Origin: Lachnospiraceae bacterium
Lineage (GTDB): Bacteria; Bacillota; Clostridia; Lachnospirales; Lachnospiraceae
Length of the DNA stretch: 64,000 bases
Direction: 5' to 3'
NCBI GenBank assembly: GCA_024403415.1
Contig: JAKSRY010000010.1
Coordinates: 1 to 64,000, forward strand
Part shown: positions 1 to 64,000 of the stretch, piece after piece
Numbering within the stretch: the stretch's first letter is position 1
Layout: each line of letters opens with the position of its first letter
Translations under genes and position numbers: made by a program
Notes under the pieces: model-generated
What the model was told of the DNA's origin: nothing
Seen by the model: the letters and a program-made list of their open reading frames with translations, nothing else
The model's database searches: none

Positions 1-113
1 GCATACAGTTAATGCCGAAAATCAGAAAAAATCTAAAACCCGGCAACGGGAGTTAAGAAGATGGCATATGTTTAATGCCACGAATTACTAAAATTTTCAA
101 TTCCGGCAATGGG
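1..113. repeat. Two imperfect tandem units of 63-bp period
   Basis: The first 113 bases contain two diverged copies of one unit. Each has a GGCAT...ATGCC inverted repeat with a 7-base loop (positions 1-16, first G missing at the window edge, and 63-79). Each then has, after exactly 22 bases, a CCGGCAA(C/T)GGGAG block (39-52 and 102-115). That block can fold as a 4-bp stem with a GCAA (GNRA) loop. The same DNA is also open in frame 2 from base 2 to a TAA at 89-91, and 63 is a multiple of three. It could therefore instead be the repetitive 3' end of an upstream gene (29 residues, with WH--NA-N recurring). The array may extend upstream of the window. The second copy supplies the GGGAG ribosome-binding site of the next gene. 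Confidence 0.5.
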
Positions 114-126
114 AGAAATGCGCATT

Positions 127-960
127 ATGAACAAAAAGAATAATATTATTCCCTCAACACTATCAATGCAGATTTCTGAGCGTATAGAAATGCTTGAATA
201 CATTATTAAAGAAACAGAAGAAATTCTAAAATCTGCTCCTGATGGAAAAATTCATGTATCTCCGGGAACAAATGAAGGTAATTATAGGTATTTTGTACGG
301 ACTGACGGTTATGATAAAACAGGAGAATATCTCAGCAAAAAACAGGAGAAGAAGATTAAAAACCTATGTCAGAAAAAATATTATGAGGAACTTCTTAAAA
401 AATCTTCACATGAATTGAAACAACTTGAGAATCTGATGAAGAAGTATGCGGGAGACAGCGTGTTGTCTACATATGCTTCATTGAGTGAAGGAATTAAATG
501 TCAGGTAAATCCTGTTCTCATGGATAATGAATCCTATACAAAGATATGGTTAACACAAGTGTACAAAGGACTTGGGTTTGATGAGACAGATAAATCTCAA
601 CATTATACCGATAAGGGTGAAAGAGTACGATCTAAAAGTGAAATCATTATAGCTAATTATTTAAGCCGTCATAATATTCCGTATTTATATGAAAAGCCGA
701 TTAACTTAAAAAGTGGGCGAACAGTATATCCTGATTTTACGATTCTGGATGCAAATGAAAGATGCGAAAAGTATCTTGAACATTTGGGAAAACTAGGAGA
801 TATAGATTGTATGATGAGAAATATTCAAAAACTTAATGAATATAGGGAAAACGGAATCTATCTGGGAGTAAATTTGTTTTTTACATATGAAAGTGCATCG
901 ACGCCTGTTTCTATTATAGATATAGAAAATGTTCTTAAAGGGATGAAAATGATAAAATGA
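127..960 (+). CDS. PD-(D/E)XK nuclease-like hypothetical protein
   Basis: This 277-residue protein has a helical, charged N-terminal half (about residues 1-110) and a C-terminal nuclease-like fold. The visible signature is SKSE (E172) followed by an IANYL helix, then YPDF (D203) and YLEHLG (E218). This is the E...D...ExH arrangement of many uncharacterised Lachnospiraceae proteins with a PD-(D/E)XK-like core. No signal peptide or membrane segment is visible. I chose ATG 127 because GGGAG at 111-115 lies 11 bases upstream; ATGs at 109 and 118 are also possible. No partner gene marks it as a restriction enzyme. The nuclease activity is inferred from motif spacing alone and the role is unknown. 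Confidence 0.7.
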   Translation: MNKKNNIIPSTLSMQISERIEMLEYIIKETEEILKSAPDGKIHVSPGTNEGNYRYFVRTDGYDKTGEYLSKKQEKKIKNLCQKKYYEELLKKSSHELKQLENLMKKYAGDSVLSTYASLSEGIKCQVNPVLMDNESYTKIWLTQVYKGLGFDETDKSQHYTDKGERVRSKSEIIIANYLSRHNIPYLYEKPINLKSGRTVYPDFTILDANERCEKYLEHLGKLGDIDCMMRNIQKLNEYRENGIYLGVNLFFTYESASTPVSIIDIENVLKGMKMIK

Positions 961-1116
961 ACAGCTGTTTTTCCGCTGCTGATTATATGATATAATAACG
1001 GAAAGGAATCCGTATTGGAATGAAATATAAAGAATTCATATATGAATTATATGAATATATTTGTTTGTTTATAAGTTAAGAATACAGTTTTTATTAATGA
1101 TTGTTTTGAGGTAAAT

Positions 1117-1302
1117 ATGTTATCAGATAAGGATAAGGCTGTAGTTGCATCAATGGTTAGAACTGGAATGAGTTTTGAAACTCTGAAATTGAGTTTTCCG
1201 GGTTATGAAAATGCAGATTTAGTAAGTGTCTATGAAGAGGAACAGAGTAGAATTAGTGAAGAAGTCTCTGATGAGATGAAAATCAGTTGTAACTGTTCTT
1301 GA
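1117..1302 (+). CDS. Small hypothetical protein, 61 aa
   Basis: This 61-residue acidic protein reads MLSDKDKAVV at its start and ends in a CNCS tail. It resembles a short helix-turn-helix-like helical segment (KAVVASMVRTGMSFETLKLSF), but I do not recognise a family. GAGG lies about 8 bases before the ATG, and a strong intrinsic terminator follows at 1336-1370, which supports a real single-gene transcript. A TATAAT-like element near 990 may be its promoter. No function is proposed. Confidence 0.6.
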   Translation: MLSDKDKAVVASMVRTGMSFETLKLSFPGYENADLVSVYEEEQSRISEEVSDEMKISCNCS

Positions 1303-1335
1303 TTCGAATTAGTGAATTGTTATTTTAGAATTAAT

Positions 1336-1370
1336 AAAACGGGGTACATGTCAATGTGTACCCCGTTTTT
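1336..1370 (+). terminator. Intrinsic terminator
   Basis: A perfect 13-bp stem (AAAACGGGGTACA at 1336-1348 with its complement at 1357-1369) encloses an 8-base loop and ends in a T run. It follows the 61-residue gene. Because the stem is flanked by A and T runs, it could also terminate the opposing DUF4234 gene. Confidence 0.9.
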
Positions 1371-1432
1371 GATTAATCATTATTCAAGTAATTAATACTA
1401 TTACTAAATAGTAAATAACGTTTTAGTCTGAA

Positions 1433-2119
1433 TTAACCTCTTACATTGTAATCAGCTGAAAGAATATTCATTGCCTTAAGGTACTGATAAGTAAAGATAA
1501 ATGGTCCAGCAAGGAAAAGAGAACCAAGCACGTTCCATAACCAATATCTTCCGGCACCAAAAGTATAAGGAAGGTTTCTACGACGAAGCTCTGCACCTAT
1601 ACGATTACATGTTTTATGACGCCAAATTATAGGAAGAATTCCGATAGTTAACCAAGAGAACAAGAAACAAACAAGACAATAGTTCATGGTTCTCTTACCA
1701 TCATATCTGCTGGCAATAATGTTGATGTCATTGCTGACTTTGGTTTCTACTATTATTCCGTAGATACCGAATGTGATAATAGAAAACACGATATACTTCC
1801 AAAGGGCTCTGTTAGTAGCTAAAGGTCTTACAGGAGCTGGAGCATATCCATATCCTTGCTGACCATACATGGGTTGCTGACCGTACATAGGCTGCTGACC
1901 ATACATAGGCTGCTGACCATACATAGGTTGCTGACCATACTGAGGCTGCTGACCATACTGAGGCTGCTGACCATACTGAGGCTGCTGACTATACTGAGCC
2001 TGCTGATTATAATCGGTATTTGAATAATCTGCGGCTTGATTATCAAAACGATAATTACAATAAACACATGAGACATCGCCATCATTTAACTGGCTTCCGC
2101 AATTAGGACAAATTTTCAT
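1433..2119 (-). CDS. Zinc-ribbon, Q/Y/G-repeat, DUF4234 membrane protein
   Basis: The 228-residue product has three parts. Residues 1-25 form a zinc ribbon (CPNCG...CVYC). Residues 26-93 are a low-complexity linker of repeated QQP(Q/M)YG hexapeptides. The rest is a DUF4234-like membrane domain starting ATNRALWKYIVFSIITFGIYGI, with about three hydrophobic segments and a conserved RRRNLPYTFGAG stretch. This architecture is common in Lachnospiraceae, but its function is not established. The ATG is preceded by GGGAG in an AAGAAGGGAGAGAC context. It is transcribed convergently with the upstream small gene. Confidence 0.8.
   Translation of the reverse strand: MKICPNCGSQLNDGDVSCVYCNYRFDNQAADYSNTDYNQQAQYSQQPQYGQQPQYGQQPQYGQQPMYGQQPMYGQQPMYGQQPMYGQQGYGYAPAPVRPLATNRALWKYIVFSIITFGIYGIIVETKVSNDINIIASRYDGKRTMNYCLVCFLFSWLTIGILPIIWRHKTCNRIGAELRRRNLPYTFGAGRYWLWNVLGSLFLAGPFIFTYQYLKAMNILSADYNVRG
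1858..2002 (-). repeat. 18-bp coding tandem repeat (QQPxYG)
   Basis: About eight copies of an 18-base unit encode QQP(Q/M)YG hexapeptides inside the DUF4234 gene. The copies closest to the middle are nearly identical at DNA level, which suggests recent slippage or unequal exchange and probable length variation between strains. Confidence 0.9.
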
Positions 2120-2416
2120 TTTTGTCTCTCCCTTCTTATTTTATATATTGATTATAGCATATCTGATATATATTCCAATATTTTAAACATAGAAATATGA
2201 CTTTTTTGAGTTTTTATTGTGTGATTTTTATGGTAAATAAGTACTATATAAATTTAACATATCAAAATATGATATTGGGTGTTGTTTTTTTATATGAACT
2301 TATATTCATAATCTATGTATATAACAATACACATATGCATCATTTGATGTTATAATGTAAAAAATTATATTACATAATTTATAAATTCAAATATACGGAA
2401 TGTGAGGCGTGTAATC
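2120..2416. other. AT-rich divergent intergenic region
   Basis: This 297-base gap separates the divergent DUF4234 gene and the next small gene. It is very AT-rich and holds the extended -10 described separately. I see no open frame or strong hairpin in it. Confidence 0.6.
2348..2356 (+). promoter_or_regulatory. Extended -10 promoter element
   Basis: TGTTATAAT matches the extended -10 consensus (TGnTATAAT). It predicts a start near 2363 and a leader of about 54 bases for the gene at 2417. No good -35 is visible, which is typical for extended -10 promoters. Confidence 0.55.
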
Positions 2417-2683
2417 ATGGCAGATGAGCATTTCTGGGATAATGGTGTAAGTAATATTTCAACGGAAGAGAACTGCAGACTTAATTTCGAAACATTGCAG
2501 GGAGAGAAGAAAACAACACCAATGATGACAATTGATAAAGCATTGAAACTTATGGATGTTCTTAAAAACGGTAGGCAGACCGTTTCGTGTGAAGTTGTTA
2601 AAATTGAGAATGATTCAGAGCAGACTATACAGTCATTCAAACTTAATGTCATTGAAGTTGATGGAAATAAGATTATCATATAA
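2417..2683 (+). CDS. Small hypothetical protein, 88 aa
   Basis: This 88-residue soluble acidic protein begins MADEHFWDNG and is monocistronic, with a promoter-like element upstream and a strong terminator immediately after. The ATG at 2417 is preferred over an in-frame GTG at 2402 because GAGG (2404-2407) sits 9 bases upstream of it. No motif or family is recognised. The C-terminal half (TVSCEVVKIENDSEQTIQSF) alternates in a beta-strand-like pattern. Confidence 0.65.
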   Translation: MADEHFWDNGVSNISTEENCRLNFETLQGEKKTTPMMTIDKALKLMDVLKNGRQTVSCEVVKIENDSEQTIQSFKLNVIEVDGNKIII

Positions 2684-2698
2684 TAAGTAGTGTTTATG

Positions 2699-2739
2699 AC
2701 CTCCGGAAATCTTTGAACATAGATTCCGGAGGTTTGTTT
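2699..2739 (+). terminator. Intrinsic terminator
   Basis: ACCTCCGGAAATCT (2699-2712) pairs with AGATTCCGGAGGT (2721-2733), with a single bulged A, followed by a T-rich tract. It closes the transcription unit of the 88-residue gene. Confidence 0.85.
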
Positions 2740-2747
2740 AAGAAAAG

Positions 2748-3836
2748 ATGAATTTTAAAACAAAAGATACAGATAAAAAAATATTGAATAATATTTATGA
2801 AGCAGCTTCGAATTTGATAATGCTTATTTCGGGCTGTGTTTTTATTTTTTTGGAAGTTGATGTGCTGGCAGATTATTGCATGAATAGTATAAAAGGGGAG
2901 GCAACATTCGAATTAATTAAGTATATATTAAGTTATTTATTGATCTTTGTTCCGGTAATATTATCAATGTATAGAGGCGCATATGGTATAAAAAATCGAA
3001 ATGATTCATCTCTTTCAGGGAACGGAAAAGATTTTTTGATTATAGACATATTTATTGCGATACTATTGATTTATGCAGCTGAAATAAGATTTATAACAGA
3101 CATGGTAAATGGTGAATTTAGGCCTGTCATTTTATGTCTTGTAGTGATACAGCTGGTTTGTATTATCAATATATTTATTGAGATTAAACGAATTTCGAAT
3201 AATAGCCGATATGATGCAGAAACTGAAAACAATTCAGACAGAGGATTTGCTTTCATGACAGTTTTCAGTTCCGTTATGGTATATTTTGGACTTATTCTGG
3301 TATTGTCATTAAGTGGAGTAATTAAAGGAAAAACTATGCCGGAGAGAATTGATCTGGTAAAAGAAGACAGTGAATTACAATATCTAACTGAATTTGATGC
3401 TCAGGATTTCGATGGAAATATATACTTACCCGATACATTCAAAGAACATACAGTTACAATGCTTAATTTATGGGGAACATTTTGCGGCCCCTGCATAGAG
3501 GAAATGCCAAATCTTGAAATTTTAAGTAAAGAGTATGATTCGAAAGAAGTATCAATATTGGGAGTTGTTGGAGATATTTATATATCAGGAACGATGGACA
3601 GTTCGCAGATGGAACTTGCAAAAAGGATAATTACTGAAACAAAAGTGACATATCCGTCACTAATTCCGTCTGAAAAATTTCAGAAGAATTTCGTAAATGA
3701 AATATTTATATATCCGACAACATTATTCGTAAATTCCGATGGAATGATTATATCAAAAGTAGAAGGTGCCAAGTCTCTTGAAGTGTGGAGAAACATAATA
3801 GATGAGGTTATAGAGAATGAAAAAGGAAATGAGTAA
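2748..3836 (+). CDS. Membrane-anchored TlpA-like thiol-disulfide oxidoreductase
   Basis: This 362-residue protein has an N-terminal region with about five hydrophobic segments (residues 20-200) and a C-terminal thioredoxin-fold domain (about 205-360). The active-site motif is C246-G-P-C249 in the WGTFCGPCIEEMP context typical of TlpA/ResA proteins, and a likely cis-Pro lies in YPTTLF. The thioredoxin domain is expected outside the membrane, exchanging thiols with extracytoplasmic partners. It overlaps the next gene by 20 bases, and a CXXC small protein and a polyferredoxin follow, which suggests an electron relay across the membrane. The start ATG 2748 has only a weak AAGAAAAG Shine-Dalgarno. 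Confidence 0.85.
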   Translation: MNFKTKDTDKKILNNIYEAASNLIMLISGCVFIFLEVDVLADYCMNSIKGEATFELIKYILSYLLIFVPVILSMYRGAYGIKNRNDSSLSGNGKDFLIIDIFIAILLIYAAEIRFITDMVNGEFRPVILCLVVIQLVCIINIFIEIKRISNNSRYDAETENNSDRGFAFMTVFSSVMVYFGLILVLSLSGVIKGKTMPERIDLVKEDSELQYLTEFDAQDFDGNIYLPDTFKEHTVTMLNLWGTFCGPCIEEMPNLEILSKEYDSKEVSILGVVGDIYISGTMDSSQMELAKRIITETKVTYPSLIPSEKFQKNFVNEIFIYPTTLFVNSDGMIISKVEGAKSLEVWRNIIDEVIENEKGNE

Positions 3837-3966
3837 ATTCATTATTTGCGGAATTATAATCTGTGTTGCGGTTTTTCTCATCATTGAAGGAATAGCACGG
3901 GACGAGGTGACAACAGTATTTAACAAGTCTGCAAATATTTGTATGGAGTGTATAGGCATTGGCTAA
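3817..3966 (+). CDS. CD1871A-family CXXC small membrane protein
   Basis: This 49-residue gene is easily missed. It overlaps the TlpA-like gene by 20 bases and the polyferredoxin gene by 8. The product has one transmembrane helix (residues 8-24), a charged stretch RDE, and a C-terminal ICMECIGIG motif (C42 and C45). That is the hallmark of the CD1871A-type CXXC motif-containing proteins found beside 4Fe-4S proteins in Clostridia. GAGG at 3804-3807 sits 9 bases before ATG 3817. The CXXC probably faces the same side as the TlpA thioredoxin domain and may pass electrons between it and the polyferredoxin. That role is inferred from gene order. Confidence 0.85.
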   Translation: MKKEMSKFIICGIIICVAVFLIIEGIARDEVTTVFNKSANICMECIGIG

Positions 3967-4843
3967 GAAGAGAAGTTTTAGATTATTTATACAATGCTGT
4001 TATACAGCGCTGACCAATGGATATATATACGGCTTCAAAGAGGGAACCATATATAAAGGTGCGGCAAAAAATATATGCTTGCCGGGATTAAACTGTTATT
4101 CCTGTCCCGGAGCTTTGGGGTCCTGTCCAATAGGATCACTTCAGGCGGTACTCGGTTCGCCTTCATTTAAGATAGCCTGCTATGTGTTTGGTTTTCTTTT
4201 GCTGTTTGGTTCCCTGTTTGGAAGGTTTGTCTGCGGATGGCTTTGTCCTTTTGGACTGATTCAGGACCTAGTCTATAAAATACCTTTGTTCAAAAAGTAT
4301 AAAAGAAAAAATCTTCCGGGACATAAATATTTGAAATATCTTAAATATGTCTTTCTTTTGATATTTGTAATTTTGTTGCCATCGATAATAACGGATATAA
4401 CAGGAACCGGAAAACCCTGGTATTGTGAATATATTTGTCCGAGCGGAACCATATCAGGAGGTATTCCTCTTATAATAGCCAATGATGGTTTAAGAAGTGC
4501 CATAGGATTCAGATTTGCCTGGAAAGTACTGTTACTTCTCGTGATATTATTATGCAATCTATTTTTTTACAGACCTTTCTGTAAATATTTATGTCCGCTG
4601 GGGGCAACATACAGCTGCTTTAACAAATTTTCGTTATACAGATATACTGTAGATGACAGTAAGTGTAATAAATGCGGAAAATGCCAAAAAGTCTGCAAGA
4701 TGGATATTAAAGTATGGGAAAAAACAAACGATATGGAGTGTATCAGGTGCGGGGACTGTAAAAGAGAATGTCCTCAGGGAGCAATTTCATGTGTGAGTAT
4801 AAGAAAACAGGTAAAGGGCAATGAGTTGGATAACAGAAGATAA
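3959..4843 (+). CDS. NapH/YccM-like membrane 4Fe-4S polyferredoxin
   Basis: This 294-residue membrane protein has about five helices and many cysteines. An N-terminal LNCYSCPGALGSCPIG is followed by two juxtamembrane CxxxCP motifs (CGWLCPFG and CKYLCPLG) plus CEYICPSG. Two C-terminal ferredoxin clusters follow (CNKCGKCQKVC and CIRCGDCKRECP). This layout is that of NapH/NosR/YccM-type proteins, which carry electrons through the membrane by iron-sulfur centres. Translation starts at TTG 3959, overlapping the CXXC small gene. With the TlpA-like gene it forms a three-gene thiol/electron-transfer unit. The donor and final acceptor are unknown. Confidence 0.9.
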   Translation: MAKKRSFRLFIQCCYTALTNGYIYGFKEGTIYKGAAKNICLPGLNCYSCPGALGSCPIGSLQAVLGSPSFKIACYVFGFLLLFGSLFGRFVCGWLCPFGLIQDLVYKIPLFKKYKRKNLPGHKYLKYLKYVFLLIFVILLPSIITDITGTGKPWYCEYICPSGTISGGIPLIIANDGLRSAIGFRFAWKVLLLLVILLCNLFFYRPFCKYLCPLGATYSCFNKFSLYRYTVDDSKCNKCGKCQKVCKMDIKVWEKTNDMECIRCGDCKRECPQGAISCVSIRKQVKGNELDNRR

Positions 4844-5051
4844 TACGTATAATGACATTCGCGAAAAATCACTGATGCAATGGCTGGATGAAATAGAAAA
4901 ACATGATGATCTGGCAGTCAGGAACGGTACAAGACTGGCGAGAGATTATTTTGGTTATCTAAAGGCGGAAAATGCCAGGCTGAAAGAAGAAATAGAGCTG
5001 AGAAATGCGTATATGAAGAAAATTAAGGAAAAAAAAGATTTTTTGTTGTGA
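4821..5051 (+). CDS. Small coiled-coil hypothetical protein, 76 aa
   Basis: This 76-residue protein begins MSWITEDNTYND and ends in a heptad-like charged helix (YLKAENARLKEEIELRNAYMKKIKEKK). It starts 23 bases inside the polyferredoxin gene, so it is probably co-translated with the redox module. I see no cysteines, signal peptide or membrane segment. The function is unknown; a cytoplasmic adaptor for the module is only a guess from position. Confidence 0.65.
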   Translation: MSWITEDNTYNDIREKSLMQWLDEIEKHDDLAVRNGTRLARDYFGYLKAENARLKEEIELRNAYMKKIKEKKDFLL

Positions 5052-5152
5052 AGTAGATAGCTAAGGTATATATTTAATAACTGATATATATTTATAATAT
5101 CAATGAAATTACATCGGTTCTTTGGAAATTAATTTGTTGTGGGAGAGAAGAA

Positions 5153-5770
5153 GTGAAAGAATTATACAGATTAATAAAATATATATTGATTATTTTGTTA
5201 TCCTTTTCAATAAGTGCAGGTTTTAATATGACAGCATTTGCAGATACAAATAAGAACACTGCAGAAAGCAAGAAGGAGATCGACAATGCCACTATTCAGG
5301 CAATTCTTGATAATCCTGACATTGAACTTACAGAGGCTCAGATTGCAATGCTGGAATCAATGAAGAAGCCGGAATCTCTTTTTTGCAAAGAGCAGATTGA
5401 AATATTGCAGACCTTTGTAGAGGTGAGTACTGAATTTCAGCATCTTTGGTATTACAAAGATGGACAGCTATTGTTTGACTGCCCGGTAACTACAGGAAAG
5501 AAAGGCCATGAAACCAATATCGGCATTCAAAAAATTAAAAACAAGGCACGCAATGCCACTCTTGTCGGACCTGATTACAGAAGTTTTGTTAAATACTGGA
5601 TGGGATTTAACAAAGACGGAGAAGGTTTTCATGATGCATCATGGCGTAAAAAGTTTGGAACCACAACCTATCTCAGGGATGGAAGCCATGGCTGTGTTAA
5701 CATGCCGGAGGAATATGCAGTAATGCTTTTCAACAATATAGAAGTTGGATGCATGGTATATATTTATTAA
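5153..5770 (+). CDS. L,D-transpeptidase, YkuD family
   Basis: This 205-residue secreted or membrane-anchored protein starts at GTG 5153 behind GGGAGAG. Residues 1-27 form a signal peptide ending AFA-DT. The C-terminal half is a YkuD catalytic domain with the SHGC motif (S178-H-G-C181) in GSHGCVNMP; C181 is the nucleophile that forms 3-3 or anchoring cross-links in peptidoglycan. The intervening residues (40-85) are helical and charged. It converges on the AraC-type gene with only two bases between the stop codons, and no hairpin terminator is visible. Confidence 0.9.
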   Translation: MKELYRLIKYILIILLSFSISAGFNMTAFADTNKNTAESKKEIDNATIQAILDNPDIELTEAQIAMLESMKKPESLFCKEQIEILQTFVEVSTEFQHLWYYKDGQLLFDCPVTTGKKGHETNIGIQKIKNKARNATLVGPDYRSFVKYWMGFNKDGEGFHDASWRKKFGTTTYLRDGSHGCVNMPEEYAVMLFNNIEVGCMVYIY

Positions 5771-5772
5771 GT

Positions 5773-6630
5773 TTAGGAAGTGTAATAACGTCTGTATTCA
5801 CTTGGAGAACAGCCGCAATATTTGCTGAAGGTTCTGTTGAGTGTCGAAATACTCTTAAATCCGGACTTAAATGCCGCTTCCGTAATAGTAAGAGATTTAT
5901 CAATAAGAAGGACCTGCAGTTTGTTGATTCTTTGAAGAATAAGATATTCAACAAAACTGTGGGTTGTTGTTTTTTTAAAATGTCTGGAGAAGTAGCAGGG
6001 TGAAAAACCAACATATGAGGCTACGTCTTCAAGGGTTAAGGGTTCGTCATAGTGTGCTTTAATATAAGTGCAGGCAATATCAAGTTTGTCGGCAATATTG
6101 TCACCATAAGCGGAAGCAGACGTTTTTTTCTCGGCATCCAGAGTGATAACTGAGGCAATCTTAATAAACATATTATATAAAACAGTAGTCATCTTTATAC
6201 TTCTGAAACTGTCAGAATAGTTATCAAATATTTCAAGGATATCATCGAAGTCTGTAAGAAGTTCGCTATTCAATTTCGGATTATCCGAATATCGTAAATG
6301 AGAATGAGCCTTGTATTTTTCATAATAAACAGCAAATTCCTTTTTACTGTTTATGAGCGACATGGGAAATTGTAATGCAACAATCGACTTATCGGAATTA
6401 TCCAGTATTTCATGAAGTTCTCCCGGCCAGATAAAAAATATATCACCATATCTAAGTGAGATTTTTCGCTGATTCACGCTGATTGTAGCTACAGATTCTT
6501 TATTTATCATGGCAAGACATTCTGCATGAAGATGCCAGTGCATAGGAAAAGAAGATGGATACAATGGCGATCTGATGGTATTAATGTCATAATCAAAATT
6601 TAGTTGCTCATTTTTTGCGTAAATGTCCAT
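5773..6630 (-). CDS. AraC-family transcriptional regulator
   Basis: This 285-residue regulator has an N-terminal cupin-like sensing domain (HWHLHAECL, YGDIFFIWPGELHEI). A C-terminal double helix-turn-helix domain covers residues 185-283 (LTLEDVASYVGFSPCYFSRHFKK and the second helix ending GCSPSEYRRY). AraC proteins of this type usually sense sugars or other small ligands and activate nearby genes. It is divergent from the YczE-like gene at 6805, with the Gfo/Idh and GH120 genes beyond. Control of that xyloside-related stretch is plausible but unproven. Confidence 0.9.
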   Translation of the reverse strand: MDIYAKNEQLNFDYDINTIRSPLYPSSFPMHWHLHAECLAMINKESVATISVNQRKISLRYGDIFFIWPGELHEILDNSDKSIVALQFPMSLINSKKEFAVYYEKYKAHSHLRYSDNPKLNSELLTDFDDILEIFDNYSDSFRSIKMTTVLYNMFIKIASVITLDAEKKTSASAYGDNIADKLDIACTYIKAHYDEPLTLEDVASYVGFSPCYFSRHFKKTTTHSFVEYLILQRINKLQVLLIDKSLTITEAAFKSGFKSISTLNRTFSKYCGCSPSEYRRYYTS

Positions 6631-6804
6631 TTATTATCCCTTAAAAATATCTAAATCAATACAAAGCACATATTATTTCATACATTATAATATATTTTTA
6701 GAAGATATTAAAGACAAAAAATGAGCAAAACAAGGCATAAAGTAACGAGTATATTTCAGATATAATATATATAATCTAAAATAGTGAGATATTAGGAGGT
6801 TCGG

Positions 6805-7521
6805 ATGAACAAAGTAGTAAGTATATTTAAGAGTTTAGGCAAAAATATTATTTCATTTTTTAAGCGATATGGCAGACGTATAGCAATGTCTCTTTTTGGA
6901 GTTATCATTTGTGCAATCAGTGTTGGTATTTTTAAGATTGCGGTGCTTGGAGTAGATCCATTCCAGTCGCTTATGGGTGGATTGGATGAGATGATACCAA
7001 TTGATTTCGGAACTCTTTATGTAATTGTTAATGCAATCTTATTGGTTTTTAGTATTGTTTTTGACAGACATAATATAGGAATAGCAACATTCATAAACCT
7101 GTTCCTGCTTGGTTATATAACAGATTTTACTCATCAGACTTTGCAGAAAGTGATTGTTGAACCCAATATGGCAGTCAGAATTCTGTGTCTTGTGGTAGGG
7201 ATTGTAATTATATGTTTTGGTTCTGCTTTTTATATGACAGCGGATCTCGGGGTGTCAACATATGATGCCGTTGCAATTGTAATGTCAAGAAAATGGAAGC
7301 TTGGACCATTCAAATATGTAAGAATTTGCACGGATATAGTATGTGTTATTGCAGGAGTAGTTTTGTTTATTCTTGCAGGTAAGGGCTGGAATGAATTAAT
7401 GGCAATTGTAGGTGCCGGAACTATTATTACAGCATTTTTTATGGGACCGCTTATTGATTTATTTAATAAAAAGGTGGCGATTCCTTTCCTGAATGCGGGA
7501 AAGAAGTTAGAAAAGAAGTAG
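6805..7521 (+). CDS. YczE/YyaS/YitT-family membrane protein
   Basis: This 238-residue integral membrane protein has about five hydrophobic segments, beginning after a basic N-terminal stretch. It carries the family's characteristic GVDPFQSLMGGL...FGTLYVIVNAILL and the second-repeat motif LGVSTYDAV. Such proteins (COG2364) have no firmly established substrate. AGGAGG lies just before the ATG at 6805. A second, clearly related copy is at 11936-12601. Its position upstream of the Gfo/Idh gene (28 bases) suggests co-transcription. Confidence 0.85.
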   Translation: MNKVVSIFKSLGKNIISFFKRYGRRIAMSLFGVIICAISVGIFKIAVLGVDPFQSLMGGLDEMIPIDFGTLYVIVNAILLVFSIVFDRHNIGIATFINLFLLGYITDFTHQTLQKVIVEPNMAVRILCLVVGIVIICFGSAFYMTADLGVSTYDAVAIVMSRKWKLGPFKYVRICTDIVCVIAGVVLFILAGKGWNELMAIVGAGTIITAFFMGPLIDLFNKKVAIPFLNAGKKLEKK

Positions 7522-7549
7522 AGGTTAATATAAGAAAATGGAGGGCAGT

Positions 7550-8533
7550 ATGGATAGCAAAATAGTAAAATGGGGTGTTTTGGGAACTGCTGATATAGCA
7601 AGAGGCTGTACCATTCCGGGGATGCAGCAGGCAGAAAACTGTGAATTATATGCTATAGCAGGCAGAAATATTGATAAGGCGAATGCATTTAAAGATGCAT
7701 TTGGTTTTCAAAAGGCATATGGGGATTATGAATCATTGTTAAATGATCCTGAAGTGCAGGCTGTATATATTCCTTTACCTAATCATCTTCATTATGAATG
7801 GATTATGAAAGCAATTGATGCAGGTAAAAATGTACTTTGTGAAAAACCTATGGCGCCTTCAGCTAAAGAAGCGGCAGAATTATATGCTGCAGCTAAAAAG
7901 AAGGGCGTTGTTTTGATGGAAGCATTTGCTTATCTTCATTCTCCATATGTTGCTGCGCTTAAGGAAGTGATTGATAAAGGTACTATCGGAGATATTTTAT
8001 ATATTGAATCGGCATTCCTCACAGCTAATCATGACATGAGCAATATTCGTATGTACAAGGAATATTATGGTGGCGGAATGTATGATCTTGGCTGCTACTG
8101 TACCAGTCTTATTACATGGCTTCTAGGAAAGGTTCCGGTTGATGTAAAGGGCGTGGCAGAATTCTCTAAAGAGGGAATAGATCTTAATGCTGCTGTAATA
8201 ATGAAATATGATGGAGATGTCAGAGCATCCTTTAACTGCGGAATGATTTTTGATGCAGAACAAAGCAGACGATTTGACAGATTATACATACATGGCACTA
8301 AAGGGGATATAAAGTCAGATGTTGAATACAATCAGTCAGGCGATTTGAAGTTCAATGTTTGTGCAGATGGTAAGACAGAAGTTAAATCAATCCAAGCACC
8401 TCATAACTATATGCTTGAAGTAACGCAGCTTGGTAAATGTATACTTGATAATGAGAAACCACATATATCAGAAGAATTTTCAATTATGAATGCAAAAACC
8501 TTGGATATGGCTTTAGAGGCTATAGGTTATTAG
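7550..8533 (+). CDS. Gfo/Idh/MocA-family NAD(P)-dependent oxidoreductase
   Basis: This 327-residue enzyme has the N-terminal Rossmann dinucleotide fold (WGVLGTADIARG) and the conserved EKPMAPSAKEA segment holding the family's catalytic lysine. A C-terminal alpha/beta substrate domain contains GGGMYDLGCY. These enzymes oxidise or reduce sugars, inositols or sugar-derived hydroxyls. ATG 7550 is chosen because GGAGGG (7540-7545) lies directly upstream; an in-frame ATG at 7538 overlaps that site. The GH120 gene follows after 96 bases, so a sugar released by that enzyme is one candidate substrate. Confidence 0.9.
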   Translation: MDSKIVKWGVLGTADIARGCTIPGMQQAENCELYAIAGRNIDKANAFKDAFGFQKAYGDYESLLNDPEVQAVYIPLPNHLHYEWIMKAIDAGKNVLCEKPMAPSAKEAAELYAAAKKKGVVLMEAFAYLHSPYVAALKEVIDKGTIGDILYIESAFLTANHDMSNIRMYKEYYGGGMYDLGCYCTSLITWLLGKVPVDVKGVAEFSKEGIDLNAAVIMKYDGDVRASFNCGMIFDAEQSRRFDRLYIHGTKGDIKSDVEYNQSGDLKFNVCADGKTEVKSIQAPHNYMLEVTQLGKCILDNEKPHISEEFSIMNAKTLDMALEAIGY

Positions 8534-8629
8534 TGTGATTTATATCAGAAATCAAATGTATAAAAAGTATTAGAAAATCAACATAAATCTAAAAAATGAA
8601 TTTTACAGATATAACAATAGGAGAAAAAT

Positions 8630-10624
8630 ATGATTTTATATGTAAATTGTAATGCAGCACCAAATGGCGATGGAACTAAAGAAAAACCATTCAACCAAAT
8701 TGGTGAAGCTGCCAAAATTGCAATGCCGGGAGATGAGGTACTGGTTGCACCAGGAGAGTACCATGAAGAGGTCAGTCCTCTTAATGCAGGTACAAAGAAG
8801 AAACCGATTGTTTACAGATCAGAAGTGAGTCGTGGTGCCGTTATTACAGGCGCAGAAAAAATAACTGGCTGGGTGCAGTATGATGGGGATGTTTGGATGA
8901 TTACGATTCCAAATACCTTCTTTGGAAATTATAATCCTTATACAACTATTTTATTTGGTGACTGGCTTGATCAGAGAGTAGTTTCACATACCGGTGAAGT
9001 ATTTCTTAATGATAAATCGCTTTATGAGATGGATTCACTTGATAAGGTAATGAATCCGGTTTATCAGGATGCTTCATGGGATCGTGATTTTTCTAAGCAT
9101 ACATGGTATTCATGCCAGAGCGATGATGGAAAGAATACAATTATTTATGCAAATTTCCAGGGAAAAAATCCAAATAATGAAACGGTTGAAATTAATGTAA
9201 GACCACACTGCTTCTATCCGGCAGAAGAGCATGTAAATTACATTACTTTGAGTGGTTTTGTAGTTACTAAAGCTGCAACTCAGTGGGCTCCGCCTACAGC
9301 ACTTCAGGACGGAATGATAGGCCCACACTGGTCTAAAGGCTGGGTAATTGAGGATTGTGAGGTGTCTCATTCAAAGTGTTCAGGTATTTCTCTTGGAAAA
9401 TACAGACAGCAGAATAATGATAATAAGTGGTCAAATTATAAATTAAAGGATGGCGCACAGACTCAAAGAGACTGCTCATTTATCGCACAGCTTGATGGCT
9501 GGAGTAAGGAAACAATTGGTTCTCACACTGTAAGAAATTGTGATATTCATGATTGCGGTCAGACAGGTATCGTCGGAAATCTTGGATGTGTATTCTCATT
9601 GATAGAGAATAATCATATTCATCATATTAATAATAAGCGTAATTTCTCAGGGGCTGAAATTGGAGGAATTAAATTCCATGCAGCTATTGATGTTATTATC
9701 AGAAATAACCATTTCCATGATTGTACAAGAGGAATCTGGCTTGACTGGCAGACTCAGGGAACTAGGGTGTCCTCAAATCTGTTCCATGATAACTGTATGT
9801 CACGAGATTATCTCTTAAAGAAAGAAAACAAAGCTGTCCTTGGTATGGGTGAGGATATCTTTATCGAGATAGCACACGGTCCATGTCTTGTTGATAATAA
9901 TATTTTCCTGTCAGAAAGAGCAGTTAAGCTTCCGACTCAGGGAGTTGCGTTTGTTCATAATCTTTTCGCCGGATCAATATCTGCGGTAGGACGAGGTGTT
10001 AAGAACGGCTCAAATACCTATGATTCAACAAGATATACACCAATACATGTACCTCATAGAACTGAGATTACAGGAGTTATGTCGATACTTCATGGTGACG
10101 TAAGATTTTATAATAATGTCTTTGTTCAGCAGAAGGTTAGACAAGGATTATTAGATATCTGTGAAGAAGATCATGATGGTGAATGGGATGATGGAAATCT
10201 TGTGGCAGGTACTCTTACATATAGCGGATATATGAAGGAAGATGAGTGGAAGAACTGCTTTGCAGGATATTGCGGTGAAGGATGTGAGGTATCACGAGAC
10301 AGATATTATATGCCTCTTCCGGTATGGACAGGTGGAAATATATTCTTTAATGGTGCTAAGCCTGCAGATATAGAAGAAGATTTTACAATTGATGAGGAGC
10401 ACGAAATTAAAATTGAACTCGTAGAAGAAAATGGCGAGTACAAAGTTAAGTCAAATTATATGTCATTCCTCCCTGAAGCAAAAATGATTGATTCAGATAC
10501 TCTGGGTATGGCCTTCGAACCAGAAGAACGTTTTGAAACTCCGGATGGAGAAGATATTATATTTGATACTGATTTTTATGGTAATAAACGTACCGGTAAA
10601 GTCGTTGCAGGACCATTTTGTTAA
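8630..10624 (+). CDS. GH120-type beta-xylosidase (right-handed beta-helix)
   Basis: This 664-residue protein lacks a signal peptide, so it should act in the cytoplasm. It matches the glycoside hydrolase family 120 beta-xylosidase pattern as I remember XylC of Thermoanaerobacterium. That includes an N-terminal AxxGDGTKEKPF repeat start, NTFFGNYNPY, CFYP, WAPPTALQDGMIGPHWSKGW, and beta-helix turns rich in NN and HDC. The expected nucleophile is D372 (GIWLDWQTQGTRVS) and the acid/base is E413 (IFIEIAHGP). An extra stretch between them (SRDYLLKKENKAVLGMG) lengthens that loop compared with XylC. AGGAG precedes the ATG. It would hydrolyse imported xylo-oligosaccharides to xylose. The family assignment rests on memory of motifs. 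Confidence 0.8.
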   Translation: MILYVNCNAAPNGDGTKEKPFNQIGEAAKIAMPGDEVLVAPGEYHEEVSPLNAGTKKKPIVYRSEVSRGAVITGAEKITGWVQYDGDVWMITIPNTFFGNYNPYTTILFGDWLDQRVVSHTGEVFLNDKSLYEMDSLDKVMNPVYQDASWDRDFSKHTWYSCQSDDGKNTIIYANFQGKNPNNETVEINVRPHCFYPAEEHVNYITLSGFVVTKAATQWAPPTALQDGMIGPHWSKGWVIEDCEVSHSKCSGISLGKYRQQNNDNKWSNYKLKDGAQTQRDCSFIAQLDGWSKETIGSHTVRNCDIHDCGQTGIVGNLGCVFSLIENNHIHHINNKRNFSGAEIGGIKFHAAIDVIIRNNHFHDCTRGIWLDWQTQGTRVSSNLFHDNCMSRDYLLKKENKAVLGMGEDIFIEIAHGPCLVDNNIFLSERAVKLPTQGVAFVHNLFAGSISAVGRGVKNGSNTYDSTRYTPIHVPHRTEITGVMSILHGDVRFYNNVFVQQKVRQGLLDICEEDHDGEWDDGNLVAGTLTYSGYMKEDEWKNCFAGYCGEGCEVSRDRYYMPLPVWTGGNIFFNGAKPADIEEDFTIDEEHEIKIELVEENGEYKVKSNYMSFLPEAKMIDSDTLGMAFEPEERFETPDGEDIIFDTDFYGNKRTGKVVAGPFC

Positions 10625-10925
10625 TCTTTCACATGATGTTATGCGATTTGCAAAGATAGCGGTTAGAGTATGGGGATGTCAAATGGATTTTGACAATCCG
10701 GAAAGAACTGCAAAAGAAGGTATTGAAGCATTAAGAAATTTCCTGATTTCGATTGGAATGCCGAAAAATTTTGCTGAGTTAGGGGCAAAAGAAGAAGATA
10801 TTGAGAAGATGGCATATACCTGTTGTTATGGAAGAGGAAATGAAGGAGGAAAAATCGGTGGATTTGTATCTCTTGAGCAGAATTCATATATTTATTTTCC
10901 AAGGATAGCTCGGTGTTATGATTAG
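10625..10925 (+). pseudogene. 3' remnant of iron-containing alcohol dehydrogenase
   Basis: Immediately after the GH120 stop codon, a different frame encodes about 95 residues that match the C-terminal end of NADPH-dependent butanol dehydrogenases of the YqdH/BdhA type. The sequence runs RFAKIAVRVWGCQMDFDNPE, then TAKEGIEALRNFLISIGMP, then EEDIEKMA and GGFVSL. The nucleotide-binding domain and the HxxxH metal site are absent, and the frame has no start codon of its own. I read this as the remnant of a deleted gene whose 5' part was lost at or near 10622. It would be untranslated unless read from inside the GH120 gene. Confidence 0.8.
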
Positions 10926-10940
10926 CATCGAGTTTTTCTG

Positions 10941-10969
10941 TTATGACAACGGGAAAAATGTGGTATACT
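10941..10969 (+). promoter_or_regulatory. Promoter for zinc-ribbon pair
   Basis: TTATGA (10941-10946), a 17-base spacer and TATACT (10964-10969), with an extended TGG before it, form a plausible sigma-A promoter. Transcription would start near 10976, 38 bases upstream of the first zinc-ribbon gene. Confidence 0.5.
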
Positions 10970-11013
10970 GATATGAGCGGTCGCATAAAACAAAAAGTTG
11001 CGGAGGGGTTATG

Positions 11014-11436
11014 ATGATTGGTAATGGTAGTGAGAACAGGTTTGGTAATAATGACATTTACGGAAATGCTATTATTGAAGTAAAAAGAATGCGATTTTCA
11101 AAAGTTAAGGAAATCGGAGAAAGATTACTAATTGAAGCACAATCAAATAATATGGATATCAAAGGCTATTCAGATATTTATGAAGAGATTGAAAATGTCA
11201 GACATAACATAGTGCTGAATAATCAGAAAATACTTGCATTAAAAGGTTCGATTGTATGTGACAGTTGTAAAAATATGCTTCCTATCGGCAGTCAGTTCTG
11301 TAATAGATGTGGTGCCGGTCAGAGAGAACTGGATAGTGAAGTGATGTCGGTTTTAAGGTATAAAATGTGTCCTCAATGCGGAGAAGTTTACGGATTGGAA
11401 AATAAATTCTGCGGAAGATGCGGTATTGGAATTTAG
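11014..11436 (+). CDS. Double zinc-ribbon protein (paralogue A)
   Basis: This 140-residue protein has an N-terminal helical half (residues 15-75) and two C-terminal zinc ribbons: CDSCKNMLPIGSQFCNRCG and CPQCGEVYGLENKFCGRCG. No membrane segment is visible. ATG 11014 is 7 bases after GGAGG, while ATG 11011 is 4 bases after. It lies 24 bases before a paralogue with the same layout. Proteins of this type often tether to larger complexes through the ribbons, but no specific role is known. Confidence 0.75.
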   Translation: MIGNGSENRFGNNDIYGNAIIEVKRMRFSKVKEIGERLLIEAQSNNMDIKGYSDIYEEIENVRHNIVLNNQKILALKGSIVCDSCKNMLPIGSQFCNRCGAGQRELDSEVMSVLRYKMCPQCGEVYGLENKFCGRCGIGI

Positions 11437-11460
11437 TTATAAACACGATGTGGAGGCAAT

Positions 11461-11877
11461 ATGGATACTAATTTTGAAAGATATAAATATAAGAAACAGA
11501 TGCAGTTGAGTTCAGATATGGAAAGTCTGAATGCTGAATATAATAAACTTGTTTCACAGCTGGGCGAAAGATATGTTGAGTTGAATTATGATAAAGACGG
11601 GAATTTTTTTGCCGCAGATGTGGTTAAAGACATTCGTGAAATGGATGAGCGTATAGCATTGTTAAACCAACAGCAATATGCCTTTTATGGAATTAGATTA
11701 TGTGAAGAATGCGGTGCAGAACTCAGCATAGACAGTTCATTTTGTAATAAGTGCGGTGCAAATCAGTCCGAACTTCGAAAAGAAGTTATATATGCAAGCG
11801 GAAAATGTCCCAAATGCGGAAGTCTGGTTAAAGCCGGAGATGCTTTTTGTATGGCCTGCGGCAAAAAGTTTGACTAA
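11461..11877 (+). CDS. Double zinc-ribbon protein (paralogue B)
   Basis: This 138-residue protein has a coiled-coil-like N-terminal half (residues 8-75) and two zinc ribbons: CEECGAELSIDSSFCNKCG and CPKCGSLVKAGDAFCMACG. The second keeps a four-cysteine ligand set. Its layout, length and the linker after the first ribbon (GA-Q-EL) match the gene just upstream, so the pair arose by tandem duplication. Both contain GxxFCNxCGA. GGAGG lies upstream of ATG 11461. The function is unknown. Confidence 0.75.
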   Translation: MDTNFERYKYKKQMQLSSDMESLNAEYNKLVSQLGERYVELNYDKDGNFFAADVVKDIREMDERIALLNQQQYAFYGIRLCEECGAELSIDSSFCNKCGANQSELRKEVIYASGKCPKCGSLVKAGDAFCMACGKKFD

Positions 11878-11935
11878 TATAAGTGACTTTATTATTTGAT
11901 TTCCTAAAAATTCAATTGAGATAGGAATTGGTATA

Positions 11936-12601
11936 ATGAAAATCGATTTTAAGAGTTTTATATTTAAGAAACCATTTGGATTAAGAATGATTCTTATGCT
12001 CAGTGGAGTTGTTATAATGGGCATATGTGTAGCAATTCTTAACATGACTGATTTGGGTGTGGATCCTTTTGCAGCTGTCAGCTATGGATTAAGTGATATA
12101 ACAGGAATCAGCTTTGGAACTGTTGAACTGATTTTCAATGGAATTTTATTTCTGATAGTTATTCTGTTTGACTATAAGAGGCTTGGTTTTGGAACGATAG
12201 GAAATATGGTTATTGTAGGATATATGGCAGATTTCACAACCTATATTCTTGGCTGTATGGGAATTACAAAGGTAGAGAATGAAGTTGTCAATGCTCTTGT
12301 TATGCTTGGAGCTCTGATCGTATTTGTATTTGCCGTTGCCTTGTATGTAAACGCAGGACTTGGAGCTTCGGCATATGATGTTCTTCCATATATTATCCAT
12401 GACAAGGTTAGTAAATATTTGTCAGAGAAGATTAAGTTCAAATATGTGAGAATCGCTTTTGATGCTGTATTTACAGTCGTTGCATTCCTGATTGGAGGGG
12501 AAGCCGGGGCAATTACGGTACTGATGGTTATAGCTCTTGGTCCGGTTATTGAAATTGTATCAAAATTACTTGGAAGGCTTCTTAAACTCGAAAAAGTTTA
12601 G
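11936..12601 (+). CDS. YczE/YyaS/YitT-family membrane protein
   Basis: This 221-residue protein has about five membrane segments and the same landmarks as the copy at 6805-7521: LGVDPFAAVSYGL, FGTVELIFNGILF and GLGASAYDVLPYI. In the second repeat it carries KFKYVRIAFD, as the other copy has PFKYVRICTD. AGGA lies 9 bases before the ATG. TATAATG overlaps this start codon, and that resemblance to a -10 is probably accidental. The substrate is unknown. Confidence 0.85.
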   Translation: MKIDFKSFIFKKPFGLRMILMLSGVVIMGICVAILNMTDLGVDPFAAVSYGLSDITGISFGTVELIFNGILFLIVILFDYKRLGFGTIGNMVIVGYMADFTTYILGCMGITKVENEVVNALVMLGALIVFVFAVALYVNAGLGASAYDVLPYIIHDKVSKYLSEKIKFKYVRIAFDAVFTVVAFLIGGEAGAITVLMVIALGPVIEIVSKLLGRLLKLEKV

Positions 12602-12645
12602 ATGCATGCGTTGATCAGATAACTGTAGAATGTATGGTTTATTGA

Positions 12646-13818
12646 ATGAATGAATTAAATATTAATAATATTGTTTCTACAAATATACCGATATTTATTA
12701 CTGGGATTGTAGCTGTTTTGATGATTACAGCTATAATCCTTGTTTGCGTTATGCTAAAAAGGAAGTTGAAAACCAAGTTCTATTCCTATACCAATATAGC
12801 TTTGTTTGCATTACTTATTTTTATTACTGTATTTTTGGCAGTAGATTTATTATATTTATATTCTTTTTTGTTTACTGGCCCCTATATGACGGTAAAAGAA
12901 CTCTTATTTATGTATATTGAGTTTCCTAAAAAATTTTCATTATTTGCAGTATCGATAGTGGTTGTAATATGTTTTGGAATATTTATAAGTAACATTTTTC
13001 TTATTAAATATGAAGGATTCAGATTATACAATTTATTGGGTGCAATATTAGGGATATGTTTTGTTGTCGCTTTTATTTTGACAGAAATACTGGATTATTC
13101 ACTTGACTATGTAAATAGTACATATATATCTGTTCAAAGTGAAAATGTGTTTGGATTAATTAAAACATCAGTATCAATTTTCTTCTTAACGATGTTATGT
13201 TATTTTGAATGTATTTATTTTGGAACGATTATAATGTCATATCTTGCGGCTAAAAAGGTTCCTTCTTATGATAAAGATTATATTATTATTCTTGGCTGCT
13301 CAATAGATAAAAGGGGGAGTCTGAGACCATTGCTTAAGGCCAGAACAAACAGAGCTGTCAGATTTGCCTGGGAACAGGAAATTGCTACAGGAAAAAGCGT
13401 AAAGTTTGTACCATCCGGAGGACAGGGAAGTGATGAAAGAATGAGTGAAGCTTCCGCAATGGAATTGTATCTTTTATCACATTCAGTAGAAGAATATGAG
13501 ATATATCCTGAAAAAAAGTCCAGGAATACAATCGAGAATTTTAAGTATTCATTGGAGATTATTCAGGGGTTGAATAAGGATGCGAAAGTTGCATTTGCAA
13601 CGACTAATTATCATGTATTACGTAGTGGTATTATAGCGCGATATGCAGGTCTTGACGCAGAAGGAATAGCATCGAAAACCAAATGGTATTTTTGGCCAAA
13701 TGGATTTGTGAGAGAGTTTACAGCTATTATATTGATGAAGCTTAAAGTGCATATAAAGATAGCTGTTATTATATTAATGATTTCAATATCACTTGGATTT
13801 CTCAGGTATATATTATGA
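12646..13818 (+). CDS. YdcF/SanA-type DUF218 membrane protein
   Basis: This 390-residue protein has five or six N-terminal membrane helices (residues 15-205). A DUF218/YdcF domain follows, with the family's DYIIILGCS, LLKARTNRA, FVPSGGQG, ERMSEA, SRNTIENF and TTNYHVLRSG motifs. A final helix lies near the C-terminus. ElyC and SanA relatives influence envelope integrity; the enzymatic role of the family is unresolved. The stop codon overlaps the start of the MATE gene in an ATGA arrangement, so the two are translationally coupled. Confidence 0.85.
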   Translation: MNELNINNIVSTNIPIFITGIVAVLMITAIILVCVMLKRKLKTKFYSYTNIALFALLIFITVFLAVDLLYLYSFLFTGPYMTVKELLFMYIEFPKKFSLFAVSIVVVICFGIFISNIFLIKYEGFRLYNLLGAILGICFVVAFILTEILDYSLDYVNSTYISVQSENVFGLIKTSVSIFFLTMLCYFECIYFGTIIMSYLAAKKVPSYDKDYIIILGCSIDKRGSLRPLLKARTNRAVRFAWEQEIATGKSVKFVPSGGQGSDERMSEASAMELYLLSHSVEEYEIYPEKKSRNTIENFKYSLEIIQGLNKDAKVAFATTNYHVLRSGIIARYAGLDAEGIASKTKWYFWPNGFVREFTAIILMKLKVHIKIAVIILMISISLGFLRYIL

Positions 13819-15161
13819 ATAAAAACAGAAACAGACAAATGCTGGAAGGCCCGATAGGAAAATCGATTCTTTCATTCTTTTTTCCAATTATGATCGGGAC
13901 TTTTTTTCAGCAACTATATAATACAGTGGATGCCGCAATTGTTGGGCAATTTGCAGGTAAAGAAGCTCTTTCAAGCGTTGGTGGTTCATCGGCAATTATC
14001 ATCAATCTTATGGTCGGATTCTTTACAGGATTATCTGGTGGCTGTACAGTTCTCATATCCCAGTTCTTTGGTGCAGGAGATGCGAAGAAACTTTCAAAAT
14101 CTCTTCATACATCCTATTGCTTCGGGGCAATAGGAGGACTTATTTTCGGACTGATAGGAATTATTGCATCTCCTTATATTCTTGTGCTGATGAATACACC
14201 GGATAGACTGATGGACAGCTCTAAATTATATCTTCAGATATATTTTGCAGGTCTGGTGTTTGTGTTCATTTATAATATGGGTGCTTCAATACTAAGGGCT
14301 CTGGGGGATTCGCGAAGACCACTATATTATTTGATTATCTGTACTGTTATTAATGTTATTCTTGATTTATTATTTGTAATTTATTTCAATTTGGGTGTTT
14401 TGGGTGTTGCGCTTGCAACATTATTGGCACAGGCAGTCAGTGCGTATCTGGTTACCAGATGTCTGATGAAAAAAATACCGGATGTTAAGCTTGAATTAAA
14501 GGAATTGAGAATAGATAAGAATCTGCTTGGAAATATGTTAAAAATTGGTTTGCCTGCAGGAATCCAGTCATCGACATATGCATTGTCCAATATGTTTATC
14601 CAGTCATCCATTAATCTGTTTGGAGTGGATGCAATGGCCGGATGGACAGCGGAGGGTAAGGTAGATGTAATTTTCTGGATGATTAACGGATCGTTTGGAA
14701 CATCAATTGCTACCTTCGTTGGTCAAAATTATGGAGCCGGCAATATGAAACGAGTCAAAAAGGGCACTTTCACATGCCTGATGATGTCACTTGGAACTGC
14801 CATTGTATTAAGCTCCGTTCTGTTTATGTTTGGACAGTATCCATTAAGACTGTTTACTGATGAAATGGTCGTACTTGACTATGCAAAACACATGATGCGA
14901 CTTATTTGTCCTGCATATCCATTGTTTGTATTCATAGAGATATTCTCATCTACGTTAAGAGCAAAAGGAGATACCCTTATTCCAACGGCTTTCAACATAG
15001 TCGGAATCGTAGCTTTCAGAGTTGTATGGATATCAATATTTGGAAAAGGCAATAATCTTGATGTTGTGCTTTACTGTTATCCAATTAGCTGGCTGATTTG
15101 TGCTATAATGATAAGTGTATATTATTTCTTCAGAAGAAATAAAAATAAGATTGTTGTATGA
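13815..15161 (+). CDS. MATE-family multidrug/cation efflux transporter
   Basis: This 448-residue protein has the usual twelve membrane segments in two halves. It includes the N-terminal FFFPIMIGTFFQQLYNTVDAAIVGQFAG motif and the second-half LKIGLPAGIQSS typical of the DinF/NorM group. These carriers export drugs or metabolites against Na+ or H+. It overlaps the YdcF gene by four bases and is followed by a Dabb gene. The substrate cannot be inferred. Confidence 0.92.
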   Translation: MNKNRNRQMLEGPIGKSILSFFFPIMIGTFFQQLYNTVDAAIVGQFAGKEALSSVGGSSAIIINLMVGFFTGLSGGCTVLISQFFGAGDAKKLSKSLHTSYCFGAIGGLIFGLIGIIASPYILVLMNTPDRLMDSSKLYLQIYFAGLVFVFIYNMGASILRALGDSRRPLYYLIICTVINVILDLLFVIYFNLGVLGVALATLLAQAVSAYLVTRCLMKKIPDVKLELKELRIDKNLLGNMLKIGLPAGIQSSTYALSNMFIQSSINLFGVDAMAGWTAEGKVDVIFWMINGSFGTSIATFVGQNYGAGNMKRVKKGTFTCLMMSLGTAIVLSSVLFMFGQYPLRLFTDEMVVLDYAKHMMRLICPAYPLFVFIEIFSSTLRAKGDTLIPTAFNIVGIVAFRVVWISIFGKGNNLDVVLYCYPISWLICAIMISVYYFFRRNKNKIVV

Positions 15162-15174
15162 ATGGGAGAAGACG

Positions 15175-15477
15175 ATGGTAAAACATGTTATATTGTGGAC
15201 ACTAAAAGAAACAGAAAGTGAAGAGACAACAAATAAGATTAAAAAAGGAATTAAGGAAGGTCTTGAAGGACTTAAGGGACAAATACCCGGACTGGTAGAT
15301 ATTAAAGTTAATATCAATCCTTTGGCTTCATCAAATTGTGATGTTATGCTTGACTCAAGCTTTGAAGATGAGACATCACTTAAAGGATACGCAGTTCATC
15401 CGAAACATGTTGAGGTTGCTGATACTAAAGTGAGACCATATACTGCAAGCAGAACATGTATGGATTATATTGTTTAA
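15175..15477 (+). CDS. Dabb-family (stress-responsive A/B barrel) protein
   Basis: This 100-residue protein begins MVKHVILWTLKE and has the ferredoxin-like dimeric alpha/beta barrel pattern (KHVILW, GLVDIKVNIN, DVMLDSSFED, YAVHPKHVEV). GGGAG is 7 bases before ATG 15175, so an upstream in-frame ATG at 15115 inside the MATE gene is rejected. Dabb proteins are small soluble dimers of varied and often unknown function. A terminator follows. Confidence 0.85.
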   Translation: MVKHVILWTLKETESEETTNKIKKGIKEGLEGLKGQIPGLVDIKVNINPLASSNCDVMLDSSFEDETSLKGYAVHPKHVEVADTKVRPYTASRTCMDYIV

Positions 15478-15494
15478 GAAAAATATATTAAGGT

Positions 15495-15549
15495 ATGGTG
15501 TTGCAGTTGCTGACATGTGGAAAGTCAGTTTATGGCAACACCATTTTTT
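15495..15549 (+). terminator. Intrinsic terminator overlapping nagA 3' end
   Basis: ATGGTGTTGC (15495-15504) pairs with GCAACACCAT (15535-15544), with a smaller TGAC...GTCA hairpin inside and a T run after. The 3' arm encodes the last residues of the convergent nagA gene. Confidence 0.7.
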
Positions 15550-16715
15550 ATTATTTTGACAAGATTAAGATCTTTATCAATGATCAATAAATCAGCTGCC
15601 TTGCCTATATTTATGCTGCCTATGATATGAGACATACCAATGGCCTTTGCAGGGTTAAAGGTGCAGCATTTAATAACACTCTCAAGGGGTATTTTAAACT
15701 CGCTTACAGCTTTTTTGAAACAATCCATAAGATTAAAGACAGAACCAGCGATTGTTCCGGTTGGAAGAGTCGCTTTTTTATTTTTAACCAGAACATTCTG
15801 GCCGCCTAATGAGTATTCGCCATCTGGCATTCCACAGGCTTCAATGCTATCGCTTATCATAACAATTCTTTCGTCACCAAAAGCCTTAAAGAATAATCTG
15901 ACCATTGAAGGATGGACGTGAATTCCGTCGGTTATCAGTTCAACGTCGATGTTTTTACTATCAAAAGCTGCGGCTATTGGGCCGGGCATTCTCGAAAGCA
16001 TTGGATTCATCGCATTACCCATGTGAGTAAGATGAGAGGCCCCAAGTTGAAAAGCTTTTACAGCAAGATCATAGTCACAGTCAGTATGTGCCAAAGATAT
16101 ACATATATCTTTATGATATCTTTCGATAAAATTAAGTGCGCCTTCCAATTCCGGTGAAATACTAATAAGCCTTAGAATATTAAATTGATTAAGTAATTCT
16201 TCAAATGCTTCCGAATCGGGGGCAGTTAAAAATGTCTTATTTTGAGCACCGCACTTTTCCGGATTTAAGAAAGGACCTTCCAGGTTGATGCCAAGAAGAG
16301 AGGCAACCGGGGGTAATCCATTAGAGGGGGCACAGGTCCGCAATCGCGTTATATATTCAGTTACTGATTTTAGGACATTCTTCAACCTGTCAAAATTATA
16401 TGACATAGTTGTCGGACATACGGATGTGATCCCATTTTGAATTTCATATGAAAGGAAATCATTGATTGATCTTTCTTTCTGTTCAGAAACATTTTCACTA
16501 TGGTTATATGGACTGACCATGTCTGAAATATCAAATCCGTTAGCACCATGCAGATGAATGTCAATCAATCCGGGAATGACATAGCAGTCGGAAGCATCAA
16601 TAACAGATATGTCTGAGCAATCATCAGTATCACTTATAATATCATTATTGATAAACAAATTCTTATTTATAAACGACTTATTATCCCAAAATACCAGGCC
16701 ATTTTTAATAATCAT
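15525..16715 (-). CDS. nagA: N-acetylglucosamine-6-phosphate deacetylase
   Basis: This 396-residue amidohydrolase-fold enzyme removes acetate from GlcNAc-6-phosphate to give glucosamine-6-phosphate. Metal- and substrate-binding motifs are present: IDIHLHGANGFD, GINLEGPFLNPEKCGAQ, SLAHTDCDYD, THMGNAMNPM and MISDSIEACGMPDGEY, where the aspartate is catalytic. The gene stands alone on the minus strand and overlaps the terminator of the opposing Dabb gene. No good Shine-Dalgarno is visible before ATG 16715. It connects with glmS at 44.5 kb in amino-sugar metabolism. Confidence 0.93.
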   Translation of the reverse strand: MIIKNGLVFWDNKSFINKNLFINNDIISDTDDCSDISVIDASDCYVIPGLIDIHLHGANGFDISDMVSPYNHSENVSEQKERSINDFLSYEIQNGITSVCPTTMSYNFDRLKNVLKSVTEYITRLRTCAPSNGLPPVASLLGINLEGPFLNPEKCGAQNKTFLTAPDSEAFEELLNQFNILRLISISPELEGALNFIERYHKDICISLAHTDCDYDLAVKAFQLGASHLTHMGNAMNPMLSRMPGPIAAAFDSKNIDVELITDGIHVHPSMVRLFFKAFGDERIVMISDSIEACGMPDGEYSLGGQNVLVKNKKATLPTGTIAGSVFNLMDCFKKAVSEFKIPLESVIKCCTFNPAKAIGMSHIIGSINIGKAADLLIIDKDLNLVKIIKNGVAIN

Positions 16716-16917
16716 AAATACACCAGCTTTCGATAGTATGATTTTAGAATACCATTGTATATTTTATTTTTCTATTATAAGATATTAAAGGCTTAAAATT
16801 GTTTGATAAATAATTGTGGATATAAGTTAGTTTTATATATTTTTATGCACTTAATATTTGCTTATATTGAAAAAGCTATGGTTTGGCAGTGTTAAAATCA
16901 TGTAGGAGAGATGGCAC

Positions 16918-17838
16918 ATGAATGTAATAGAAGTTGACAATCTTGTCAAAAAATATAAAGAGGTCAAAGCTGTTGATGGTATTTCATTTAAGGTTAAAAA
17001 GGGTGAATTGTTTGCCTTTTTAGGTGAGAATGGAGCCGGAAAATCAACAACAATAAATATGTTATGTACAATTCTTCAAAAGACAGAAGGAGAGGCGAAA
17101 ATATGTGGTCATGTTCTTGGAAAAGAAGATGATGAAATAAGAAAATGCATAGGTATAGTATTTCAAAATTCAGTTATGGATGGAAAACTGACAGTAAAAG
17201 ATAATATTTATACACGTGGCTCATATTATGGTCTTACGAAGTCGGAGATAGATGAACGTCTTGTTAAAATTTCAGAGCATCTTGAACTTGATGAAATATG
17301 GAACAGAAAGTATGAAAAACTCTCCGGTGGACAAAGAAGAAGGGTAGACATTGTAAGAGCACTTATTAATGATCCACAAATTTTGTTCCTGGATGAACCT
17401 ACAACGGGTCTTGATCCAAAATCAAGAAAGCTTGTATGGGACTATATTGATTATTTAAGAATTAGTAAAGGAATGACTATTTTCCTTACAACACACTATA
17501 TGGAAGAAACTAAGGATGCCGATAATGTAGTTATTTTGGATAAAGGAAAGATTATAGCTACAGGTGCACCTTCTGAATTGAAGAGTAAGTACGCACTTTC
17601 AAGACTGGTTATTTATACAGAAAAGGATGCAGAATTTGAAAGCATCATTGAGGATAATTCGAACAACTATAAAATAGATTCTTATGATTATGAAGCAGAT
17701 CATTACAATGTATATTTTGAAGGAAATATTATTGAGTTTGTTTATAAATATAAAGAAAAAATAACAGATTATGAAATTATAAAAGGTAGTATGGATGATG
17801 TTTTCCTTAAACTTACCGGAAGGGAGTTGTTAGGATGA
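16918..17838 (+). CDS. ABC-2 type exporter, ATP-binding subunit
   Basis: This 306-residue ATPase has the Walker A motif GENGAGKST, signature LSGGQRRRVDIVRAL, Walker B ILFLDEPTTGLDP and switch histidine in TTHYMEE. The C-terminal extension after residue 230 is typical of DrrA/CcmA-like exporters of drugs, lipids or polymers. AGGAGAG precedes the ATG. It overlaps the permease gene by four bases, and the two subunits should form one transporter of unknown substrate. Confidence 0.93.
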   Translation: MNVIEVDNLVKKYKEVKAVDGISFKVKKGELFAFLGENGAGKSTTINMLCTILQKTEGEAKICGHVLGKEDDEIRKCIGIVFQNSVMDGKLTVKDNIYTRGSYYGLTKSEIDERLVKISEHLELDEIWNRKYEKLSGGQRRRVDIVRALINDPQILFLDEPTTGLDPKSRKLVWDYIDYLRISKGMTIFLTTHYMEETKDADNVVILDKGKIIATGAPSELKSKYALSRLVIYTEKDAEFESIIEDNSNNYKIDSYDYEADHYNVYFEGNIIEFVYKYKEKITDYEIIKGSMDDVFLKLTGRELLG

Positions 17839-18746
17839 GAGGATTTGGCGGATTAATAAGAAGAAATATGCTCGTTTATTTTAAGGATAGAGCAGCGGTT
17901 GTATTTTCACTTCTTTCTTCAATCATAATTTTTATGTTGTATGTATTATTTTTGAAAGATAATTATGTGGATTCAATAGCGGATGCATTAGGAAGTCTTC
18001 AGGGAATGGTAGATCCAAAGGATACGGATGCTCTTGTAAATATGATTCTGCTGGTTGGAATTATAGGATGTGCAATGATTACTGTTCCTTATAACTGTCT
18101 TATGACTATTGTTAGTGACAGAGAGAAGAATGTAGATTATGATATTCTGGCTACTCCCTTAAAGAGATGGCAGGTTATCATGGGATATTTTCTTGCAGCA
18201 ACCTTTTCTGCAATAATAATGAGCCTTATTTTGCTGGTGATTGGACTTGGCGGTTTATCGTTAGCTTCTGACTTTCATCTGACATTCGGTTCAGTAATGT
18301 TCACGGTGCTTATTGTAATAGTTGGAACTATATCATCATCCGCATTTTTTATGACTATTGTTATGTTTTTCAAATCATCAGCGGCAAGCGGAGCATTCTT
18401 TGGAATTCTTTCAGCTGCATCAGGATTTGTTATTGGGGCATATATGCCACTCTCAACATTCTCTGATGGTGTGCGAGTTTTTTGCAATCTGTTTCCATTA
18501 AGCCAGGTTACGATGCTTCTTCGAAATTCAATGATGAATAATATAATTGATGCTATCGAGAACTCAATCGGTGGACTTGACAATGGTCAGTTTGGAATAA
18601 CAATTAAAAACATTTTTACATTTAATGCTGAAATTGGAGGTCATACTTTTTCAATTTCGGAGATGATGTTGTATATCATTGGAGCTACAGTAATATTCTG
18701 CATTCTTATGGTTGTTTTATATAACAGAAATAATAAGAGAAAGTAA
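17835..18746 (+). CDS. ABC-2 type exporter, permease subunit
   Basis: This 303-residue protein has six membrane segments and the ABC-2 pattern. That pattern comprises an N-terminal cytoplasmic amphipathic region (RRNMLVYFKDRAAVVFSLLSSIIIF), an external loop, and conserved YNCLMTIVSDREKNVDYDILATP in the first cytoplasmic loop. It is translationally coupled to its ATPase. The substrate is unknown. Confidence 0.92.
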   Translation: MRGFGGLIRRNMLVYFKDRAAVVFSLLSSIIIFMLYVLFLKDNYVDSIADALGSLQGMVDPKDTDALVNMILLVGIIGCAMITVPYNCLMTIVSDREKNVDYDILATPLKRWQVIMGYFLAATFSAIIMSLILLVIGLGGLSLASDFHLTFGSVMFTVLIVIVGTISSSAFFMTIVMFFKSSAASGAFFGILSAASGFVIGAYMPLSTFSDGVRVFCNLFPLSQVTMLLRNSMMNNIIDAIENSIGGLDNGQFGITIKNIFTFNAEIGGHTFSISEMMLYIIGATVIFCILMVVLYNRNNKRK

Positions 18747-18861
18747 TGCTTTAGACTATTTACTTACAGTTTATAAAAATGCATTCTGGTTTTGAAAATA
18801 AACATTATAAACATACAAACGCAAAAAGGAACAATATATTTAGCGAAAAGACAGTTAGTAT

Positions 18862-19809
18862 ATGACTAAAAAAGCCGAAAGAAATAAGTCGATAGACATA
18901 TCAATTGAAGAAGGAAAAGAATATCTTGAACGATGTTTTATACCTAATGGAAGTAATGCGCTCAAACAAGAGGAAATAACAGATAAAACTATTCTTGGAA
19001 ATACTATGGAGATACTTGATTTACTTCCACCCAAATCAATTGATTTGCTGATTGCAGATCCTCCATATAACTTAAACAAGAATTTTCATGGAAATACATT
19101 TAGCAGATCTTCTTCTGCAGAGTATGAAAAATATACAAGAGACTGGATTGAAAAAGTAATTCCATTACTTAAAGATAATGCATCAATATATGTTTGTTGT
19201 GACTGGAAATGCAGTCTTGAAATCGGAAAAGTTCTAGGCGAATATTTTCAAGTACAAAACAGAATAACCTGGCAGAGAGAGAAGGGAAGAGGTGCTCTTC
19301 ACAATTGGAAGAATGCTATGGAAGATATTTGGTTTGCAACAAAATCAGCTGATTATACATTTAATGTTGAAGATGTAAAAATGCGAAGAAGAGTAGTTGC
19401 TCCTTATAAAGAAGAAGGGAAACCTAAGGACTGGGAAGAAACGGAATTCGGTAATTTCAGAAATACCTATCCCTCTAATTTTTGGGATGATATTTCAATT
19501 CCCTACTGGTCAATGCCGGAAAACACCCCACATCCAACACAAAAACCTGAAAAACTTCTTGCAAAAATTATTCTTGCAAGTTCAAATGAAGGAGATCTTA
19601 TACTTGATCCATTCCTTGGATCAGGTTCAACGAGTGTTACAGCTCATAAATTGGGAAGACATTATGTGGGAATAGAAATGAATCCCCAGTACTGTGTATG
19701 GGCCGAAAAACGCCTTGAAATGGCGAATGAAGATAAGTCAATTCAGGGATATACTGACGGCGTTTTTTGGGAGAGAAATACAAATCATATTCAAAAAAAA
19801 TATAAATAA
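18862..19809 (+). CDS. Orphan beta-class DNA methyltransferase
   Basis: This 315-residue SAM-dependent enzyme has catalytic motif IV DPPY (residues 66-69, IADPPYNLNKNF) before the SAM-binding motif I region (D249-PFLGSGST). The order IV-TRD-I is the beta-class permutation, and DPPY favours N6-adenine methylation over N4-cytosine. HPTQKPEKLLAKI (motif X) is present. The putative target-recognition region lies around residues 140-225. No restriction endonuclease gene is adjacent, so it is probably a solitary regulatory or protective methyltransferase. No clear Shine-Dalgarno is seen. The recognition sequence cannot be read from sequence alone. Confidence 0.9.
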   Translation: MTKKAERNKSIDISIEEGKEYLERCFIPNGSNALKQEEITDKTILGNTMEILDLLPPKSIDLLIADPPYNLNKNFHGNTFSRSSSAEYEKYTRDWIEKVIPLLKDNASIYVCCDWKCSLEIGKVLGEYFQVQNRITWQREKGRGALHNWKNAMEDIWFATKSADYTFNVEDVKMRRRVVAPYKEEGKPKDWEETEFGNFRNTYPSNFWDDISIPYWSMPENTPHPTQKPEKLLAKIILASSNEGDLILDPFLGSGSTSVTAHKLGRHYVGIEMNPQYCVWAEKRLEMANEDKSIQGYTDGVFWERNTNHIQKKYK

Positions 19810-19826
19810 TAAATTTCATATATTAG

Positions 19827-19855
19827 TTGAATTATTCATACATTTAGGATAAAAT
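19827..19855 (+). promoter_or_regulatory. Promoter of the speA leader RNA
   Basis: TTGAAT (19827-19832), a 17-base spacer and TAAAAT (19850-19855) form a good sigma-A promoter. The predicted start is about 19862, just before the structured region. Confidence 0.65.
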
Positions 19856-19861
19856 GCATCT

Positions 19862-20212
19862 GTATGGTAGAAATAGATACGAGAGAAACAAAATGGCTTA
19901 CCATGCAAATATTTTAATGGGCGGCAAGGTTTATAAGGTCCTTGTCTGAACCATGGTTGATTGAGTTAGAAGCTCAAATTTTATAAGTTGGTTACTTTAT
20001 AATTAAATTAAACGCATTTGCTTGCAACTTGTGAAACGGTCAATTGAGTATTAAAAGTAAAAATATTTGCTATATAGACTCCTGCCATTTGTTTTTTATC
20101 CTGTATTTGTTTTCTGCTGATTGAACAGCTATTGTAAATTAGCGAAAGAAAATATTTTTATTACATGGAATTATTAACCACAAGTAGCATTATGCACTTG
20201 TGGTTTTCTTTT
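19862..20212 (+). ncRNA. Structured leader or stand-alone RNA upstream of speA
   Basis: The 416-base gap before speA is not coding and folds strongly. AAATGGC (19891-19897) pairs with GCCATTT (20084-20090), followed by a six-T run at 20092-20097. GCAAATATTTT (19905-19915) pairs perfectly with AAAATATTTGC (20060-20070). AAGTTG (19985-19990) pairs with CAACTT (20025-20030). Local hairpins GGCAAGG/CCTTGTC and TTGAG/CTCAA lie inside. ACTTGTG (20027-20033) could alternatively pair with CACAAGT in the 5' arm of the terminator at 20176, which would be an antiterminator. It may be an attenuator for the polyamine genes, or an independent RNA of about 205 bases ending at the first T run. It does not match any riboswitch consensus I know, and a divergent 6S RNA is possible. 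Confidence 0.6.
20176..20212 (+). terminator. speA: Terminator/attenuator before speA
   Basis: AACCACAAGT (20176-20185) pairs with ACTTGTGGTT (20196-20205), and TTCTTTT follows. It ends only 14 bases before the speA start codon. It must therefore be read through or conditionally disrupted if the upstream promoter drives speA. Confidence 0.85.
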
Positions 20213-20225
20213 ATGAGGAAGAAGA

Positions 20226-21671
20226 ATGGATCAGAATAAAGCTCCAATCTATGAGGCTCTTGAAAAGTTTCGAAAAATGAGAATAGTTCCCTTTGATGTA
20301 CCTGGACACAAGCGTGGAAGAGGAAACCCTGAACTTGTACAATTGCTTGGTGCACAGTGTGTGGGAATTGATGTAAATTCGATGAAACCATTGGATAATC
20401 TATGTCATCCAATTTCAGTAATTCAGGAGGCAGAAGAACTTGCTGCTGATGCATTTGGTGCAAGCTATGCATTTTTGATGGTTGGTGGTACGACAAGTGC
20501 TGTTCAAACCATGATTCTTTCCTGCTGTAAACAGGGAGATAAGATTATTCTTCCGAGAAATGTTCACAGGAGCGCAATTAATGCATTGGTTTTGTGTGGT
20601 GCCATCCCTGTATATGTTAATCCTAAGACTGATCCGGAGCTTGGTATTTCTCTTGGAATGGAGATAGAGGATGTTAAAAATGCAATAGAAAAGAATCCTG
20701 ATGCGAAAGCAATACTGGTTAATAATCCCACATATTATGGTGTATGTTCAGCTCTTGAAGAAATCGTAAGATTAGGACATGAGCATGATATGAAGGTTCT
20801 GGTTGATGAAGCACATGGAACTCATTTCTACTTTGGAAAGAATATGCCCATAACCGCTATGGCTGCAGGCGCAGATATGGCAAGTGTCAGTATGCATAAA
20901 TCAGGCGGAAGTCTGACTCAGAGTTCATTTCTTCTTATAGGAGAGAACATGAACAAGGGATATGTAAGGCAGATTATTAACCTTACACAAACGACAAGCG
21001 CGTCATATTTGTTATTGGCTTCCCTTGATATTTCACGTCGAAATCTGGCTCTTAGAGGAAAAGAAGCATTTGACAGAGTTGAATATTTAGCAAGTTATGC
21101 CAGAAATGAGATTAATCGTATCGGTGGCTATTATGCTTATGGCCCTGAACTTGTAAATAAAAACAGTGTATATGATTTTGATGTAACGAAGCTTAGTATT
21201 AATACTCTTGATATCGGACTTGCCGGAATCGAAGTATATGACATTTTAAGAGATGAATATGACATTCAGATAGAATTTGGAGATTTGGGAAATATTCTTG
21301 CATATATTTCTGTTGGTGACAGAAAGCAGGATATCGAAAGACTTGTAACTGCACTTGCAGATATTAAACGCAGGTATTCAAAAGATAAAACAGGACTTAT
21401 GTCTAATGAATATATTAATCCTAAAGTTATGATGTCACCTCAGGATTCATTCTATTCAGAGAAAGAATCTCTTCCTATCAAGGATACTGTTGACAGGGTG
21501 TGCAGTGAATTTGTTATGTGTTATCCCCCCGGTATTCCTATTCTTGCACCTGGAGAACTTATTACGCAGGAAATTGTAGACTATATTATTTATGCTAAGG
21601 AAAAGGGATGTTCAATAACAGGCCCTGAAGATCCGGACATCAATTATCTTAATGTCATTAAGCATAGTTAA
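20226..21671 (+). CDS. speA: Arginine (Orn/Lys/Arg-type) decarboxylase
   Basis: This 481-residue fold-type-I PLP enzyme has the short, B. subtilis SpeA-like architecture without the N-terminal wing domain. It starts PIYEALEKFRKMRIVPFDVPGHKRG and has the PLP-lysine motif SMHKSGGSLTQSS (K225), VDEAHGTH upstream and a C-terminal PPGIP. It should convert arginine to agmatine, the first step of the polyamine cluster. Substrate choice (arginine rather than lysine or ornithine) is inferred from the adjacent agmatinase. GAGGAAG precedes the ATG. A terminator and a structured leader lie directly upstream. Confidence 0.9.
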   Translation: MDQNKAPIYEALEKFRKMRIVPFDVPGHKRGRGNPELVQLLGAQCVGIDVNSMKPLDNLCHPISVIQEAEELAADAFGASYAFLMVGGTTSAVQTMILSCCKQGDKIILPRNVHRSAINALVLCGAIPVYVNPKTDPELGISLGMEIEDVKNAIEKNPDAKAILVNNPTYYGVCSALEEIVRLGHEHDMKVLVDEAHGTHFYFGKNMPITAMAAGADMASVSMHKSGGSLTQSSFLLIGENMNKGYVRQIINLTQTTSASYLLLASLDISRRNLALRGKEAFDRVEYLASYARNEINRIGGYYAYGPELVNKNSVYDFDVTKLSINTLDIGLAGIEVYDILRDEYDIQIEFGDLGNILAYISVGDRKQDIERLVTALADIKRRYSKDKTGLMSNEYINPKVMMSPQDSFYSEKESLPIKDTVDRVCSEFVMCYPPGIPILAPGELITQEIVDYIIYAKEKGCSITGPEDPDINYLNVIKHS

Positions 21672-21760
21672 ATATTGAAGTGTATCATTTATAATCAATA
21701 TATTTAATTATTATATTTCAATTACAAATATTCGATATAATATATTTTATTAAATGAGTC

Positions 21761-21921
21761 TTTACGGAGTTATTTAGTTATTCTTATGATTTGCTGAATA
21801 TCCAGCAAAACTCATACATGGATGTATGAGTTAGTGCTCAATTTTGCCTGGATGGCAATTTGAGCACGGTTGCGTAAATTAGGTACTACTTATATGCAAA
21901 TCATTAGATTAACTTAATAAC
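21761..21921 (+). ncRNA. Structured RNA in speA-speE gap, GGA-loop hairpins
   Basis: The 342-base gap before speE holds a compact fold. An outer stem joins GTTATTTAGTTA (21769-21780) to TAACTTAATAAC (21910-21921) with one mismatch. An inner stem joins ATGATTTGC (21786-21794) to GCAAATCAT (21896-21904). Hairpin 1 is AACTCATACA/TGTATGAGTT with loop TGGA (21809-21832). Hairpin 2 is GTGCTCAA..TTGCC/GGCAA..TTGAGCAC with loop TGGAT (21834-21867). TTTACG (21761-21766) may pair with CGTAAA (21873-21878) as a pseudoknot, and TTGCTG/CAGCAA (21791-21808) competes with the inner stem. The first hairpin core TACATGGATGT closely resembles the CsrA-binding consensus. About 90 bases then separate it from the speE start. 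Confidence 0.6.
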
Positions 21922-22013
21922 GTAGTTTGCGAATGTATGAAATATATTATTATAAGCATAAGTATATATTTATTGATGCTATCAATTAACTAATTCATAT
22001 AAGGAGTAAACTT

Positions 22014-22865
22014 ATGGATTTATGGTTTAACGATGAACATACAGATACCGTCAGACTTTCCATTAAGGTGGAAAAGCAGCTTTTTAGTGCTCAGTCAGAA
22101 GAACAGCAGATAGATGTCCTTGAAACAAAAGAATTTGGCAAGATTCTTACAGTTGATGGAGATATAGTATTAACTCAGAAAGATGAATTTATTTATCATG
22201 AGCTGATGGTTCATGTTCCTATGGCTGTTAATCCCAATATAAAGGAAATACTTGTCATTGGCGGAGGAGACGGAGGCGTAGTCAGGGAACTGATTAAATA
22301 TGATTCTGTTGAGATTATTGATGTAGTTGAGATTGATCCGTTACTTGTTGAAGTATGTAACAAATATCTTCCTGAAATAGCAAGCTCACTTAATGATCCC
22401 AGAGTACATATGTATCATGAGGATGGTGTGAGATTCATTAGATCCCTGGAAGATGAATATGACCTTATTATAATCGATTCGCCTAATCCTTATGGGGCCG
22501 GAGAAGGATTATTCACAAGAGAATTTTATGGTCTTTGTTACAGAGCTTTACATGAAGATGGAATTATGATTAATCAGCATGAAAGTCCATTTTATACTGA
22601 TGAAGCATATATGGTTCAAAGGATGCATGAACGTATTGTTCAGTCTTTCCCAATCGTTAAAGTATATCAGGGATTTATTCCTTCATATCCGTCAGGACAC
22701 TGGTTATTTGGATTTGCAAGTAAAAAGTATCATCCATTAAATGACATACAGGATAATAAATGGAATCTGCTTGGTCTTGAAACCAAGTATTATGCAACAA
22801 GACTTCATAAGGGTATTTTTTCACTGCCAGTTTATGTTGAGAGGTTATTAAAAGATGCTGAATAA
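22014..22865 (+). CDS. speE: SpeE-type aminopropyltransferase (spermidine synthase family)
   Basis: This 283-residue protein has the family's N-terminal beta domain (LWFNDEHTDTVRLSIKVEK), the nucleotide motif VIGGGDGGVVRE, VEIDPLLVEV and YPSGHWLFGFASK. It would transfer an aminopropyl group from decarboxylated SAM to putrescine or agmatine. The catalytic loop reads DSPNPYGAGEGLF instead of the usual DS(T/S)DP, so the second acidic residue is an asparagine. No speD is present in the window to make decarboxylated SAM. AAGGAG precedes the ATG. It overlaps speB by 11 bases, so the two are coupled. Confidence 0.85.
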   Translation: MDLWFNDEHTDTVRLSIKVEKQLFSAQSEEQQIDVLETKEFGKILTVDGDIVLTQKDEFIYHELMVHVPMAVNPNIKEILVIGGGDGGVVRELIKYDSVEIIDVVEIDPLLVEVCNKYLPEIASSLNDPRVHMYHEDGVRFIRSLEDEYDLIIIDSPNPYGAGEGLFTREFYGLCYRALHEDGIMINQHESPFYTDEAYMVQRMHERIVQSFPIVKVYQGFIPSYPSGHWLFGFASKKYHPLNDIQDNKWNLLGLETKYYATRLHKGIFSLPVYVERLLKDAE

Positions 22866-23712
22866 AAATATAATGACATTTATAGGATGTGACTGCGAAT
22901 ATGAGGATGCAAAAATAGTATTGTTTGGAGCTCCTTTTGATTCAACAACATCATATAGGCCGGGAACGAGATTTGCCAGTGCTACGGTAAGAAATGAGTC
23001 ATATGGTCTTGAAACCTATAGCCCATATCAGGACAAAGATATGGAGGATTACAACTATTACTTTGATAGTGGTGATATTGAGCTTTCAATGGGAAGCAGT
23101 GAACTTGCACTTAATGACATAGAAGAGCGTACCAAAACTATTCTGGATGATGATAAGCTTCCGTTTATGATTGGTGGAGAGCATCTTGTAACCCTGGGTT
23201 CCTTCAGGGCTATTGTTGATAAATATCCGGATGTTCAGATTATTCATTTTGATGCACATACTGATTTGAGAGAAGAATATCTGGGAGTTCAATTATCTCA
23301 TGCCTGTGTTATTAAAAGATGCTATGACCTTATTGGTGATAACAAGATTCATCAGTTTGGTATACGAAGCGGTATGAGAGAAGAATTTGAATTTGCCAAA
23401 GCACATACTGATTTGCATAAGTTCAATTTTGATGGACTTAAGGAATGTGTGGATAAACTTAAGGGAAAGAATGTTTATTTTACAATAGATCTTGATGTGC
23501 TTGATCCGTCATATTTCCCCGGAACAGGAACTCCGGAATTCGGAGGAGTGACCTTTATGCAGCTGTTGGAGGCTATTCATCTTGTAATTGGTAATTGCAA
23601 CATAGTCGGAATGGATGTTAATGAGTTAAGTCCGCATCTTGATCCAAGCGGTGCATCAACTGCAGCTGCCTGCAAGGTTATAAGGGAATCATTACTTGAA
23701 CTTTCTAAATAA
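22855..23712 (+). CDS. speB: Agmatinase (ureohydrolase)
   Basis: This 285-residue dinuclear-manganese ureohydrolase should hydrolyse agmatine to putrescine and urea. Metal-binding motifs are complete: GGEHLVT, IIHFDAHTDLREE and TIDLDVLDPSYFPGTGTPEFGG. The start overlaps speE by 11 bases. Given the neighbouring SpeE, it might alternatively act on aminopropylagmatine. Agmatinase is the more conservative name because speA lies in the same cluster. Confidence 0.9.
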   Translation: MLNKNIMTFIGCDCEYEDAKIVLFGAPFDSTTSYRPGTRFASATVRNESYGLETYSPYQDKDMEDYNYYFDSGDIELSMGSSELALNDIEERTKTILDDDKLPFMIGGEHLVTLGSFRAIVDKYPDVQIIHFDAHTDLREEYLGVQLSHACVIKRCYDLIGDNKIHQFGIRSGMREEFEFAKAHTDLHKFNFDGLKECVDKLKGKNVYFTIDLDVLDPSYFPGTGTPEFGGVTFMQLLEAIHLVIGNCNIVGMDVNELSPHLDPSGASTAAACKVIRESLLELSK

Positions 23713-23735
23713 TAAATATAGAGGAGAACTAAAAA

Positions 23736-24995
23736 ATGAGCAGAGTGTTAATTATTGGATGTGGTGGTGTTGCACAGGTTGCAATACAGAAGTGCTGTCA
23801 GCTTGATGATGTATTTACAGATATATGTATTGCATCAAGAACTGTATCAAAGTGTGTTGCCCTTAAGGAAAAACTTGCAGGAAAAACAAAAACCAATATT
23901 ACTACAGCAACAGTGGATGCTGATGTTAAGGATGAGGTTGTGGCACTTATTAAAGCATATAAGCCTGATCTTGTTATGAATATAGCACTTCCTTATCAGG
24001 ATCTTACAATTATGGATGCATGTCTTGAGGCTCATGTTAATTATATGGATACAGCAAATTATGAACCTGAGGACACTGACGATCCTGAATGGAGAGCTAT
24101 TTATGAAGCAAGATGTAAGGAAAAAGGATTCAGTGCTTATTTCGATTACAGCTGGCAGTGGGCTTATAAGAAGAAGTTTGAAGATGCCGGTTTAACAGCA
24201 CTTCTTGGCTGTGGCTTTGATCCTGGTGTTACACAGGCTTATTGTGCATATGCAAAGAAGCATGAATTCGATACAATTGATACAATCGATATTCTGGACT
24301 GCAACGGTGGAGATCATGGATACAAATTTGCAACTAACTTTAACCCGGAAGTTAACTTAAGAGAAGTAAGTGCTCCAGGAAGCTATATTGAGAATGATAA
24401 GTGGGTTGAAATACCTGCTATGTCTATCAAGAGAGTATATGACTTTGATGAGGTTGGTCAGAAAGATATGTATCTTCTTCATCATGAAGAAATCGAATCT
24501 CTTAATGTTAATATTCCTGAGGTTAAAAGAATTCGTTTCTTTATGACTTTTGGACAGAGTTATCTTGATCATATGAGATGTCTTGAAGATGTTGGAATGC
24601 TTTCTACAAGTCCTATTATGTTTGAAGGCAAAGAGATAGTTCCAATCAAGTTCCTTAAGGCATTACTTCCGGATCCTGCATCTTTAGGACCAAGAACCGT
24701 AGGAAAAACAAACATTGGTTGTATCTTTACTGGAAAGAAAGATGGCGTTGAAAAGAAGTATTATATCTATAATGTATGTGATCATCAGGAATGTTATAAG
24801 GAAGTGGGAAGTCAGGCAATTTCATACACAACAGGTGTACCTGCCATGTGTGGGGCGTTGATGATGGTAACAAATAAATGGAATAAGCCTGGTGTTTATA
24901 CTGTCGAAGAATTTGATCCTGATCCGTTTATTGAAGCTTTGGATAAATACGGACTTCCTAAGAGAGAAAGTCATGATCCTGTACTTGTAGATTAA
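23736..24995 (+). CDS. Carboxy(nor)spermidine dehydrogenase, Lys1-like
   Basis: This 419-residue saccharopine-dehydrogenase-fold enzyme begins with the Rossmann motif VLIIGCGGVAQVA. It carries the family's DFSW-like YFDYSWQWAYKKKF insertion, LGCGFDPGVTQAYCAYA and LDCNGGDHGYKFATNFNPEVNLRE. In the known pathway it reductively condenses putrescine with aspartate semialdehyde, using NADPH, to form carboxyspermidine (carboxynorspermidine with diaminopropane). AGGAG precedes the ATG, 23 bases after speB. The next gene is the matching decarboxylase. Confidence 0.92.
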   Translation: MSRVLIIGCGGVAQVAIQKCCQLDDVFTDICIASRTVSKCVALKEKLAGKTKTNITTATVDADVKDEVVALIKAYKPDLVMNIALPYQDLTIMDACLEAHVNYMDTANYEPEDTDDPEWRAIYEARCKEKGFSAYFDYSWQWAYKKKFEDAGLTALLGCGFDPGVTQAYCAYAKKHEFDTIDTIDILDCNGGDHGYKFATNFNPEVNLREVSAPGSYIENDKWVEIPAMSIKRVYDFDEVGQKDMYLLHHEEIESLNVNIPEVKRIRFFMTFGQSYLDHMRCLEDVGMLSTSPIMFEGKEIVPIKFLKALLPDPASLGPRTVGKTNIGCIFTGKKDGVEKKYYIYNVCDHQECYKEVGSQAISYTTGVPAMCGALMMVTNKWNKPGVYTVEEFDPDPFIEALDKYGLPKRESHDPVLVD

Positions 24996-25004
24996 TCATT
25001 TTAT

Positions 25005-25046
25005 AAAACAGCCACATCAATATAATATTGAGTGGCTGTTTTATAG
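25005..25046 (+). terminator. Intrinsic terminator between dehydrogenase and nspC
   Basis: AAAACAGCCAC (25005-25015) pairs with GTGGCTGTTTT (25032-25042), with an inner TCAATAT/ATATTGA stem. Its T tract is short, so partial read-through to nspC is likely. Confidence 0.8.
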
Positions 25047-25128
25047 AATATAATGTTTTTATGTATATTTTCGATGTAAAGCTTAAAATAAGCATTAGTC
25101 ATTACAAAAGGAAAGATAATAGATAATA

Positions 25129-26250
25129 ATGAAAAAAGAAAATCTTAAAACACCCTGCTTTATAATACAGAAGGACAAATTAATAAAGAACCTTGAAATC
25201 CTGAAATCCGTTAAAGAACGGACAGGATGTAAGATACTTCTTGCACAAAAATGTTTTTCAATGTATTCGATGTATCCCATTATTGGAAAATATGTTGATG
25301 GCTGTACAGCAAGCGGATTGTTTGAGGCTAAGCTTGGAAGAGAAGAGATGAATAAGGAAAATCATGTTTTTTCTCCGGCCTACAGAGAAGATGAAATCGA
25401 TGAGATTATAGAGTTATGTGATGATATTGTCTTTAACTCATTTAAGCAACTGTTAAAATATGGCATTAAAGTTAAAAACAAAGGAAAAGGTATAGGACTT
25501 AGAGTTAATCCTCAGATATCAACGCAGGAAGGTCATGAAATCTATGACCCATGTGCTAAAGGAAGCAGACTGGGTATAACACTGGATAATTTTGATGAAG
25601 ATAACCTGACTTTGGTAGATGGATTACATTTCCATACTTTGTGTGAACAAAATTCAGATGATCTTAAGAAGACTCTTGATGTTGTGGAAGAAAAATTCGG
25701 TAAATACCTCCATAATATGAAATGGATTAATTTTGGAGGGGGACATCATGTTACAAGAGAAGATTATGATATAGAAACACTTATTGAATGTATTAACTCA
25801 GTTAAGGAAAAATATAATGTTGATGTCTATATAGAACCCGGTGAAGCATTTGTTTTAAATGCCGGTACCTTGCTGACAACTGTTCTTGAAACAGGTTATA
25901 ATGATATGAACATTGCTATAGTTGATACATCTGCAGCATGTCATATGCCAGATGTTTTGGAGATGCCCTATAGACCACCACTTAAAAACAGCGGTGAACC
26001 TGAAGAGTTGTCACATACCTATAGGCTTGGTGGACCTACATGTTTGTCTGGAGACATAATCGGTGATTATTCATTTGATCATGAACTGGCAGAAGGTGAA
26101 AAGCTTGAATTTGAAGATATGGCTTTATATACAATGGTTAAGACAAATATGTTTAATGGTATGAATCTGCCGGATATAGTAATAGAAGAGGACGGTGACT
26201 GTAAAGTATATAAGTCGTTTGGATACGCTGACTTTAAGTCACGCCTGTAA
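25129..26250 (+). CDS. nspC: Carboxy(nor)spermidine decarboxylase
   Basis: This 373-residue fold-type-III PLP decarboxylase has the PLP-lysine in LLAQKCFSMYSMYP (K41). It also has the HFHTLCEQN segment, the glycine loop WINFGGGHH and the substrate motif LGGPTCLSGD. It decarboxylates carboxyspermidine to spermidine, completing the pathway begun by the upstream dehydrogenase. A terminator lies between the two genes, and the Shine-Dalgarno (AGGAAAG, about 14 bases from the ATG) is weak. Expression may therefore be lower or separately controlled. Confidence 0.93.
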   Translation: MKKENLKTPCFIIQKDKLIKNLEILKSVKERTGCKILLAQKCFSMYSMYPIIGKYVDGCTASGLFEAKLGREEMNKENHVFSPAYREDEIDEIIELCDDIVFNSFKQLLKYGIKVKNKGKGIGLRVNPQISTQEGHEIYDPCAKGSRLGITLDNFDEDNLTLVDGLHFHTLCEQNSDDLKKTLDVVEEKFGKYLHNMKWINFGGGHHVTREDYDIETLIECINSVKEKYNVDVYIEPGEAFVLNAGTLLTTVLETGYNDMNIAIVDTSAACHMPDVLEMPYRPPLKNSGEPEELSHTYRLGGPTCLSGDIIGDYSFDHELAEGEKLEFEDMALYTMVKTNMFNGMNLPDIVIEEDGDCKVYKSFGYADFKSRL

Positions 26251-26284
26251 GCTTAAGATTGCATATGTTTGTAAGTGATATATG

Positions 26285-26332
26285 AAAAAGGACTGTAATA
26301 TGAGATTTATTTCTCATACTACAGTCTTTTTA
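26285..26332 (+). terminator. Bidirectional intrinsic terminator
   Basis: AAAAAGGACTGTA with TATGAGA pairs with TCTCATA and TACAGTCTTTTT around a short loop. A runs and T runs on both sides serve nspC and the convergent peptidase-fusion gene. Confidence 0.85.
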
Positions 26333-26365
26333 AGATAAACATTTTGATAGTAATTTATAAACTTA

Positions 26366-29300
26366 TTAATTTCCTTTACTCTTATAAAAGTTCTTACGAA
26401 GATTAAGATATGTTGATTTGAATATATTTTTTGCTTCGCCCTTTTTAAATACATCTTCAAATCCTACATATGTAGTTAATTCCTTGAAGAACCAATATGA
26501 TTTATATGATGAAAGTTCCATATATTTCTCAACAGCAGTGTGATAATTTTCCTTACTTAAATTATAAATCTGAAGAGAAGTAAGGGCAGAAGTGGCATAT
26601 GAAATATAATATAGTGGTTGCTCAAATAAATGATTTATATTAATCCATTCATAGTTCTTGGTAATATTTTCATAAAATACTGTGCCATATTCTTCCTGCA
26701 GTTCCTTATATTTAATGCATAGTTCATCTAAAGTAGAATCAGGATTCTCATATGCCCATATTTCAAATTCAGCAACGGTACAGGCGGAAATGATGGCCTG
26801 CATTAATGAAACAGTAAAATCCTGCTCAAAGAATGAACCAATAGGTTCAGGGAACATCTCATGCAGATAAGGAAGCATGAGCATTACAAGCGCCTGCGAA
26901 TCTATTTCAGAGGTGTCAAGATTGCTCCTTGATTCAAAAATATTTTCCTGTACATGAAAATAATTATTAAAATGACCAAATTCATGAATAAAAGTATTAA
27001 AATCGGTGGAGTTCATATAAGGCTTGTTATAAATATATGGATCACCATAGGACTTAAAATATGTAGTAAATCCAAGATCAGCCTTTGCATCACTAACTTT
27101 AAGATCATATAAATTATAATCAAGCATATATTGCATAGATTCTCCAAGTTCAGGATCTATTTGTTTCATATATGGAAGAAGAGCTTCATAAGTTGCAGTA
27201 TCATTTTCAGTAATAAATCCCGGATCAAACTGTTTCAGTTCACTGAATTCTGAGTTAGCACGACTTAAGTATTCAATACAATAATCTCTTAAATCTTTAC
27301 ATAGAGTTTTGACATCATCAACGCTATAATCACGTACGAATATGTTAGCATAGGCATACTCAGCATAATTATCATAATCCTCTTCTTTAGCAATTTCGTT
27401 ATTTATGTTACGAATCTGAATATATATATCTCCAAGGACAGATGCTTTTTCAGCCATTATTCCCTGGTAGATATTAACTATATCATCCTGTGTAACAGTA
27501 GGATCGCCTGATGCCATAAGTGCATATAAATCATTCATGGACCAGGTTTTTCCTTCATAGTCATAATAATATTCTTCAAGAGAAGCCTGTGTATATTCGG
27601 CCTTTAAACTTTGAAGCTTAAGCTGTCTGTCTTTATCTTCGTCTTCCATATCTTCATATTCAGTAAAAGCGTCAACAATTTCCGAACGGAACAGCTGATT
27701 AAGAGAAGACTTATATGGTGAAGATGCTACTTCTCTTAAAACCTGTAAAAAAGAATCATAACCTTCCATGTAATGGTCCATAAGCTCATTCATTAAATCA
27801 TCCAGTTCCTCATTAGAACTGTCTTTATAGAACTCTATCATATAGAGAGTATAGGCAGTATTTATATCGTTAAGTTGTGAGAATCCTTCATCAACCAGAT
27901 TTATCAGTGATGCTTCTTTATCGGAAAAAGCATCAAGAATTTCTGCATCACTCAATTCAGAATTATTGTTTTTGTAATTATTTATCTCTTCTACATAGTT
28001 AGTAAGTTCCTTACATATTTCTTCTAATCTATCTATATCATATGTTGGAGTACGTTCTTCAAATGGAATATGAGAGTGTACTGAATCCATATATCTTGAT
28101 GTAGTCTGATATAAATAGATAGTATAAGGTGATGAGGCGTTTTCGTATTTTTTAACCAGTGTAAGTCCTGCTTCAGCTGCATTGGTTATTTCAACTCTGG
28201 AGAAGATATAACGTCCACCAAATTCTTTTAAGGCATTAAGATTTATATAAATATCTTCACTTTCGTAATCATAATTTCTTCCTGCACTGATAATTGTGGG
28301 GTTTGTTCCGGAATAAAGGTAGCATCTTGCTCCCCAGTTATCAAAGTAACTTTGAGATTCGGGAATACGGTCGAGCGCCGGCGCAATTATTTTACGGAAT
28401 TCTTTTTTATAAAATTCAGGATAATAGCCAAGATAACCATCTAAAGTACGGATACCATTATATTCAAGAATTGCCGGATATAAGCCGTAAGCAACTGACC
28501 ATTGTCCACAATATCCGATGTCTTCCTTGATTTCATCAAACAGTTCTTCAGAATAAAATTCTTTGTAGGATAAATCATTTGTGTGTGCACCGTCGTGTGT
28601 AGCAGAATATAACTTGTCATAGGTTGTATGGAAAAGATCGTTATATCTTGTTCCGGCAAGAACAATGATGGCAATAGAAATAACAGCCATTATATCTGCA
28701 ATCCATTTGAATTTTGGAAATCTAATATAAATGCGTACAAGAACCATGAAGAACGCTATGTACCAAAGACAAGGGTTAAGGAACTGAGCTCTTCCAAATT
28801 CAAAACCTTTAAGAGGAGGGATGATAGTTTCAAATACTGTACGAACACCCTCGCAGTTATATAAACCATAAATGATTGAATTGATAAATATGAAAAGAAG
28901 AATACCATTGTATATATCCTTAAATATTGTACGACCTTCATGCTTTTTAATCCTGGTAACAGTTTCAAATATGAACCAGCCAAGGCATACAGGCAAAATG
29001 AAATAAAGCTGCATACTTTCTGTATGCATATCTCCAATAGCAAAACCTTCCCAGATTGAAGCAAGAACTTCACCAAAAGAAAGAGATGGTAAAACCATGG
29101 AAGTTCTTATTGATTCAATATCAGAAAAGAGCATTGTATAAAACAATCTGTATTCGCATAATACAAATCCGGCGCATAAAACAGGTATTGCAATAAGTAT
29201 CTGCCAGGGGAATTTCTTTTTAACAATCCATCTTATGATGAAATAAATGAACATGTATCCGATGATGAATATACCTATATATGAAAAATAACTAATCAAC

Positions 29301-29827
29301 GGATATGCAAATAAAGCCAGATACCAGAAGAAATTTGGCTTTTTAATAATTCTGCTCATTATGAACAAAAACAGTGGAAGAGATGCAAAGGCTATTCCAA
29401 AATTAGGGAAAAGGTTCAGTATACCATAAGCAAATCCGACTAAATACACAAGTCTGCTGTAATCTTTATATTTGTCGCCTAAATATTCTTTACCAAGGAG
29501 AACGGCGCCTACAACTGCAATGACAATTTTCAATAAATAACATACAACATATGCATAGTATGAGGGCATAATCATAAACATTGCAGTATATAGATTAAAC
29601 TCGCTTGGAAGGTAATCGCGGCCTATGTCTGCGAGAAATCCCACATAAGTATTCTGAGAGAAGAATGTTCCGGTATCCTTCATCATCTGATACTGAGGTA
29701 CAAACAAATCCAGATTGTCATGGACAGATATGATGCTGTTTTCACCACTTATCAGGAATATAAGTCCGGCAAAAAGTATAAATGCACCTATTAAAATCAG
29801 ATGCCAGTTTTTTAATATTTTTTTCAA
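26366..29827 (-). CDS. Fusion: DUF6044/YfhO-like membrane domain + M3 metallopeptidase
   Basis: This is a single uninterrupted 1153-residue frame. Residues 1-395 hold about ten membrane helices with the SVHDNLDLFVPQY start seen in DUF6044/YfhO-like GT-C proteins. Residues 395-565 form their usual extracytoplasmic domain. Residues 590-1153 form an oligoendopeptidase-F-like M3 domain with the zinc motif H948-E-F-G-H952 and the third-ligand region SEIDSQ about 30 residues later. M3 enzymes are usually separate, soluble, cytoplasmic peptidases of about 560 to 600 residues. If the membrane topology follows YfhO, the peptidase faces outside. No frameshift is needed to join the halves. The substrate is unknown. 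Confidence 0.85.
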   Translation of the reverse strand: MKKILKNWHLILIGAFILFAGLIFLISGENSIISVHDNLDLFVPQYQMMKDTGTFFSQNTYVGFLADIGRDYLPSEFNLYTAMFMIMPSYYAYVVCYLLKIVIAVVGAVLLGKEYLGDKYKDYSRLVYLVGFAYGILNLFPNFGIAFASLPLFLFIMSRIIKKPNFFWYLALFAYPLISYFSYIGIFIIGYMFIYFIIRWIVKKKFPWQILIAIPVLCAGFVLCEYRLFYTMLFSDIESIRTSMVLPSLSFGEVLASIWEGFAIGDMHTESMQLYFILPVCLGWFIFETVTRIKKHEGRTIFKDIYNGILLFIFINSIIYGLYNCEGVRTVFETIIPPLKGFEFGRAQFLNPCLWYIAFFMVLVRIYIRFPKFKWIADIMAVISIAIIVLAGTRYNDLFHTTYDKLYSATHDGAHTNDLSYKEFYSEELFDEIKEDIGYCGQWSVAYGLYPAILEYNGIRTLDGYLGYYPEFYKKEFRKIIAPALDRIPESQSYFDNWGARCYLYSGTNPTIISAGRNYDYESEDIYINLNALKEFGGRYIFSRVEITNAAEAGLTLVKKYENASSPYTIYLYQTTSRYMDSVHSHIPFEERTPTYDIDRLEEICKELTNYVEEINNYKNNNSELSDAEILDAFSDKEASLINLVDEGFSQLNDINTAYTLYMIEFYKDSSNEELDDLMNELMDHYMEGYDSFLQVLREVASSPYKSSLNQLFRSEIVDAFTEYEDMEDEDKDRQLKLQSLKAEYTQASLEEYYYDYEGKTWSMNDLYALMASGDPTVTQDDIVNIYQGIMAEKASVLGDIYIQIRNINNEIAKEEDYDNYAEYAYANIFVRDYSVDDVKTLCKDLRDYCIEYLSRANSEFSELKQFDPGFITENDTATYEALLPYMKQIDPELGESMQYMLDYNLYDLKVSDAKADLGFTTYFKSYGDPYIYNKPYMNSTDFNTFIHEFGHFNNYFHVQENIFESRSNLDTSEIDSQALVMLMLPYLHEMFPEPIGSFFEQDFTVSLMQAIISACTVAEFEIWAYENPDSTLDELCIKYKELQEEYGTVFYENITKNYEWININHLFEQPLYYISYATSALTSLQIYNLSKENYHTAVEKYMELSSYKSYWFFKELTTYVGFEDVFKKGEAKNIFKSTYLNLRKNFYKSKGN

Positions 29828-30004
29828 TTCGATTCTCCTTTAAGACAATAAATGTATATAAAATGAAATGTTAATTTGTAAATATAACTGTTTTATTTTA
29901 TCAAAAATAAATACTTATGAAAAGAATAACTCTTCTTATTTATTATATAGAGCGATATTCAGAGAAATACATTTTATAATAAGATGCTTATTATCAGCTG
30001 CATA

Positions 30005-30013
30005 TGTTATAAT
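30005..30013 (+). promoter_or_regulatory. Extended -10 seven bases from the start codon
   Basis: TGTTATAAT ends 7 bases before ATG 30021, which places the transcription start at or next to the A of the start codon. No Shine-Dalgarno is present. This is the geometry of a leaderless mRNA. Confidence 0.5.
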
Positions 30014-30020
30014 ACTTACT

Positions 30021-31184
30021 ATGAAAGACGAGACAATTTTGACCTTTACAGGTGATATAGGATTTGACAAATATATGGACAGAAAGTGGGAAGATGAAAA
30101 TCTTCTTGATTCTGATGTGTTGAATTTTCTTAAGACTACCGATCATCTTGTTATTAATGTTGAAGGACCGTTAACCCAGATTGATCCAAATGCAGCAAAA
30201 GATGGAGCCATGAGTCTTAAGCACGGGATGAATCCGGAGGCAGCTTTGTTTTTTGATTCCATAGGAGCTGATATTTGGAATATATGTAATAATCACATAT
30301 GTGACTGCGGACCAAAGGGAATAGAGGATACAATACACAAAGCAATAAGTCAGGGAGTAAAAACGCTTGGAGCAGGGATGGATATCAATGAAGCTTCGAC
30401 ACCTGTTATTCTTCCGGAAGCAGGTGGGATAGGAATGATTGGCGTTGGATATCAAAGAGCCTGCAGAAAGGCTGATGATTCTACACCGGGGTGTTTTAGC
30501 TGGAGCGACATTGATCTGATTTCAAAAAGAATTAATGAGATAAAGAGTAAGGCTCGCTGGTGTATAGTAGTTGCTCATGCAGGTGAGGAATTTACAGCTT
30601 TGCCGTCTCCCTATACCAGACAAAGATATATCGATTACCTGAATCTTGGCGCTGATATGGTAATTGCGCACCATCCGCATGTTCCGATGAATTATGAAAT
30701 AGTAGATGGAAAACCTGTTTTTTATTCATTGGGAAATTTTATATTTGATACGGATTATCAGCGTTCTCAGTTTAATACTCAGTATGGTATTTTTCTAAAG
30801 ATAAAATTTACGAAAGATAATTTTGAATTTGTTCCCTTTGGCATTGAAATAGACAGAGTCAATGAACGAATTATTAAAGGTGATATTCCTAAAATATTTG
30901 TTGATGTTCAAAAAGAAGAATATGATAAATTAATACCTCTTGCGTCCAAGATGTTTATTGAGAACACGAAGAGACAGTTAAAATATTTAAGACCTAAAGA
31001 TTTTGAAAATGCGACAGAGGAGGACTTTGTTAAGAATTTTTACGAGCCGTTAAGAAGCGGAAGGGTACCGGGAGAATGTCTTGATATGCAGATTATATAT
31101 CCTTTGTCCTTAAAAGCAGATGAAGGTAAATGGAAAGACAGTAAACTGGAGACTGTAAAGGAATTCATTTTGGAACAGTTGTGA
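30021..31184 (+). CDS. CapA-family (PGA_cap) metallophosphatase-like protein
   Basis: This 387-residue protein belongs to the CapA/YwtB group related to poly-gamma-glutamate synthesis. It has the calcineurin-like motifs FTGDIGFDKYM, NVEGPLT, WNICNNHICDCG and AHHPHVPMNYE, plus SLGNFIFD. It lacks a signal peptide and is probably cytoplasmic, unlike capsule CapA. ATG 30021 is the first residue of the conserved domain; an upstream in-frame extension to 29868 is unsupported AT-rich sequence. No capB or capC lies nearby, so capsule synthesis is not implied. Confidence 0.85.
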   Translation: MKDETILTFTGDIGFDKYMDRKWEDENLLDSDVLNFLKTTDHLVINVEGPLTQIDPNAAKDGAMSLKHGMNPEAALFFDSIGADIWNICNNHICDCGPKGIEDTIHKAISQGVKTLGAGMDINEASTPVILPEAGGIGMIGVGYQRACRKADDSTPGCFSWSDIDLISKRINEIKSKARWCIVVAHAGEEFTALPSPYTRQRYIDYLNLGADMVIAHHPHVPMNYEIVDGKPVFYSLGNFIFDTDYQRSQFNTQYGIFLKIKFTKDNFEFVPFGIEIDRVNERIIKGDIPKIFVDVQKEEYDKLIPLASKMFIENTKRQLKYLRPKDFENATEEDFVKNFYEPLRSGRVPGECLDMQIIYPLSLKADEGKWKDSKLETVKEFILEQL

Positions 31185-31250
31185 TAACAATTTGTTATAT
31201 TGCATTATTTCTGACTTTTATATGTTTCTATTCGGAGGTTTTATGTCAGT

Positions 31251-31970
31251 ATGACTTATCAGAATGTTTCAATTAAAGAATTTGTGGATGCTCTGATTAG
31301 GCAACTTTCAATATATGGTTTTTGTTACTCATATGAAGAATTGACTATAAGTGGTGTTTTGGAAGATTATGAAATCCGACATTTTGATAGTTTTATCAAA
31401 AAAAAGAATATGGCTGCCATTATTCACAGAGTCCTTTTGCTGATTCTTAATGAAAAAGATAATAATGACTTTTTGTCAGCCAACCGATTTAGAGATTTGT
31501 ACGACTGTCATGTCTGTGTAATACATATAGCGCAAGTGTATGCAAAAGGCATAATTGAAGGAAGAACAGAATCAGTGTTTGGCTTGGATGATCTGGTTTC
31601 AGTATCCGAAATGGAGCGAATACTGCTTAAAACATTTGAAAAGAGTAGAAGAGTTCCGCGTGAACCAATAAATTACGATATAAGTTATATAAACGATAGT
31701 AATGCTCTCATTTATGACAGAGGGTCTTTACTTATAGATGTCCGGGACAAAGAGGTTCATAATAAAGATAACAGATTTGAGAATTCAGTTTGTATTCCGA
31801 TTGAAGATATTAAAATTAATCCGGCGATAATTTTGCAAAAACTGAACGAACAGGGGAAGCAAAGGGCTGTTTTATACTGTTCAAGAGGGTATATGAGTTC
31901 ATTGGCTGCTGATATTCTGATTAAAAATGGTTATTCGGAAATTTATGTTTTGGCAGATGGATTGAAGTAA
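31251..31970 (+). CDS. Protein with C-terminal rhodanese domain
   Basis: This 239-residue protein has an all-helical N-terminal part (about residues 1-145) of no family I recognise. A rhodanese-like domain follows (LLIDVRDKEVHN, then FENSVCIPIEDI, then VLYCSRGYMSS), with C210 as the expected persulfide or nucleophile cysteine. Rhodaneses move sulfane sulfur or act as phosphatase-like domains. The start is unusual: GGAGG (31234-31238) is 4 bases from an ATG that opens a three-codon frame ending in a TGA which overlaps the real ATG at 31251. Confidence 0.8.
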   Translation: MTYQNVSIKEFVDALIRQLSIYGFCYSYEELTISGVLEDYEIRHFDSFIKKKNMAAIIHRVLLLILNEKDNNDFLSANRFRDLYDCHVCVIHIAQVYAKGIIEGRTESVFGLDDLVSVSEMERILLKTFEKSRRVPREPINYDISYINDSNALIYDRGSLLIDVRDKEVHNKDNRFENSVCIPIEDIKINPAIILQKLNEQGKQRAVLYCSRGYMSSLAADILIKNGYSEIYVLADGLK

Positions 31971-32046
31971 ATAATACAGTCTTTTTTTATGTTGTATATT
32001 ATGTTAAAATTATCTAGTTGCTTTGTGTTTTATAAGAGGTTTGCAT

Positions 32047-32385
32047 ATGAGTGATGAAAAACGTTTATACAGAAGAGTTAAAGTAGGAGCTAAAAGCCTG
32101 GTATACGATGGAAACAATGAATATGAGGGAACCATTAAAGATATAAGTGAGAACGGAGTCGGAATCATTGTAAACAAGGAAGACGGAGAAGTGCTCGAAA
32201 AGTCGGACACCTTGGAACTGGTGGTTCTCGATGATGAAGATATTCGTCATATTAATACGAGAATTGTTCGATCTGAAAAAAGAGACGATTCCATGATTAT
32301 AGGTGGTCGTATTAAGAATCAAAAAGATGTTGCTGATTATGTAAGAAGTAAAGAAACAGAAGAATATCTTGAAAATCTTAAGTAA
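32047..32385 (+). CDS. PilZ-domain protein (c-di-GMP receptor candidate)
   Basis: This 112-residue single-domain protein begins MSDEKRLYRRVKVGAKSL and has the PilZ signature RRxxV...DISENGVGI (RxxxR-like plus D/NxSxxG). It probably binds cyclic di-GMP, consistent with GGDEF and EAL-like genes later in the window. GAGG at 32035-32038 sits 8 bases before ATG 32047. The gene leads a run of closely spaced genes up to the flippase at 34400. Confidence 0.88.
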   Translation: MSDEKRLYRRVKVGAKSLVYDGNNEYEGTIKDISENGVGIIVNKEDGEVLEKSDTLELVVLDDEDIRHINTRIVRSEKRDDSMIIGGRIKNQKDVADYVRSKETEEYLENLK

Positions 32386-32539
32386 ACTGATTGAATCAGA
32401 ATGGTCAACTGGGGCAGGTGATTTTATATCATCCGCCTCGTTTATGTGTTATGGCGATGAACCGGGTTTTGAAAAGATGATGCTCGCAAAGCGTTTTGCA
32501 TCTATGTTAAGGAACAGAAATAATAGTATTGGAGAATAA
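32369..32539 (+). CDS. Putative small protein, 56 aa
   Basis: A TTG-initiated frame begins 17 bases inside the PilZ gene and ends 2 bases before the lipoprotein start. It fills exactly the 156-base space between them. The reading includes LIESEWSTGAGDFISSASFM and MMLAKRFASMLRNRN, with natural-looking composition and an amphipathic C-terminal helix. Its last codons contain the GGAG that serves the next gene. No strong Shine-Dalgarno precedes the TTG, and I know no homologue. Coding is likely from the fit but not certain. Confidence 0.45.
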   Translation: MKILSKLIESEWSTGAGDFISSASFMCYGDEPGFEKMMLAKRFASMLRNRNNSIGE

Positions 32540-32541
32540 TT

Positions 32542-33702
32542 ATGTTTAAGAAAAAGATAAAATCCTTCATGGGGGTTGTTGCAACAATTACACTTGTAAG
32601 CAGTCTTATTTTAGGCTGTTCATCAGAAGAAGTTACATCACAGGCTGAATGGCAGCCCATACCTGAAAAAACAGAAACGACTGTTGAAGAGACTCCTGTT
32701 GAAAATAATGAGCCTGAAGAAGAAGGAGAGGTTATACCGGAGGGATGCTATAGATCAGAGCTTACTAATGAATGGATTGATGAAAGTTTGAAGGATCAGC
32801 GACCAATTGCGGTTATGGTCGATAATGAAAAGGCAGCATTACCTCACTTCGGGGTTAATTCATGTGATATTGTTTATGAAATGATGAACAGCACTCTTAA
32901 TAATCGTATTACAAGACTTATGTGTATTCTTAAAGATTACAACAGTGTTGAACAGCTTGGAAGTGTAAGAAGTACGCGTCCGACAAACTTTATGGTAATG
33001 GCAGAATATGATGCTATATTGTGTCATGATGGTGGTCCTTTCTATAATGAACAGTACTATGGAAAGAGCTATGTTGATCACCTTGACAGTGGGTTTGCAA
33101 GATTTTCTAATGGAAAAAATGTCGAATATACTGAATACATAACTAATGAGCCATATACGAATACTAATAAGAATAAGAGCTATCAGAGTATTTCGGAAAG
33201 AATTGATGAGGCTAAATTTTCAGTTACATATACCTCTAATTATGAAGGTCCACATTTTGAGTTTAGTGATGAAGACTATAGATTGTCGTCGATAGTTGAT
33301 GTTCAGAATGCTAAGGATATTAAGCTTCCATTCCCTCATAACAGTTCTGAACTGAAGTACAATGAGGAAACAGGTCTCTATGAATATTATGTATATGGTG
33401 AGCCACATGTAGACGCAGTAACAAAAGAGGTTACTACATTTAAGAATGTTATTATTCAGGGTGTTTCACATACTCAGCTTGATGAGAACGGATATCTGAT
33501 TTATAACGTTATCGGTTCAGGTGAACATGGTTATTTTATTACTAATGGAGAAGCTGTTCCTATTATTTGGATTAAGACAACAGAAAACGGAAGAACTACA
33601 TTCACCAATGCTGTTAATGGCAAAGATATAGTTCTTAATACAGGAAAAACTTATATAGCAATCGTTCCCGACGATTCATGGAAGAAGCTTACACTTGGAT
33701 AA
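32542..33702 (+). CDS. DUF3048 (YerB-like) lipoprotein
   Basis: This 386-residue protein has a lipobox signal (SLILGC, lipidated C26) followed by an acidic Glu/Pro-rich linker. A DUF3048 domain follows, with RPIAVMVDNEKAALPHFGV, LMCILKDYNSVEQLGSVRSTRP and a C-terminal TFKNVIIQGV region. B. subtilis YerB is the model relative, of uncertain function at the cell surface. GGAG lies 7 bases before the ATG. The maf gene begins within its last codons. Confidence 0.88.
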   Translation: MFKKKIKSFMGVVATITLVSSLILGCSSEEVTSQAEWQPIPEKTETTVEETPVENNEPEEEGEVIPEGCYRSELTNEWIDESLKDQRPIAVMVDNEKAALPHFGVNSCDIVYEMMNSTLNNRITRLMCILKDYNSVEQLGSVRSTRPTNFMVMAEYDAILCHDGGPFYNEQYYGKSYVDHLDSGFARFSNGKNVEYTEYITNEPYTNTNKNKSYQSISERIDEAKFSVTYTSNYEGPHFEFSDEDYRLSSIVDVQNAKDIKLPFPHNSSELKYNEETGLYEYYVYGEPHVDAVTKEVTTFKNVIIQGVSHTQLDENGYLIYNVIGSGEHGYFITNGEAVPIIWIKTTENGRTTFTNAVNGKDIVLNTGKTYIAIVPDDSWKKLTLG

Positions 33703-34333
33703 TATTTACAAAATAGTTCTTGCTTCAAATTCACCAAGAAGAAAGCAGATACTTGACCAACTGAATATTGAATATGAAATCTGTCCTTCCGGTGTTGAGG
33801 AAACAGTCAGCAGCAGTGTCCCAACGGAAGTATGTCAGGAACTTGCATCAAAGAAGGCTATGGATGTTGCTGCCTCAATAAGGACATATAATGAGTTACA
33901 CAAAGATATTGTAAGTCCACAGAATATTCTGGTTATTGGTGCTGATACAATTGTTGCAGCGAATGAGGAAATCCTTGGAAAACCATCTGATGAGAATGAT
34001 GCCGTCAGAATGTTGAAAATGCTTCAAAACAGCAGTCACAGTGTGTTTACCGGAGTGGCTTTTGTGTTTATTTCTAAAGAAGGACGGGTAGGAGAATATC
34101 ATTTTTATGAGGAATCTAAAGTTTATTTTTATCCCATGGGGGATGATGATATTAAGAGATATATAGATTCCGGTGAACCAATGGATAAAGCAGGAGCTTA
34201 CGGAATCCAGGGGAAGGCGGCGGAGTTTGTACGAAGCATAGACGGTGATTACTATAACGTTATGGGGTTCCCTATAGCACGGATTTTAAATGAGTTAAAA
34301 ACGCTGGGCGTTAAGATAAAGAGATATTATTAG
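33695..34333 (+). CDS. maf: Maf-family nucleoside triphosphate pyrophosphatase
   Basis: This 212-residue protein has the Maf motifs VLASNSPRRKQIL, VIGADTIVAANEEILGKP, and GAYGIQGKAAEFVRSIDGDYYNVMGFP. It should hydrolyse dTTP, UTP or modified nucleotides to monophosphates, and Maf is also linked to septum arrest. The start is TTG 33695, overlapping the DUF3048 gene by eight bases. The domain begins only a few residues later, which supports this start. Confidence 0.92.
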   Translation: MDNIYKIVLASNSPRRKQILDQLNIEYEICPSGVEETVSSSVPTEVCQELASKKAMDVAASIRTYNELHKDIVSPQNILVIGADTIVAANEEILGKPSDENDAVRMLKMLQNSSHSVFTGVAFVFISKEGRVGEYHFYEESKVYFYPMGDDDIKRYIDSGEPMDKAGAYGIQGKAAEFVRSIDGDYYNVMGFPIARILNELKTLGVKIKRYY

Positions 34334-34399
34334 TGTTACATATATGTAACTTTGGCATAGCTTTCTGAATATGCCTTACCTGATATTTTGGGAGCATTT

Positions 34400-36034
34400 A
34401 TGAAAAAAAATGAAAGGAATAATTCCCTGGTAGTTCAGGCCGGTATTCTTGCCGGAGCAGGTATTCTGGTCAGAATTATTGGACTTCTTTATAATACTCC
34501 GTTAGTTCATATCATTGGAGATGAAGGTTTTGGATACTATGACAGCGCTTATGTTGCCTATAGTATCGTTCTTTTGATATCTTCTTATAGCATTCCATCA
34601 GCAGTATCAAAAATAATTGCGCAGAAATTAGCCCAAAAGGAATATAAAAATGCCTTTAGGATTTTTAAGTGTACTCTGATTTATGTTGCAATTGTCGGCC
34701 TGTTTGCTGCTTTGTTTTTGTTCTTTGGGGCAGGCCTGCTTGTTAGTATGGAGAGTGCAGTTCTTCCGCTTAAAATTCTGGCGCCAACCGTTTTCTTTAG
34801 TGGCATACTAGGAGCTTTCAGAGGTTTCTTTCAGGCACAAAGAACTATGGTTCAGACTTCAATATCTCAGATTATTGAGCAGATTTTTAATGCCGGCTTT
34901 AGTATATGGATGGCATATATTCTGGTTAATGCCGCTGAAGGACTCGGAACATCAAAAAGAGCTTCGTACGGAGCCGCAGGTTCGACTATCGGAACCGGTG
35001 TAGGTGTATTATCAGCGCTGGCCTTTATGCTTTTTGTTTATTTTCTGAATCGCAAAAAATTTATGGCTAAAATAGAGAATGATCCGACTCCTAAAGTTGA
35101 TTCATACAAATCTATTTTTAGATTGATTTTGGCTGTTGTAACTCCGTTTATTATAAGTACCGGAATATATAATCTGAATGGATTTCTTGATAAGACACTC
35201 TATCAGATTATGCAAATGGATTTTCATTTGCTTCAGGAATCCGATGTGGCCTTTGAATTATCAGCCTTTGCAAAAGCAAATAAAATCTCCAATATTCCGA
35301 TAGCAATAGCTGCGGCTATGGCTTCTACATTAATACCAAGGTTATCTTCTAAAATTGCATTGGGACAAATAAAAGAGACAAAAGATGAAATTGCGAAGGC
35401 AACGAAGGTTACCATGTTTGTAGCAATTCCGGCTACTGTTGGCCTTGCAGTACTTGCAAAGCCGATTATGATGGTTATTTTTAACCAACCGGAGTCTCTG
35501 GATATGGCATCACTTTTGATGATTATTCTGTCTGCAACTGTTGTTTTTTATGGTCTTTCGACAATGACACAGGCTGTTCTGCAGGCTACAGGACATATGA
35601 ATATCCCGATCGTTAATGCATTAGTTGCGTTAATTTTACATTCGGTAATAATGGTATTATTTATAAGAATCCTGCCTAAAGAGGCAGCTATATATGTATA
35701 TGGATTTTCGACTATTTTATATTCAGTTATTCTTTGCATATTGAATGGTATTAGTGTTAAACGACGTCTTGGTTATAATCAGGAATTTGATAAGACATTT
35801 TTAAGACCTTTAATCAGTGCGGTAATTATGGGTGGCTTGGTATTTGGAGTATATCATGGCATCTATGCCATTATGGAAGCAAATCTTTTAGCTTTAATTA
35901 TTGCAATGATCTTAGGAGTTATTTTGTATTTTGTTTTATGTATTAAATGGCAGGCCTTGGATGAAGAAGAAATAAGGTCACTCCCAAAAGGAGCGACCTT
36001 GGTCAAAATATCAAAAAAAGTGAAACTGCTGTAA
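34400..36034 (+). CDS. SpoVB/MurJ-like lipid-linked oligosaccharide flippase
   Basis: This 544-residue MOP-superfamily membrane protein has about fourteen helices. It starts SLVVQAGILAGAGILVRIIGLLYNTPL and carries FRGFFQAQRTMVQTSISQIIEQ and GLSTMTQAVLQATGHM, as in SpoVB/YtgP polysaccharide exporters. It probably flips lipid II or another undecaprenyl-linked precursor. GGGAG (34390-34394) is 5 bases before ATG 34400, which is preferred over TTG 34388. A 16-base palindrome lies at 34335-34350. The gene converges on rqcH with 27 bases between. Confidence 0.88.
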   Translation: MKKNERNNSLVVQAGILAGAGILVRIIGLLYNTPLVHIIGDEGFGYYDSAYVAYSIVLLISSYSIPSAVSKIIAQKLAQKEYKNAFRIFKCTLIYVAIVGLFAALFLFFGAGLLVSMESAVLPLKILAPTVFFSGILGAFRGFFQAQRTMVQTSISQIIEQIFNAGFSIWMAYILVNAAEGLGTSKRASYGAAGSTIGTGVGVLSALAFMLFVYFLNRKKFMAKIENDPTPKVDSYKSIFRLILAVVTPFIISTGIYNLNGFLDKTLYQIMQMDFHLLQESDVAFELSAFAKANKISNIPIAIAAAMASTLIPRLSSKIALGQIKETKDEIAKATKVTMFVAIPATVGLAVLAKPIMMVIFNQPESLDMASLLMIILSATVVFYGLSTMTQAVLQATGHMNIPIVNALVALILHSVIMVLFIRILPKEAAIYVYGFSTILYSVILCILNGISVKRRLGYNQEFDKTFLRPLISAVIMGGLVFGVYHGIYAIMEANLLALIIAMILGVILYFVLCIKWQALDEEEIRSLPKGATLVKISKKVKLL

Positions 36035-36061
36035 TATCATTTATTTTTAATGTTTGTATTC

Positions 36062-37795
36062 TTAATTGATTTCTGTCAGATGGGATATGTCAGTGTCAGC
36101 CAGCATGGAATAGTTTGTGTAATAGACAACAAATCCCGGTTTTGATCCATTTGGATGTTTTATTTCTTTTCGACGTACATAGTCGACTTCAACCTTTTGG
36201 GAATTTGCTGCCTTTGAATAATGTGCGGCCAGTCGGGCAGCATCTTCAAAAACAGAATCAGGTATTTCTTTACCCTCGGTTTTTACAATGACATGGGAAC
36301 CGGGGATTTTCTTTGCATGAAACCACCAGTCATTTCCATTAGCCAGCTTAAATGTAATCTCTTCATTTTGAAGGTTGTTTTTGCCAACATATATGTGGAA
36401 ACCTTCTTTGGTAATATAGTGAAAAGGTTTTGATTTAACCTTGGGCAGCTTGTCATGTGAACGTTTTTTGATATAGTCGGAGACTATCATTTCTTCCTTG
36501 ACAGCATTAAGGTCATCTTCGGAAACTGCAATATTGAGTGAATTTTCAATTGACTCAAGATGCTCTATTTCAGCTTTAACTTCTGCTGTGAGAGTAATCA
36601 ATGCTTCATATGTACGCTTTAATTTATTGTATTTTGCAAAATATTTTTTAGCATTGTCAATTGCATTGATTGTAGGGTCAAGAGGAATTGTGATATCTTC
36701 ATTTGTGTAATAATTAAGTACAGTAACTGATTTTGATTCGGGAGCAACATTATACCCATATGTATTAAGCAGCTCTCCAAAAATTCTGTAAGTATCTTTT
36801 TTTTCAGTGTCTTTAATCTGCTTCATCTGAAGGTCATACTTCTTGATATCTCTTTCAAGTATTGTATCGACAATACGTCTTAAATCGGATGATTTCTGTC
36901 TGATTCTGGTTATCTGTTCCTTTTGAGCATAATATTGTTGTAATAAAGAAGAGATAGATTCAAACTTTATTTTGTTTTTGAAACTTGAATAATCAATGGC
37001 TGAATACTCGGTTGGAACACCATTTTCCATAAAAATGGCAGGAGAGTAGTTTCCGGCTTTGATAAGCTGCATATTTTTATCAAATGCATCATATAAGGAT
37101 GTAAGACTGCTTTCACTGACATCCGCTGCATTTACGTCGGAATCAATGCCTGAAATATAACATAATTCATGAGCAAACAATGGTGACAATCCGGTGTAAT
37201 TATTATATATGGCCTTAAATAAAGGTGAAGTGCTGGAACTGATTGTATTAACAAAGTCATTAAGTGACTCGTTTAAGGGATTCCTCTTTTCGATAGTAAC
37301 CGGAATGAAATATTCACGTCCTGGAAGTACTTCACGGACAGAGCTTACGGAAGAAGGAATATGTTTTATTGAGTCAATTATCATGCCATCACTGTTTAGG
37401 AATATAATATTTGAATGTTTTCCCATTAATTCAACGACAAGAGTCTTTGTTTTAAGATCACCCATTTCATCAAGATGCTCAATCTTAATGTTAATGATTC
37501 TTTCAAGTGAAGGCTGGTCAATATCAACTATTCGCCCATTACTTATATGCTTGCGAAGAAGCATGCAAAAATTAGGCGCAGTAATAGGACTCTGCTTATT
37601 TTTTTCCGTAAAATAAAGCAAAGGGAGTGAAGCAGAGGCACATATTAGTAAACGTAACTGACCGCCATTGACCGGCTTAAGGGTTAGTAGTAACTCATCT
37701 GATTCCGGCTGCGCAATTTTTGATATTCTTGCGTTTATTAAATTGTCCTTAAGCTCTTTGGTAAGAGCTGATATCGTAATTCCATCAAATGCCAT
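36062..37795 (-). CDS. rqcH: Ribosome quality-control protein RqcH (NFACT / Rqc2 homologue)
   Basis: This 577-residue protein has an NFACT-N domain (MAFDGITISALTKEL, ARISKIAQPESDELLLTL), a central coiled coil (about residues 285-430) and a C-terminal NFACT-R domain (FHIYVGKNNLQNEEITFKLANGNDWWFHAKKIPGSHV in the conserved GKNxxxN...WFH region). RqcH adds C-terminal alanine tails to nascent chains on stalled large ribosomal subunits. Older annotations call it a fibronectin-binding protein. It stands at the head of a minus-strand region. Confidence 0.93.
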   Translation of the reverse strand: MAFDGITISALTKELKDNLINARISKIAQPESDELLLTLKPVNGGQLRLLICASASLPLLYFTEKNKQSPITAPNFCMLLRKHISNGRIVDIDQPSLERIINIKIEHLDEMGDLKTKTLVVELMGKHSNIIFLNSDGMIIDSIKHIPSSVSSVREVLPGREYFIPVTIEKRNPLNESLNDFVNTISSSTSPLFKAIYNNYTGLSPLFAHELCYISGIDSDVNAADVSESSLTSLYDAFDKNMQLIKAGNYSPAIFMENGVPTEYSAIDYSSFKNKIKFESISSLLQQYYAQKEQITRIRQKSSDLRRIVDTILERDIKKYDLQMKQIKDTEKKDTYRIFGELLNTYGYNVAPESKSVTVLNYYTNEDITIPLDPTINAIDNAKKYFAKYNKLKRTYEALITLTAEVKAEIEHLESIENSLNIAVSEDDLNAVKEEMIVSDYIKKRSHDKLPKVKSKPFHYITKEGFHIYVGKNNLQNEEITFKLANGNDWWFHAKKIPGSHVIVKTEGKEIPDSVFEDAARLAAHYSKAANSQKVEVDYVRRKEIKHPNGSKPGFVVYYTNYSMLADTDISHLTEIN

Positions 37796-37819
37796 AGTAT
37801 ATACGATTCCCTTTCGTAA

Positions 37820-38635
37820 TTATTGGAGTGATTTATATACATATTTAATGCTTTCTTCGTAGGCATTATCATCCTTTAAGTGTTCGATAATCATAGGCAT
37901 GTCTCTATCCAGTTTTGTTGCTAACTGAATATATTTTTTATAATTGAATGTGCCTTCTCCACAGGCACATTCTTTTAATTGGAAAGTATAATCGTCAAGA
38001 AGACGAATATCTTTAAGGTGACAGCTTTTAATATATGGTCCGAGAAGTTCAAAGCATTCAGTTAAAAATTCATCTGCAAAAAAATACCTTTGAGGGCAGT
38101 TAATCATATTAATGATGTCAAGGTGAGCAGCAAATCTGTCACGATTAACTTTTTCGATTAGTTTCAAATATTCCTGAGGCCCTGTAGGAATCATCCAGGG
38201 CATGGATTCAATAGTAAAATATGTGTTAACGGGTTTTACGGAATCAATAACTTCCTGAATCATTCTTACTGTTTTATCAAAAGCATAATCACTGAAATTC
38301 TCGCGATAACCGCCATCCCATCTTTCTCCTAAAGATCCGGCAACATTTACACAGCATCTTGCACCTATTTCATCAGCCAACTTTAACTGGCCAATCGAAT
38401 AATCCATGTTTTTTTGGGCTTCATCAGGATTTTCAGAAATAGCATTTCTCCATATTCCAACTTCTGCTATAAGTAAATCATTTTTTTGAGCTTCTGATTT
38501 ATATGAATTAATAAGTTTAGTATCAGCAGTACAGTCAACAGGGAAAACTACACTTGTGCAGCCAAGCGATACATTTTTTTTAGCCCATTCTCTGGGAGAA
38601 AGATTGCCAAATGAAGTAGAAAGTCCAAGTCTCAT
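37820..38635 (-). CDS. Sugar-phosphate isomerase/epimerase-like TIM barrel
   Basis: This 271-residue protein has the xylose-isomerase-like (AP endonuclease 2) TIM-barrel fold. Metal-ligand motifs are in TIESMPWMIP, AHLDIINMINCP and CHLKDIRL, and a final IIEHL. The start is ATG 38635 (MRLGLSTSFG) behind GAGG, not the longer upstream frame. Members epimerise or isomerise keto-sugars or inositols, and no specific substrate is indicated here. It is followed on the same strand by rqcH after 24 bases. Confidence 0.82.
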   Translation of the reverse strand: MRLGLSTSFGNLSPREWAKKNVSLGCTSVVFPVDCTADTKLINSYKSEAQKNDLLIAEVGIWRNAISENPDEAQKNMDYSIGQLKLADEIGARCCVNVAGSLGERWDGGYRENFSDYAFDKTVRMIQEVIDSVKPVNTYFTIESMPWMIPTGPQEYLKLIEKVNRDRFAAHLDIINMINCPQRYFFADEFLTECFELLGPYIKSCHLKDIRLLDDYTFQLKECACGEGTFNYKKYIQLATKLDRDMPMIIEHLKDDNAYEESIKYVYKSLQ

Positions 38636-38721
38636 ATATTTATCCTCATGAAATAATAAGTAAATAATAAAGTGATATTGTTTATACAAATATAGAAGTT
38701 GTAGCAGATTAGGAATTTCAA

Positions 38722-39600
38722 TTAGAAATTTCGAAATCTTAATACTGAAGGATCAATTTCCTGAATGGATTTAGCTCCGGTCCTGGCCATAACAGTTTTT
38801 AATTCTCTATTAATTGTATCGATGCGATTAGCAACGCCTTTGTATCCTTCTTTTAAGGGTTCCATAAGATTTCGACCAATTCCAACGCCGTCAGCACCAA
38901 GAGCAAGAGCCTTAAACACATCCATACCGCTTTCAATACCGCAATCAACGATGATTTTAGCATGTCCGTTAACCGCATTAACAATTTCGGGAAGGATCAT
39001 GAGAGGTGGGACCATACAATTCATAATTCCATGGTGATGAGATACCAAAACAGCAGCGGCTCCGGCTTCAACGGCTTTTTCGGCATCTTTTGCACTAAGA
39101 ACTCCTTTTACTATAAATGGAACTTTAGAAGCTTTGACGTACTCAGTTAACTGAAAAGTGGTTTTCGGACGCATCGGAAGTCCTAAAACATTGTCATATT
39201 CTCCATTCCATGAAATTGAATGATCTATATCCATTCCAACAGCGAAAGCTCCGTTTGAAACTGCGTGTTCTATTTTTCTGAATACCTCATTATCATCAGC
39301 GTGGGGTTTTACAATTTTAACGGTTGCGGCACCGGTTTTGATGATGTCAACTAGTTCATCATCCTCACCCATTCCGACAAAATGAAGAGCGTCTGATTCT
39401 TTTGCACCCTTTGCAAATTCAATCATTCCGTTTTCGCATATGTTATGAAGGTGTGAGAGTGCAGCAGTCATAACCGGTGTTGAAAATTTTTGTCCAAAGA
39501 TATTAATAGAGATATCCGGAAGATCGGAATCTAAATATTGTGGGGTTATAAGTATTGAATCAAGATATTCTCTTGTAATGGCATCAGTATTTGCTGTCAT
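38722..39600 (-). CDS. FMN-dependent alpha-hydroxy-acid dehydrogenase family protein
   Basis: This 292-residue TIM-barrel flavoprotein resembles the lactate dehydrogenase / glycolate oxidase / IDI-2 group: FSTPVMTAALSHLHN, PFIVKGVLSAKDAEKAVEAGAAAVLVSHHHG, IIVDCGIESGMDVFKALALGADGVGIGR. It is about 60 residues shorter than classical lactate oxidases, and the catalytic region reads SHHHG where SNHGG is usual. GGAGG lies 5 bases before ATG 39600. The true substrate is uncertain. Confidence 0.85.
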   Translation of the reverse strand: MTANTDAITREYLDSILITPQYLDSDLPDISINIFGQKFSTPVMTAALSHLHNICENGMIEFAKGAKESDALHFVGMGEDDELVDIIKTGAATVKIVKPHADDNEVFRKIEHAVSNGAFAVGMDIDHSISWNGEYDNVLGLPMRPKTTFQLTEYVKASKVPFIVKGVLSAKDAEKAVEAGAAAVLVSHHHGIMNCMVPPLMILPEIVNAVNGHAKIIVDCGIESGMDVFKALALGADGVGIGRNLMEPLKEGYKGVANRIDTINRELKTVMARTGAKSIQEIDPSVLRFRNF

Positions 39601-39864
39601 ATTGTCCTCCAATATCCAAATAAAAAGATGTTTATATATACGTAAAAATTATATCAATTTTTTAAATTTGAGTACATCTATTTCTGAATTATAAAAATGA
39701 AAAATGGTCTTAAAATATAGTGTTTGCCGCAAATTTGCAGCGGAATACATTTATAAATAATGATCAAACATAAAGAAAATATTAAAAGAAAAGATGTATT
39801 CAATTTTTTTCTTGAAAAAATATTAGTAGTAATGATAGAATTGTTGAGTATGGAGGTAGGTTTT

Positions 39865-40260
39865 ATGATTTCAACACGAGGAAGATATGCAATAAGGGTT
39901 ATGCTTGATCTTGCAATTAATCAGGGTGACGGATATGTGCCAATGAAAAATGTTGCAGACAGACAGAATCTTTCACTGAAATATCTCGAACAAATCTTAC
40001 CTATATTATCTAAAAATAAAATGATCGAAGGCCTCCAGGGAAAGGGTGGCGGTTATCGTCTGACAAAAGACCCATCTGAATATGTCATTGGCGACATTTT
40101 ACGACTTACTGAAAAGGATCTTGCCCCTGTCAGCTGCCTTAGTGAAGGTGCCCCCATCTGCGAGAGAAGAGCTGAATGCAGAACCATTGGTTTCTGGGAA
40201 GGGCTGAATGATATAGTTAATGAATACATAGACTCAAAAACTTTGGCTGACCTTATTTAA
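39865..40260 (+). CDS. Rrf2-family transcriptional regulator with three cysteines
   Basis: This 131-residue winged-helix regulator starts MISTRGRYAIRVMLDLA and has the Rrf2 recognition region LSLKYLEQILPILSKNKMIEGLQGKGGGY. Cysteines at 91, 99 and 105 (C-x7-C-x5-C) sit where IscR ligates an iron-sulfur cluster. Sulfur-amino-acid genes with a TAGGTA-type operator follow two genes downstream. It may therefore act like CymR or IscR, sensing cysteine or cluster supply. ATG 39865 lies 8 bases after GGAGG, so the upstream 35-residue in-frame extension is rejected. Confidence 0.88.
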   Translation: MISTRGRYAIRVMLDLAINQGDGYVPMKNVADRQNLSLKYLEQILPILSKNKMIEGLQGKGGGYRLTKDPSEYVIGDILRLTEKDLAPVSCLSEGAPICERRAECRTIGFWEGLNDIVNEYIDSKTLADLI

Positions 40261-40414
40261 GTGTCAGCTTTTGTATTTATTGCATTATTATAGATTCACA
40301 AAGTATACATGATTTTTTGTAAGTAAATGATAATAAGATATATGTTTATATAAATGTATATGTTTATTTATATATTTTCAATTAAGAAGCATAAGGAAGC
40401 TTCGGAGGAGGAAT

Positions 40415-41629
40415 ATGACAAAGATTAACAAGAACTATTTGGAATTACAGGGAAGCTACCTGTTTTCTACAATTGCAAAAAAAGTAAAAGCTTTTACAGA
40501 AGCTAATCCTGAAAAGAAAATTATTCGTTTGGGAATAGGAGATGTAACGCGTCCTCTGACACCAACAATTATTAGTTCTCTTCATAGTGCTGTAGATGAG
40601 ATGGCTAATAAAGAGACATTCAGAGGCTATGCTCCTGATCTTGGATATGAATTTTTGAGAAGTGCAATCGCTGCTAATGATTACAAAATGAGAGGCTGTG
40701 ATATAGAAGCTGATGAAATATTTGTATCAGACGGAGCAAAATGTGATTCGGGAAATATTCAGGAAATTTTCGGGGAAGATAATGTTATTGCTGTATGTGA
40801 TCCTGTTTATCCGGTATATGTAGATTCAAATGTTATGGCTGGAAGATCAGGTAAGGCAATTGAAGGAACCGGTAAATATTCAAACATTATTTATATGCCC
40901 TGTACCAAGGAAAATGGATTTGCACCAGAATGTCCTACGGAGGTTCCGGATATTATATATTTGTGCTTCCCCAATAATCCGACCGGAGCAACAATAACCA
41001 AAACTGAATTACAAAAGTGGGTTGATTATGCCAATGAGCATGATTCGGTAATCATTTATGATGCTGCATATGAAGCATATATTAAGGATGAAGATGTTCC
41101 ACATTCAATTTACGAATGTGATAATGCAAAGACATGCGCGATTGAACTAAGATCATTCAGTAAGAATGCAGGTTTTACCGGAGTCAGACTTGGATTTACA
41201 GTTATTCCTAAGGAACTTGTAAGAGATGGAGTATCGCTCCATACTTTATGGGCAAGAAGACACAGCACTAAATATAATGGAGCTCCATATATTATCCAAA
41301 GAGCAGGAGAGGCAGTATATTCAGATGCGGGTAAAGAGGAAATAAAAGGTCTCGTAGGTTACTATATGACAAATGCGTCATATATTCTTAAAGGACTGAA
41401 GGATGCCGGATATGAAGTATATGGTGGTGTGAATGCTCCTTATATCTGGCTTAAGACACCAAATAATATGACAAGTTGGGAATTCTTTGATCACCTTCTG
41501 GAAACAGCCAATGTTGTTGGTACACCAGGTGCAGGATTCGGTCCTAATGGTGAAGGTTATTTCAGACTTACAGCTTTTGGTGATTACAATGACACTGTTG
41601 AAGCTATCAGCAGAATTCAAAAAATGTAA
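40415..41629 (+). CDS. dapL: LL-diaminopimelate aminotransferase
   Basis: This 404-residue fold-type-I PLP aminotransferase begins INKNYLELQGSYLFSTIAKKV, typical of DapL. It has IRLGIGDVTRPL, the PLP-lysine loop SFSKNAGFTGVRLG and FPNNPTGA. It makes LL-2,6-diaminopimelate from tetrahydrodipicolinate in one step, bypassing the succinylase or acetylase routes to lysine and peptidoglycan. GGAGGAGG precedes the ATG and a strong terminator follows. Confidence 0.95.
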   Translation: MTKINKNYLELQGSYLFSTIAKKVKAFTEANPEKKIIRLGIGDVTRPLTPTIISSLHSAVDEMANKETFRGYAPDLGYEFLRSAIAANDYKMRGCDIEADEIFVSDGAKCDSGNIQEIFGEDNVIAVCDPVYPVYVDSNVMAGRSGKAIEGTGKYSNIIYMPCTKENGFAPECPTEVPDIIYLCFPNNPTGATITKTELQKWVDYANEHDSVIIYDAAYEAYIKDEDVPHSIYECDNAKTCAIELRSFSKNAGFTGVRLGFTVIPKELVRDGVSLHTLWARRHSTKYNGAPYIIQRAGEAVYSDAGKEEIKGLVGYYMTNASYILKGLKDAGYEVYGGVNAPYIWLKTPNNMTSWEFFDHLLETANVVGTPGAGFGPNGEGYFRLTAFGDYNDTVEAISRIQKM

Positions 41630-41671
41630 TATATTTTTTGAATATATTTAAAAAGTAATTTATGTTATCGT

Positions 41672-41709
41672 CCACAACCGGCTAAAATACGCTGGTTGTG
41701 GATTTTTTA
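41672..41709 (+). terminator. Intrinsic terminator after dapL
   Basis: CCACAACC (41672-41679) pairs with GGTTGTGG (41694-41701), with a partly paired loop, and a run of Ts follows. Confidence 0.85.
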
Positions 41710-41739
41710 ATATATTTATAAAAAATATAAATAAACCTA

Positions 41740-41768
41740 TTGACAAAGTAGGTAAATGGGCGTATAAA
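41740..41768 (+). promoter_or_regulatory. Consensus sigma-A promoter of the sulfur operon
   Basis: TTGACA (41740-41745), exactly 17 bases, then TATAAA (41763-41768). An inverted repeat ACCTA (41735-41739) / TAGGT (41749-41753) brackets the -35. This strong promoter overlapped by operator-like sequence suggests repression. Confidence 0.85.
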
Positions 41769-41775
41769 ATAAATA

Positions 41776-41792
41776 TACCTACCAGATAGGTA
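41776..41792. promoter_or_regulatory. TACCTA-n5-TAGGTA inverted repeat (candidate Rrf2 operator)
   Basis: A perfect inverted repeat TACCTA...TAGGTA (41776-41792) lies at the expected transcription start. It shares ACCTA/TAGGT half-sites with the pair around the -35. The Rrf2 gene 1.5 kb upstream is the natural candidate to bind it, by analogy with CymR-type control of cysteine genes. Confidence 0.6.
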
Positions 41793-41810
41793 GTAATTAA
41801 GGAGAGGGAA

Positions 41811-41891
41811 ATGAAAACTATTTTGATTAAAAATGATTTGAAAAAGATTTTATTAAAAATGGAGTTTCGAATGTGTCGATGTTGCTGCTGA
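41811..41891 (+). CDS. Cysteine-rich leader peptide, 26 aa
   Basis: Directly downstream of the promoter, GGAGAGGG is followed by an ATG opening a 26-codon frame. It is lysine-rich and ends in M-C-R-C-C-C before TGA (cysteine codons 22, 24, 25 and 26). Four cysteine codons in the last five positions, just upstream of metY and cysK, strongly suggest that translation of this peptide senses Cys-tRNA supply. I see no terminator hairpin in the 80 bases before metY. Control may therefore act through translation coupling, Rho or mRNA stability rather than classical attenuation. Polycysteine upstream ORFs are known as cysteine-responsive attenuators in mycobacteria. Confidence 0.75.
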   Translation: MKTILIKNDLKKILLKMEFRMCRCCC

Positions 41892-41971
41892 ATATTAAAC
41901 GATTACAAAATAGTAAACATTGATGGATTATTAAACATTACATAAAGACTTAAATTAAAGGAGATTAAATT

Positions 41972-43252
41972 ATGAGCGATTATAGATTTGAAACATTACA
42001 GTTACACGTTGGACAGGAGACACCGGATCCTACTACAGATTCAAGAGCAGTACCTATTTATGCTACTACTTCATATGTTTTTAAGGATTCCGCACAGGCT
42101 GCAGGAAGATTTGGTCTTACAGAAGGCGGTAATATTTATACAAGACTTATGAATCCAACTTCTGATGTATTTGAAAAAAGAATAGCAGCACTTGAAGGCG
42201 GAGCAGGAGCACTTGCAACCGCCTCCGGTTCGGCAGCAATATCTTATGCAATTCAGAATATTGCAATTGCAGGTGATCACGTTGTTGCAAGTAATAGTAT
42301 TTATGGCGGAACACACAATCTTTTAGCTAACACATTAAAGGAACAGGGCATTTCAACAACCTTTGTAGATGCAGCAGATCCAAAGAATTTTGCTAAGGCT
42401 ATACAGCCAAACACAAAACTTATTTTTGCAGAAACTCTTGGAAATCCAAATTCAGATGTTCTTGATATCGAAGCTGTATCAAAGGTGGCACATGAAGCAG
42501 GAATCCCTCTTATTGTAGATAATACATTTGCAACACCATATTATTTGAGGCCAATTGAACATGGCGCTGATGTTGTTGTTCATTCTGCTACTAAATTTAT
42601 AGGTGGTCATGGAACTGTAATGGGTGGAATAATCATTGATTCCGGAAAGTTTGATTGGGAACAGAATGACAAATTCCCCGGAATTACACAGCCAAATCCT
42701 TCATACCACGGCGTTGTATTCTCAAAGGCTGTAGGAAATCTTGCCTATATAACCAAGATTCGTACAACATTGATGAGAGATCAGGGAGCAGTTATTTCTC
42801 CATTCAATTCATTCCTTCTTTTACAGGGAACAGAAACACTTTCATTAAGAGTAGAAAGACATGTCAGCAATGCATTAAAGGTTGTTGATTTCCTGAGCAA
42901 GCATCCTAAGGTTGAAAAGGTAAACCATCCTTCTTTAGCAACAGGAAGAGCTAAAGAATTGTATGATAATTATTTCCCTGAAGGAGCAGCTTCAATATTT
43001 ACATTTGATGTAAAAGGAACTGCAGAAGATGCTAAGAAGTTTACTGAAAGTCTTGAACTTTTCTCACTTCTTGCGAATGTAGCTGATGTTAAATCACTTG
43101 TTATTCATCCTGCTTCAACAACTCATAGCCAACTTGACGAAAAGGAACTTCTTGAAGCCGGCATAAGACCTACAACTGTAAGATTATCAATTGGAACAGA
43201 ACATATTGATGATATTATTGCAGATCTTGAACATGGTTTTGAAGCAATATAA
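41972..43252 (+). CDS. metY: O-acetylhomoserine sulfhydrylase
   Basis: This 426-residue gamma-family PLP enzyme begins YRFETLQLHVGQETPDPTTDSRAVPIY. It carries TRLMNPTSDVFEKRIAALEGG and the PLP-lysine motif SATKFIGGHG (K208), with the long central insertion typical of MetY rather than MetB. It makes homocysteine (or cysteine from O-acetylserine) from sulfide. AGGAG precedes the ATG. The upstream promoter, operator and Cys-rich leader indicate sulfur regulation, and cysK follows. Confidence 0.93.
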   Translation: MSDYRFETLQLHVGQETPDPTTDSRAVPIYATTSYVFKDSAQAAGRFGLTEGGNIYTRLMNPTSDVFEKRIAALEGGAGALATASGSAAISYAIQNIAIAGDHVVASNSIYGGTHNLLANTLKEQGISTTFVDAADPKNFAKAIQPNTKLIFAETLGNPNSDVLDIEAVSKVAHEAGIPLIVDNTFATPYYLRPIEHGADVVVHSATKFIGGHGTVMGGIIIDSGKFDWEQNDKFPGITQPNPSYHGVVFSKAVGNLAYITKIRTTLMRDQGAVISPFNSFLLLQGTETLSLRVERHVSNALKVVDFLSKHPKVEKVNHPSLATGRAKELYDNYFPEGAASIFTFDVKGTAEDAKKFTESLELFSLLANVADVKSLVIHPASTTHSQLDEKELLEAGIRPTTVRLSIGTEHIDDIIADLEHGFEAI

Positions 43253-43295
43253 TATATTGATAAGTTAACATATTTGTTATTTAATAAAGATACTG

Positions 43296-43334
43296 ATTTC
43301 ACAAATCAAACGTTTGTTGTTTGATTTGTGAAAT
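43296..43334 (+). promoter_or_regulatory. Long hairpin between metY and cysK
   Basis: ATTTCACAAATCAAAC (43296-43311) pairs perfectly over 16 bp with 43319-43334 around a 7-base loop. The following ACTTTA is a poor T tract. It may be a weak terminator, or a processing or stability element that sets the metY to cysK ratio. Confidence 0.6.
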
Positions 43335-43371
43335 ACTTTATAAGGAAATTGATTTTTATCGGAGGAATAAA

Positions 43372-44310
43372 ATGGGAAAAATATATACATCCGCAGAACA
43401 GCTTGTTGGCAACACACCTCTTTTGGAACTGACACATACTGAAAAAATAAATAATCTTAATGCAAAAATATATGCAAAGCTTGAATATTTTAATCCGGCA
43501 GGATCGGTTAAGGACAGAGTTGCTAAATCTATTATTGAAGATGCAGAAGCCTCTGGAAAACTTAAACCGGGTTCAACAATTATTGAACCAACATCCGGAA
43601 ATACAGGTATTGGACTTGCAGCAATAGCAACTGCTAAAGGATATAAAGTTATCATTGTTATGCCAGATACTATGAGTGTTGAGCGAAGAATGCTGATTAA
43701 AGCATATGGTGCTGAACTTGTATTGTCAGAAGGAAGTAAAGGGATGAAAGGCGCTATTGCAAAGGCAGAAGAGATTCTCGCAAATACACCTAATGCTATT
43801 ATAGCAGGCCAGTTTACCAATCCTGCAAATCCCAAGGCGCACAGAGAAACAACAGGACCTGAAATTTATGAGGATCTTGACGGAAATGTAGATGTCTTTA
43901 TAGCAGGTGTTGGAACCGGTGGAACAGTTACCGGAGTCGGTGAATATTTAAAGAGTAAGAAACCTGATGTTAAAGTTATTGCTGTTGAACCGGCTTCTTC
44001 AGCCGTTTTATCAACAGGTGTTGCAGGAGCACATAAGATACAGGGAATCGGTGCGGGGTTTGTTCCTGATGTTCTTAATCAGAATGTATATGATGAAATA
44101 ATTACTGTTGAAAATGAGGATGCTTTTGCAGCCGGCAAGGCTTTTGGAAGAACCGAAGGAGTTCTTGTTGGTATTTCATCGGGCGCAGCATTACATGCAG
44201 CCATTGAAGTAGCAAAAAGACCTGAAAATGAAGGCAAAAACATTGTTGTTCTTCTTCCTGATACAGGAGACAGATATCTTTCTACAACATTATTTGCTGA
44301 TGAAGATTAG
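43372..44310 (+). CDS. cysK: Cysteine synthase A
   Basis: This 312-residue beta-family PLP enzyme makes cysteine from O-acetylserine and sulfide. It has the PLP-lysine in NPAGSVKDR (K47), the TSGNTGIGLA asparagine loop, GTGGTVTGVGEYL, and the C-terminal SSGAAL. ATG 43372 is preferred because GGAGG (43361-43365) is 6 bases upstream; the 17-residue longer frame would start inside the hairpin. It is probably co-transcribed with metY. Confidence 0.95.
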   Translation: MGKIYTSAEQLVGNTPLLELTHTEKINNLNAKIYAKLEYFNPAGSVKDRVAKSIIEDAEASGKLKPGSTIIEPTSGNTGIGLAAIATAKGYKVIIVMPDTMSVERRMLIKAYGAELVLSEGSKGMKGAIAKAEEILANTPNAIIAGQFTNPANPKAHRETTGPEIYEDLDGNVDVFIAGVGTGGTVTGVGEYLKSKKPDVKVIAVEPASSAVLSTGVAGAHKIQGIGAGFVPDVLNQNVYDEIITVENEDAFAAGKAFGRTEGVLVGISSGAALHAAIEVAKRPENEGKNIVVLLPDTGDRYLSTTLFADED

Positions 44311-44349
44311 AATAAACAATATAAATTTCTTTTTAGAAATAATTAAGCG

Positions 44350-44385
44350 AAGTGATACTGTAATAAAACAGTATCACTTCTTTAT
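44350..44385 (+). terminator. Intrinsic terminator after cysK
   Basis: AAGTGATACTGT (44350-44361) pairs perfectly with ACAGTATCACTT (44368-44379), with CTTTATT after. It ends the sulfur operon. Confidence 0.88.
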
Positions 44386-44515
44386 TATGCAACGAGCCAA
44401 GCGCTTTAATACAAATCAATAGTGGAAGAATTTATTTATATTGTGTATAATATATGAGTTAAATTGGAAAAAGTATATAGACTGACACACTTATGAGTTT
44501 GAGAAAGGAATAAAT

Positions 44516-46390
44516 ATGTGCGGAATAGTAGGATATATTGGTAATAAACAGGCAGGTCCAATTCTTCTTGAAGGATTGTCGAAACTTGAGTACAGAGGTT
44601 ATGATTCGGCAGGTATTGCTGTCAGAGATGGGGAGAATGAGGCAGAGGTTGTTAAATCTCTGGGACGTCTTGCAAATTTGGAAGAAAAGACAGATTCCGG
44701 AAAGGCAATTCCCGGTAATTGCGGTATAGGTCATACAAGATGGGCTACTCACGGAGCACCATCTCAGTCTAACGCACATCCTCATGTATCAGGAAACTGT
44801 ACCGGTTCCGGTTCTGGTAAGGTTGAGTCTCTGGTTGTTGGTGTTCACAATGGAATTATTGAGAACTATCAGGAATTAAAGGCAAAAATGGAAAGACATG
44901 GATATGCTTTTTATTCTCAGACTGATACCGAAGTATTAATTAAACTTGTTGATTATTATTATAAAAAATATAAAGTTGGACCAATTGATGCTCTTGCAAA
45001 AACAATAGTCAGAGTTCGTGGTTCGTATGCACTTGCTGTTATGTTTAAGGATTATCCGGGTAAGATCTTTGTAGCAAGAAAAGATTCTCCTATGATCATC
45101 GGTAAAAACGATGATGAGGTATTCCTCGCATCTGATGTTCCGGCAATACTTAATCATACAAGACAGGTTTATTATATTGGAAACCTTGAGATGGCTGAGC
45201 TTTCTGCAGGCGAAGTTACATTCTATAATCTTGATGGAGATACGGTTCAGAAGAAACTCACTACTATAGAATGGGATGCGGAAGCTGCAGAAAAGGGTGG
45301 TTATGAGCATTTCATGATGAAAGAAATTCATGAACAGCCTAAGGTTGCAATGGACACATTAAACAAGTATGTTAAAGAGGTTGATGGCAAAAACGTGATC
45401 GACTTATCTGAGGCAGGATTAAATGCAGATGTTCTTAAATCTATTTCTCAGATTTATATTGCTGCATGTGGTTCAGCATGGCATGTTGGCGTTCAGGCAC
45501 AGTATGTTATTGAAGAACTTGCTGATATTCCGGTCAGAGTAGAATTGGCTTCTGAATTTAGATATCGTAAGAACAGTCTTGATAAAGATGCTTTACTTGT
45601 TGTTATTTCGCAATCAGGAGAAACAGCTGATACACTTGCTGCCCTCAGAATGGCTAAAGAGAAAGGAATTAAGACACTTGCCATAGTGAATGTGGTAGGA
45701 AGTTCGATTGCAAGAGAAGCCGACTACTGTATGTATACTCTGGCAGGCCCCGAGATTTCGGTTGCTACAACAAAAGCATATACCTGTCAGCTGCTCTGTA
45801 CATATCTTTTGGCAGTAGAACTTGGAAAAGCCAGAAATGTTGTTGATGTATATGATTATTATATCGATGAAATTCTTGAATTACCTAAAAAGATAGAATC
45901 TACTCTTGAAAATAACGAGAGAATACAGTGGTTTGCATCTAAGTATGCAAGTGCACAGGATATTTTCTTTATAGGAAGAGGTATTGACTATGCAATTTGT
46001 CTTGAAGGATCACTTAAGTTAAAGGAAATTAGTTACATTCATTCGGAAGCATATGCTGCAGGCGAATTAAAGCATGGAACTATTTCGCTTATTGAAGAGG
46101 GTACTCTTGTTATAGGTTCTTTGACTCAAAGTGATTTGTATGAAAAGACATTGAGTAACATGATGGAATGTAAGAGTAGAGGAGCTTATCTGTTTGGACT
46201 TACTTCAGCAGGTAAGTATGATGTTGAGGATAGCGTTAATTTTGCGGTATATGTTCCTAAAACAGATGAACATTTTAGTGGTGTGTTAGGAATAATTCCT
46301 CTCCAGCTACTTAGTTATTATATCAGTCTTTCAAAAGGACTTGATGTTGATAAGCCAAGAAACCTTGCAAAGAGTGTAACAGTAGAATAA
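44516..46390 (+). CDS. glmS: Glutamine--fructose-6-phosphate aminotransferase (isomerizing)
   Basis: This 624-residue enzyme makes glucosamine-6-phosphate. It has the N-terminal glutaminase domain with the catalytic Cys at position 2 (MCGIVGYIG), GHTRWATHG and NGIIENY. Two SIS domains follow (SQSGETADT, GPEISVATTKAYTCQL), and the C-terminus PRNLAKSVTVE is typical. GAAAGGAA precedes the ATG. A promoter-like TATAAT lies at 44446-44451. There is no room or sequence for a glmS ribozyme in the leader. A patatin-like gene follows after 2 bases. Confidence 0.96.
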   Translation: MCGIVGYIGNKQAGPILLEGLSKLEYRGYDSAGIAVRDGENEAEVVKSLGRLANLEEKTDSGKAIPGNCGIGHTRWATHGAPSQSNAHPHVSGNCTGSGSGKVESLVVGVHNGIIENYQELKAKMERHGYAFYSQTDTEVLIKLVDYYYKKYKVGPIDALAKTIVRVRGSYALAVMFKDYPGKIFVARKDSPMIIGKNDDEVFLASDVPAILNHTRQVYYIGNLEMAELSAGEVTFYNLDGDTVQKKLTTIEWDAEAAEKGGYEHFMMKEIHEQPKVAMDTLNKYVKEVDGKNVIDLSEAGLNADVLKSISQIYIAACGSAWHVGVQAQYVIEELADIPVRVELASEFRYRKNSLDKDALLVVISQSGETADTLAALRMAKEKGIKTLAIVNVVGSSIAREADYCMYTLAGPEISVATTKAYTCQLLCTYLLAVELGKARNVVDVYDYYIDEILELPKKIESTLENNERIQWFASKYASAQDIFFIGRGIDYAICLEGSLKLKEISYIHSEAYAAGELKHGTISLIEEGTLVIGSLTQSDLYEKTLSNMMECKSRGAYLFGLTSAGKYDVEDSVNFAVYVPKTDEHFSGVLGIIPLQLLSYYISLSKGLDVDKPRNLAKSVTVE

Positions 46391-46392
46391 AT

Positions 46393-47247
46393 ATGAAGAA
46401 AACAGCCCTTGTACTTGAAGGCGGTGCTATGCAGGGAATGTATACGGCAGGTATTCTTGATGTTTTTATGGATAAAAATATTGAGTTTGATGCAATAATT
46501 GGTGTTTCTGCCGGAGCAATTTTTGGAGTTAATTACCTGTCTAAGCAGCGAGGCCGAGTAATCAGATATAATAAAAAATTTAATAATACCAAAGGTTATA
46601 TGGGCTTTCGACCATTGCTTAAAGAAGGCAATATCATTAATACGCAGTATGCATATGAAAAAGTTCCTCGAGAACTGGATATTTTTGATGATGAGACATA
46701 TAAGAATTCTACTGTTCCGTTTATTGCAGTAATTACTAATGTAAATACAGGCAAACCTGAATATGTTGAAATCAGGAGTGTGTTTGAACAAATGGATTAT
46801 TTAAGAGCATCAGCATCCATGCCATTTGTTTCAAAGCCGGTTGAACTTGATGGCGGTTTATATCTTGATGGTGCTGTGACTGACAGTATACCATATCAGC
46901 ATATGCTGGATTTGGGCTATGAAAGGCTTATTGTTATATTAACCAAGAGTAATGAGTATATTAAAAAGCCTTTACCTAAAAGCCTGGCTAAAATTATGTA
47001 TCATAAGAAGTACCCTTTGTTTGAGGAAGCGGTAAGAAATCGCCATATTATGTATAACGCTCAAAAGCAAAAGGTATTGGAACTTGAAAATAGTGGTATT
47101 GCCAAGGTACTTCGTCCTTCGGAACCTATTTATCTTAAAAAGATAGAGAAGGATCCGGAAGAACTTGAAAAATTGTATCAGCTGGGAATTAAAGATGCTA
47201 ATAAATTCCTTGAAAAGGATGGAATAACAGATGAATACTGGAAATAG
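46393..47247 (+). CDS. Patatin-like phospholipase (YjjU/RssA type)
   Basis: This 284-residue serine hydrolase has the oxyanion motif LEGGAMQGMYTAG, nucleophile elbow GVSAGA and the catalytic aspartate in LDGAVTDSIP. These are the patatin Ser-Asp dyad motifs. It should cleave acyl esters of lipids in the cytoplasm or at the membrane. It starts 2 bases after glmS without an evident Shine-Dalgarno, so translation may depend on glmS termination. The pheA start overlaps its end by 17 bases. Confidence 0.9.
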   Translation: MKKTALVLEGGAMQGMYTAGILDVFMDKNIEFDAIIGVSAGAIFGVNYLSKQRGRVIRYNKKFNNTKGYMGFRPLLKEGNIINTQYAYEKVPRELDIFDDETYKNSTVPFIAVITNVNTGKPEYVEIRSVFEQMDYLRASASMPFVSKPVELDGGLYLDGAVTDSIPYQHMLDLGYERLIVILTKSNEYIKKPLPKSLAKIMYHKKYPLFEEAVRNRHIMYNAQKQKVLELENSGIAKVLRPSEPIYLKKIEKDPEELEKLYQLGIKDANKFLEKDGITDEYWK

Positions 47248-48112
47248 CAGTGAGGCTATGAATACTGTTAAGCTTGAAGAAAAAATTAAAACAGTTGCGT
47301 ATGGCGGAATAGAAGGATCTTTTTCGTATATAGCTGCTGACAAAATATGTACAAATGCTGAAAAAATCTCCTGTAAGAGCTTTAAGGAAGCATATGAAAA
47401 GGTTGAATGTGGTGAATGTGAGGCTGCTGTACTTCCGATAGAAAACAGTTTTGCCGGCGAAGTGGGGCAGGTTTCTGATTTGATGTTTACTGGAAGCCTA
47501 TATATAAATGGTGTTTATGAACTGGCAGTTTCTCAGAATCTTCTTGGAGTGCCCGGAAGTTCACTTTCATCAATTAAGACAGTTCTCAGTCATCAGCAAG
47601 CCCTGGATCAGTGTGCAGTATTTCTTTATGATAACGGAATAAGTACTCGCGCCTTTGAAAACACGGCTGTCGCTGCAAGAGAAGTTGCTAAGATAAATGA
47701 TATCAGTATAGGAGCTGTAGCAAGTATTGAAACTGCAGAATTATACGGACTTAAAGTACTTGCAGAAAATATTAATGAAAGCGCACATAATATAACAAAA
47801 TTTGCATTGTTTACAAAAGCAAATCATTACGAAAATAATGACGAACAGTTTAGTACCTTTATTATGATGTTTACTGTTCCGAACGGTCCCGGCACTTTGG
47901 CGAAACCGTTAACTGTTCTTGGAGATTATGGATACAGTATGAGAGTAATAAGAAGCCGTCCGGTTAAAGATATTAACTGGAGATATTATTTTTATACTGA
48001 GGTAGAAGGTAAAATATCATCCGAAAACGGTGAAAAAATGATTGAAGAATTTAAGAAATGTTGTTCTTCGCTTAAAATATTAGGTACATATAAGCCGGAA
48101 TTAAGGCTTTAA
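47231..48112 (+). CDS. pheA: Prephenate dehydratase
   Basis: This 293-residue monofunctional enzyme converts prephenate to phenylpyruvate. The catalytic domain contains AYGGIEGSFSY, VLPIENSFAGEV, LSHQQALDQC, ENTAVAAREVA and the Thr-Lys-like ITKFALF. A C-terminal ACT domain (NGPGTLAKPLTVLGDYGYSMRVIRSRP) binds phenylalanine for feedback. The start at 47231, behind AAGGATGG, overlaps the patatin gene. The DAHP synthase gene follows after 12 bases. Confidence 0.93.
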   Translation: MNTGNSSEAMNTVKLEEKIKTVAYGGIEGSFSYIAADKICTNAEKISCKSFKEAYEKVECGECEAAVLPIENSFAGEVGQVSDLMFTGSLYINGVYELAVSQNLLGVPGSSLSSIKTVLSHQQALDQCAVFLYDNGISTRAFENTAVAAREVAKINDISIGAVASIETAELYGLKVLAENINESAHNITKFALFTKANHYENNDEQFSTFIMMFTVPNGPGTLAKPLTVLGDYGYSMRVIRSRPVKDINWRYYFYTEVEGKISSENGEKMIEEFKKCCSSLKILGTYKPELRL

Positions 48113-48124
48113 TGGGGGCTTGAA

Positions 48125-49153
48125 ATGAATGTTGAATATATAAAAGAACTTGCGCATCCTTCGGTTCTTAAGGAAATGTTTCCTCTGGATGCAAAATCAG
48201 CAGAAATTGTTAAAAATACTATTATTGAAACAGAAAAAATCTTTGCCGGAGAGTCTGACAAAAAACTGTTAATTATTGGTCCCTGTTCAGCAGATAATGA
48301 AGACAGTGTGATTGATTATATTTCAAGACTTTGTCCGTTACAGGAGAAAGTAAAAGATAAAATACTTATTATTCCAAGAATTTATACAAATAAGCCAAGA
48401 ACTACAGGTGAGGGGTATAAGGGAATGCTTCACCAGCCAAATCCTAATGAAAAGGCTGATTTGTTTAAGGGTATTATTGCAACAAGACATATGCATATGC
48501 GTGCAATAAGCGAAACAGGTTTTGCTTGTGCTGACGAGATGCTTTATCCGGAAAATTATGAATATCTTGATGATGTACTTGCCTACGTTGCAGTAGGGGC
48601 AAGAAGTGTCGAGGATCAGCAGCATAGACTTACTGCAAGCGGAATTAATTCTCCGGTTGGAATGAAGAATCCAACAAGTGGAGATTATGAGGTTATGCTT
48701 AATGCGATTTTAGCGGCACAGAATGAACATACTTTTATTTATAGAAACTGGGAAGTTCATTCTACCGGAAACAAGTATGCACATGCAATTTTAAGAGGTT
48801 CCACCAATAAACATGGTGAACCACAGCCCAATTATCATTATGAAGATTTGATAAGACTATATGAGGCGTATGAAAAGAAAAATCTGATTAATCCCGGAGT
48901 TGTTATAGATACTAATCATTCAAATTCCGGAAAAAATCCGTTTGAACAGCCAAGAATTGTCAAAGAAGTTATTCATTCAATGAAACATGATGATGCGCTT
49001 GACAAGCTTGTTAAAGGCTTCATGGTAGAAAGCTATATTGTCGATGGAAACCAAAAGGTAGGTGGCGGTGTGTATGGTCAGTCCATCACAGATGCTTGCC
49101 TTGGATGGGAAAAGTCAGAAAGATTAATTCTTGAAATAGCAGAAAGATTGTAA
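48125..49153 (+). CDS. 3-deoxy-7-phosphoheptulonate synthase (class I)
   Basis: This 342-residue DAHP synthase of the AroF/G/H type condenses phosphoenolpyruvate and erythrose-4-phosphate at the entry to the shikimate pathway. It has LLIIGPCSADNED, IIPRIYTNKPRTTGEGYKGM, GARSVEDQQHR, GSTNKHGEPQPNYHYEDL, and VIDTNHSNSGKNP. GGGGG precedes the ATG. Adjacent pheA and nearby aroB suggest a phenylalanine-directed isoenzyme. A terminator follows. Confidence 0.94.
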   Translation: MNVEYIKELAHPSVLKEMFPLDAKSAEIVKNTIIETEKIFAGESDKKLLIIGPCSADNEDSVIDYISRLCPLQEKVKDKILIIPRIYTNKPRTTGEGYKGMLHQPNPNEKADLFKGIIATRHMHMRAISETGFACADEMLYPENYEYLDDVLAYVAVGARSVEDQQHRLTASGINSPVGMKNPTSGDYEVMLNAILAAQNEHTFIYRNWEVHSTGNKYAHAILRGSTNKHGEPQPNYHYEDLIRLYEAYEKKNLINPGVVIDTNHSNSGKNPFEQPRIVKEVIHSMKHDDALDKLVKGFMVESYIVDGNQKVGGGVYGQSITDACLGWEKSERLILEIAERL

Positions 49154-49157
49154 TGAG

Positions 49158-49186
49158 TGTAGCAGGTTATGCCTGCTACATTTTTC
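49158..49186 (+). terminator. Intrinsic terminator
   Basis: TGTAGCAGG (49158-49166) pairs perfectly with CCTGCTACA (49172-49180), and five Ts follow. It ends the glmS-patatin-pheA-DAHP synthase run. Confidence 0.88.
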
Positions 49187-49292
49187 AATAGTATATAAAG
49201 TGTTGAAGGTATAGAAACATAGAGAAATTAATTAGCGGCATATTAATATATGTAATAGTGCGAGTGTAAAATTTTTATTAGGGGGTAAGAAA

Positions 49293-49760
49293 ATGATTAT
49301 TAGAAAAGCTGAAAATAAAGATATTGAAGGAATTCTTAAACTGCTATTACAGGTCAATCAGGTTCATGCAGATGGAAGACCTGATTTATTTAAAAATGGT
49401 GGGATTAAATATACACATGAAGCTTTGGAAGAAAAGTTTACGAGAACAAACGAGACTGTGTTTGTTGCCGTAGAAGAAGATGAGGTCAGGGGTTATTCAT
49501 TCCTTGAGATAGTTGAAACGAAAGAAAATACAAGTTTGTATCCACACACATCTTTATATATAGATGATTTATGTATTGATGAAAAGTACAGAAAACATAA
49601 TATAGGTTGTATGCTTTTTGAAGAGATAAAAAAATATGCAGCCGAGCTTAAGGTATATAACATTACATTAAGGGTTTGGGAATGTAATCCGGGTGCAATG
49701 AAGTTTTATGAAAAAATGGGTATGAAACCATTATATACTGAAATGGAGATGTTTTATTGA
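49293..49760 (+). CDS. GNAT-family N-acetyltransferase
   Basis: This 155-residue single-domain GNAT enzyme begins MIIRKAENKDIEGIL. It has the acetyl-CoA-binding region LYIDDLCIDEKYRKHNIGCMLFEEIKKYA (R/Q-x-x-G-x-G/A-like, here KHNIGC) and the C-terminal NPGAMKFYEKMGM. The acceptor substrate is unknown. GGGGG lies before the ATG. It is coupled to a second GNAT gene. Confidence 0.9.
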   Translation: MIIRKAENKDIEGILKLLLQVNQVHADGRPDLFKNGGIKYTHEALEEKFTRTNETVFVAVEEDEVRGYSFLEIVETKENTSLYPHTSLYIDDLCIDEKYRKHNIGCMLFEEIKKYAAELKVYNITLRVWECNPGAMKFYEKMGMKPLYTEMEMFY

Positions 49761-50323
49761 TTATGAATATCAGAGTGGCCAAACCGGAAGATGCTAAAAG
49801 ACTTGTTGAAATATATTCCTACTATGTCAAAGAAACTGCAGTGTCTTTTGAACATGTCGTTCCCACAGAAGAGGAATTCGGAAACAGAATAGTTAATACA
49901 CTTAAAGAGTATCCTTATCTTGTTGCTGAAGAAGATGATGAAATTATCGGGTATGTATATGCATCACAGTTTCATTCGAGAATTGCATATAAACATTGTG
50001 CTGAATTATCTATATATCTTGATCACAACAAGCGGAGAAATGGTGTTGGAAGAGCATTGTACAATGAAATTAAAAGAATACTTCTGAAACAGAACATTGT
50101 ATCTTTGCACGCATGCATAGCTGTTCCTGATGATGATTTAAATTATGTTACAAGTGATAGTGAATTGTTTCATTCAAAAATGGGATTTGAGAAAGTTGGA
50201 ACACACAGCAGATGTGGCTATAAGTTTAACAGATGGTTCAGTATTATATGGATGGATAAAGATATTGCCCCCAAAACATCAGATATTGAACCATTTATCG
50301 AGTTTAATAAATTAAGTATTTGA
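49757..50323 (+). CDS. GNAT-family N-acetyltransferase, Pat/YncA-like
   Basis: This GNAT enzyme begins MNIRVAKPEDAKRLVEIYSYYVKETAVSFE, the pattern of phosphinothricin/methionine-sulfone acetyltransferase relatives. Its CoA-binding segment is SIYLDHNKRRNGVGRALYNEI, and FHSKMGFEKVGTHSRCGYKF follows. Two starts are possible: TTG 49757, 8 bases after GGAG and overlapping the preceding gene by four bases, or ATG 49763. The function may be detoxification or N-acetylation of amino-acid analogues. Confidence 0.88.
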   Translation: MIMNIRVAKPEDAKRLVEIYSYYVKETAVSFEHVVPTEEEFGNRIVNTLKEYPYLVAEEDDEIIGYVYASQFHSRIAYKHCAELSIYLDHNKRRNGVGRALYNEIKRILLKQNIVSLHACIAVPDDDLNYVTSDSELFHSKMGFEKVGTHSRCGYKFNRWFSIIWMDKDIAPKTSDIEPFIEFNKLSI

Positions 50324-50397
50324 AGACTATATATATTTGTGCTAAAATATTTTGCAGTGTTTAGTAACTTATTAATATTATATAAAGGAGAAAAATT

Positions 50398-52056
50398 ATG
50401 AATCTTTCACCTCTTCAACAGGCAAGATATGAGTATGCTCCGAAGCTTCCCGGAATGCTCAGAAATGGTATCGCAGAAATCTGCGTTAAGAATGGAGAAG
50501 CAACTCAGAGCGTAGCAGATCAGGATAAGATCAAGGCTCTTTTCCCTAACACATATGGAAAGAACGAAATCACTTTTGAAAAAGGACAGAATACTTCAGC
50601 TGCTAAAAAGCAGGTTGTAGGTGTTATTCTTTCAGGTGGTCAGGCTCCTGGTGGACACAACGTTGTATGTGGTCTCTATGATGCACTTAAGGCTACAAAT
50701 AAGGATAATGTTCTTTTAGGATTCAAGGGTGGTCCGGACGGACTTCTCAAGAATGATTATGTTGAGTTTGACGATGCATTTATTGATGCATATAGAAATA
50801 CAGGTGGATTTGATATCATCGGATCAGGAAGAACAAAGCTTGAAACTAAAGAACAGTTCGCTATCGTAGCTGAAAATGCTAAGAAGAACGGTCTTACAGC
50901 TGTTGTTATCATCGGTGGTGATGATTCAAATACTAATGCTGCAACACTTGCTGAGTATATGGCAGCTAACAACACAGGAGTTCAGGTAATCGGATGTCCT
51001 AAGACTATTGATGGTGACCTTAAGAACGAAGATATTGAAGCTTCATTTGGTTTTGATACAGCAACAAAGACATATTCTGAATTAATTGGTAATATCGAAA
51101 GAGATGCTAATTCAGCTAAGAAGTACTGGCATTTTATCAAAGTTATGGGACGTTCTGCATCTCATGTAGCTTTGGAATGTGCTCTTGAAACACAGCCTAA
51201 TATCTGTCTTATCGGTGAAGAAGTTGCTGCTAAGAAGCAGTCACTTGCTGAAATTACTAATTATATTGCTGATGCAGTTGAAAAGAGAGGAAATAATGGT
51301 AATAATTTTGGTGTCGCTATTATTCCTGAAGGTATCGTAGAATTCGTTCCTGAATTCTCAGCACTTATTGCAGAAATTAACGAACTTCTTGCTGGCAGCA
51401 AGACAGAAGAGTTCAATGCGCTTCCTGACTGGAATGCAAAATATGAATTTATTAAGAATGGTCTTACAGCTGCTTCATTTGCAGTATTTGATATTCTTCC
51501 TGCCGGAATTCAGCAGCAGCTTTTCCTTGAAAGAGATCCTCATGGAAATGTACAGGTTTCACTTATTGAATCAGAAAAGCTCTTCTCTGAAATGGTTAAG
51601 AATGAATTAGCCAAGAGAAAGGCTGCAGGAACATATAAGGGTAAGTTCGGCGCTCAGCATCACTTCTTCGGTTATGAAGGAAGATGTGCATTCCCTTCTA
51701 ACTTTGATGCAGATTACTGTTACTCTCTTGGATACAATGCATTTATGCTTATCCAGTATGGCTTTACAGGATACCTTTCAAAGGTTTCCAACCTTTCTAA
51801 GCCTGCAGAAGAGTGGGTTGCAGGAGGTATGCCTATTACTAAGATGATGAATATGGAAAGAAGAAACGGTGAAGATAAGCCGGTTATCAGAAAGGCACTT
51901 GTTGAACTTGATGGTGCTCCTTTCAAATACTTCGAAGCACACAGAGATGAGTGGGCTGTTGAAACCTGCTTCACATATCCTGGAGCTATCCAGTATTATG
52001 GACCTTCATCAGTTTGTGATATCACAACTAAGACACTTGCTCTTGAGAAGGCTTGA
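50398..52056 (+). CDS. pfp: Diphosphate--fructose-6-phosphate 1-phosphotransferase
   Basis: This 552-residue long-form PPi-dependent phosphofructokinase carries the Pfp hallmarks: [27 protein letters not shown] (GGDD rather than the GGDG of ATP enzymes), [10 protein letters not shown], and [18 protein letters not shown]. It interconverts fructose-6-phosphate and fructose-1,6-bisphosphate using pyrophosphate, saving ATP in anaerobic glycolysis. Codon use is biased as in a highly expressed gene. AAGGAG precedes the ATG and a strong terminator follows. Confidence 0.95.
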
Positions 52057-52076
52057 TTAGTTTAATGTAATTGTTG

Positions 52077-52110
52077 GACGGGGGTGTTGATGAATACCCC
52101 CGTCTTTTTC
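52077..52110 (+). terminator. Intrinsic terminator after pfp
   Basis: GACGGGGGTGTT (52077-52088) pairs with AATACCCCCGTC (52093-52104), with one G-U pair, and TTTTT follows. Confidence 0.92.
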
Positions 52111-52145
52111 ATTATTTTTGATATTTTTGATAAAGATATCTTATC

Positions 52146-52174
52146 TTGAAACGTAATGAATATAAAGTTATACT
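52146..52174 (+). promoter_or_regulatory. rbr: Rubrerythrin promoter with palindrome over the -10
   Basis: TTGAAA (52146-52151), 17 bases and TATACT (52169-52174) form a strong promoter. A 13-base palindrome GTTATA-C-TATAAC (52167-52179) covers the -10 and resembles, without fully matching, a PerR box. It may make the gene respond to peroxide or redox state. Confidence 0.65.
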
Positions 52175-52236
52175 ATAACGTAGTGGTTATGTGATTATAT
52201 TTATTTATGAGTTATCAATTTTTAAGGAGGGTTATT

Positions 52237-52776
52237 ATGGCTAACAAATATGCTGGAACACAAACAGAAAAGAACCTTGAGGCTGCATTTGCAGGAGAGT
52301 CTCAGGCAAGAAATAAATATACATATTTTGCCTCAGTTGCAAAAAAAGATGGTTTTGAACAGATAGCTGATCTGTTTTTAAAGACTGCAGATAACGAAAA
52401 AGAACACGCTAAAATGTGGTTCAAAGAACTTGGAGGAATTGGAACAACAGCAGAAAATCTTTCAGCAGCTGCTGATGGTGAGAATTTTGAATGGACAGAT
52501 ATGTATGAGGAATTTGCAAAGACTGCTGAGGAAGAAGGATTTCCGGCTCTTGCAAAGAAATTCAGGGGAGTTGCTCAAATAGAGAAGCATCATGAAGAAA
52601 GATATCGTGCATTACTTAATAATGTAGAAACTGCAGAAGTATTTAAGAAAAGTGAAGTTAAGGTTTGGGAGTGCCGTAATTGTGGACATATCGTTGTAGG
52701 AACTGAAGCTCCATTAGCATGTCCTGTATGTGCACATCCTCAGAGCTACTTTGAAATCAGCGCTGATAATTATTAA
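52237..52776 (+). CDS. rbr: Rubrerythrin
   Basis: This 179-residue protein has an N-terminal ferritin-like diiron four-helix domain ([19 protein letters not shown] with the first ligand, then DNEKEHAKM, then EEEGF and [10 protein letters not shown]). A C-terminal rubredoxin domain follows with two Cys pairs (CRNCG and [13 protein letters not shown]). It reduces hydrogen peroxide in anaerobes. AGGAGGG (52225-52231) is 5 bases before ATG 52237. An in-frame ATG at 52207 is rejected because it precedes that site. Confidence 0.95.
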
Positions 52777-52803
52777 TTTAGTATATTTAAATTGTTTATT
52801 TTG

Positions 52804-52840
52804 GATGTTCCGATATGAAAATATCGGAACATCATTTATT
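52804..52840 (+). terminator. Intrinsic terminator after rubrerythrin
   Basis: GATGTTCCGATAT (52804-52816) pairs perfectly with ATATCGGAACATC (52821-52833) around a GAAA tetraloop, then ATTTATT. Confidence 0.85.
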
Positions 52841-52872
52841 GATAATCTTACATATTGTTTTGTGGAGCTAAA

Positions 52873-53985
52873 ATGAGTGTTATTAATCTTGAACTTAAAA
52901 AAGTAGTTGATGACAGCTATGATATTGAAATTGGATATGAATTGGAACAGACATTAATTGATGATATTAATGCCGGCCTTGTAAATAAAATAAAGAAATT
53001 TGTCGTTGTGACAGACAGTAATGTCGAAAAATTATATGCCACAAAGATTGTTTCTATGCTTAAAGATAATGGTTATGGAGCAGATCTGATTGTTTTCCCG
53101 GCAGGAGAGGAGTCTAAAACACGACAGGTTAAAGAATATGTTGAAGACAGAATGCTTGAACTTGGACATAAAAGAGATTCCTGCATTATTGCTGTTGGCG
53201 GAGGCGTAGTTACTGATTTGGCTGGATTTGTTGCAGGAACGTTCGCAAGAGGAATTCCATTTATAAATTATGCGACAACTTTACTTGCAGCCGCAGATGC
53301 ATCTGTTGGTGGTAAGACTGCTGTAGATACTCCACTTGCAACGAACCTTATAGGTTTATTTAATCAGCCTAAGAAAGTGTATATTGATATTGCAACATGG
53401 AAGACACTTCCGGAACGTGAAGTAGCATCCGGAATGGCAGAAACAATAAAGCATGCTGCAATGTCTGATTCTGAATTTTTTGATTATCTATATGAAAATA
53501 TGGACGCTGTATTTGCAATAGATAATGATGTTTGTACCAAGGTTGCAGAGTTTAACTGTAAGACTAAATATCAGGTGGTCATGAAGGATGAAAAAGAAAG
53601 CGGTCTTCGTGAAATTTTGAATCTTGGACACACGGTTGGACGTGCAATTGAAACCGTTAGTGGTTACAGATTACTTCATGGGGAAGCTGTTGCAATCGGA
53701 CTTATGGCGCAGGTGAGGATTGGATGCGCGCTTGGCTTTGCTGCTCAGGAAGATGTTGACAAAATGAAGAAGATTTTGGAAAAGGCTAAGTTGCCTTCGG
53801 AAATTCCTGAATATATAGATAAGGAAGAACTTATTAAGAAATTGTATACAGATAAAAAGGTGAGAAATGGTGAACTTAGGTTTGTATTTCAAAAGGGAAC
53901 CGGTGCAATAATGAGTTTCGATGACGGAACAAATTTTGCAAAACCGATTCATGAGGATTTTGTAAGAAAGATTATATGTGAATAG
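52873..53985 (+). CDS. aroB: 3-dehydroquinate synthase
   Basis: This 370-residue NAD-dependent enzyme performs the second shikimate step. Motifs are VVTDSNVEKLY, FPAGEESKTR, IAVGGGVVTDLAGFVAGTFARGIPF, TTLLAAADASVGGKTAVD, and the zinc-ligand segments LNLGHTVGRAIE and LLHGEAVAIGLMAQ. ATG 52873 lies 5 bases after GGAG, so the upstream TTG frame is rejected. It stands alone between rubrerythrin and the GGDEF gene, 4 kb from pheA and DAHP synthase. Confidence 0.94.
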   Translation: MSVINLELKKVVDDSYDIEIGYELEQTLIDDINAGLVNKIKKFVVVTDSNVEKLYATKIVSMLKDNGYGADLIVFPAGEESKTRQVKEYVEDRMLELGHKRDSCIIAVGGGVVTDLAGFVAGTFARGIPFINYATTLLAAADASVGGKTAVDTPLATNLIGLFNQPKKVYIDIATWKTLPEREVASGMAETIKHAAMSDSEFFDYLYENMDAVFAIDNDVCTKVAEFNCKTKYQVVMKDEKESGLREILNLGHTVGRAIETVSGYRLLHGEAVAIGLMAQVRIGCALGFAAQEDVDKMKKILEKAKLPSEIPEYIDKEELIKKLYTDKKVRNGELRFVFQKGTGAIMSFDDGTNFAKPIHEDFVRKIICE

Positions 53986-54123
53986 TTATTATATATAATT
54001 TCTTTTTGATTTAACTGAAAAGTGTTTTTTATTAATAACGAATATTGTATAAAGTAATAAGCTTGGGGATCCAGGCTTATAACTTTGTTATAGTAGTATC
54101 AGGTAAAAGGAGAACTATAGCTG

Positions 54124-55656
54124 ATGCAAACTTTGTTTGATGTTATCTATCTTGTATCATTGATAGTAACAATGACGGGAACATATGTAGTTGCAAGACA
54201 AAATGCAAGTAAAATGCAAAAACTTATGCTATTAATATGCTTTTCTGCATTGATAGTTAATCTTGGATTTTTTATGAAAATTCTGGCGGTTAACGATGAT
54301 GGGATGCTGGCAGGACAAAAACTTATTTATACTGCGATGCCTTTTTTGACGTTTTTTATTTTGCTGTTTGTATTTGATTATTGTGGAATTAAAATACATT
54401 CAATATTGAAAACTGTTTTGAGCATATTCAATTTATTGTTAAGCTTCTCGGTGATAACACAAAATCAGCATAAATTATTTTATAAAAACTACTGGGTAAT
54501 ATACAGGGATGGAGTCAGATGTCTTAAAACATCATATGGTCCGTTTCATAATGTCATGACTATTACCATTTGCGTATATTTTGCATTGATTCTATATGCC
54601 GCGGCAAGATATCTTGTTAAAAATATTCGAGTAAACAAGATGAAAGCATGGAGAATGTTTGTTGCGGTTTTGATTCCTATACCTGCGTATCTTTATCCTA
54701 AATTTGTTAATACTCCGTTTGAATTTCATTCACCATCGATAGCAATATTTGTGGCTGTTTTACTGGTACTGATTTATCATGATAATCTGTATGATGTTTC
54801 AAATGTTGCCTCGCGATATATTTTTCAGTCAATGGAAGAGGCTTTGGTTGTATTGGATTCAGGATTTCAATTTAAAGGATGCAATGGAAAAGCAAAAGAA
54901 TTGTTTCCTCAAATTTCGGATATTGCCATTAATGATGATATTAGAATTAAAGCTCCTGAATTTGAAGATTTTCACTTGGGAATGGTAAAGGATTTTGTTT
55001 TAGATGATGTTATTTATGAAGTAAATGAGTTTATTATCTCTGATGAGGGTAAGATAGTCGGTAAAGTAATAAGATTCACAGATGTAACCATTGAACGTAT
55101 TCATACAAGACTTCTTGCGGAACAAAAGAAAGCTCTTGAATCTGAAGTGGTAACTCTTTCTGATATCAGTTATCACGATGAACTCACTGGACTTTATAAC
55201 AGAAGATTTTATGAAGATAAAATTGAGGAAATCAGAAACAGAGAGCAGATGTCAAAAATGATATTAATTGTTTTTGATGTAAATGGCCTTAAGCAGATTA
55301 ATGATGAAAAAGGTCATGCTTCTGGTGATGAACTTATTATCGGTGCGGCCACTGTCATTAAGCGGGCCTACGGAGAAACCGGTTATCCCTGCAGAATTGG
55401 AGGAGATGAGTTTACGGTTATATTACCTGATTGCGATAAAACAAGAGATGAAATCAGTAAAATGGTTGATGATGAGGTTGAGTTATGGAATCAGGAAAAT
55501 GATTCCGTTGAACTGAGCGTTTCATATGGAATTGTAAAAGCTGCTGATTATCCTGATGAAGCAGTAGATTTTCTTGTTAAAAAAGCAGATCGTGAGATGT
55601 ATGAATATAAACGCAGATATTATGAATCGACAGGCAGAGACAGACGTAATCGATGA
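54124..55656 (+). CDS. Membrane-bound diguanylate cyclase (7TM-PAS-GGDEF)
   Basis: This 510-residue protein has seven or eight N-terminal membrane helices (residues 1-220, histidine-kinase-7TM type). A PAS-like segment follows (about 232-330), then a GGDEF domain starting DELTGLYNRRFYEDKI with the intact active site GGDEF at 426-430. It should make cyclic di-GMP from two GTP. No RxxD inhibitory site precedes the GGDEF, so product feedback through the canonical I-site is absent. AAGGAG precedes the ATG. It overlaps traX by four bases. Confidence 0.92.
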   Translation: MQTLFDVIYLVSLIVTMTGTYVVARQNASKMQKLMLLICFSALIVNLGFFMKILAVNDDGMLAGQKLIYTAMPFLTFFILLFVFDYCGIKIHSILKTVLSIFNLLLSFSVITQNQHKLFYKNYWVIYRDGVRCLKTSYGPFHNVMTITICVYFALILYAAARYLVKNIRVNKMKAWRMFVAVLIPIPAYLYPKFVNTPFEFHSPSIAIFVAVLLVLIYHDNLYDVSNVASRYIFQSMEEALVVLDSGFQFKGCNGKAKELFPQISDIAINDDIRIKAPEFEDFHLGMVKDFVLDDVIYEVNEFIISDEGKIVGKVIRFTDVTIERIHTRLLAEQKKALESEVVTLSDISYHDELTGLYNRRFYEDKIEEIRNREQMSKMILIVFDVNGLKQINDEKGHASGDELIIGAATVIKRAYGETGYPCRIGGDEFTVILPDCDKTRDEISKMVDDEVELWNQENDSVELSVSYGIVKAADYPDEAVDFLVKKADREMYEYKRRYYESTGRDRRNR

Positions 55657-56453
55657 AAACTGTAAGAACAGACCGAACACAACTTCAAATTATAGCAATG
55701 ATAACTATGTTTATCGATCATTTGGGGTGTAGTGTTTTTCCTATAATATTAAAGAATGCCGGATATAATTATCACGGAAGTGTTTTAGAGTTTTTGATAC
55801 GTGGAGTAATAGGAAGAATAGCTTTTCCACTATTTGTTTTTTTACTTGTCGAAGGAATTTATCATTCTCATAATTTATATTATTATATCTTGAGACTCCT
55901 GATTCTTGGACTAATATCTTTTATACCGCATATGCTATTTAACTGTGGAAAGTTATGGGATTCCGGAGAAGATGTGACGGTGTTATTTACGTTAATCCTT
56001 GCTGCACTTAATATATTTATGTATGAGAAACTCGGAAATATATTTTTACGGATTGGCTCATTTATAATTTTATGTGTAATAAGTTTTGTAATAGGATCAG
56101 AATATGCGATAACCGGAATTGTTATTGCTTTTGTGTTTTATATATTCAGATATAAGACTGACAAACTTTTACTATATGGTGGGATTGCGCTTATAGCAGG
56201 ATCTGTAATGATTACACCTTTATATTATTTAAGACATTATGGATTGGATTATTGTGTAAACAATGGTATTTTTTCACTTAATTTTCTTATCACCGGAGCG
56301 GAAAATGAATTAGTGTCGTTGATAGCTCTGATATTTATATATTTATATGATGAAAAGAAGAAAGGAGGTAAAGGACTTCCAAAGATATTTACATATGGTT
56401 TTTATCCTTTACATCTTACTTTTTTATATATAATTTCACTAATAATAAAATAG
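55653..56453 (+). CDS. TraX-family membrane protein
   Basis: This 266-residue protein has about seven membrane helices and the TraX start RTQLQIIAMITMFIDHLGCSVFP, then RIAFPLFVFLLVEG. F-plasmid TraX acetylates pilin; chromosomal Firmicute members are probably acyltransferases of unknown acceptor. It is translationally coupled to the diguanylate cyclase (ATGA overlap). The GH13 gene follows after 18 bases. Confidence 0.88.
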   Translation: MKTVRTDRTQLQIIAMITMFIDHLGCSVFPIILKNAGYNYHGSVLEFLIRGVIGRIAFPLFVFLLVEGIYHSHNLYYYILRLLILGLISFIPHMLFNCGKLWDSGEDVTVLFTLILAALNIFMYEKLGNIFLRIGSFIILCVISFVIGSEYAITGIVIAFVFYIFRYKTDKLLLYGGIALIAGSVMITPLYYLRHYGLDYCVNNGIFSLNFLITGAENELVSLIALIFIYLYDEKKKGGKGLPKIFTYGFYPLHLTFLYIISLIIK

Positions 56454-56471
56454 TTTTAAGGAGATTACATT

Positions 56472-57782
56472 ATGTGGGCATATGAAACAGTTTTTTATCA
56501 AATTTATCCATTGGGGTTTTGTGGAGCACCGTTTGAGAATGATGGGATTTTGGAGCACAGAATTTCTAAGGTTAAGGATTGGATTCCGCATCTTCAGAAA
56601 CTGAATGTTGGAGCTGTGTATTTTTGTCCAATATTTGAATCTGATACACATGGATATAATACAAGAGATTACAAAAAAATTGATGTAAGACTCGGTACCA
56701 ATGAAGATTTTAAGGAGGTATGTACTGAACTGCATAATGCAGGAATTAAGGTGGTGCTTGATGGCGTGTTTAATCATGTCGGACGAGGCTTCTGGGCTTT
56801 TCAGGATGTACTTAAGAATAGAGAAAATTCTCCATATGTAAGCTGGTTTTCAAGAATAGATTTTGGAGGAAACTCTAATTATAATGATGGACTTTGGTAT
56901 GAAGGATGGGAAGGTAACTACGATCTTGTAAAATTGAATCTTTATAATAATGATGTCGTAGAACATATTTTTGACTGCGTAAAAAGCTGGGTAGATGAGT
57001 TTGACATAGACGGTATAAGGCTTGATGTTGCATATTGTCTTACTGATGAATTCTGCAGAAGACTTAGAGATTACTGTGATTCATTAAAAGAAGATTTCTT
57101 CCTGCTTGGAGAAGTACTTCATGGAGAATATGGTCGTATACTTGATGCAAAAAATATACATTCGGTAACCAATTATCAGTGTTATAAGGGAATTCATTCA
57201 GCATTTAACAGTTGCAATATGTTTGAAATAATGCATTCTTTGTTGCGCTTGTTTGGGCCGGAAGACTGGACGGTTGCCAGAGGAAGGCATTTGTTATCAT
57301 TTTGCGATAATCATGATGTGACAAGAATAGCTACCATTATTAATGATCAGAACTGCCTGCCACTTGTATATGGAATGACATTTACAATGCCGGGAATTCC
57401 TTCTGTGTATTATGGAAGTGAATGGGGAGCAAAAGCAGACAAGTCAGAAGGTGATCCGGCTTTGCGTCCATGCTTTGAAAAGCCTGAATGGAATGATTTA
57501 ACAACTTTCATTTCAAAACTTTCGGAAATCAAAAGAAATTCAAAGGCTTTAAATTATGGTGGGTTAAGATCTCTTGTATTGACTAATAAGCAGTGTGTTT
57601 TTGAAAGAAACTGTGATGGTGACAGGGTCATTGTTGCAATTAATATGGATTCAAATGATTATTATGCTCATTTTGATTCGGGATGTGGAAGCTTTGCAAA
57701 CCTGCTTGATGGTAACACGATAAATTATAGTGGGGAACTGGTTCTTGGCGGCTATGAAATAAAAATATTAAAATGTAATTAA
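56472..57782 (+). CDS. GH13-family alpha-amylase-like enzyme
   Basis: This 436-residue cytoplasmic protein (no signal peptide) has the GH13 regions VLDGVFNHVG, DGIRLDVAY (nucleophile D185), LLGEVLHG (acid/base E214) and FCDNHDVTR (D282). It begins MWAYETVFYQIYPLGFCGAP and has a short C-terminal beta domain. The compact length and lack of extra modules suggest intracellular maltodextrin hydrolysis or transglycosylation. Exact specificity is not readable. AAGGAG precedes the ATG. Confidence 0.92.
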   Translation: MWAYETVFYQIYPLGFCGAPFENDGILEHRISKVKDWIPHLQKLNVGAVYFCPIFESDTHGYNTRDYKKIDVRLGTNEDFKEVCTELHNAGIKVVLDGVFNHVGRGFWAFQDVLKNRENSPYVSWFSRIDFGGNSNYNDGLWYEGWEGNYDLVKLNLYNNDVVEHIFDCVKSWVDEFDIDGIRLDVAYCLTDEFCRRLRDYCDSLKEDFFLLGEVLHGEYGRILDAKNIHSVTNYQCYKGIHSAFNSCNMFEIMHSLLRLFGPEDWTVARGRHLLSFCDNHDVTRIATIINDQNCLPLVYGMTFTMPGIPSVYYGSEWGAKADKSEGDPALRPCFEKPEWNDLTTFISKLSEIKRNSKALNYGGLRSLVLTNKQCVFERNCDGDRVIVAINMDSNDYYAHFDSGCGSFANLLDGNTINYSGELVLGGYEIKILKCN

Positions 57783-57802
57783 GGAGCATGTTTTAGAACA
57801 TT

Positions 57803-59158
57803 ATGGCAGACGATAATAAACAATTCAATAAGATGACCAGTACGCCGGTATCGAAGCTGGTTATTACCCTTGCCATACCATCTATTATTAGTATGCTTGT
57901 TACAAACATATATAATCTTGCAGATACTGCCTTTGTTGGAACTCTTGGTAATTCAGCAAGTGGGGCAGTGGGTGTAGTGTTTGGATTTATGGCAATTATT
58001 CAGGCAGTCGGTTTTATGTTTGGCCAAGGTGCAGGAAGTATAGTGTCAAGACTCCTTGGTGCCCGAAAAGTTGATGATGCAAAAAGAATAGCCTCGACTG
58101 GTTTTTTTGGAGCGTTTTTTTTAGGAATTCTGGTTGCAGTTATCTGCTGGATATTTATTGATCCGCTGGTTTATATGCTGGGAAGTACCGATACTATAGC
58201 TCCGTATGCCAAAACCTATATTTCTTACATTTTATTAACAGCACCGTTTATGGTATCAAGTTTTACCTTAAATAATATTCTTAGATACGAAGGAAAAGCA
58301 GCTCTTGGAATGATAGGTCTTCTGACAGGAGGTCTTTTAAATATAGCAGGTGATGCACTTTTGATGTTCGTATTTGATATGGGCATTGCCGGTGCAGGAA
58401 TATCTACAGCTGTTTCGCAGACAATCAGTTTTTCAATTTTACTTTCGATGTTTTTAAGAAGAAAGACTGAATGCAGGTTGTCACTTTCACTTGTGGATAA
58501 GAAGATAAGGACACTTGGTGTTATATGTGGAACAGGTTTGCCGAGTTTGATTCGTCAGGCATTGGGAAGTCTAGCTACTATATTACTTAATTTTGAAGCT
58601 GCAAAATGGGGAGATGGTGATCCGGGTGTTGCTGCGATGAGTATTGTTTCGAGAGTTTCATTTTTTATATTTGCCATAGCTCTTGGAATGGGACAGGGGT
58701 TCCAGCCGGTATGCGGTTACAATTTCGGTGCAAAAAAATACTTACGTGTACGACAGGCATATAAAGTGACGCTTATGCTTTCGACCGGAGTACTGATTGT
58801 GCTTACAGCTATTTCTTTATTTATATATGAAGATTTAATCAGAGTATTTCGAAATGATGATATAGTTGTTAACCTTGCAGGAAGAGCTTTTGTATTGCAG
58901 TCGATTGCACAATTGTTTTTAGCAGTATGTATGGTGACGGAAATGCTAATGCAGGCTTCCGGAATGAAACTTAAAGCGACTTTTTTGTCATCACTTCGAG
59001 GAGGAATTATTTTTATTCCCGCTTTGTTCATTCTTTCAAATCTGAGAGGAATGAGTGGAGTTCAGGAAGCTCAACCGGTTGCTTATGTTCTTTCGGTTAT
59101 ACCGGCAGTAATTCTTGCAATTTCTTTTTTTAATAAGCTTCCTAAAGAAGACGAATAA
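57803..59158 (+). CDS. MATE-family efflux transporter
   Basis: This 451-residue protein has twelve membrane segments. The family starts are VSKLVITLAIPSIISMLVTNIYNLADTAFVG and the second-half GTGLPSLIRQALGSLATI, followed by GMGQGFQPVCGYNFGAK, typical of DinF/VmrA-like members. The only strong Shine-Dalgarno (AGGAG 57782-57786) is 16 bases away and serves a two-codon frame (57788-57796) first. The actual start at 57803 may therefore be inefficient or coupled. It ends the GGDEF-TraX-GH13 run. Confidence 0.9.
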   Translation: MADDNKQFNKMTSTPVSKLVITLAIPSIISMLVTNIYNLADTAFVGTLGNSASGAVGVVFGFMAIIQAVGFMFGQGAGSIVSRLLGARKVDDAKRIASTGFFGAFFLGILVAVICWIFIDPLVYMLGSTDTIAPYAKTYISYILLTAPFMVSSFTLNNILRYEGKAALGMIGLLTGGLLNIAGDALLMFVFDMGIAGAGISTAVSQTISFSILLSMFLRRKTECRLSLSLVDKKIRTLGVICGTGLPSLIRQALGSLATILLNFEAAKWGDGDPGVAAMSIVSRVSFFIFAIALGMGQGFQPVCGYNFGAKKYLRVRQAYKVTLMLSTGVLIVLTAISLFIYEDLIRVFRNDDIVVNLAGRAFVLQSIAQLFLAVCMVTEMLMQASGMKLKATFLSSLRGGIIFIPALFILSNLRGMSGVQEAQPVAYVLSVIPAVILAISFFNKLPKEDE

Positions 59159-59343
59159 GTCGTTAAATATCTTAAAAAGTCATCTGTTGCTAAAACTGAC
59201 ATTATTTGGCAAGTGTATCATTTTTGCCCAAAGAATTTACGGAATTTAGCAGTTTGTTAAGCAAATTGGATGTTTTTTTCTTGAAAAAAGTCATAAATAT
59301 TACCTATATTTGAACAAATTTTGAACAAAACAATAAAAAGTAC

Positions 59344-59372
59344 TTCACAATTGAGTTGTAATGTGATATTCT
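59344..59372 (+). promoter_or_regulatory. Sugar transporter promoter with upstream direct repeats
   Basis: TTCACA (59344-59349), 17 bases and TATTCT (59367-59372) fit a sigma-A promoter. Two TTGAACAAA direct repeats at 59310-59318 and 59321-59329, 11 bases apart, lie just upstream and may bind an activator. A hairpin ATGGGGCA/TGCTCCAT at 59382-59400 follows in the leader. Confidence 0.5.
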
Positions 59373-59430
59373 ATCAATTGTATGGGGCATAGTGCTCCAT
59401 GCATAAATACTCAAGGGAGGAAAATGAGAA

Positions 59431-60897
59431 ATGAAGAAGAAAGTTCTTAGTGTAGTTCTCAGTGTTGCTATGATCGCAACAATGCTTACAGCTTGTAGCT
59501 CAGACACAACAAAAACAGAAACTACAACAGAGACAACAGAAGCTGCTACAGAAACAGCTACTGAAGAAACAGCAGAAGCTCCTGCAACAGAAGAAGCTCC
59601 TGCAACAGAAGAAGCAGCTGCTGAAGGCGGCGTAATCAACCTCTACTCATTCACAGATGAGATTCCTAAGATGGTTGATAAGTATCTTGAAACACATCCT
59701 GATTTCGGATACACAGTAAACACAACAATTATTCCTACAACTGATGGTGCATATCAGCCTGCACTTGACACAGCTCTTGCAGCTGGTGGCGAGTCTGCTC
59801 CTGATATCTATGCAGCTGAAGGTGCATTCGTTCTTAAGTATACACAGGGTGATGCAGCTCAGTTCGCAGCAGCTTACGAAGATCTTGGTATCGACGTAGC
59901 TAAGGAAGTTGCTGATGCTCAGATCGCTCAGTACACAGTTGATATAGGAACAAGACCTTCAGATGGAAAGCTTGTAGGACTTGGTTACCAGGCTACAGGT
60001 GGTGCATTCATCTATCGTCGTTCAATCGCTATTGATGCATTCGGAACAGATGATCCTGCTACTATCGCTGATGTAATCGGCGCTGGTTCAAACAGCTGGG
60101 ATAAGTTCTTTGAAGCTGCTGAAACATTAAAGTCTAAGGGATACGCTATCGTATCTGGTGACGGAGATATGTGGCACGCTGTAGAGAACAGCTCTGATAA
60201 GGGATGGATCATTGATGACGCTCTTAACATCGATCCTAAGAGAGAAGCTTTCATGGATCTTTCTAAGAAGTTAAAGGACAATGGTTACCACAACGATACA
60301 CAGGACTGGACAGAAGCTTGGTTTGCTGATATGGCAGACGCTCAGGCTGATGGCGCTAAGAAGGTATTCGGTTTCTTCGGACCTGCTTGGTTGATCAACT
60401 ACACAATCGGTCAGAACTGTGGTGGTACATCTGTAGGTGAAGGAACATATGGTGACTGGGCAGTTTGTGCTCCTCCTATCGGTTTCTTCTGGGGTGGTAC
60501 ATGGGTACTTGCTAACGCTAACTCTACAAAGAAGGAAGCTGTTGGTAAGATCATCGATTGGATCACACTTGACTGCACAACAGATGGTCTTCAGTATGCA
60601 TGGGCTAACGGAACATTGTACGGCGAAGGTGGTACAAAGGATACTGTTGCATCAGGTACTGTAATGTCTATGTCTGATGGTGCTCTTGATTTCCTTGGCG
60701 GACAGAATATGTTTGACGTATTCGTTCCTGCTAACCAGTATGCAAACGGAACAAACCTTACACAGTACGATGAGACAATCAACGGTTACTGGAGAGATCA
60801 GGTTCGTGAATACACAGCTGGAAACAAGGACAAGGATACAGCAATCGCTGACTTCAAGACAACTGTTTCAGAAAACCTTGATCTTGCTATCGACTAA
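59431..60897 (+). CDS. Carbohydrate ABC transporter substrate-binding lipoprotein
   Basis: This 488-residue extracellular lipoprotein has a lipobox (LTAC, lipidated C22), a Thr/Glu/Ala-rich linker (residues 24-67) and a type-1 sugar-binding fold resembling MalE/UgpB-type proteins (INLYSFTDEIPKMVDKYLE, FGFFGPAWLI, WGGTWVLANANSTKKEA). GGGAGG sits 10 bases before the ATG. Codon use is unusually uniform, as in very highly expressed genes. Its permeases follow after a terminator; no ATPase gene is in the cluster, so a shared MsiK/MalK-type ATPase is likely. The sugar is unknown. Confidence 0.93.
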   Translation: MKKKVLSVVLSVAMIATMLTACSSDTTKTETTTETTEAATETATEETAEAPATEEAPATEEAAAEGGVINLYSFTDEIPKMVDKYLETHPDFGYTVNTTIIPTTDGAYQPALDTALAAGGESAPDIYAAEGAFVLKYTQGDAAQFAAAYEDLGIDVAKEVADAQIAQYTVDIGTRPSDGKLVGLGYQATGGAFIYRRSIAIDAFGTDDPATIADVIGAGSNSWDKFFEAAETLKSKGYAIVSGDGDMWHAVENSSDKGWIIDDALNIDPKREAFMDLSKKLKDNGYHNDTQDWTEAWFADMADAQADGAKKVFGFFGPAWLINYTIGQNCGGTSVGEGTYGDWAVCAPPIGFFWGGTWVLANANSTKKEAVGKIIDWITLDCTTDGLQYAWANGTLYGEGGTKDTVASGTVMSMSDGALDFLGGQNMFDVFVPANQYANGTNLTQYDETINGYWRDQVREYTAGNKDKDTAIADFKTTVSENLDLAID

Positions 60898-60937
60898 TTC
60901 ATATTTGATTTAAGTTAATAGTAGGTATTTAATGTGT

Positions 60938-60974
60938 GGGCGGTGGAGACATCTCCGCCGTCCATATATTTTTT
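60938..60974 (+). terminator. Intercistronic terminator after the binding-protein gene
   Basis: GGGCGGTGGAGA (60938-60949) pairs with TCTCCGCCGTCC (60952-60963) with two G-U pairs, then a T run. Partial termination here would make binding protein in excess over the permeases. Confidence 0.85.
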
Positions 60975-61024
60975 CATTTTCACTCAAATCAGAGTATTAT
61001 TAATGAATGTATTGGAGGACTAGA

Positions 61025-62011
61025 ATGAAAAGGAAAAAAATGAGTTATGCAAAATACGGATATTTTTTCTGTATTCCGTTTGCAGTAGCTTTTTTACTAT
61101 TTCAGTTATATCCCATTGTATTTACTTTAATAATTGGATTTACAGACTTAAAGACATTGCCGACTAATGAATGGCATTTCTTGGATGATATATTTGGTAA
61201 TTTCAAGAAGGTGTTAGGACAGGAGACATTCTGGACAGCATTTGGAAATACATGGCTTTTATGGATAACTAACTTTATTCCACAGATTGTTTTGGCTTTG
61301 TTACTTGCTGCAATATTTACTGATAACAGAAGCAAGATTAAAGGACAGGGATTCTTTAAGGTTGTTTTCTATATGCCTAATATTATTACAGCAGCAACAA
61401 TTGCAGTATTGTTCACAAACTTCTTTGGATATCCTAAAGGACCTGTAAACGATTTGTTCCATGCACTTGGAATTACTGCTTCTGATAATAATATCTATTT
61501 CTTCCAAAATAAGACGGTTGCGCGAGGGGTTGTATCGTTTATACAGTTTTGGATGTGGTATGGATATTCAATGATTGTATTTATTTCCGGTATTTTGGGT
61601 ATTAGTCCTGAAATATTCGAAGCAGCTGAAGTTGATGGAGCATCAAGAGTTCAGCAGTTCTTCCATGTTACATTGCCTAATATTAAAACAATTATGTTGT
61701 TCTCTTTAGTTACATCATTGATTGGTGGACTTCAGATGTTCGATATTCCACACTTGCTTGTTTCTAAGAATGGTCCTTCTAATGCGACTTTGACAACAAG
61801 CTGTTATATTTACAATAAGGCATTTGATGGTAAGCATTTCTATGGTCAGGGTGCTGCCGCAAGTATGTTTATGTTCCTCATTATTGCTGTTCTTGCTTCA
61901 ATCATGTTCTATGTTATGAGAGATAAGGATGAAGCTAAATTGAACAAACTGATGAGACAGCAGACTAGAGAATTCAAAAAAGCTCAAAAAGCTTTGAAGG
62001 GAGGTAACTAA
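61025..62011 (+). CDS. Sugar ABC transporter permease (MalF/UgpA-like)
   Basis: This 328-residue protein has six membrane helices, starting YFFCIPFAVAFLLFQLYPIVFTLIIGF. It has the ATPase-contact EAA loop EAAEVDGASRVQQFFHVTLPNI and FYMPNIITAATIAVLF. GGAGG (61014-61018) is 6 bases before ATG 61025, which rules out the ATG at 61007. It pairs with the next gene to form the membrane channel for the upstream binding protein. Confidence 0.93.
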   Translation: MKRKKMSYAKYGYFFCIPFAVAFLLFQLYPIVFTLIIGFTDLKTLPTNEWHFLDDIFGNFKKVLGQETFWTAFGNTWLLWITNFIPQIVLALLLAAIFTDNRSKIKGQGFFKVVFYMPNIITAATIAVLFTNFFGYPKGPVNDLFHALGITASDNNIYFFQNKTVARGVVSFIQFWMWYGYSMIVFISGILGISPEIFEAAEVDGASRVQQFFHVTLPNIKTIMLFSLVTSLIGGLQMFDIPHLLVSKNGPSNATLTTSCYIYNKAFDGKHFYGQGAAASMFMFLIIAVLASIMFYVMRDKDEAKLNKLMRQQTREFKKAQKALKGGN

Positions 62012-62013
62012 AC

Positions 62014-62862
62014 ATGAAATCTAAAAAACGTGCCTCTTTGGTATATAAGTTTTTTGTATACATTTTGCTTATTTTCCTTGCAATTTTGTGTATATTCCCG
62101 TTCTGGGTTATGATTATTAATGGAACAAGATCTACTGCTGAAATTTCTCAGAGTGCTGTAGCATTGTTGCCATCAGGATCGTTACTTGATAACTTTAAGG
62201 TATTTGAAAGATATGAAACTTTTGCACCTGTAAGAGGTTTCTTCAACTCAATGATTATTTCTGTTGGAGCAACTATATGTGCTGTATATTTCTCAACACT
62301 TACAGCTTATGGTGTAGTAGCATATAAATGGAAGTTTAGAAATGCGTTCTTTACATTTATCCTTGCCGTTATGATGATTCCTGGACAGGTTACATTGATT
62401 GGTTATACAACATTCGTTTATAAGATTGGAATGCAGAATAATTTCTTAATGTTGATTTTGCCTGCAATTCAGGCACCTTCAATGGTATTCTTCATGAGAC
62501 AGTACATGATTCCTTCATTGTCACTTGAAATTGTTGAATCAGCCAGAATTGATGGAGCTAAAGAATTCTATATATTCAATAGAATTGCACTTCCAATTAT
62601 GAAACCTGCTATGGCTACTCAGGCAATCTTTACTTTCGTTAGTACATGGAATGACTTGTTTAGACCTATGGTACTTTTACCAGACCAGAAGAAGAATACA
62701 CTTCCTATGATGGTTAGTTTGCTTAAGGGTGATGCATATAAGACAGAATATGGTACTGTTTATTTAGGATTAACATTAACAGTTTTACCTTTGTTTATTG
62801 TATACTTCTTACTTTCTAAGTACATCATTGCCGGTGTTGCTCTCGGATCTGTTAAGGGTTAA
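62014..62862 (+). CDS. Sugar ABC transporter permease (MalG/UgpE-like)
   Basis: This 282-residue protein has six membrane helices, beginning VYKFFVYILLIFLAILCIFPFWVMIINGTRS. The EAA loop is ESARIDGAKEFYIFNRIALPIMKPA, and FTFVSTWNDLFRPMVLLPDQ is typical of MalG. It begins 2 bases after the preceding gene, with GGGAGG inside the end of that gene. A terminator follows, so the operon ends without an ATPase gene. Confidence 0.93.
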   Translation: MKSKKRASLVYKFFVYILLIFLAILCIFPFWVMIINGTRSTAEISQSAVALLPSGSLLDNFKVFERYETFAPVRGFFNSMIISVGATICAVYFSTLTAYGVVAYKWKFRNAFFTFILAVMMIPGQVTLIGYTTFVYKIGMQNNFLMLILPAIQAPSMVFFMRQYMIPSLSLEIVESARIDGAKEFYIFNRIALPIMKPAMATQAIFTFVSTWNDLFRPMVLLPDQKKNTLPMMVSLLKGDAYKTEYGTVYLGLTLTVLPLFIVYFLLSKYIIAGVALGSVKG

Positions 62863-62889
62863 ATTAGTTAATATTATATGTAAAATATT

Positions 62890-62924
62890 AGTCCGATCTC
62901 AATTGTTTGAGGTCGGACTTTTTT
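62890..62924 (+). terminator. Intrinsic terminator after the sugar transporter
   Basis: AGTCCGATCTCAA (62890-62902) pairs with TTGAGGTCGGACT (one G-U pair) around TTGT, then six Ts. Confidence 0.92.
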
Positions 62925-63025
62925 GTTATTTAATGTAGTTTTATATTAGTAAAAATGATACAATATAAAAAAGAATTATATAGATAATTAGTGTATATTT
63001 ATATAAGTTAAGGAGGATTTCTTAT

Positions 63026-64000
63026 ATGCTGGCAACACTTATACCTTTATTTGATGATAAAATGTCTGTTTCTGCATATTCTTTATTTTCCCAGAAGGAG
63101 AATATGTTTATTAATCCATCTCTTAGGGGCACCGGAATGTATGATGGTGTTGGAAATATAGATGGAATAGATATTATTAAGAGTCTGGGTATAGAGACTA
63201 TCGATGATACTGCTGATATTTTTGTGTCGGTTAATCATATATCCTTATTTACTGATATTGCAAGTCAGTGTGGTGAAAATACTCCTAAAAACAGAATTGT
63301 TTTACTTATGGATAATACTGTTTTACCTGATGAAAAGTATGTTTCACGTATTAAAGAACTTAAGGAAGCAGGATTTAAGCTCGCTATACGTAAACTTAAG
63401 GTATCTGATTTTGAACCTTATAAAGCTATAATCAGTCAATTGGATTATATATTATTAGACAATCAGAAAATTGATATAGCAAAGGCTAAGATATATTTTT
63501 CTAAAGTATATCCAAATATTTCTTTATGTGCTATTAATGTTGAATCACAGGAGATTTACGATAAACTTGTTGCTGATGGTGGTTATAAACTTTATGAGGG
63601 ACCATTTTACAGACTTCCAATTACTAAGGGTGCTTCAGAAGTAGCTCCTTTGAAGATCAATTATATCGAACTTCTTAATATAGTTAATGATCCTGATTTT
63701 GATTTGACAAAAGCTGCAGATATCATAGGAAGAGATACTGCATTAGTAGTTAAATTACTTCAAATGGTTAATAGAATGTCAGTTAATTCTGAGATTACAT
63801 CAATCAGACATGCAGCAGCGATGCTTGGTCAAAAAGAACTTAAGAAGTGGATTAATACGGCAGTTACTAATCAGTTATGTTCAGACAAACCTAGTGAAAT
63901 TACAAGAGTTTCACTTCTTAGAGCTAAATTTGCTGAGAATCTTGCACCTTTATTTGGACTTGGTGGTCAGACATCGGAATTGTTCTTAATGGGTCTGTTT
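63026..64000 (+). CDS. EAL-like/HDOD signalling protein (3' truncated by window)
   Basis: An open frame starts at ATG 63026, 9 bases after AGGAGG, and runs through the last base, giving 325 residues. Residues 1-200 resemble the degenerate EAL-type barrel of YuxH-like proteins (LATLIPLFDDKMSVSAYSLF, YILLDNQKIDI, YEGPFYRLPITKG), but no intact EAL catalytic motif is visible. An HDOD domain follows (NYIELLNIVNDPDFDLTKAADIIGRDTALVVKLLQMVN, then ITSIRHAAAMLG and LRAKFAENL). It is therefore probably a cyclic-di-GMP-related regulator rather than a phosphodiesterase. The C-terminus lies outside the window. Confidence 0.85.
   Translation, partial: MLATLIPLFDDKMSVSAYSLFSQKENMFINPSLRGTGMYDGVGNIDGIDIIKSLGIETIDDTADIFVSVNHISLFTDIASQCGENTPKNRIVLLMDNTVLPDEKYVSRIKELKEAGFKLAIRKLKVSDFEPYKAIISQLDYILLDNQKIDIAKAKIYFSKVYPNISLCAINVESQEIYDKLVADGGYKLYEGPFYRLPITKGASEVAPLKINYIELLNIVNDPDFDLTKAADIIGRDTALVVKLLQMVNRMSVNSEITSIRHAAAMLGQKELKKWINTAVTNQLCSDKPSEITRVSLLRAKFAENLAPLFGLGGQTSELFLMGLF

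Follow-up and report, generated by a model that had tools for sequence, protein, structure and literature searches.

The metY-cysK locus and its upstream region

The window, the whole stretch of 64,000 nucleotides analysed here from a Lachnospiraceae bacterium (contig JAKSRY010000010.1, positions 1 to 64,000), carries metY followed by cysK, preceded by a predicted promoter with two inverted repeats and a short open reading frame (ORF), with the gene for an Rrf2-family regulator further upstream (Table 1). The ORF was read directly from the window sequence and ends in TGT CGA TGT TGC TGC TGA, so that cysteine fills four of its last five sense codons, its peptide terminates in ..EFRMCRCCC*, and 80 nt separate its stop from the metY ATG. 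The first-pass annotation had described a 26-codon frame with a strong ribosome-binding site (RBS) and four cysteines in five positions before metY and cysK, and the sequence bears this out in full. Two features of an attenuator are present, a Shine-Dalgarno-led short ORF close to the predicted 5' end of the transcript and a run of cognate (cysteine) codons ahead of metY-cysK. The leader peptide itself matched no NCBIfam family. A separate feature lies in the metY-cysK gap, where a 16-bp A+T-rich hairpin (43296-43334) is terminator-like on the minus strand only and might serve in processing or stabilising the mRNA.

Table 1. Features of the metY-cysK locus and its upstream region in the window.
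Feature	Position	Strand	Basis or remark
Rrf2-family regulator, IscR/CymR-like, three-cysteine cluster	39859..40260	+	TIGR00738, 114 bits (cut-off 73)
Rrf2-type operator, half-sites ACCTA/TAGGT, ACCTATTGACAAAGTAGGT	41735..41753	+	Overlaps the -35 box
-35 box TTGACA	41740-41745	+	Within the operator ACCTATTGACAAAGTAGGT
-10 box TATAAA	41763..41768	+	17-nt spacer; putative promoter, read from sequence
Second inverted repeat, operator ACCTACCAGATAGGT	41777..41791	+	Near the predicted transcription start; sequence
Shine-Dalgarno of leader ORF, AAGGAGAGGG	41799..41808	+	Strong; sequence
Leader ORF MKTILIKNDLKKILLKMEFRMCRCCC*, 26 codons	41811..41891	+	Type II cysteine leader; sequence, shuffles, relatives
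Core CGA-ATG (Arg-Met)	41868-41873	+	Common to the leader family
Core plus TGT CGA TGT TGC TGC TGA	41868..41891	+	Putative hungry-codon stall site
A+T-rich spacer, leader to metY	41892..41971	+	Without terminator or convincing RBS-masking pairing
metY Shine-Dalgarno AAAGGAG	41957-41963	+	Within the spacer
metY, O-acetylhomoserine/O-acetylserine sulfhydrylase	41972..43252	+	TIGR01326, 641 bits (cut-off 495); putative regulated gene
cysK, cysteine synthase A	43372..44310	+	TIGR01139, 447 bits (cut-off 351); second gene of predicted operon

The Rrf2-family protein fell short of equivalog status both as IscR (108.6 against 207.55) and as CymR (91.5 against 195), and is a candidate reader of the operators, to both of which an Rrf2 protein would bind. 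In the host genome, a 2.71-Mb draft of 77 contigs that is 87% complete, the operator core CCTATTGACANAGTAGG has three exact sites, all of them at sulfur-type loci: metY, a desulfurase-like gene (L002) and a transporter gene (L151). The reversed pattern, used as a control, matched 5 times with as many as 2 mismatches allowed, a figure not split by mismatch level. The L002 product is a class-V aminotransferase by Pfam and presumably a cysteine desulfurase; its gene starts directly after the operator with no leader, and tacctactagataggta, a repeat resembling the second inverted repeat at metY, lies ahead of it. As the operator is found at all three loci and a leader only at metY and the transporter gene, the two layers are separable.

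A leader family built on a CGA-AUG core

The cysteine run was compared with a background of 312 Shine-Dalgarno-led ORFs of 6-75 aa from both strands of the window, among which only two entries have at least 4 cysteines in 5 residues, both of them nested starts of the leader ORF. Sixty dinucleotide-shuffled windows yielded 1 comparable ORF among 19,564, or approximately 0.017 per window before a position ahead of a cysteine gene is required. Upstream regions of metY were then compared for 114 loci, 5 from the genus (own genome included) and 29 and then 80 from the taxonomic family; these are the best-scoring of 194 family genomes with a close MetY, out of 250, and not a random sample, and 3 of them are short (96-217 bases). 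Shine-Dalgarno-led ORFs with an in-frame CGAATG and nearby cysteine codons number 25 on the coding strand, of which at least one (L031) resembles chance, and 0 on the reverse strand. With 80 further named loci added, a few of them truncated at contig ends, the regions number 194, and arginine is encoded by CGA in 36 of the 40 Arg-Met-plus-Cys ORFs found there, identical peptides being counted once and one type II leader (L076) being missed; in the long frames of the window CGA accounts for 51 of 575 arginine codons. Short ORFs are common in an A+T-rich window, but the rarity of the run in shuffles, the strand asymmetry, the CGA usage and the survival of the cysteine block in the nearest relative (L209) make a chance ORF extremely improbable, and on the shuffle control this reading was rejected.

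The same codon bias recurs across 58 distinct leaders (L110, L114, L129 and L031 left out), where CGA encodes 57 of 59 arginines before methionine, 19 of 30 before cysteine and 13 of 137 elsewhere; the first figure is inflated because 30 of the 65 leaders (58 without duplicates) were retrieved by a pattern with an obligatory CGA, and 36/40 is the less biased value. CGA is a slowly decoded codon (I:A wobble), and it might be guessed that a slow CGA sensitises the next decoding step and so explains the bias. A search of relatives for cysteine-run ORFs ahead of sulfur genes, which the first-pass annotation had proposed, has recovered a family. On sequence comparison, the window leader is a member of a leader family that is widespread in the Clostridia, apparently has not been described before and likely senses cysteine starvation; its hallmark in the leaders compared is a near-invariant CGA-AUG (Arg-Met) codon pair with adjacent cysteine codons.

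Leaders in which the cysteine codons lie 5' of Arg-Met, here called type I, have the peptide pattern CCRM..SRA..MAG. A search of 299 family genomes for TGYCGAATGNNNNNYTCYCRGRC gave 31 sites in 28 of them, against 2 sites for the reversed-pattern control. In these leaders CTCCCGGGC starts 5 nt past Arg-Met and pairs with a downstream GCCCGGGAG, which also begins the terminator stem; a T run follows the stem in most sites, L145, L171 and L173 having no clear one. In the alignment of 32 sequences (L108, L161, L166 and L168 left out of 36 segments) 94.1% of cells in the antiterminator helix are paired and both partners differ in 22 cells, where shuffles give 4.6 and none of 500 reaches the observed number; sliding the helix partner by 1-3 columns brings pairing below 49%. 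Type I has on these alignments the make-up of a textbook transcription attenuator, and its spacing suggests that a ribosome stalled on the second cysteine codon would leave the antiterminator strand just free. Within the genus a type I covariance model matched 5 of 6 genomes (none in G005), with 13 matches, two of them weak (E 0.7-0.9); across the class it matched 11 of 291 genomes from six families, own genome included, and within that draw no other genome of the host's family.

Of 45 type I-like sites, 40 precede genes for sulfur enzymes or cystine/methionine-type transporters: metY (18), other Cys/Met PLP enzymes (3), cysK (2), a binding protein like that of L151 (9), an NlpA-type binding protein (6) and an ABC permease (2). 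The remaining 5 are ahead of nothing recognised. These 45 were counted from 59 loci (L144-L202), the rest being duplicates, missed by the core expression or bearing fewer than 2 cysteines, and downstream genes were sorted by identity with Pfam families as support. In a congener, L180 (G003:C5), the order is metY-cysK, a second cysteine attenuator and an L151-type binding protein. At L164, L172 and L144 a type I leader stands ahead of a putative cyclase (PF04199) or of genes not recognised as sulfur-related, Pfam giving no name to the protein downstream of L172; these genes perhaps represent new cysteine-linked functions.

The host genome carries a complete attenuator of its own. At L151 (G000:C18) the exact operator core CCTATTGACATAGTAGG is followed by a leader, MKNQNNITSSCMCMCCCRMLFSQAKMTGCMAHLSCTKR, which includes ..SCMCMCCCRMLFSQAKMTG.., and by an antiterminator and terminator downstream; the terminator folds at -14.8 kcal/mol and competes with a fold of the antiterminator stretch at -37.9. 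The gene behind it encodes a binding protein (PF00497 and PF03180) for which cystine or methionine is the probable substrate. The earlier suggestion that a Firmicute could pair a cysteine leader with an Rrf2-type operator to form a two-layer sensor gains strong comparative support here, L151 lying under the operator core of metY.

Type II leaders, the class of the window copy, have their cysteine codons 3' of Arg-Met (RMC..). A terminator is present in 12 of 16 type I metY leaders and absent from 18 of 20 of type II, in a count that left out L110, L129, L031 and the AGG row of L114 and whose 20 type II rows include L278, probably a chance match. The type II seed TTYGGACGAATGTGY occurs in 14 of 299 genomes (control 1), and only 6 of these 14 loci are metY leaders, the other 8 reading as other frames. 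The peptide LVRxN[FY]RFG, or nearly so, precedes Arg-Met in 13 loci: 11 of type II, the cysteine-less L021 and L266 from Oscillibacter, a hybrid in which LLRSNFRCGRM is followed by the type I PYSRAKNMAG and a terminator. Over 78 pairs from these 13 loci the motif peptide has a pN/pS of 0.29, a value biased low because the loci were picked for showing the motif; codons vary while residues hold, which suggests selection on the peptide. The metY leaders of L021 and L238 keep the core and end in ..RM* (CGA ATG TGA) with no cysteine codon after it, an ending that suggests either loss or a different signal.

The nearest relative found for the window leader is L209, whose MetY is 80% identical and whose leader, ..LLIRMCSRCRCCSVN, ends 79 nt upstream of metY; TGTCGATGTTGC is the longest identical run between the two aligned leaders. 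Conservation of the cysteine codons, on which the first-pass annotation had staked its proposal, holds in part: L209 keeps the TGT-CGA-TGT-TGC block and the run is kept in the family, but not at every orthologous site, since congeners are of type I or weak and no leader of this kind is seen at most close MetY relatives. Of five congeners, three have type I at metY, L004 has a weak leader with few cysteines and G001 has no close metY. In the MetY tree the window protein is placed among Ruminococcus-type sequences (a clade of 24 rows, SH-aLRT 100), apart from those of its congeners, which suggests that the gene was probably replaced horizontally; 4 rows of that clade have type II leaders, 2 have leaders ending ..RM* and 18 bear no label, the labels being incomplete (L046 is unlabelled). 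Elsewhere, the leader peptide of L251, from a record named Lachnospiraceae, is identical to that of L157, from a genome of the host's family, and a Treponema metagenome record (L249) has FEKLVRQNFRYGRMRPCC ahead of metY with CGC replacing CGA. In the MetY tree L249 clusters with a genome from the host's family, which points to transfer or a mis-binned contig.

Proposed coupling of the leader to metY-cysK expression

The favoured reading, with a probability of roughly 0.7, is that this ORF serves metY-cysK as a regulatory leader for cysteine: a stalling uORF, and a terminator-less (type II) member of the family, that would raise expression when Cys-tRNA is scarce. Transcription would start at the Rrf2-type promoter directly upstream, a ribosome short of Cys-tRNA would stall on the cysteine codons after CGA-AUG, and the stall would increase metY-cysK expression. 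How the last two steps are joined is the weakest link of the scheme. No terminator-like site was found in 41811-41971, nor by a separate scan from the core to metY, and scans and folding together gave no intrinsic terminator or antiterminator after the window leader, which folds no better than its shuffles (z -0.9). The first-pass annotation had held that the lack of a hairpin between leader and metY excludes classical attenuation at this locus, and the two scans agree with it. Because convincing masking of the metY RBS is lacking as well, any coupling step is guesswork, and protection of the transcript or an open downstream region is favoured over a terminator decision: most likely, a stalled ribosome near the 5' end would shield the transcript or hold the region beyond it open. 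Coupling at the level of mRNA stability or translation is the best reading.

In translational attenuation of the mycobacterial kind, the cysteine-codon region would mask the metY RBS and a stalled ribosome would free it. Among 23 type II-like loci (L079, L266 and L046 left out), pairing between core and metY start beats 95% of single-base shuffles in 8, and the strongest pairings, in L138 and L246 (-20.8 kcal/mol), in L238 (-19.7) and in L239 (-16.6), suggest that translational control may hold at those four; in L246 a modelled stall opens the RBS from 0.17 to 0.55. Over the 23 loci, however, own pairs average -11.5 against -10.3 for swapped ones, which is little better. The window has a faint signal, its 0.56 expected pairs exceeding the 0.17 of shuffles, 5% of which score as high, but its duplex of -7.1 kcal/mol falls short of the mean for swapped partners (-9.7) and is outdone by 84% of shuffles, and under the modelled stall openness drops from 0.41 to 0.33. 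Neither duplex energy nor modelled stall supports masking at the window, where this mechanism is improbable.

Rho-dependent termination within the spacer, blocked by a stalled ribosome, requires no hairpin and had been hinted at in the first-pass annotation. C-poor spacers are atypical of rut sites, and this spacer holds 6 C and 9 G in 81 nt; the hint gathered no positive evidence and Rho control is highly improbable here.

A further alternative is that the leader is a vestige, an ancestral attenuator that lost its terminator and antiterminator and whose cysteine codons linger without function. No coupling structure was found at the window, and a Ruminococcus-type metY unlike that of congeners raises the possibility that the DNA upstream of it was recently pieced together. 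Against this, the Shine-Dalgarno, the start codon, CGA-AUG and all four cysteine codons are intact in A+T-rich DNA that would be expected to erode, L209 retains the same block, and terminator-less leaders recur as a class, which together leave a vestige unlikely.

Finally, type II leaders could be cysteine-starvation arrest peptides. On this view a slow CGA and the conserved nascent chain LVRxN[FY]RFGRM would sensitise the ribosome to the point where even a small drop in Cys-tRNA arrests it on the following cysteine codon, giving operon control free of a terminator; the window copy would then be a stripped-down member in which only CGA-AUG and a longer cysteine run survive. The window leader lacks LVRxN[FY]RFG and with it the conserved nascent peptide of TnaC- or Erm-type arrest, and the idea is a tentative one, rather doubtful as it stands. 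If true, such leaders would combine codon-based attenuation with nascent-chain arrest.

Relation to known systems

Compared with trp/his-type attenuators, type I leaders, one of them in the host genome, share the Shine-Dalgarno-led leader, tandem cognate codons, a covarying antiterminator and mostly a terminator; the window copy differs in having no terminator, in its cognate residue, cysteine, and in the added near-invariant CGA-AUG. Closer in appearance are the actinobacterial cysteine leaders without terminators, for which Rho-dependent termination has been proposed (PMC1262725), and the polycysteine short ORFs of mycobacteria (Canestrari 2020, via PMC13236596 and PMC9094748), which, as far as the accessible passages go, likewise have a cysteine run by the stop, ahead of cysteine genes and with no terminator. 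Unlike those, the window ORF is not leaderless and has a strong Shine-Dalgarno, belongs to another phylum, has the CGA-AUG core and gives no support for RBS masking. The uORFC-8-2 motif ahead of cysS in the Rhodobacterales (PMC8632094) resembles type I, in the part of that paper available, in its tandem cysteine codons and intrinsic terminator, and differs in phylum and gene, and from the window copy in having a terminator. Leader peptides where T-boxes are the rule are represented by a histidine leader ahead of hisS/hisZ in bacilli (PMC2965389) and a leucine-rich leader mentioned for S. aureus (PMC13009471); they serve other amino acids, and the passages at hand contain no cysteine core.

The cysteine T-boxes of clostridia (PMC2940859, in excerpt) also couple cysK and cystine uptake to the charging of Cys-tRNA, but there the tRNA binds the RNA directly, and none was found at these leader loci. 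Rfam searches of the window leader, of 17 loci and of 20 loci found no T-box or other element at the leader, the lone match at the 17 and 20 loci being a c-di-GMP-I riboswitch in L266, downstream of metY. The sole Rfam match in the window at gathering score is a TwoAYGGAY RNA (21762-21928, plus strand, 123 bits). The host genome has two T-boxes, one below cut-off, and the genes after them are presumably trpD- and trpE-like.

Amino-acid starvation sensing in the Firmicutes is thought to be mostly T-box-based. No cysteine leader peptide in the Clostridia appears in the titles and abstract starts of the open-licence papers that the searches listed, and subscription papers may describe one. The CGA-AUG core and shared peptide of the terminator-free subclass raise the question of whether Cys-tRNA alone is sensed or whether the leader sequence also tunes the stall. 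It seems that in many Clostridia, a good share of which come from samples of gut and rumen, cysteine synthesis and uptake of the cystine/methionine type are under the control of leader peptides, and this control would be coupled with an Rrf2-type switch on the same promoter.
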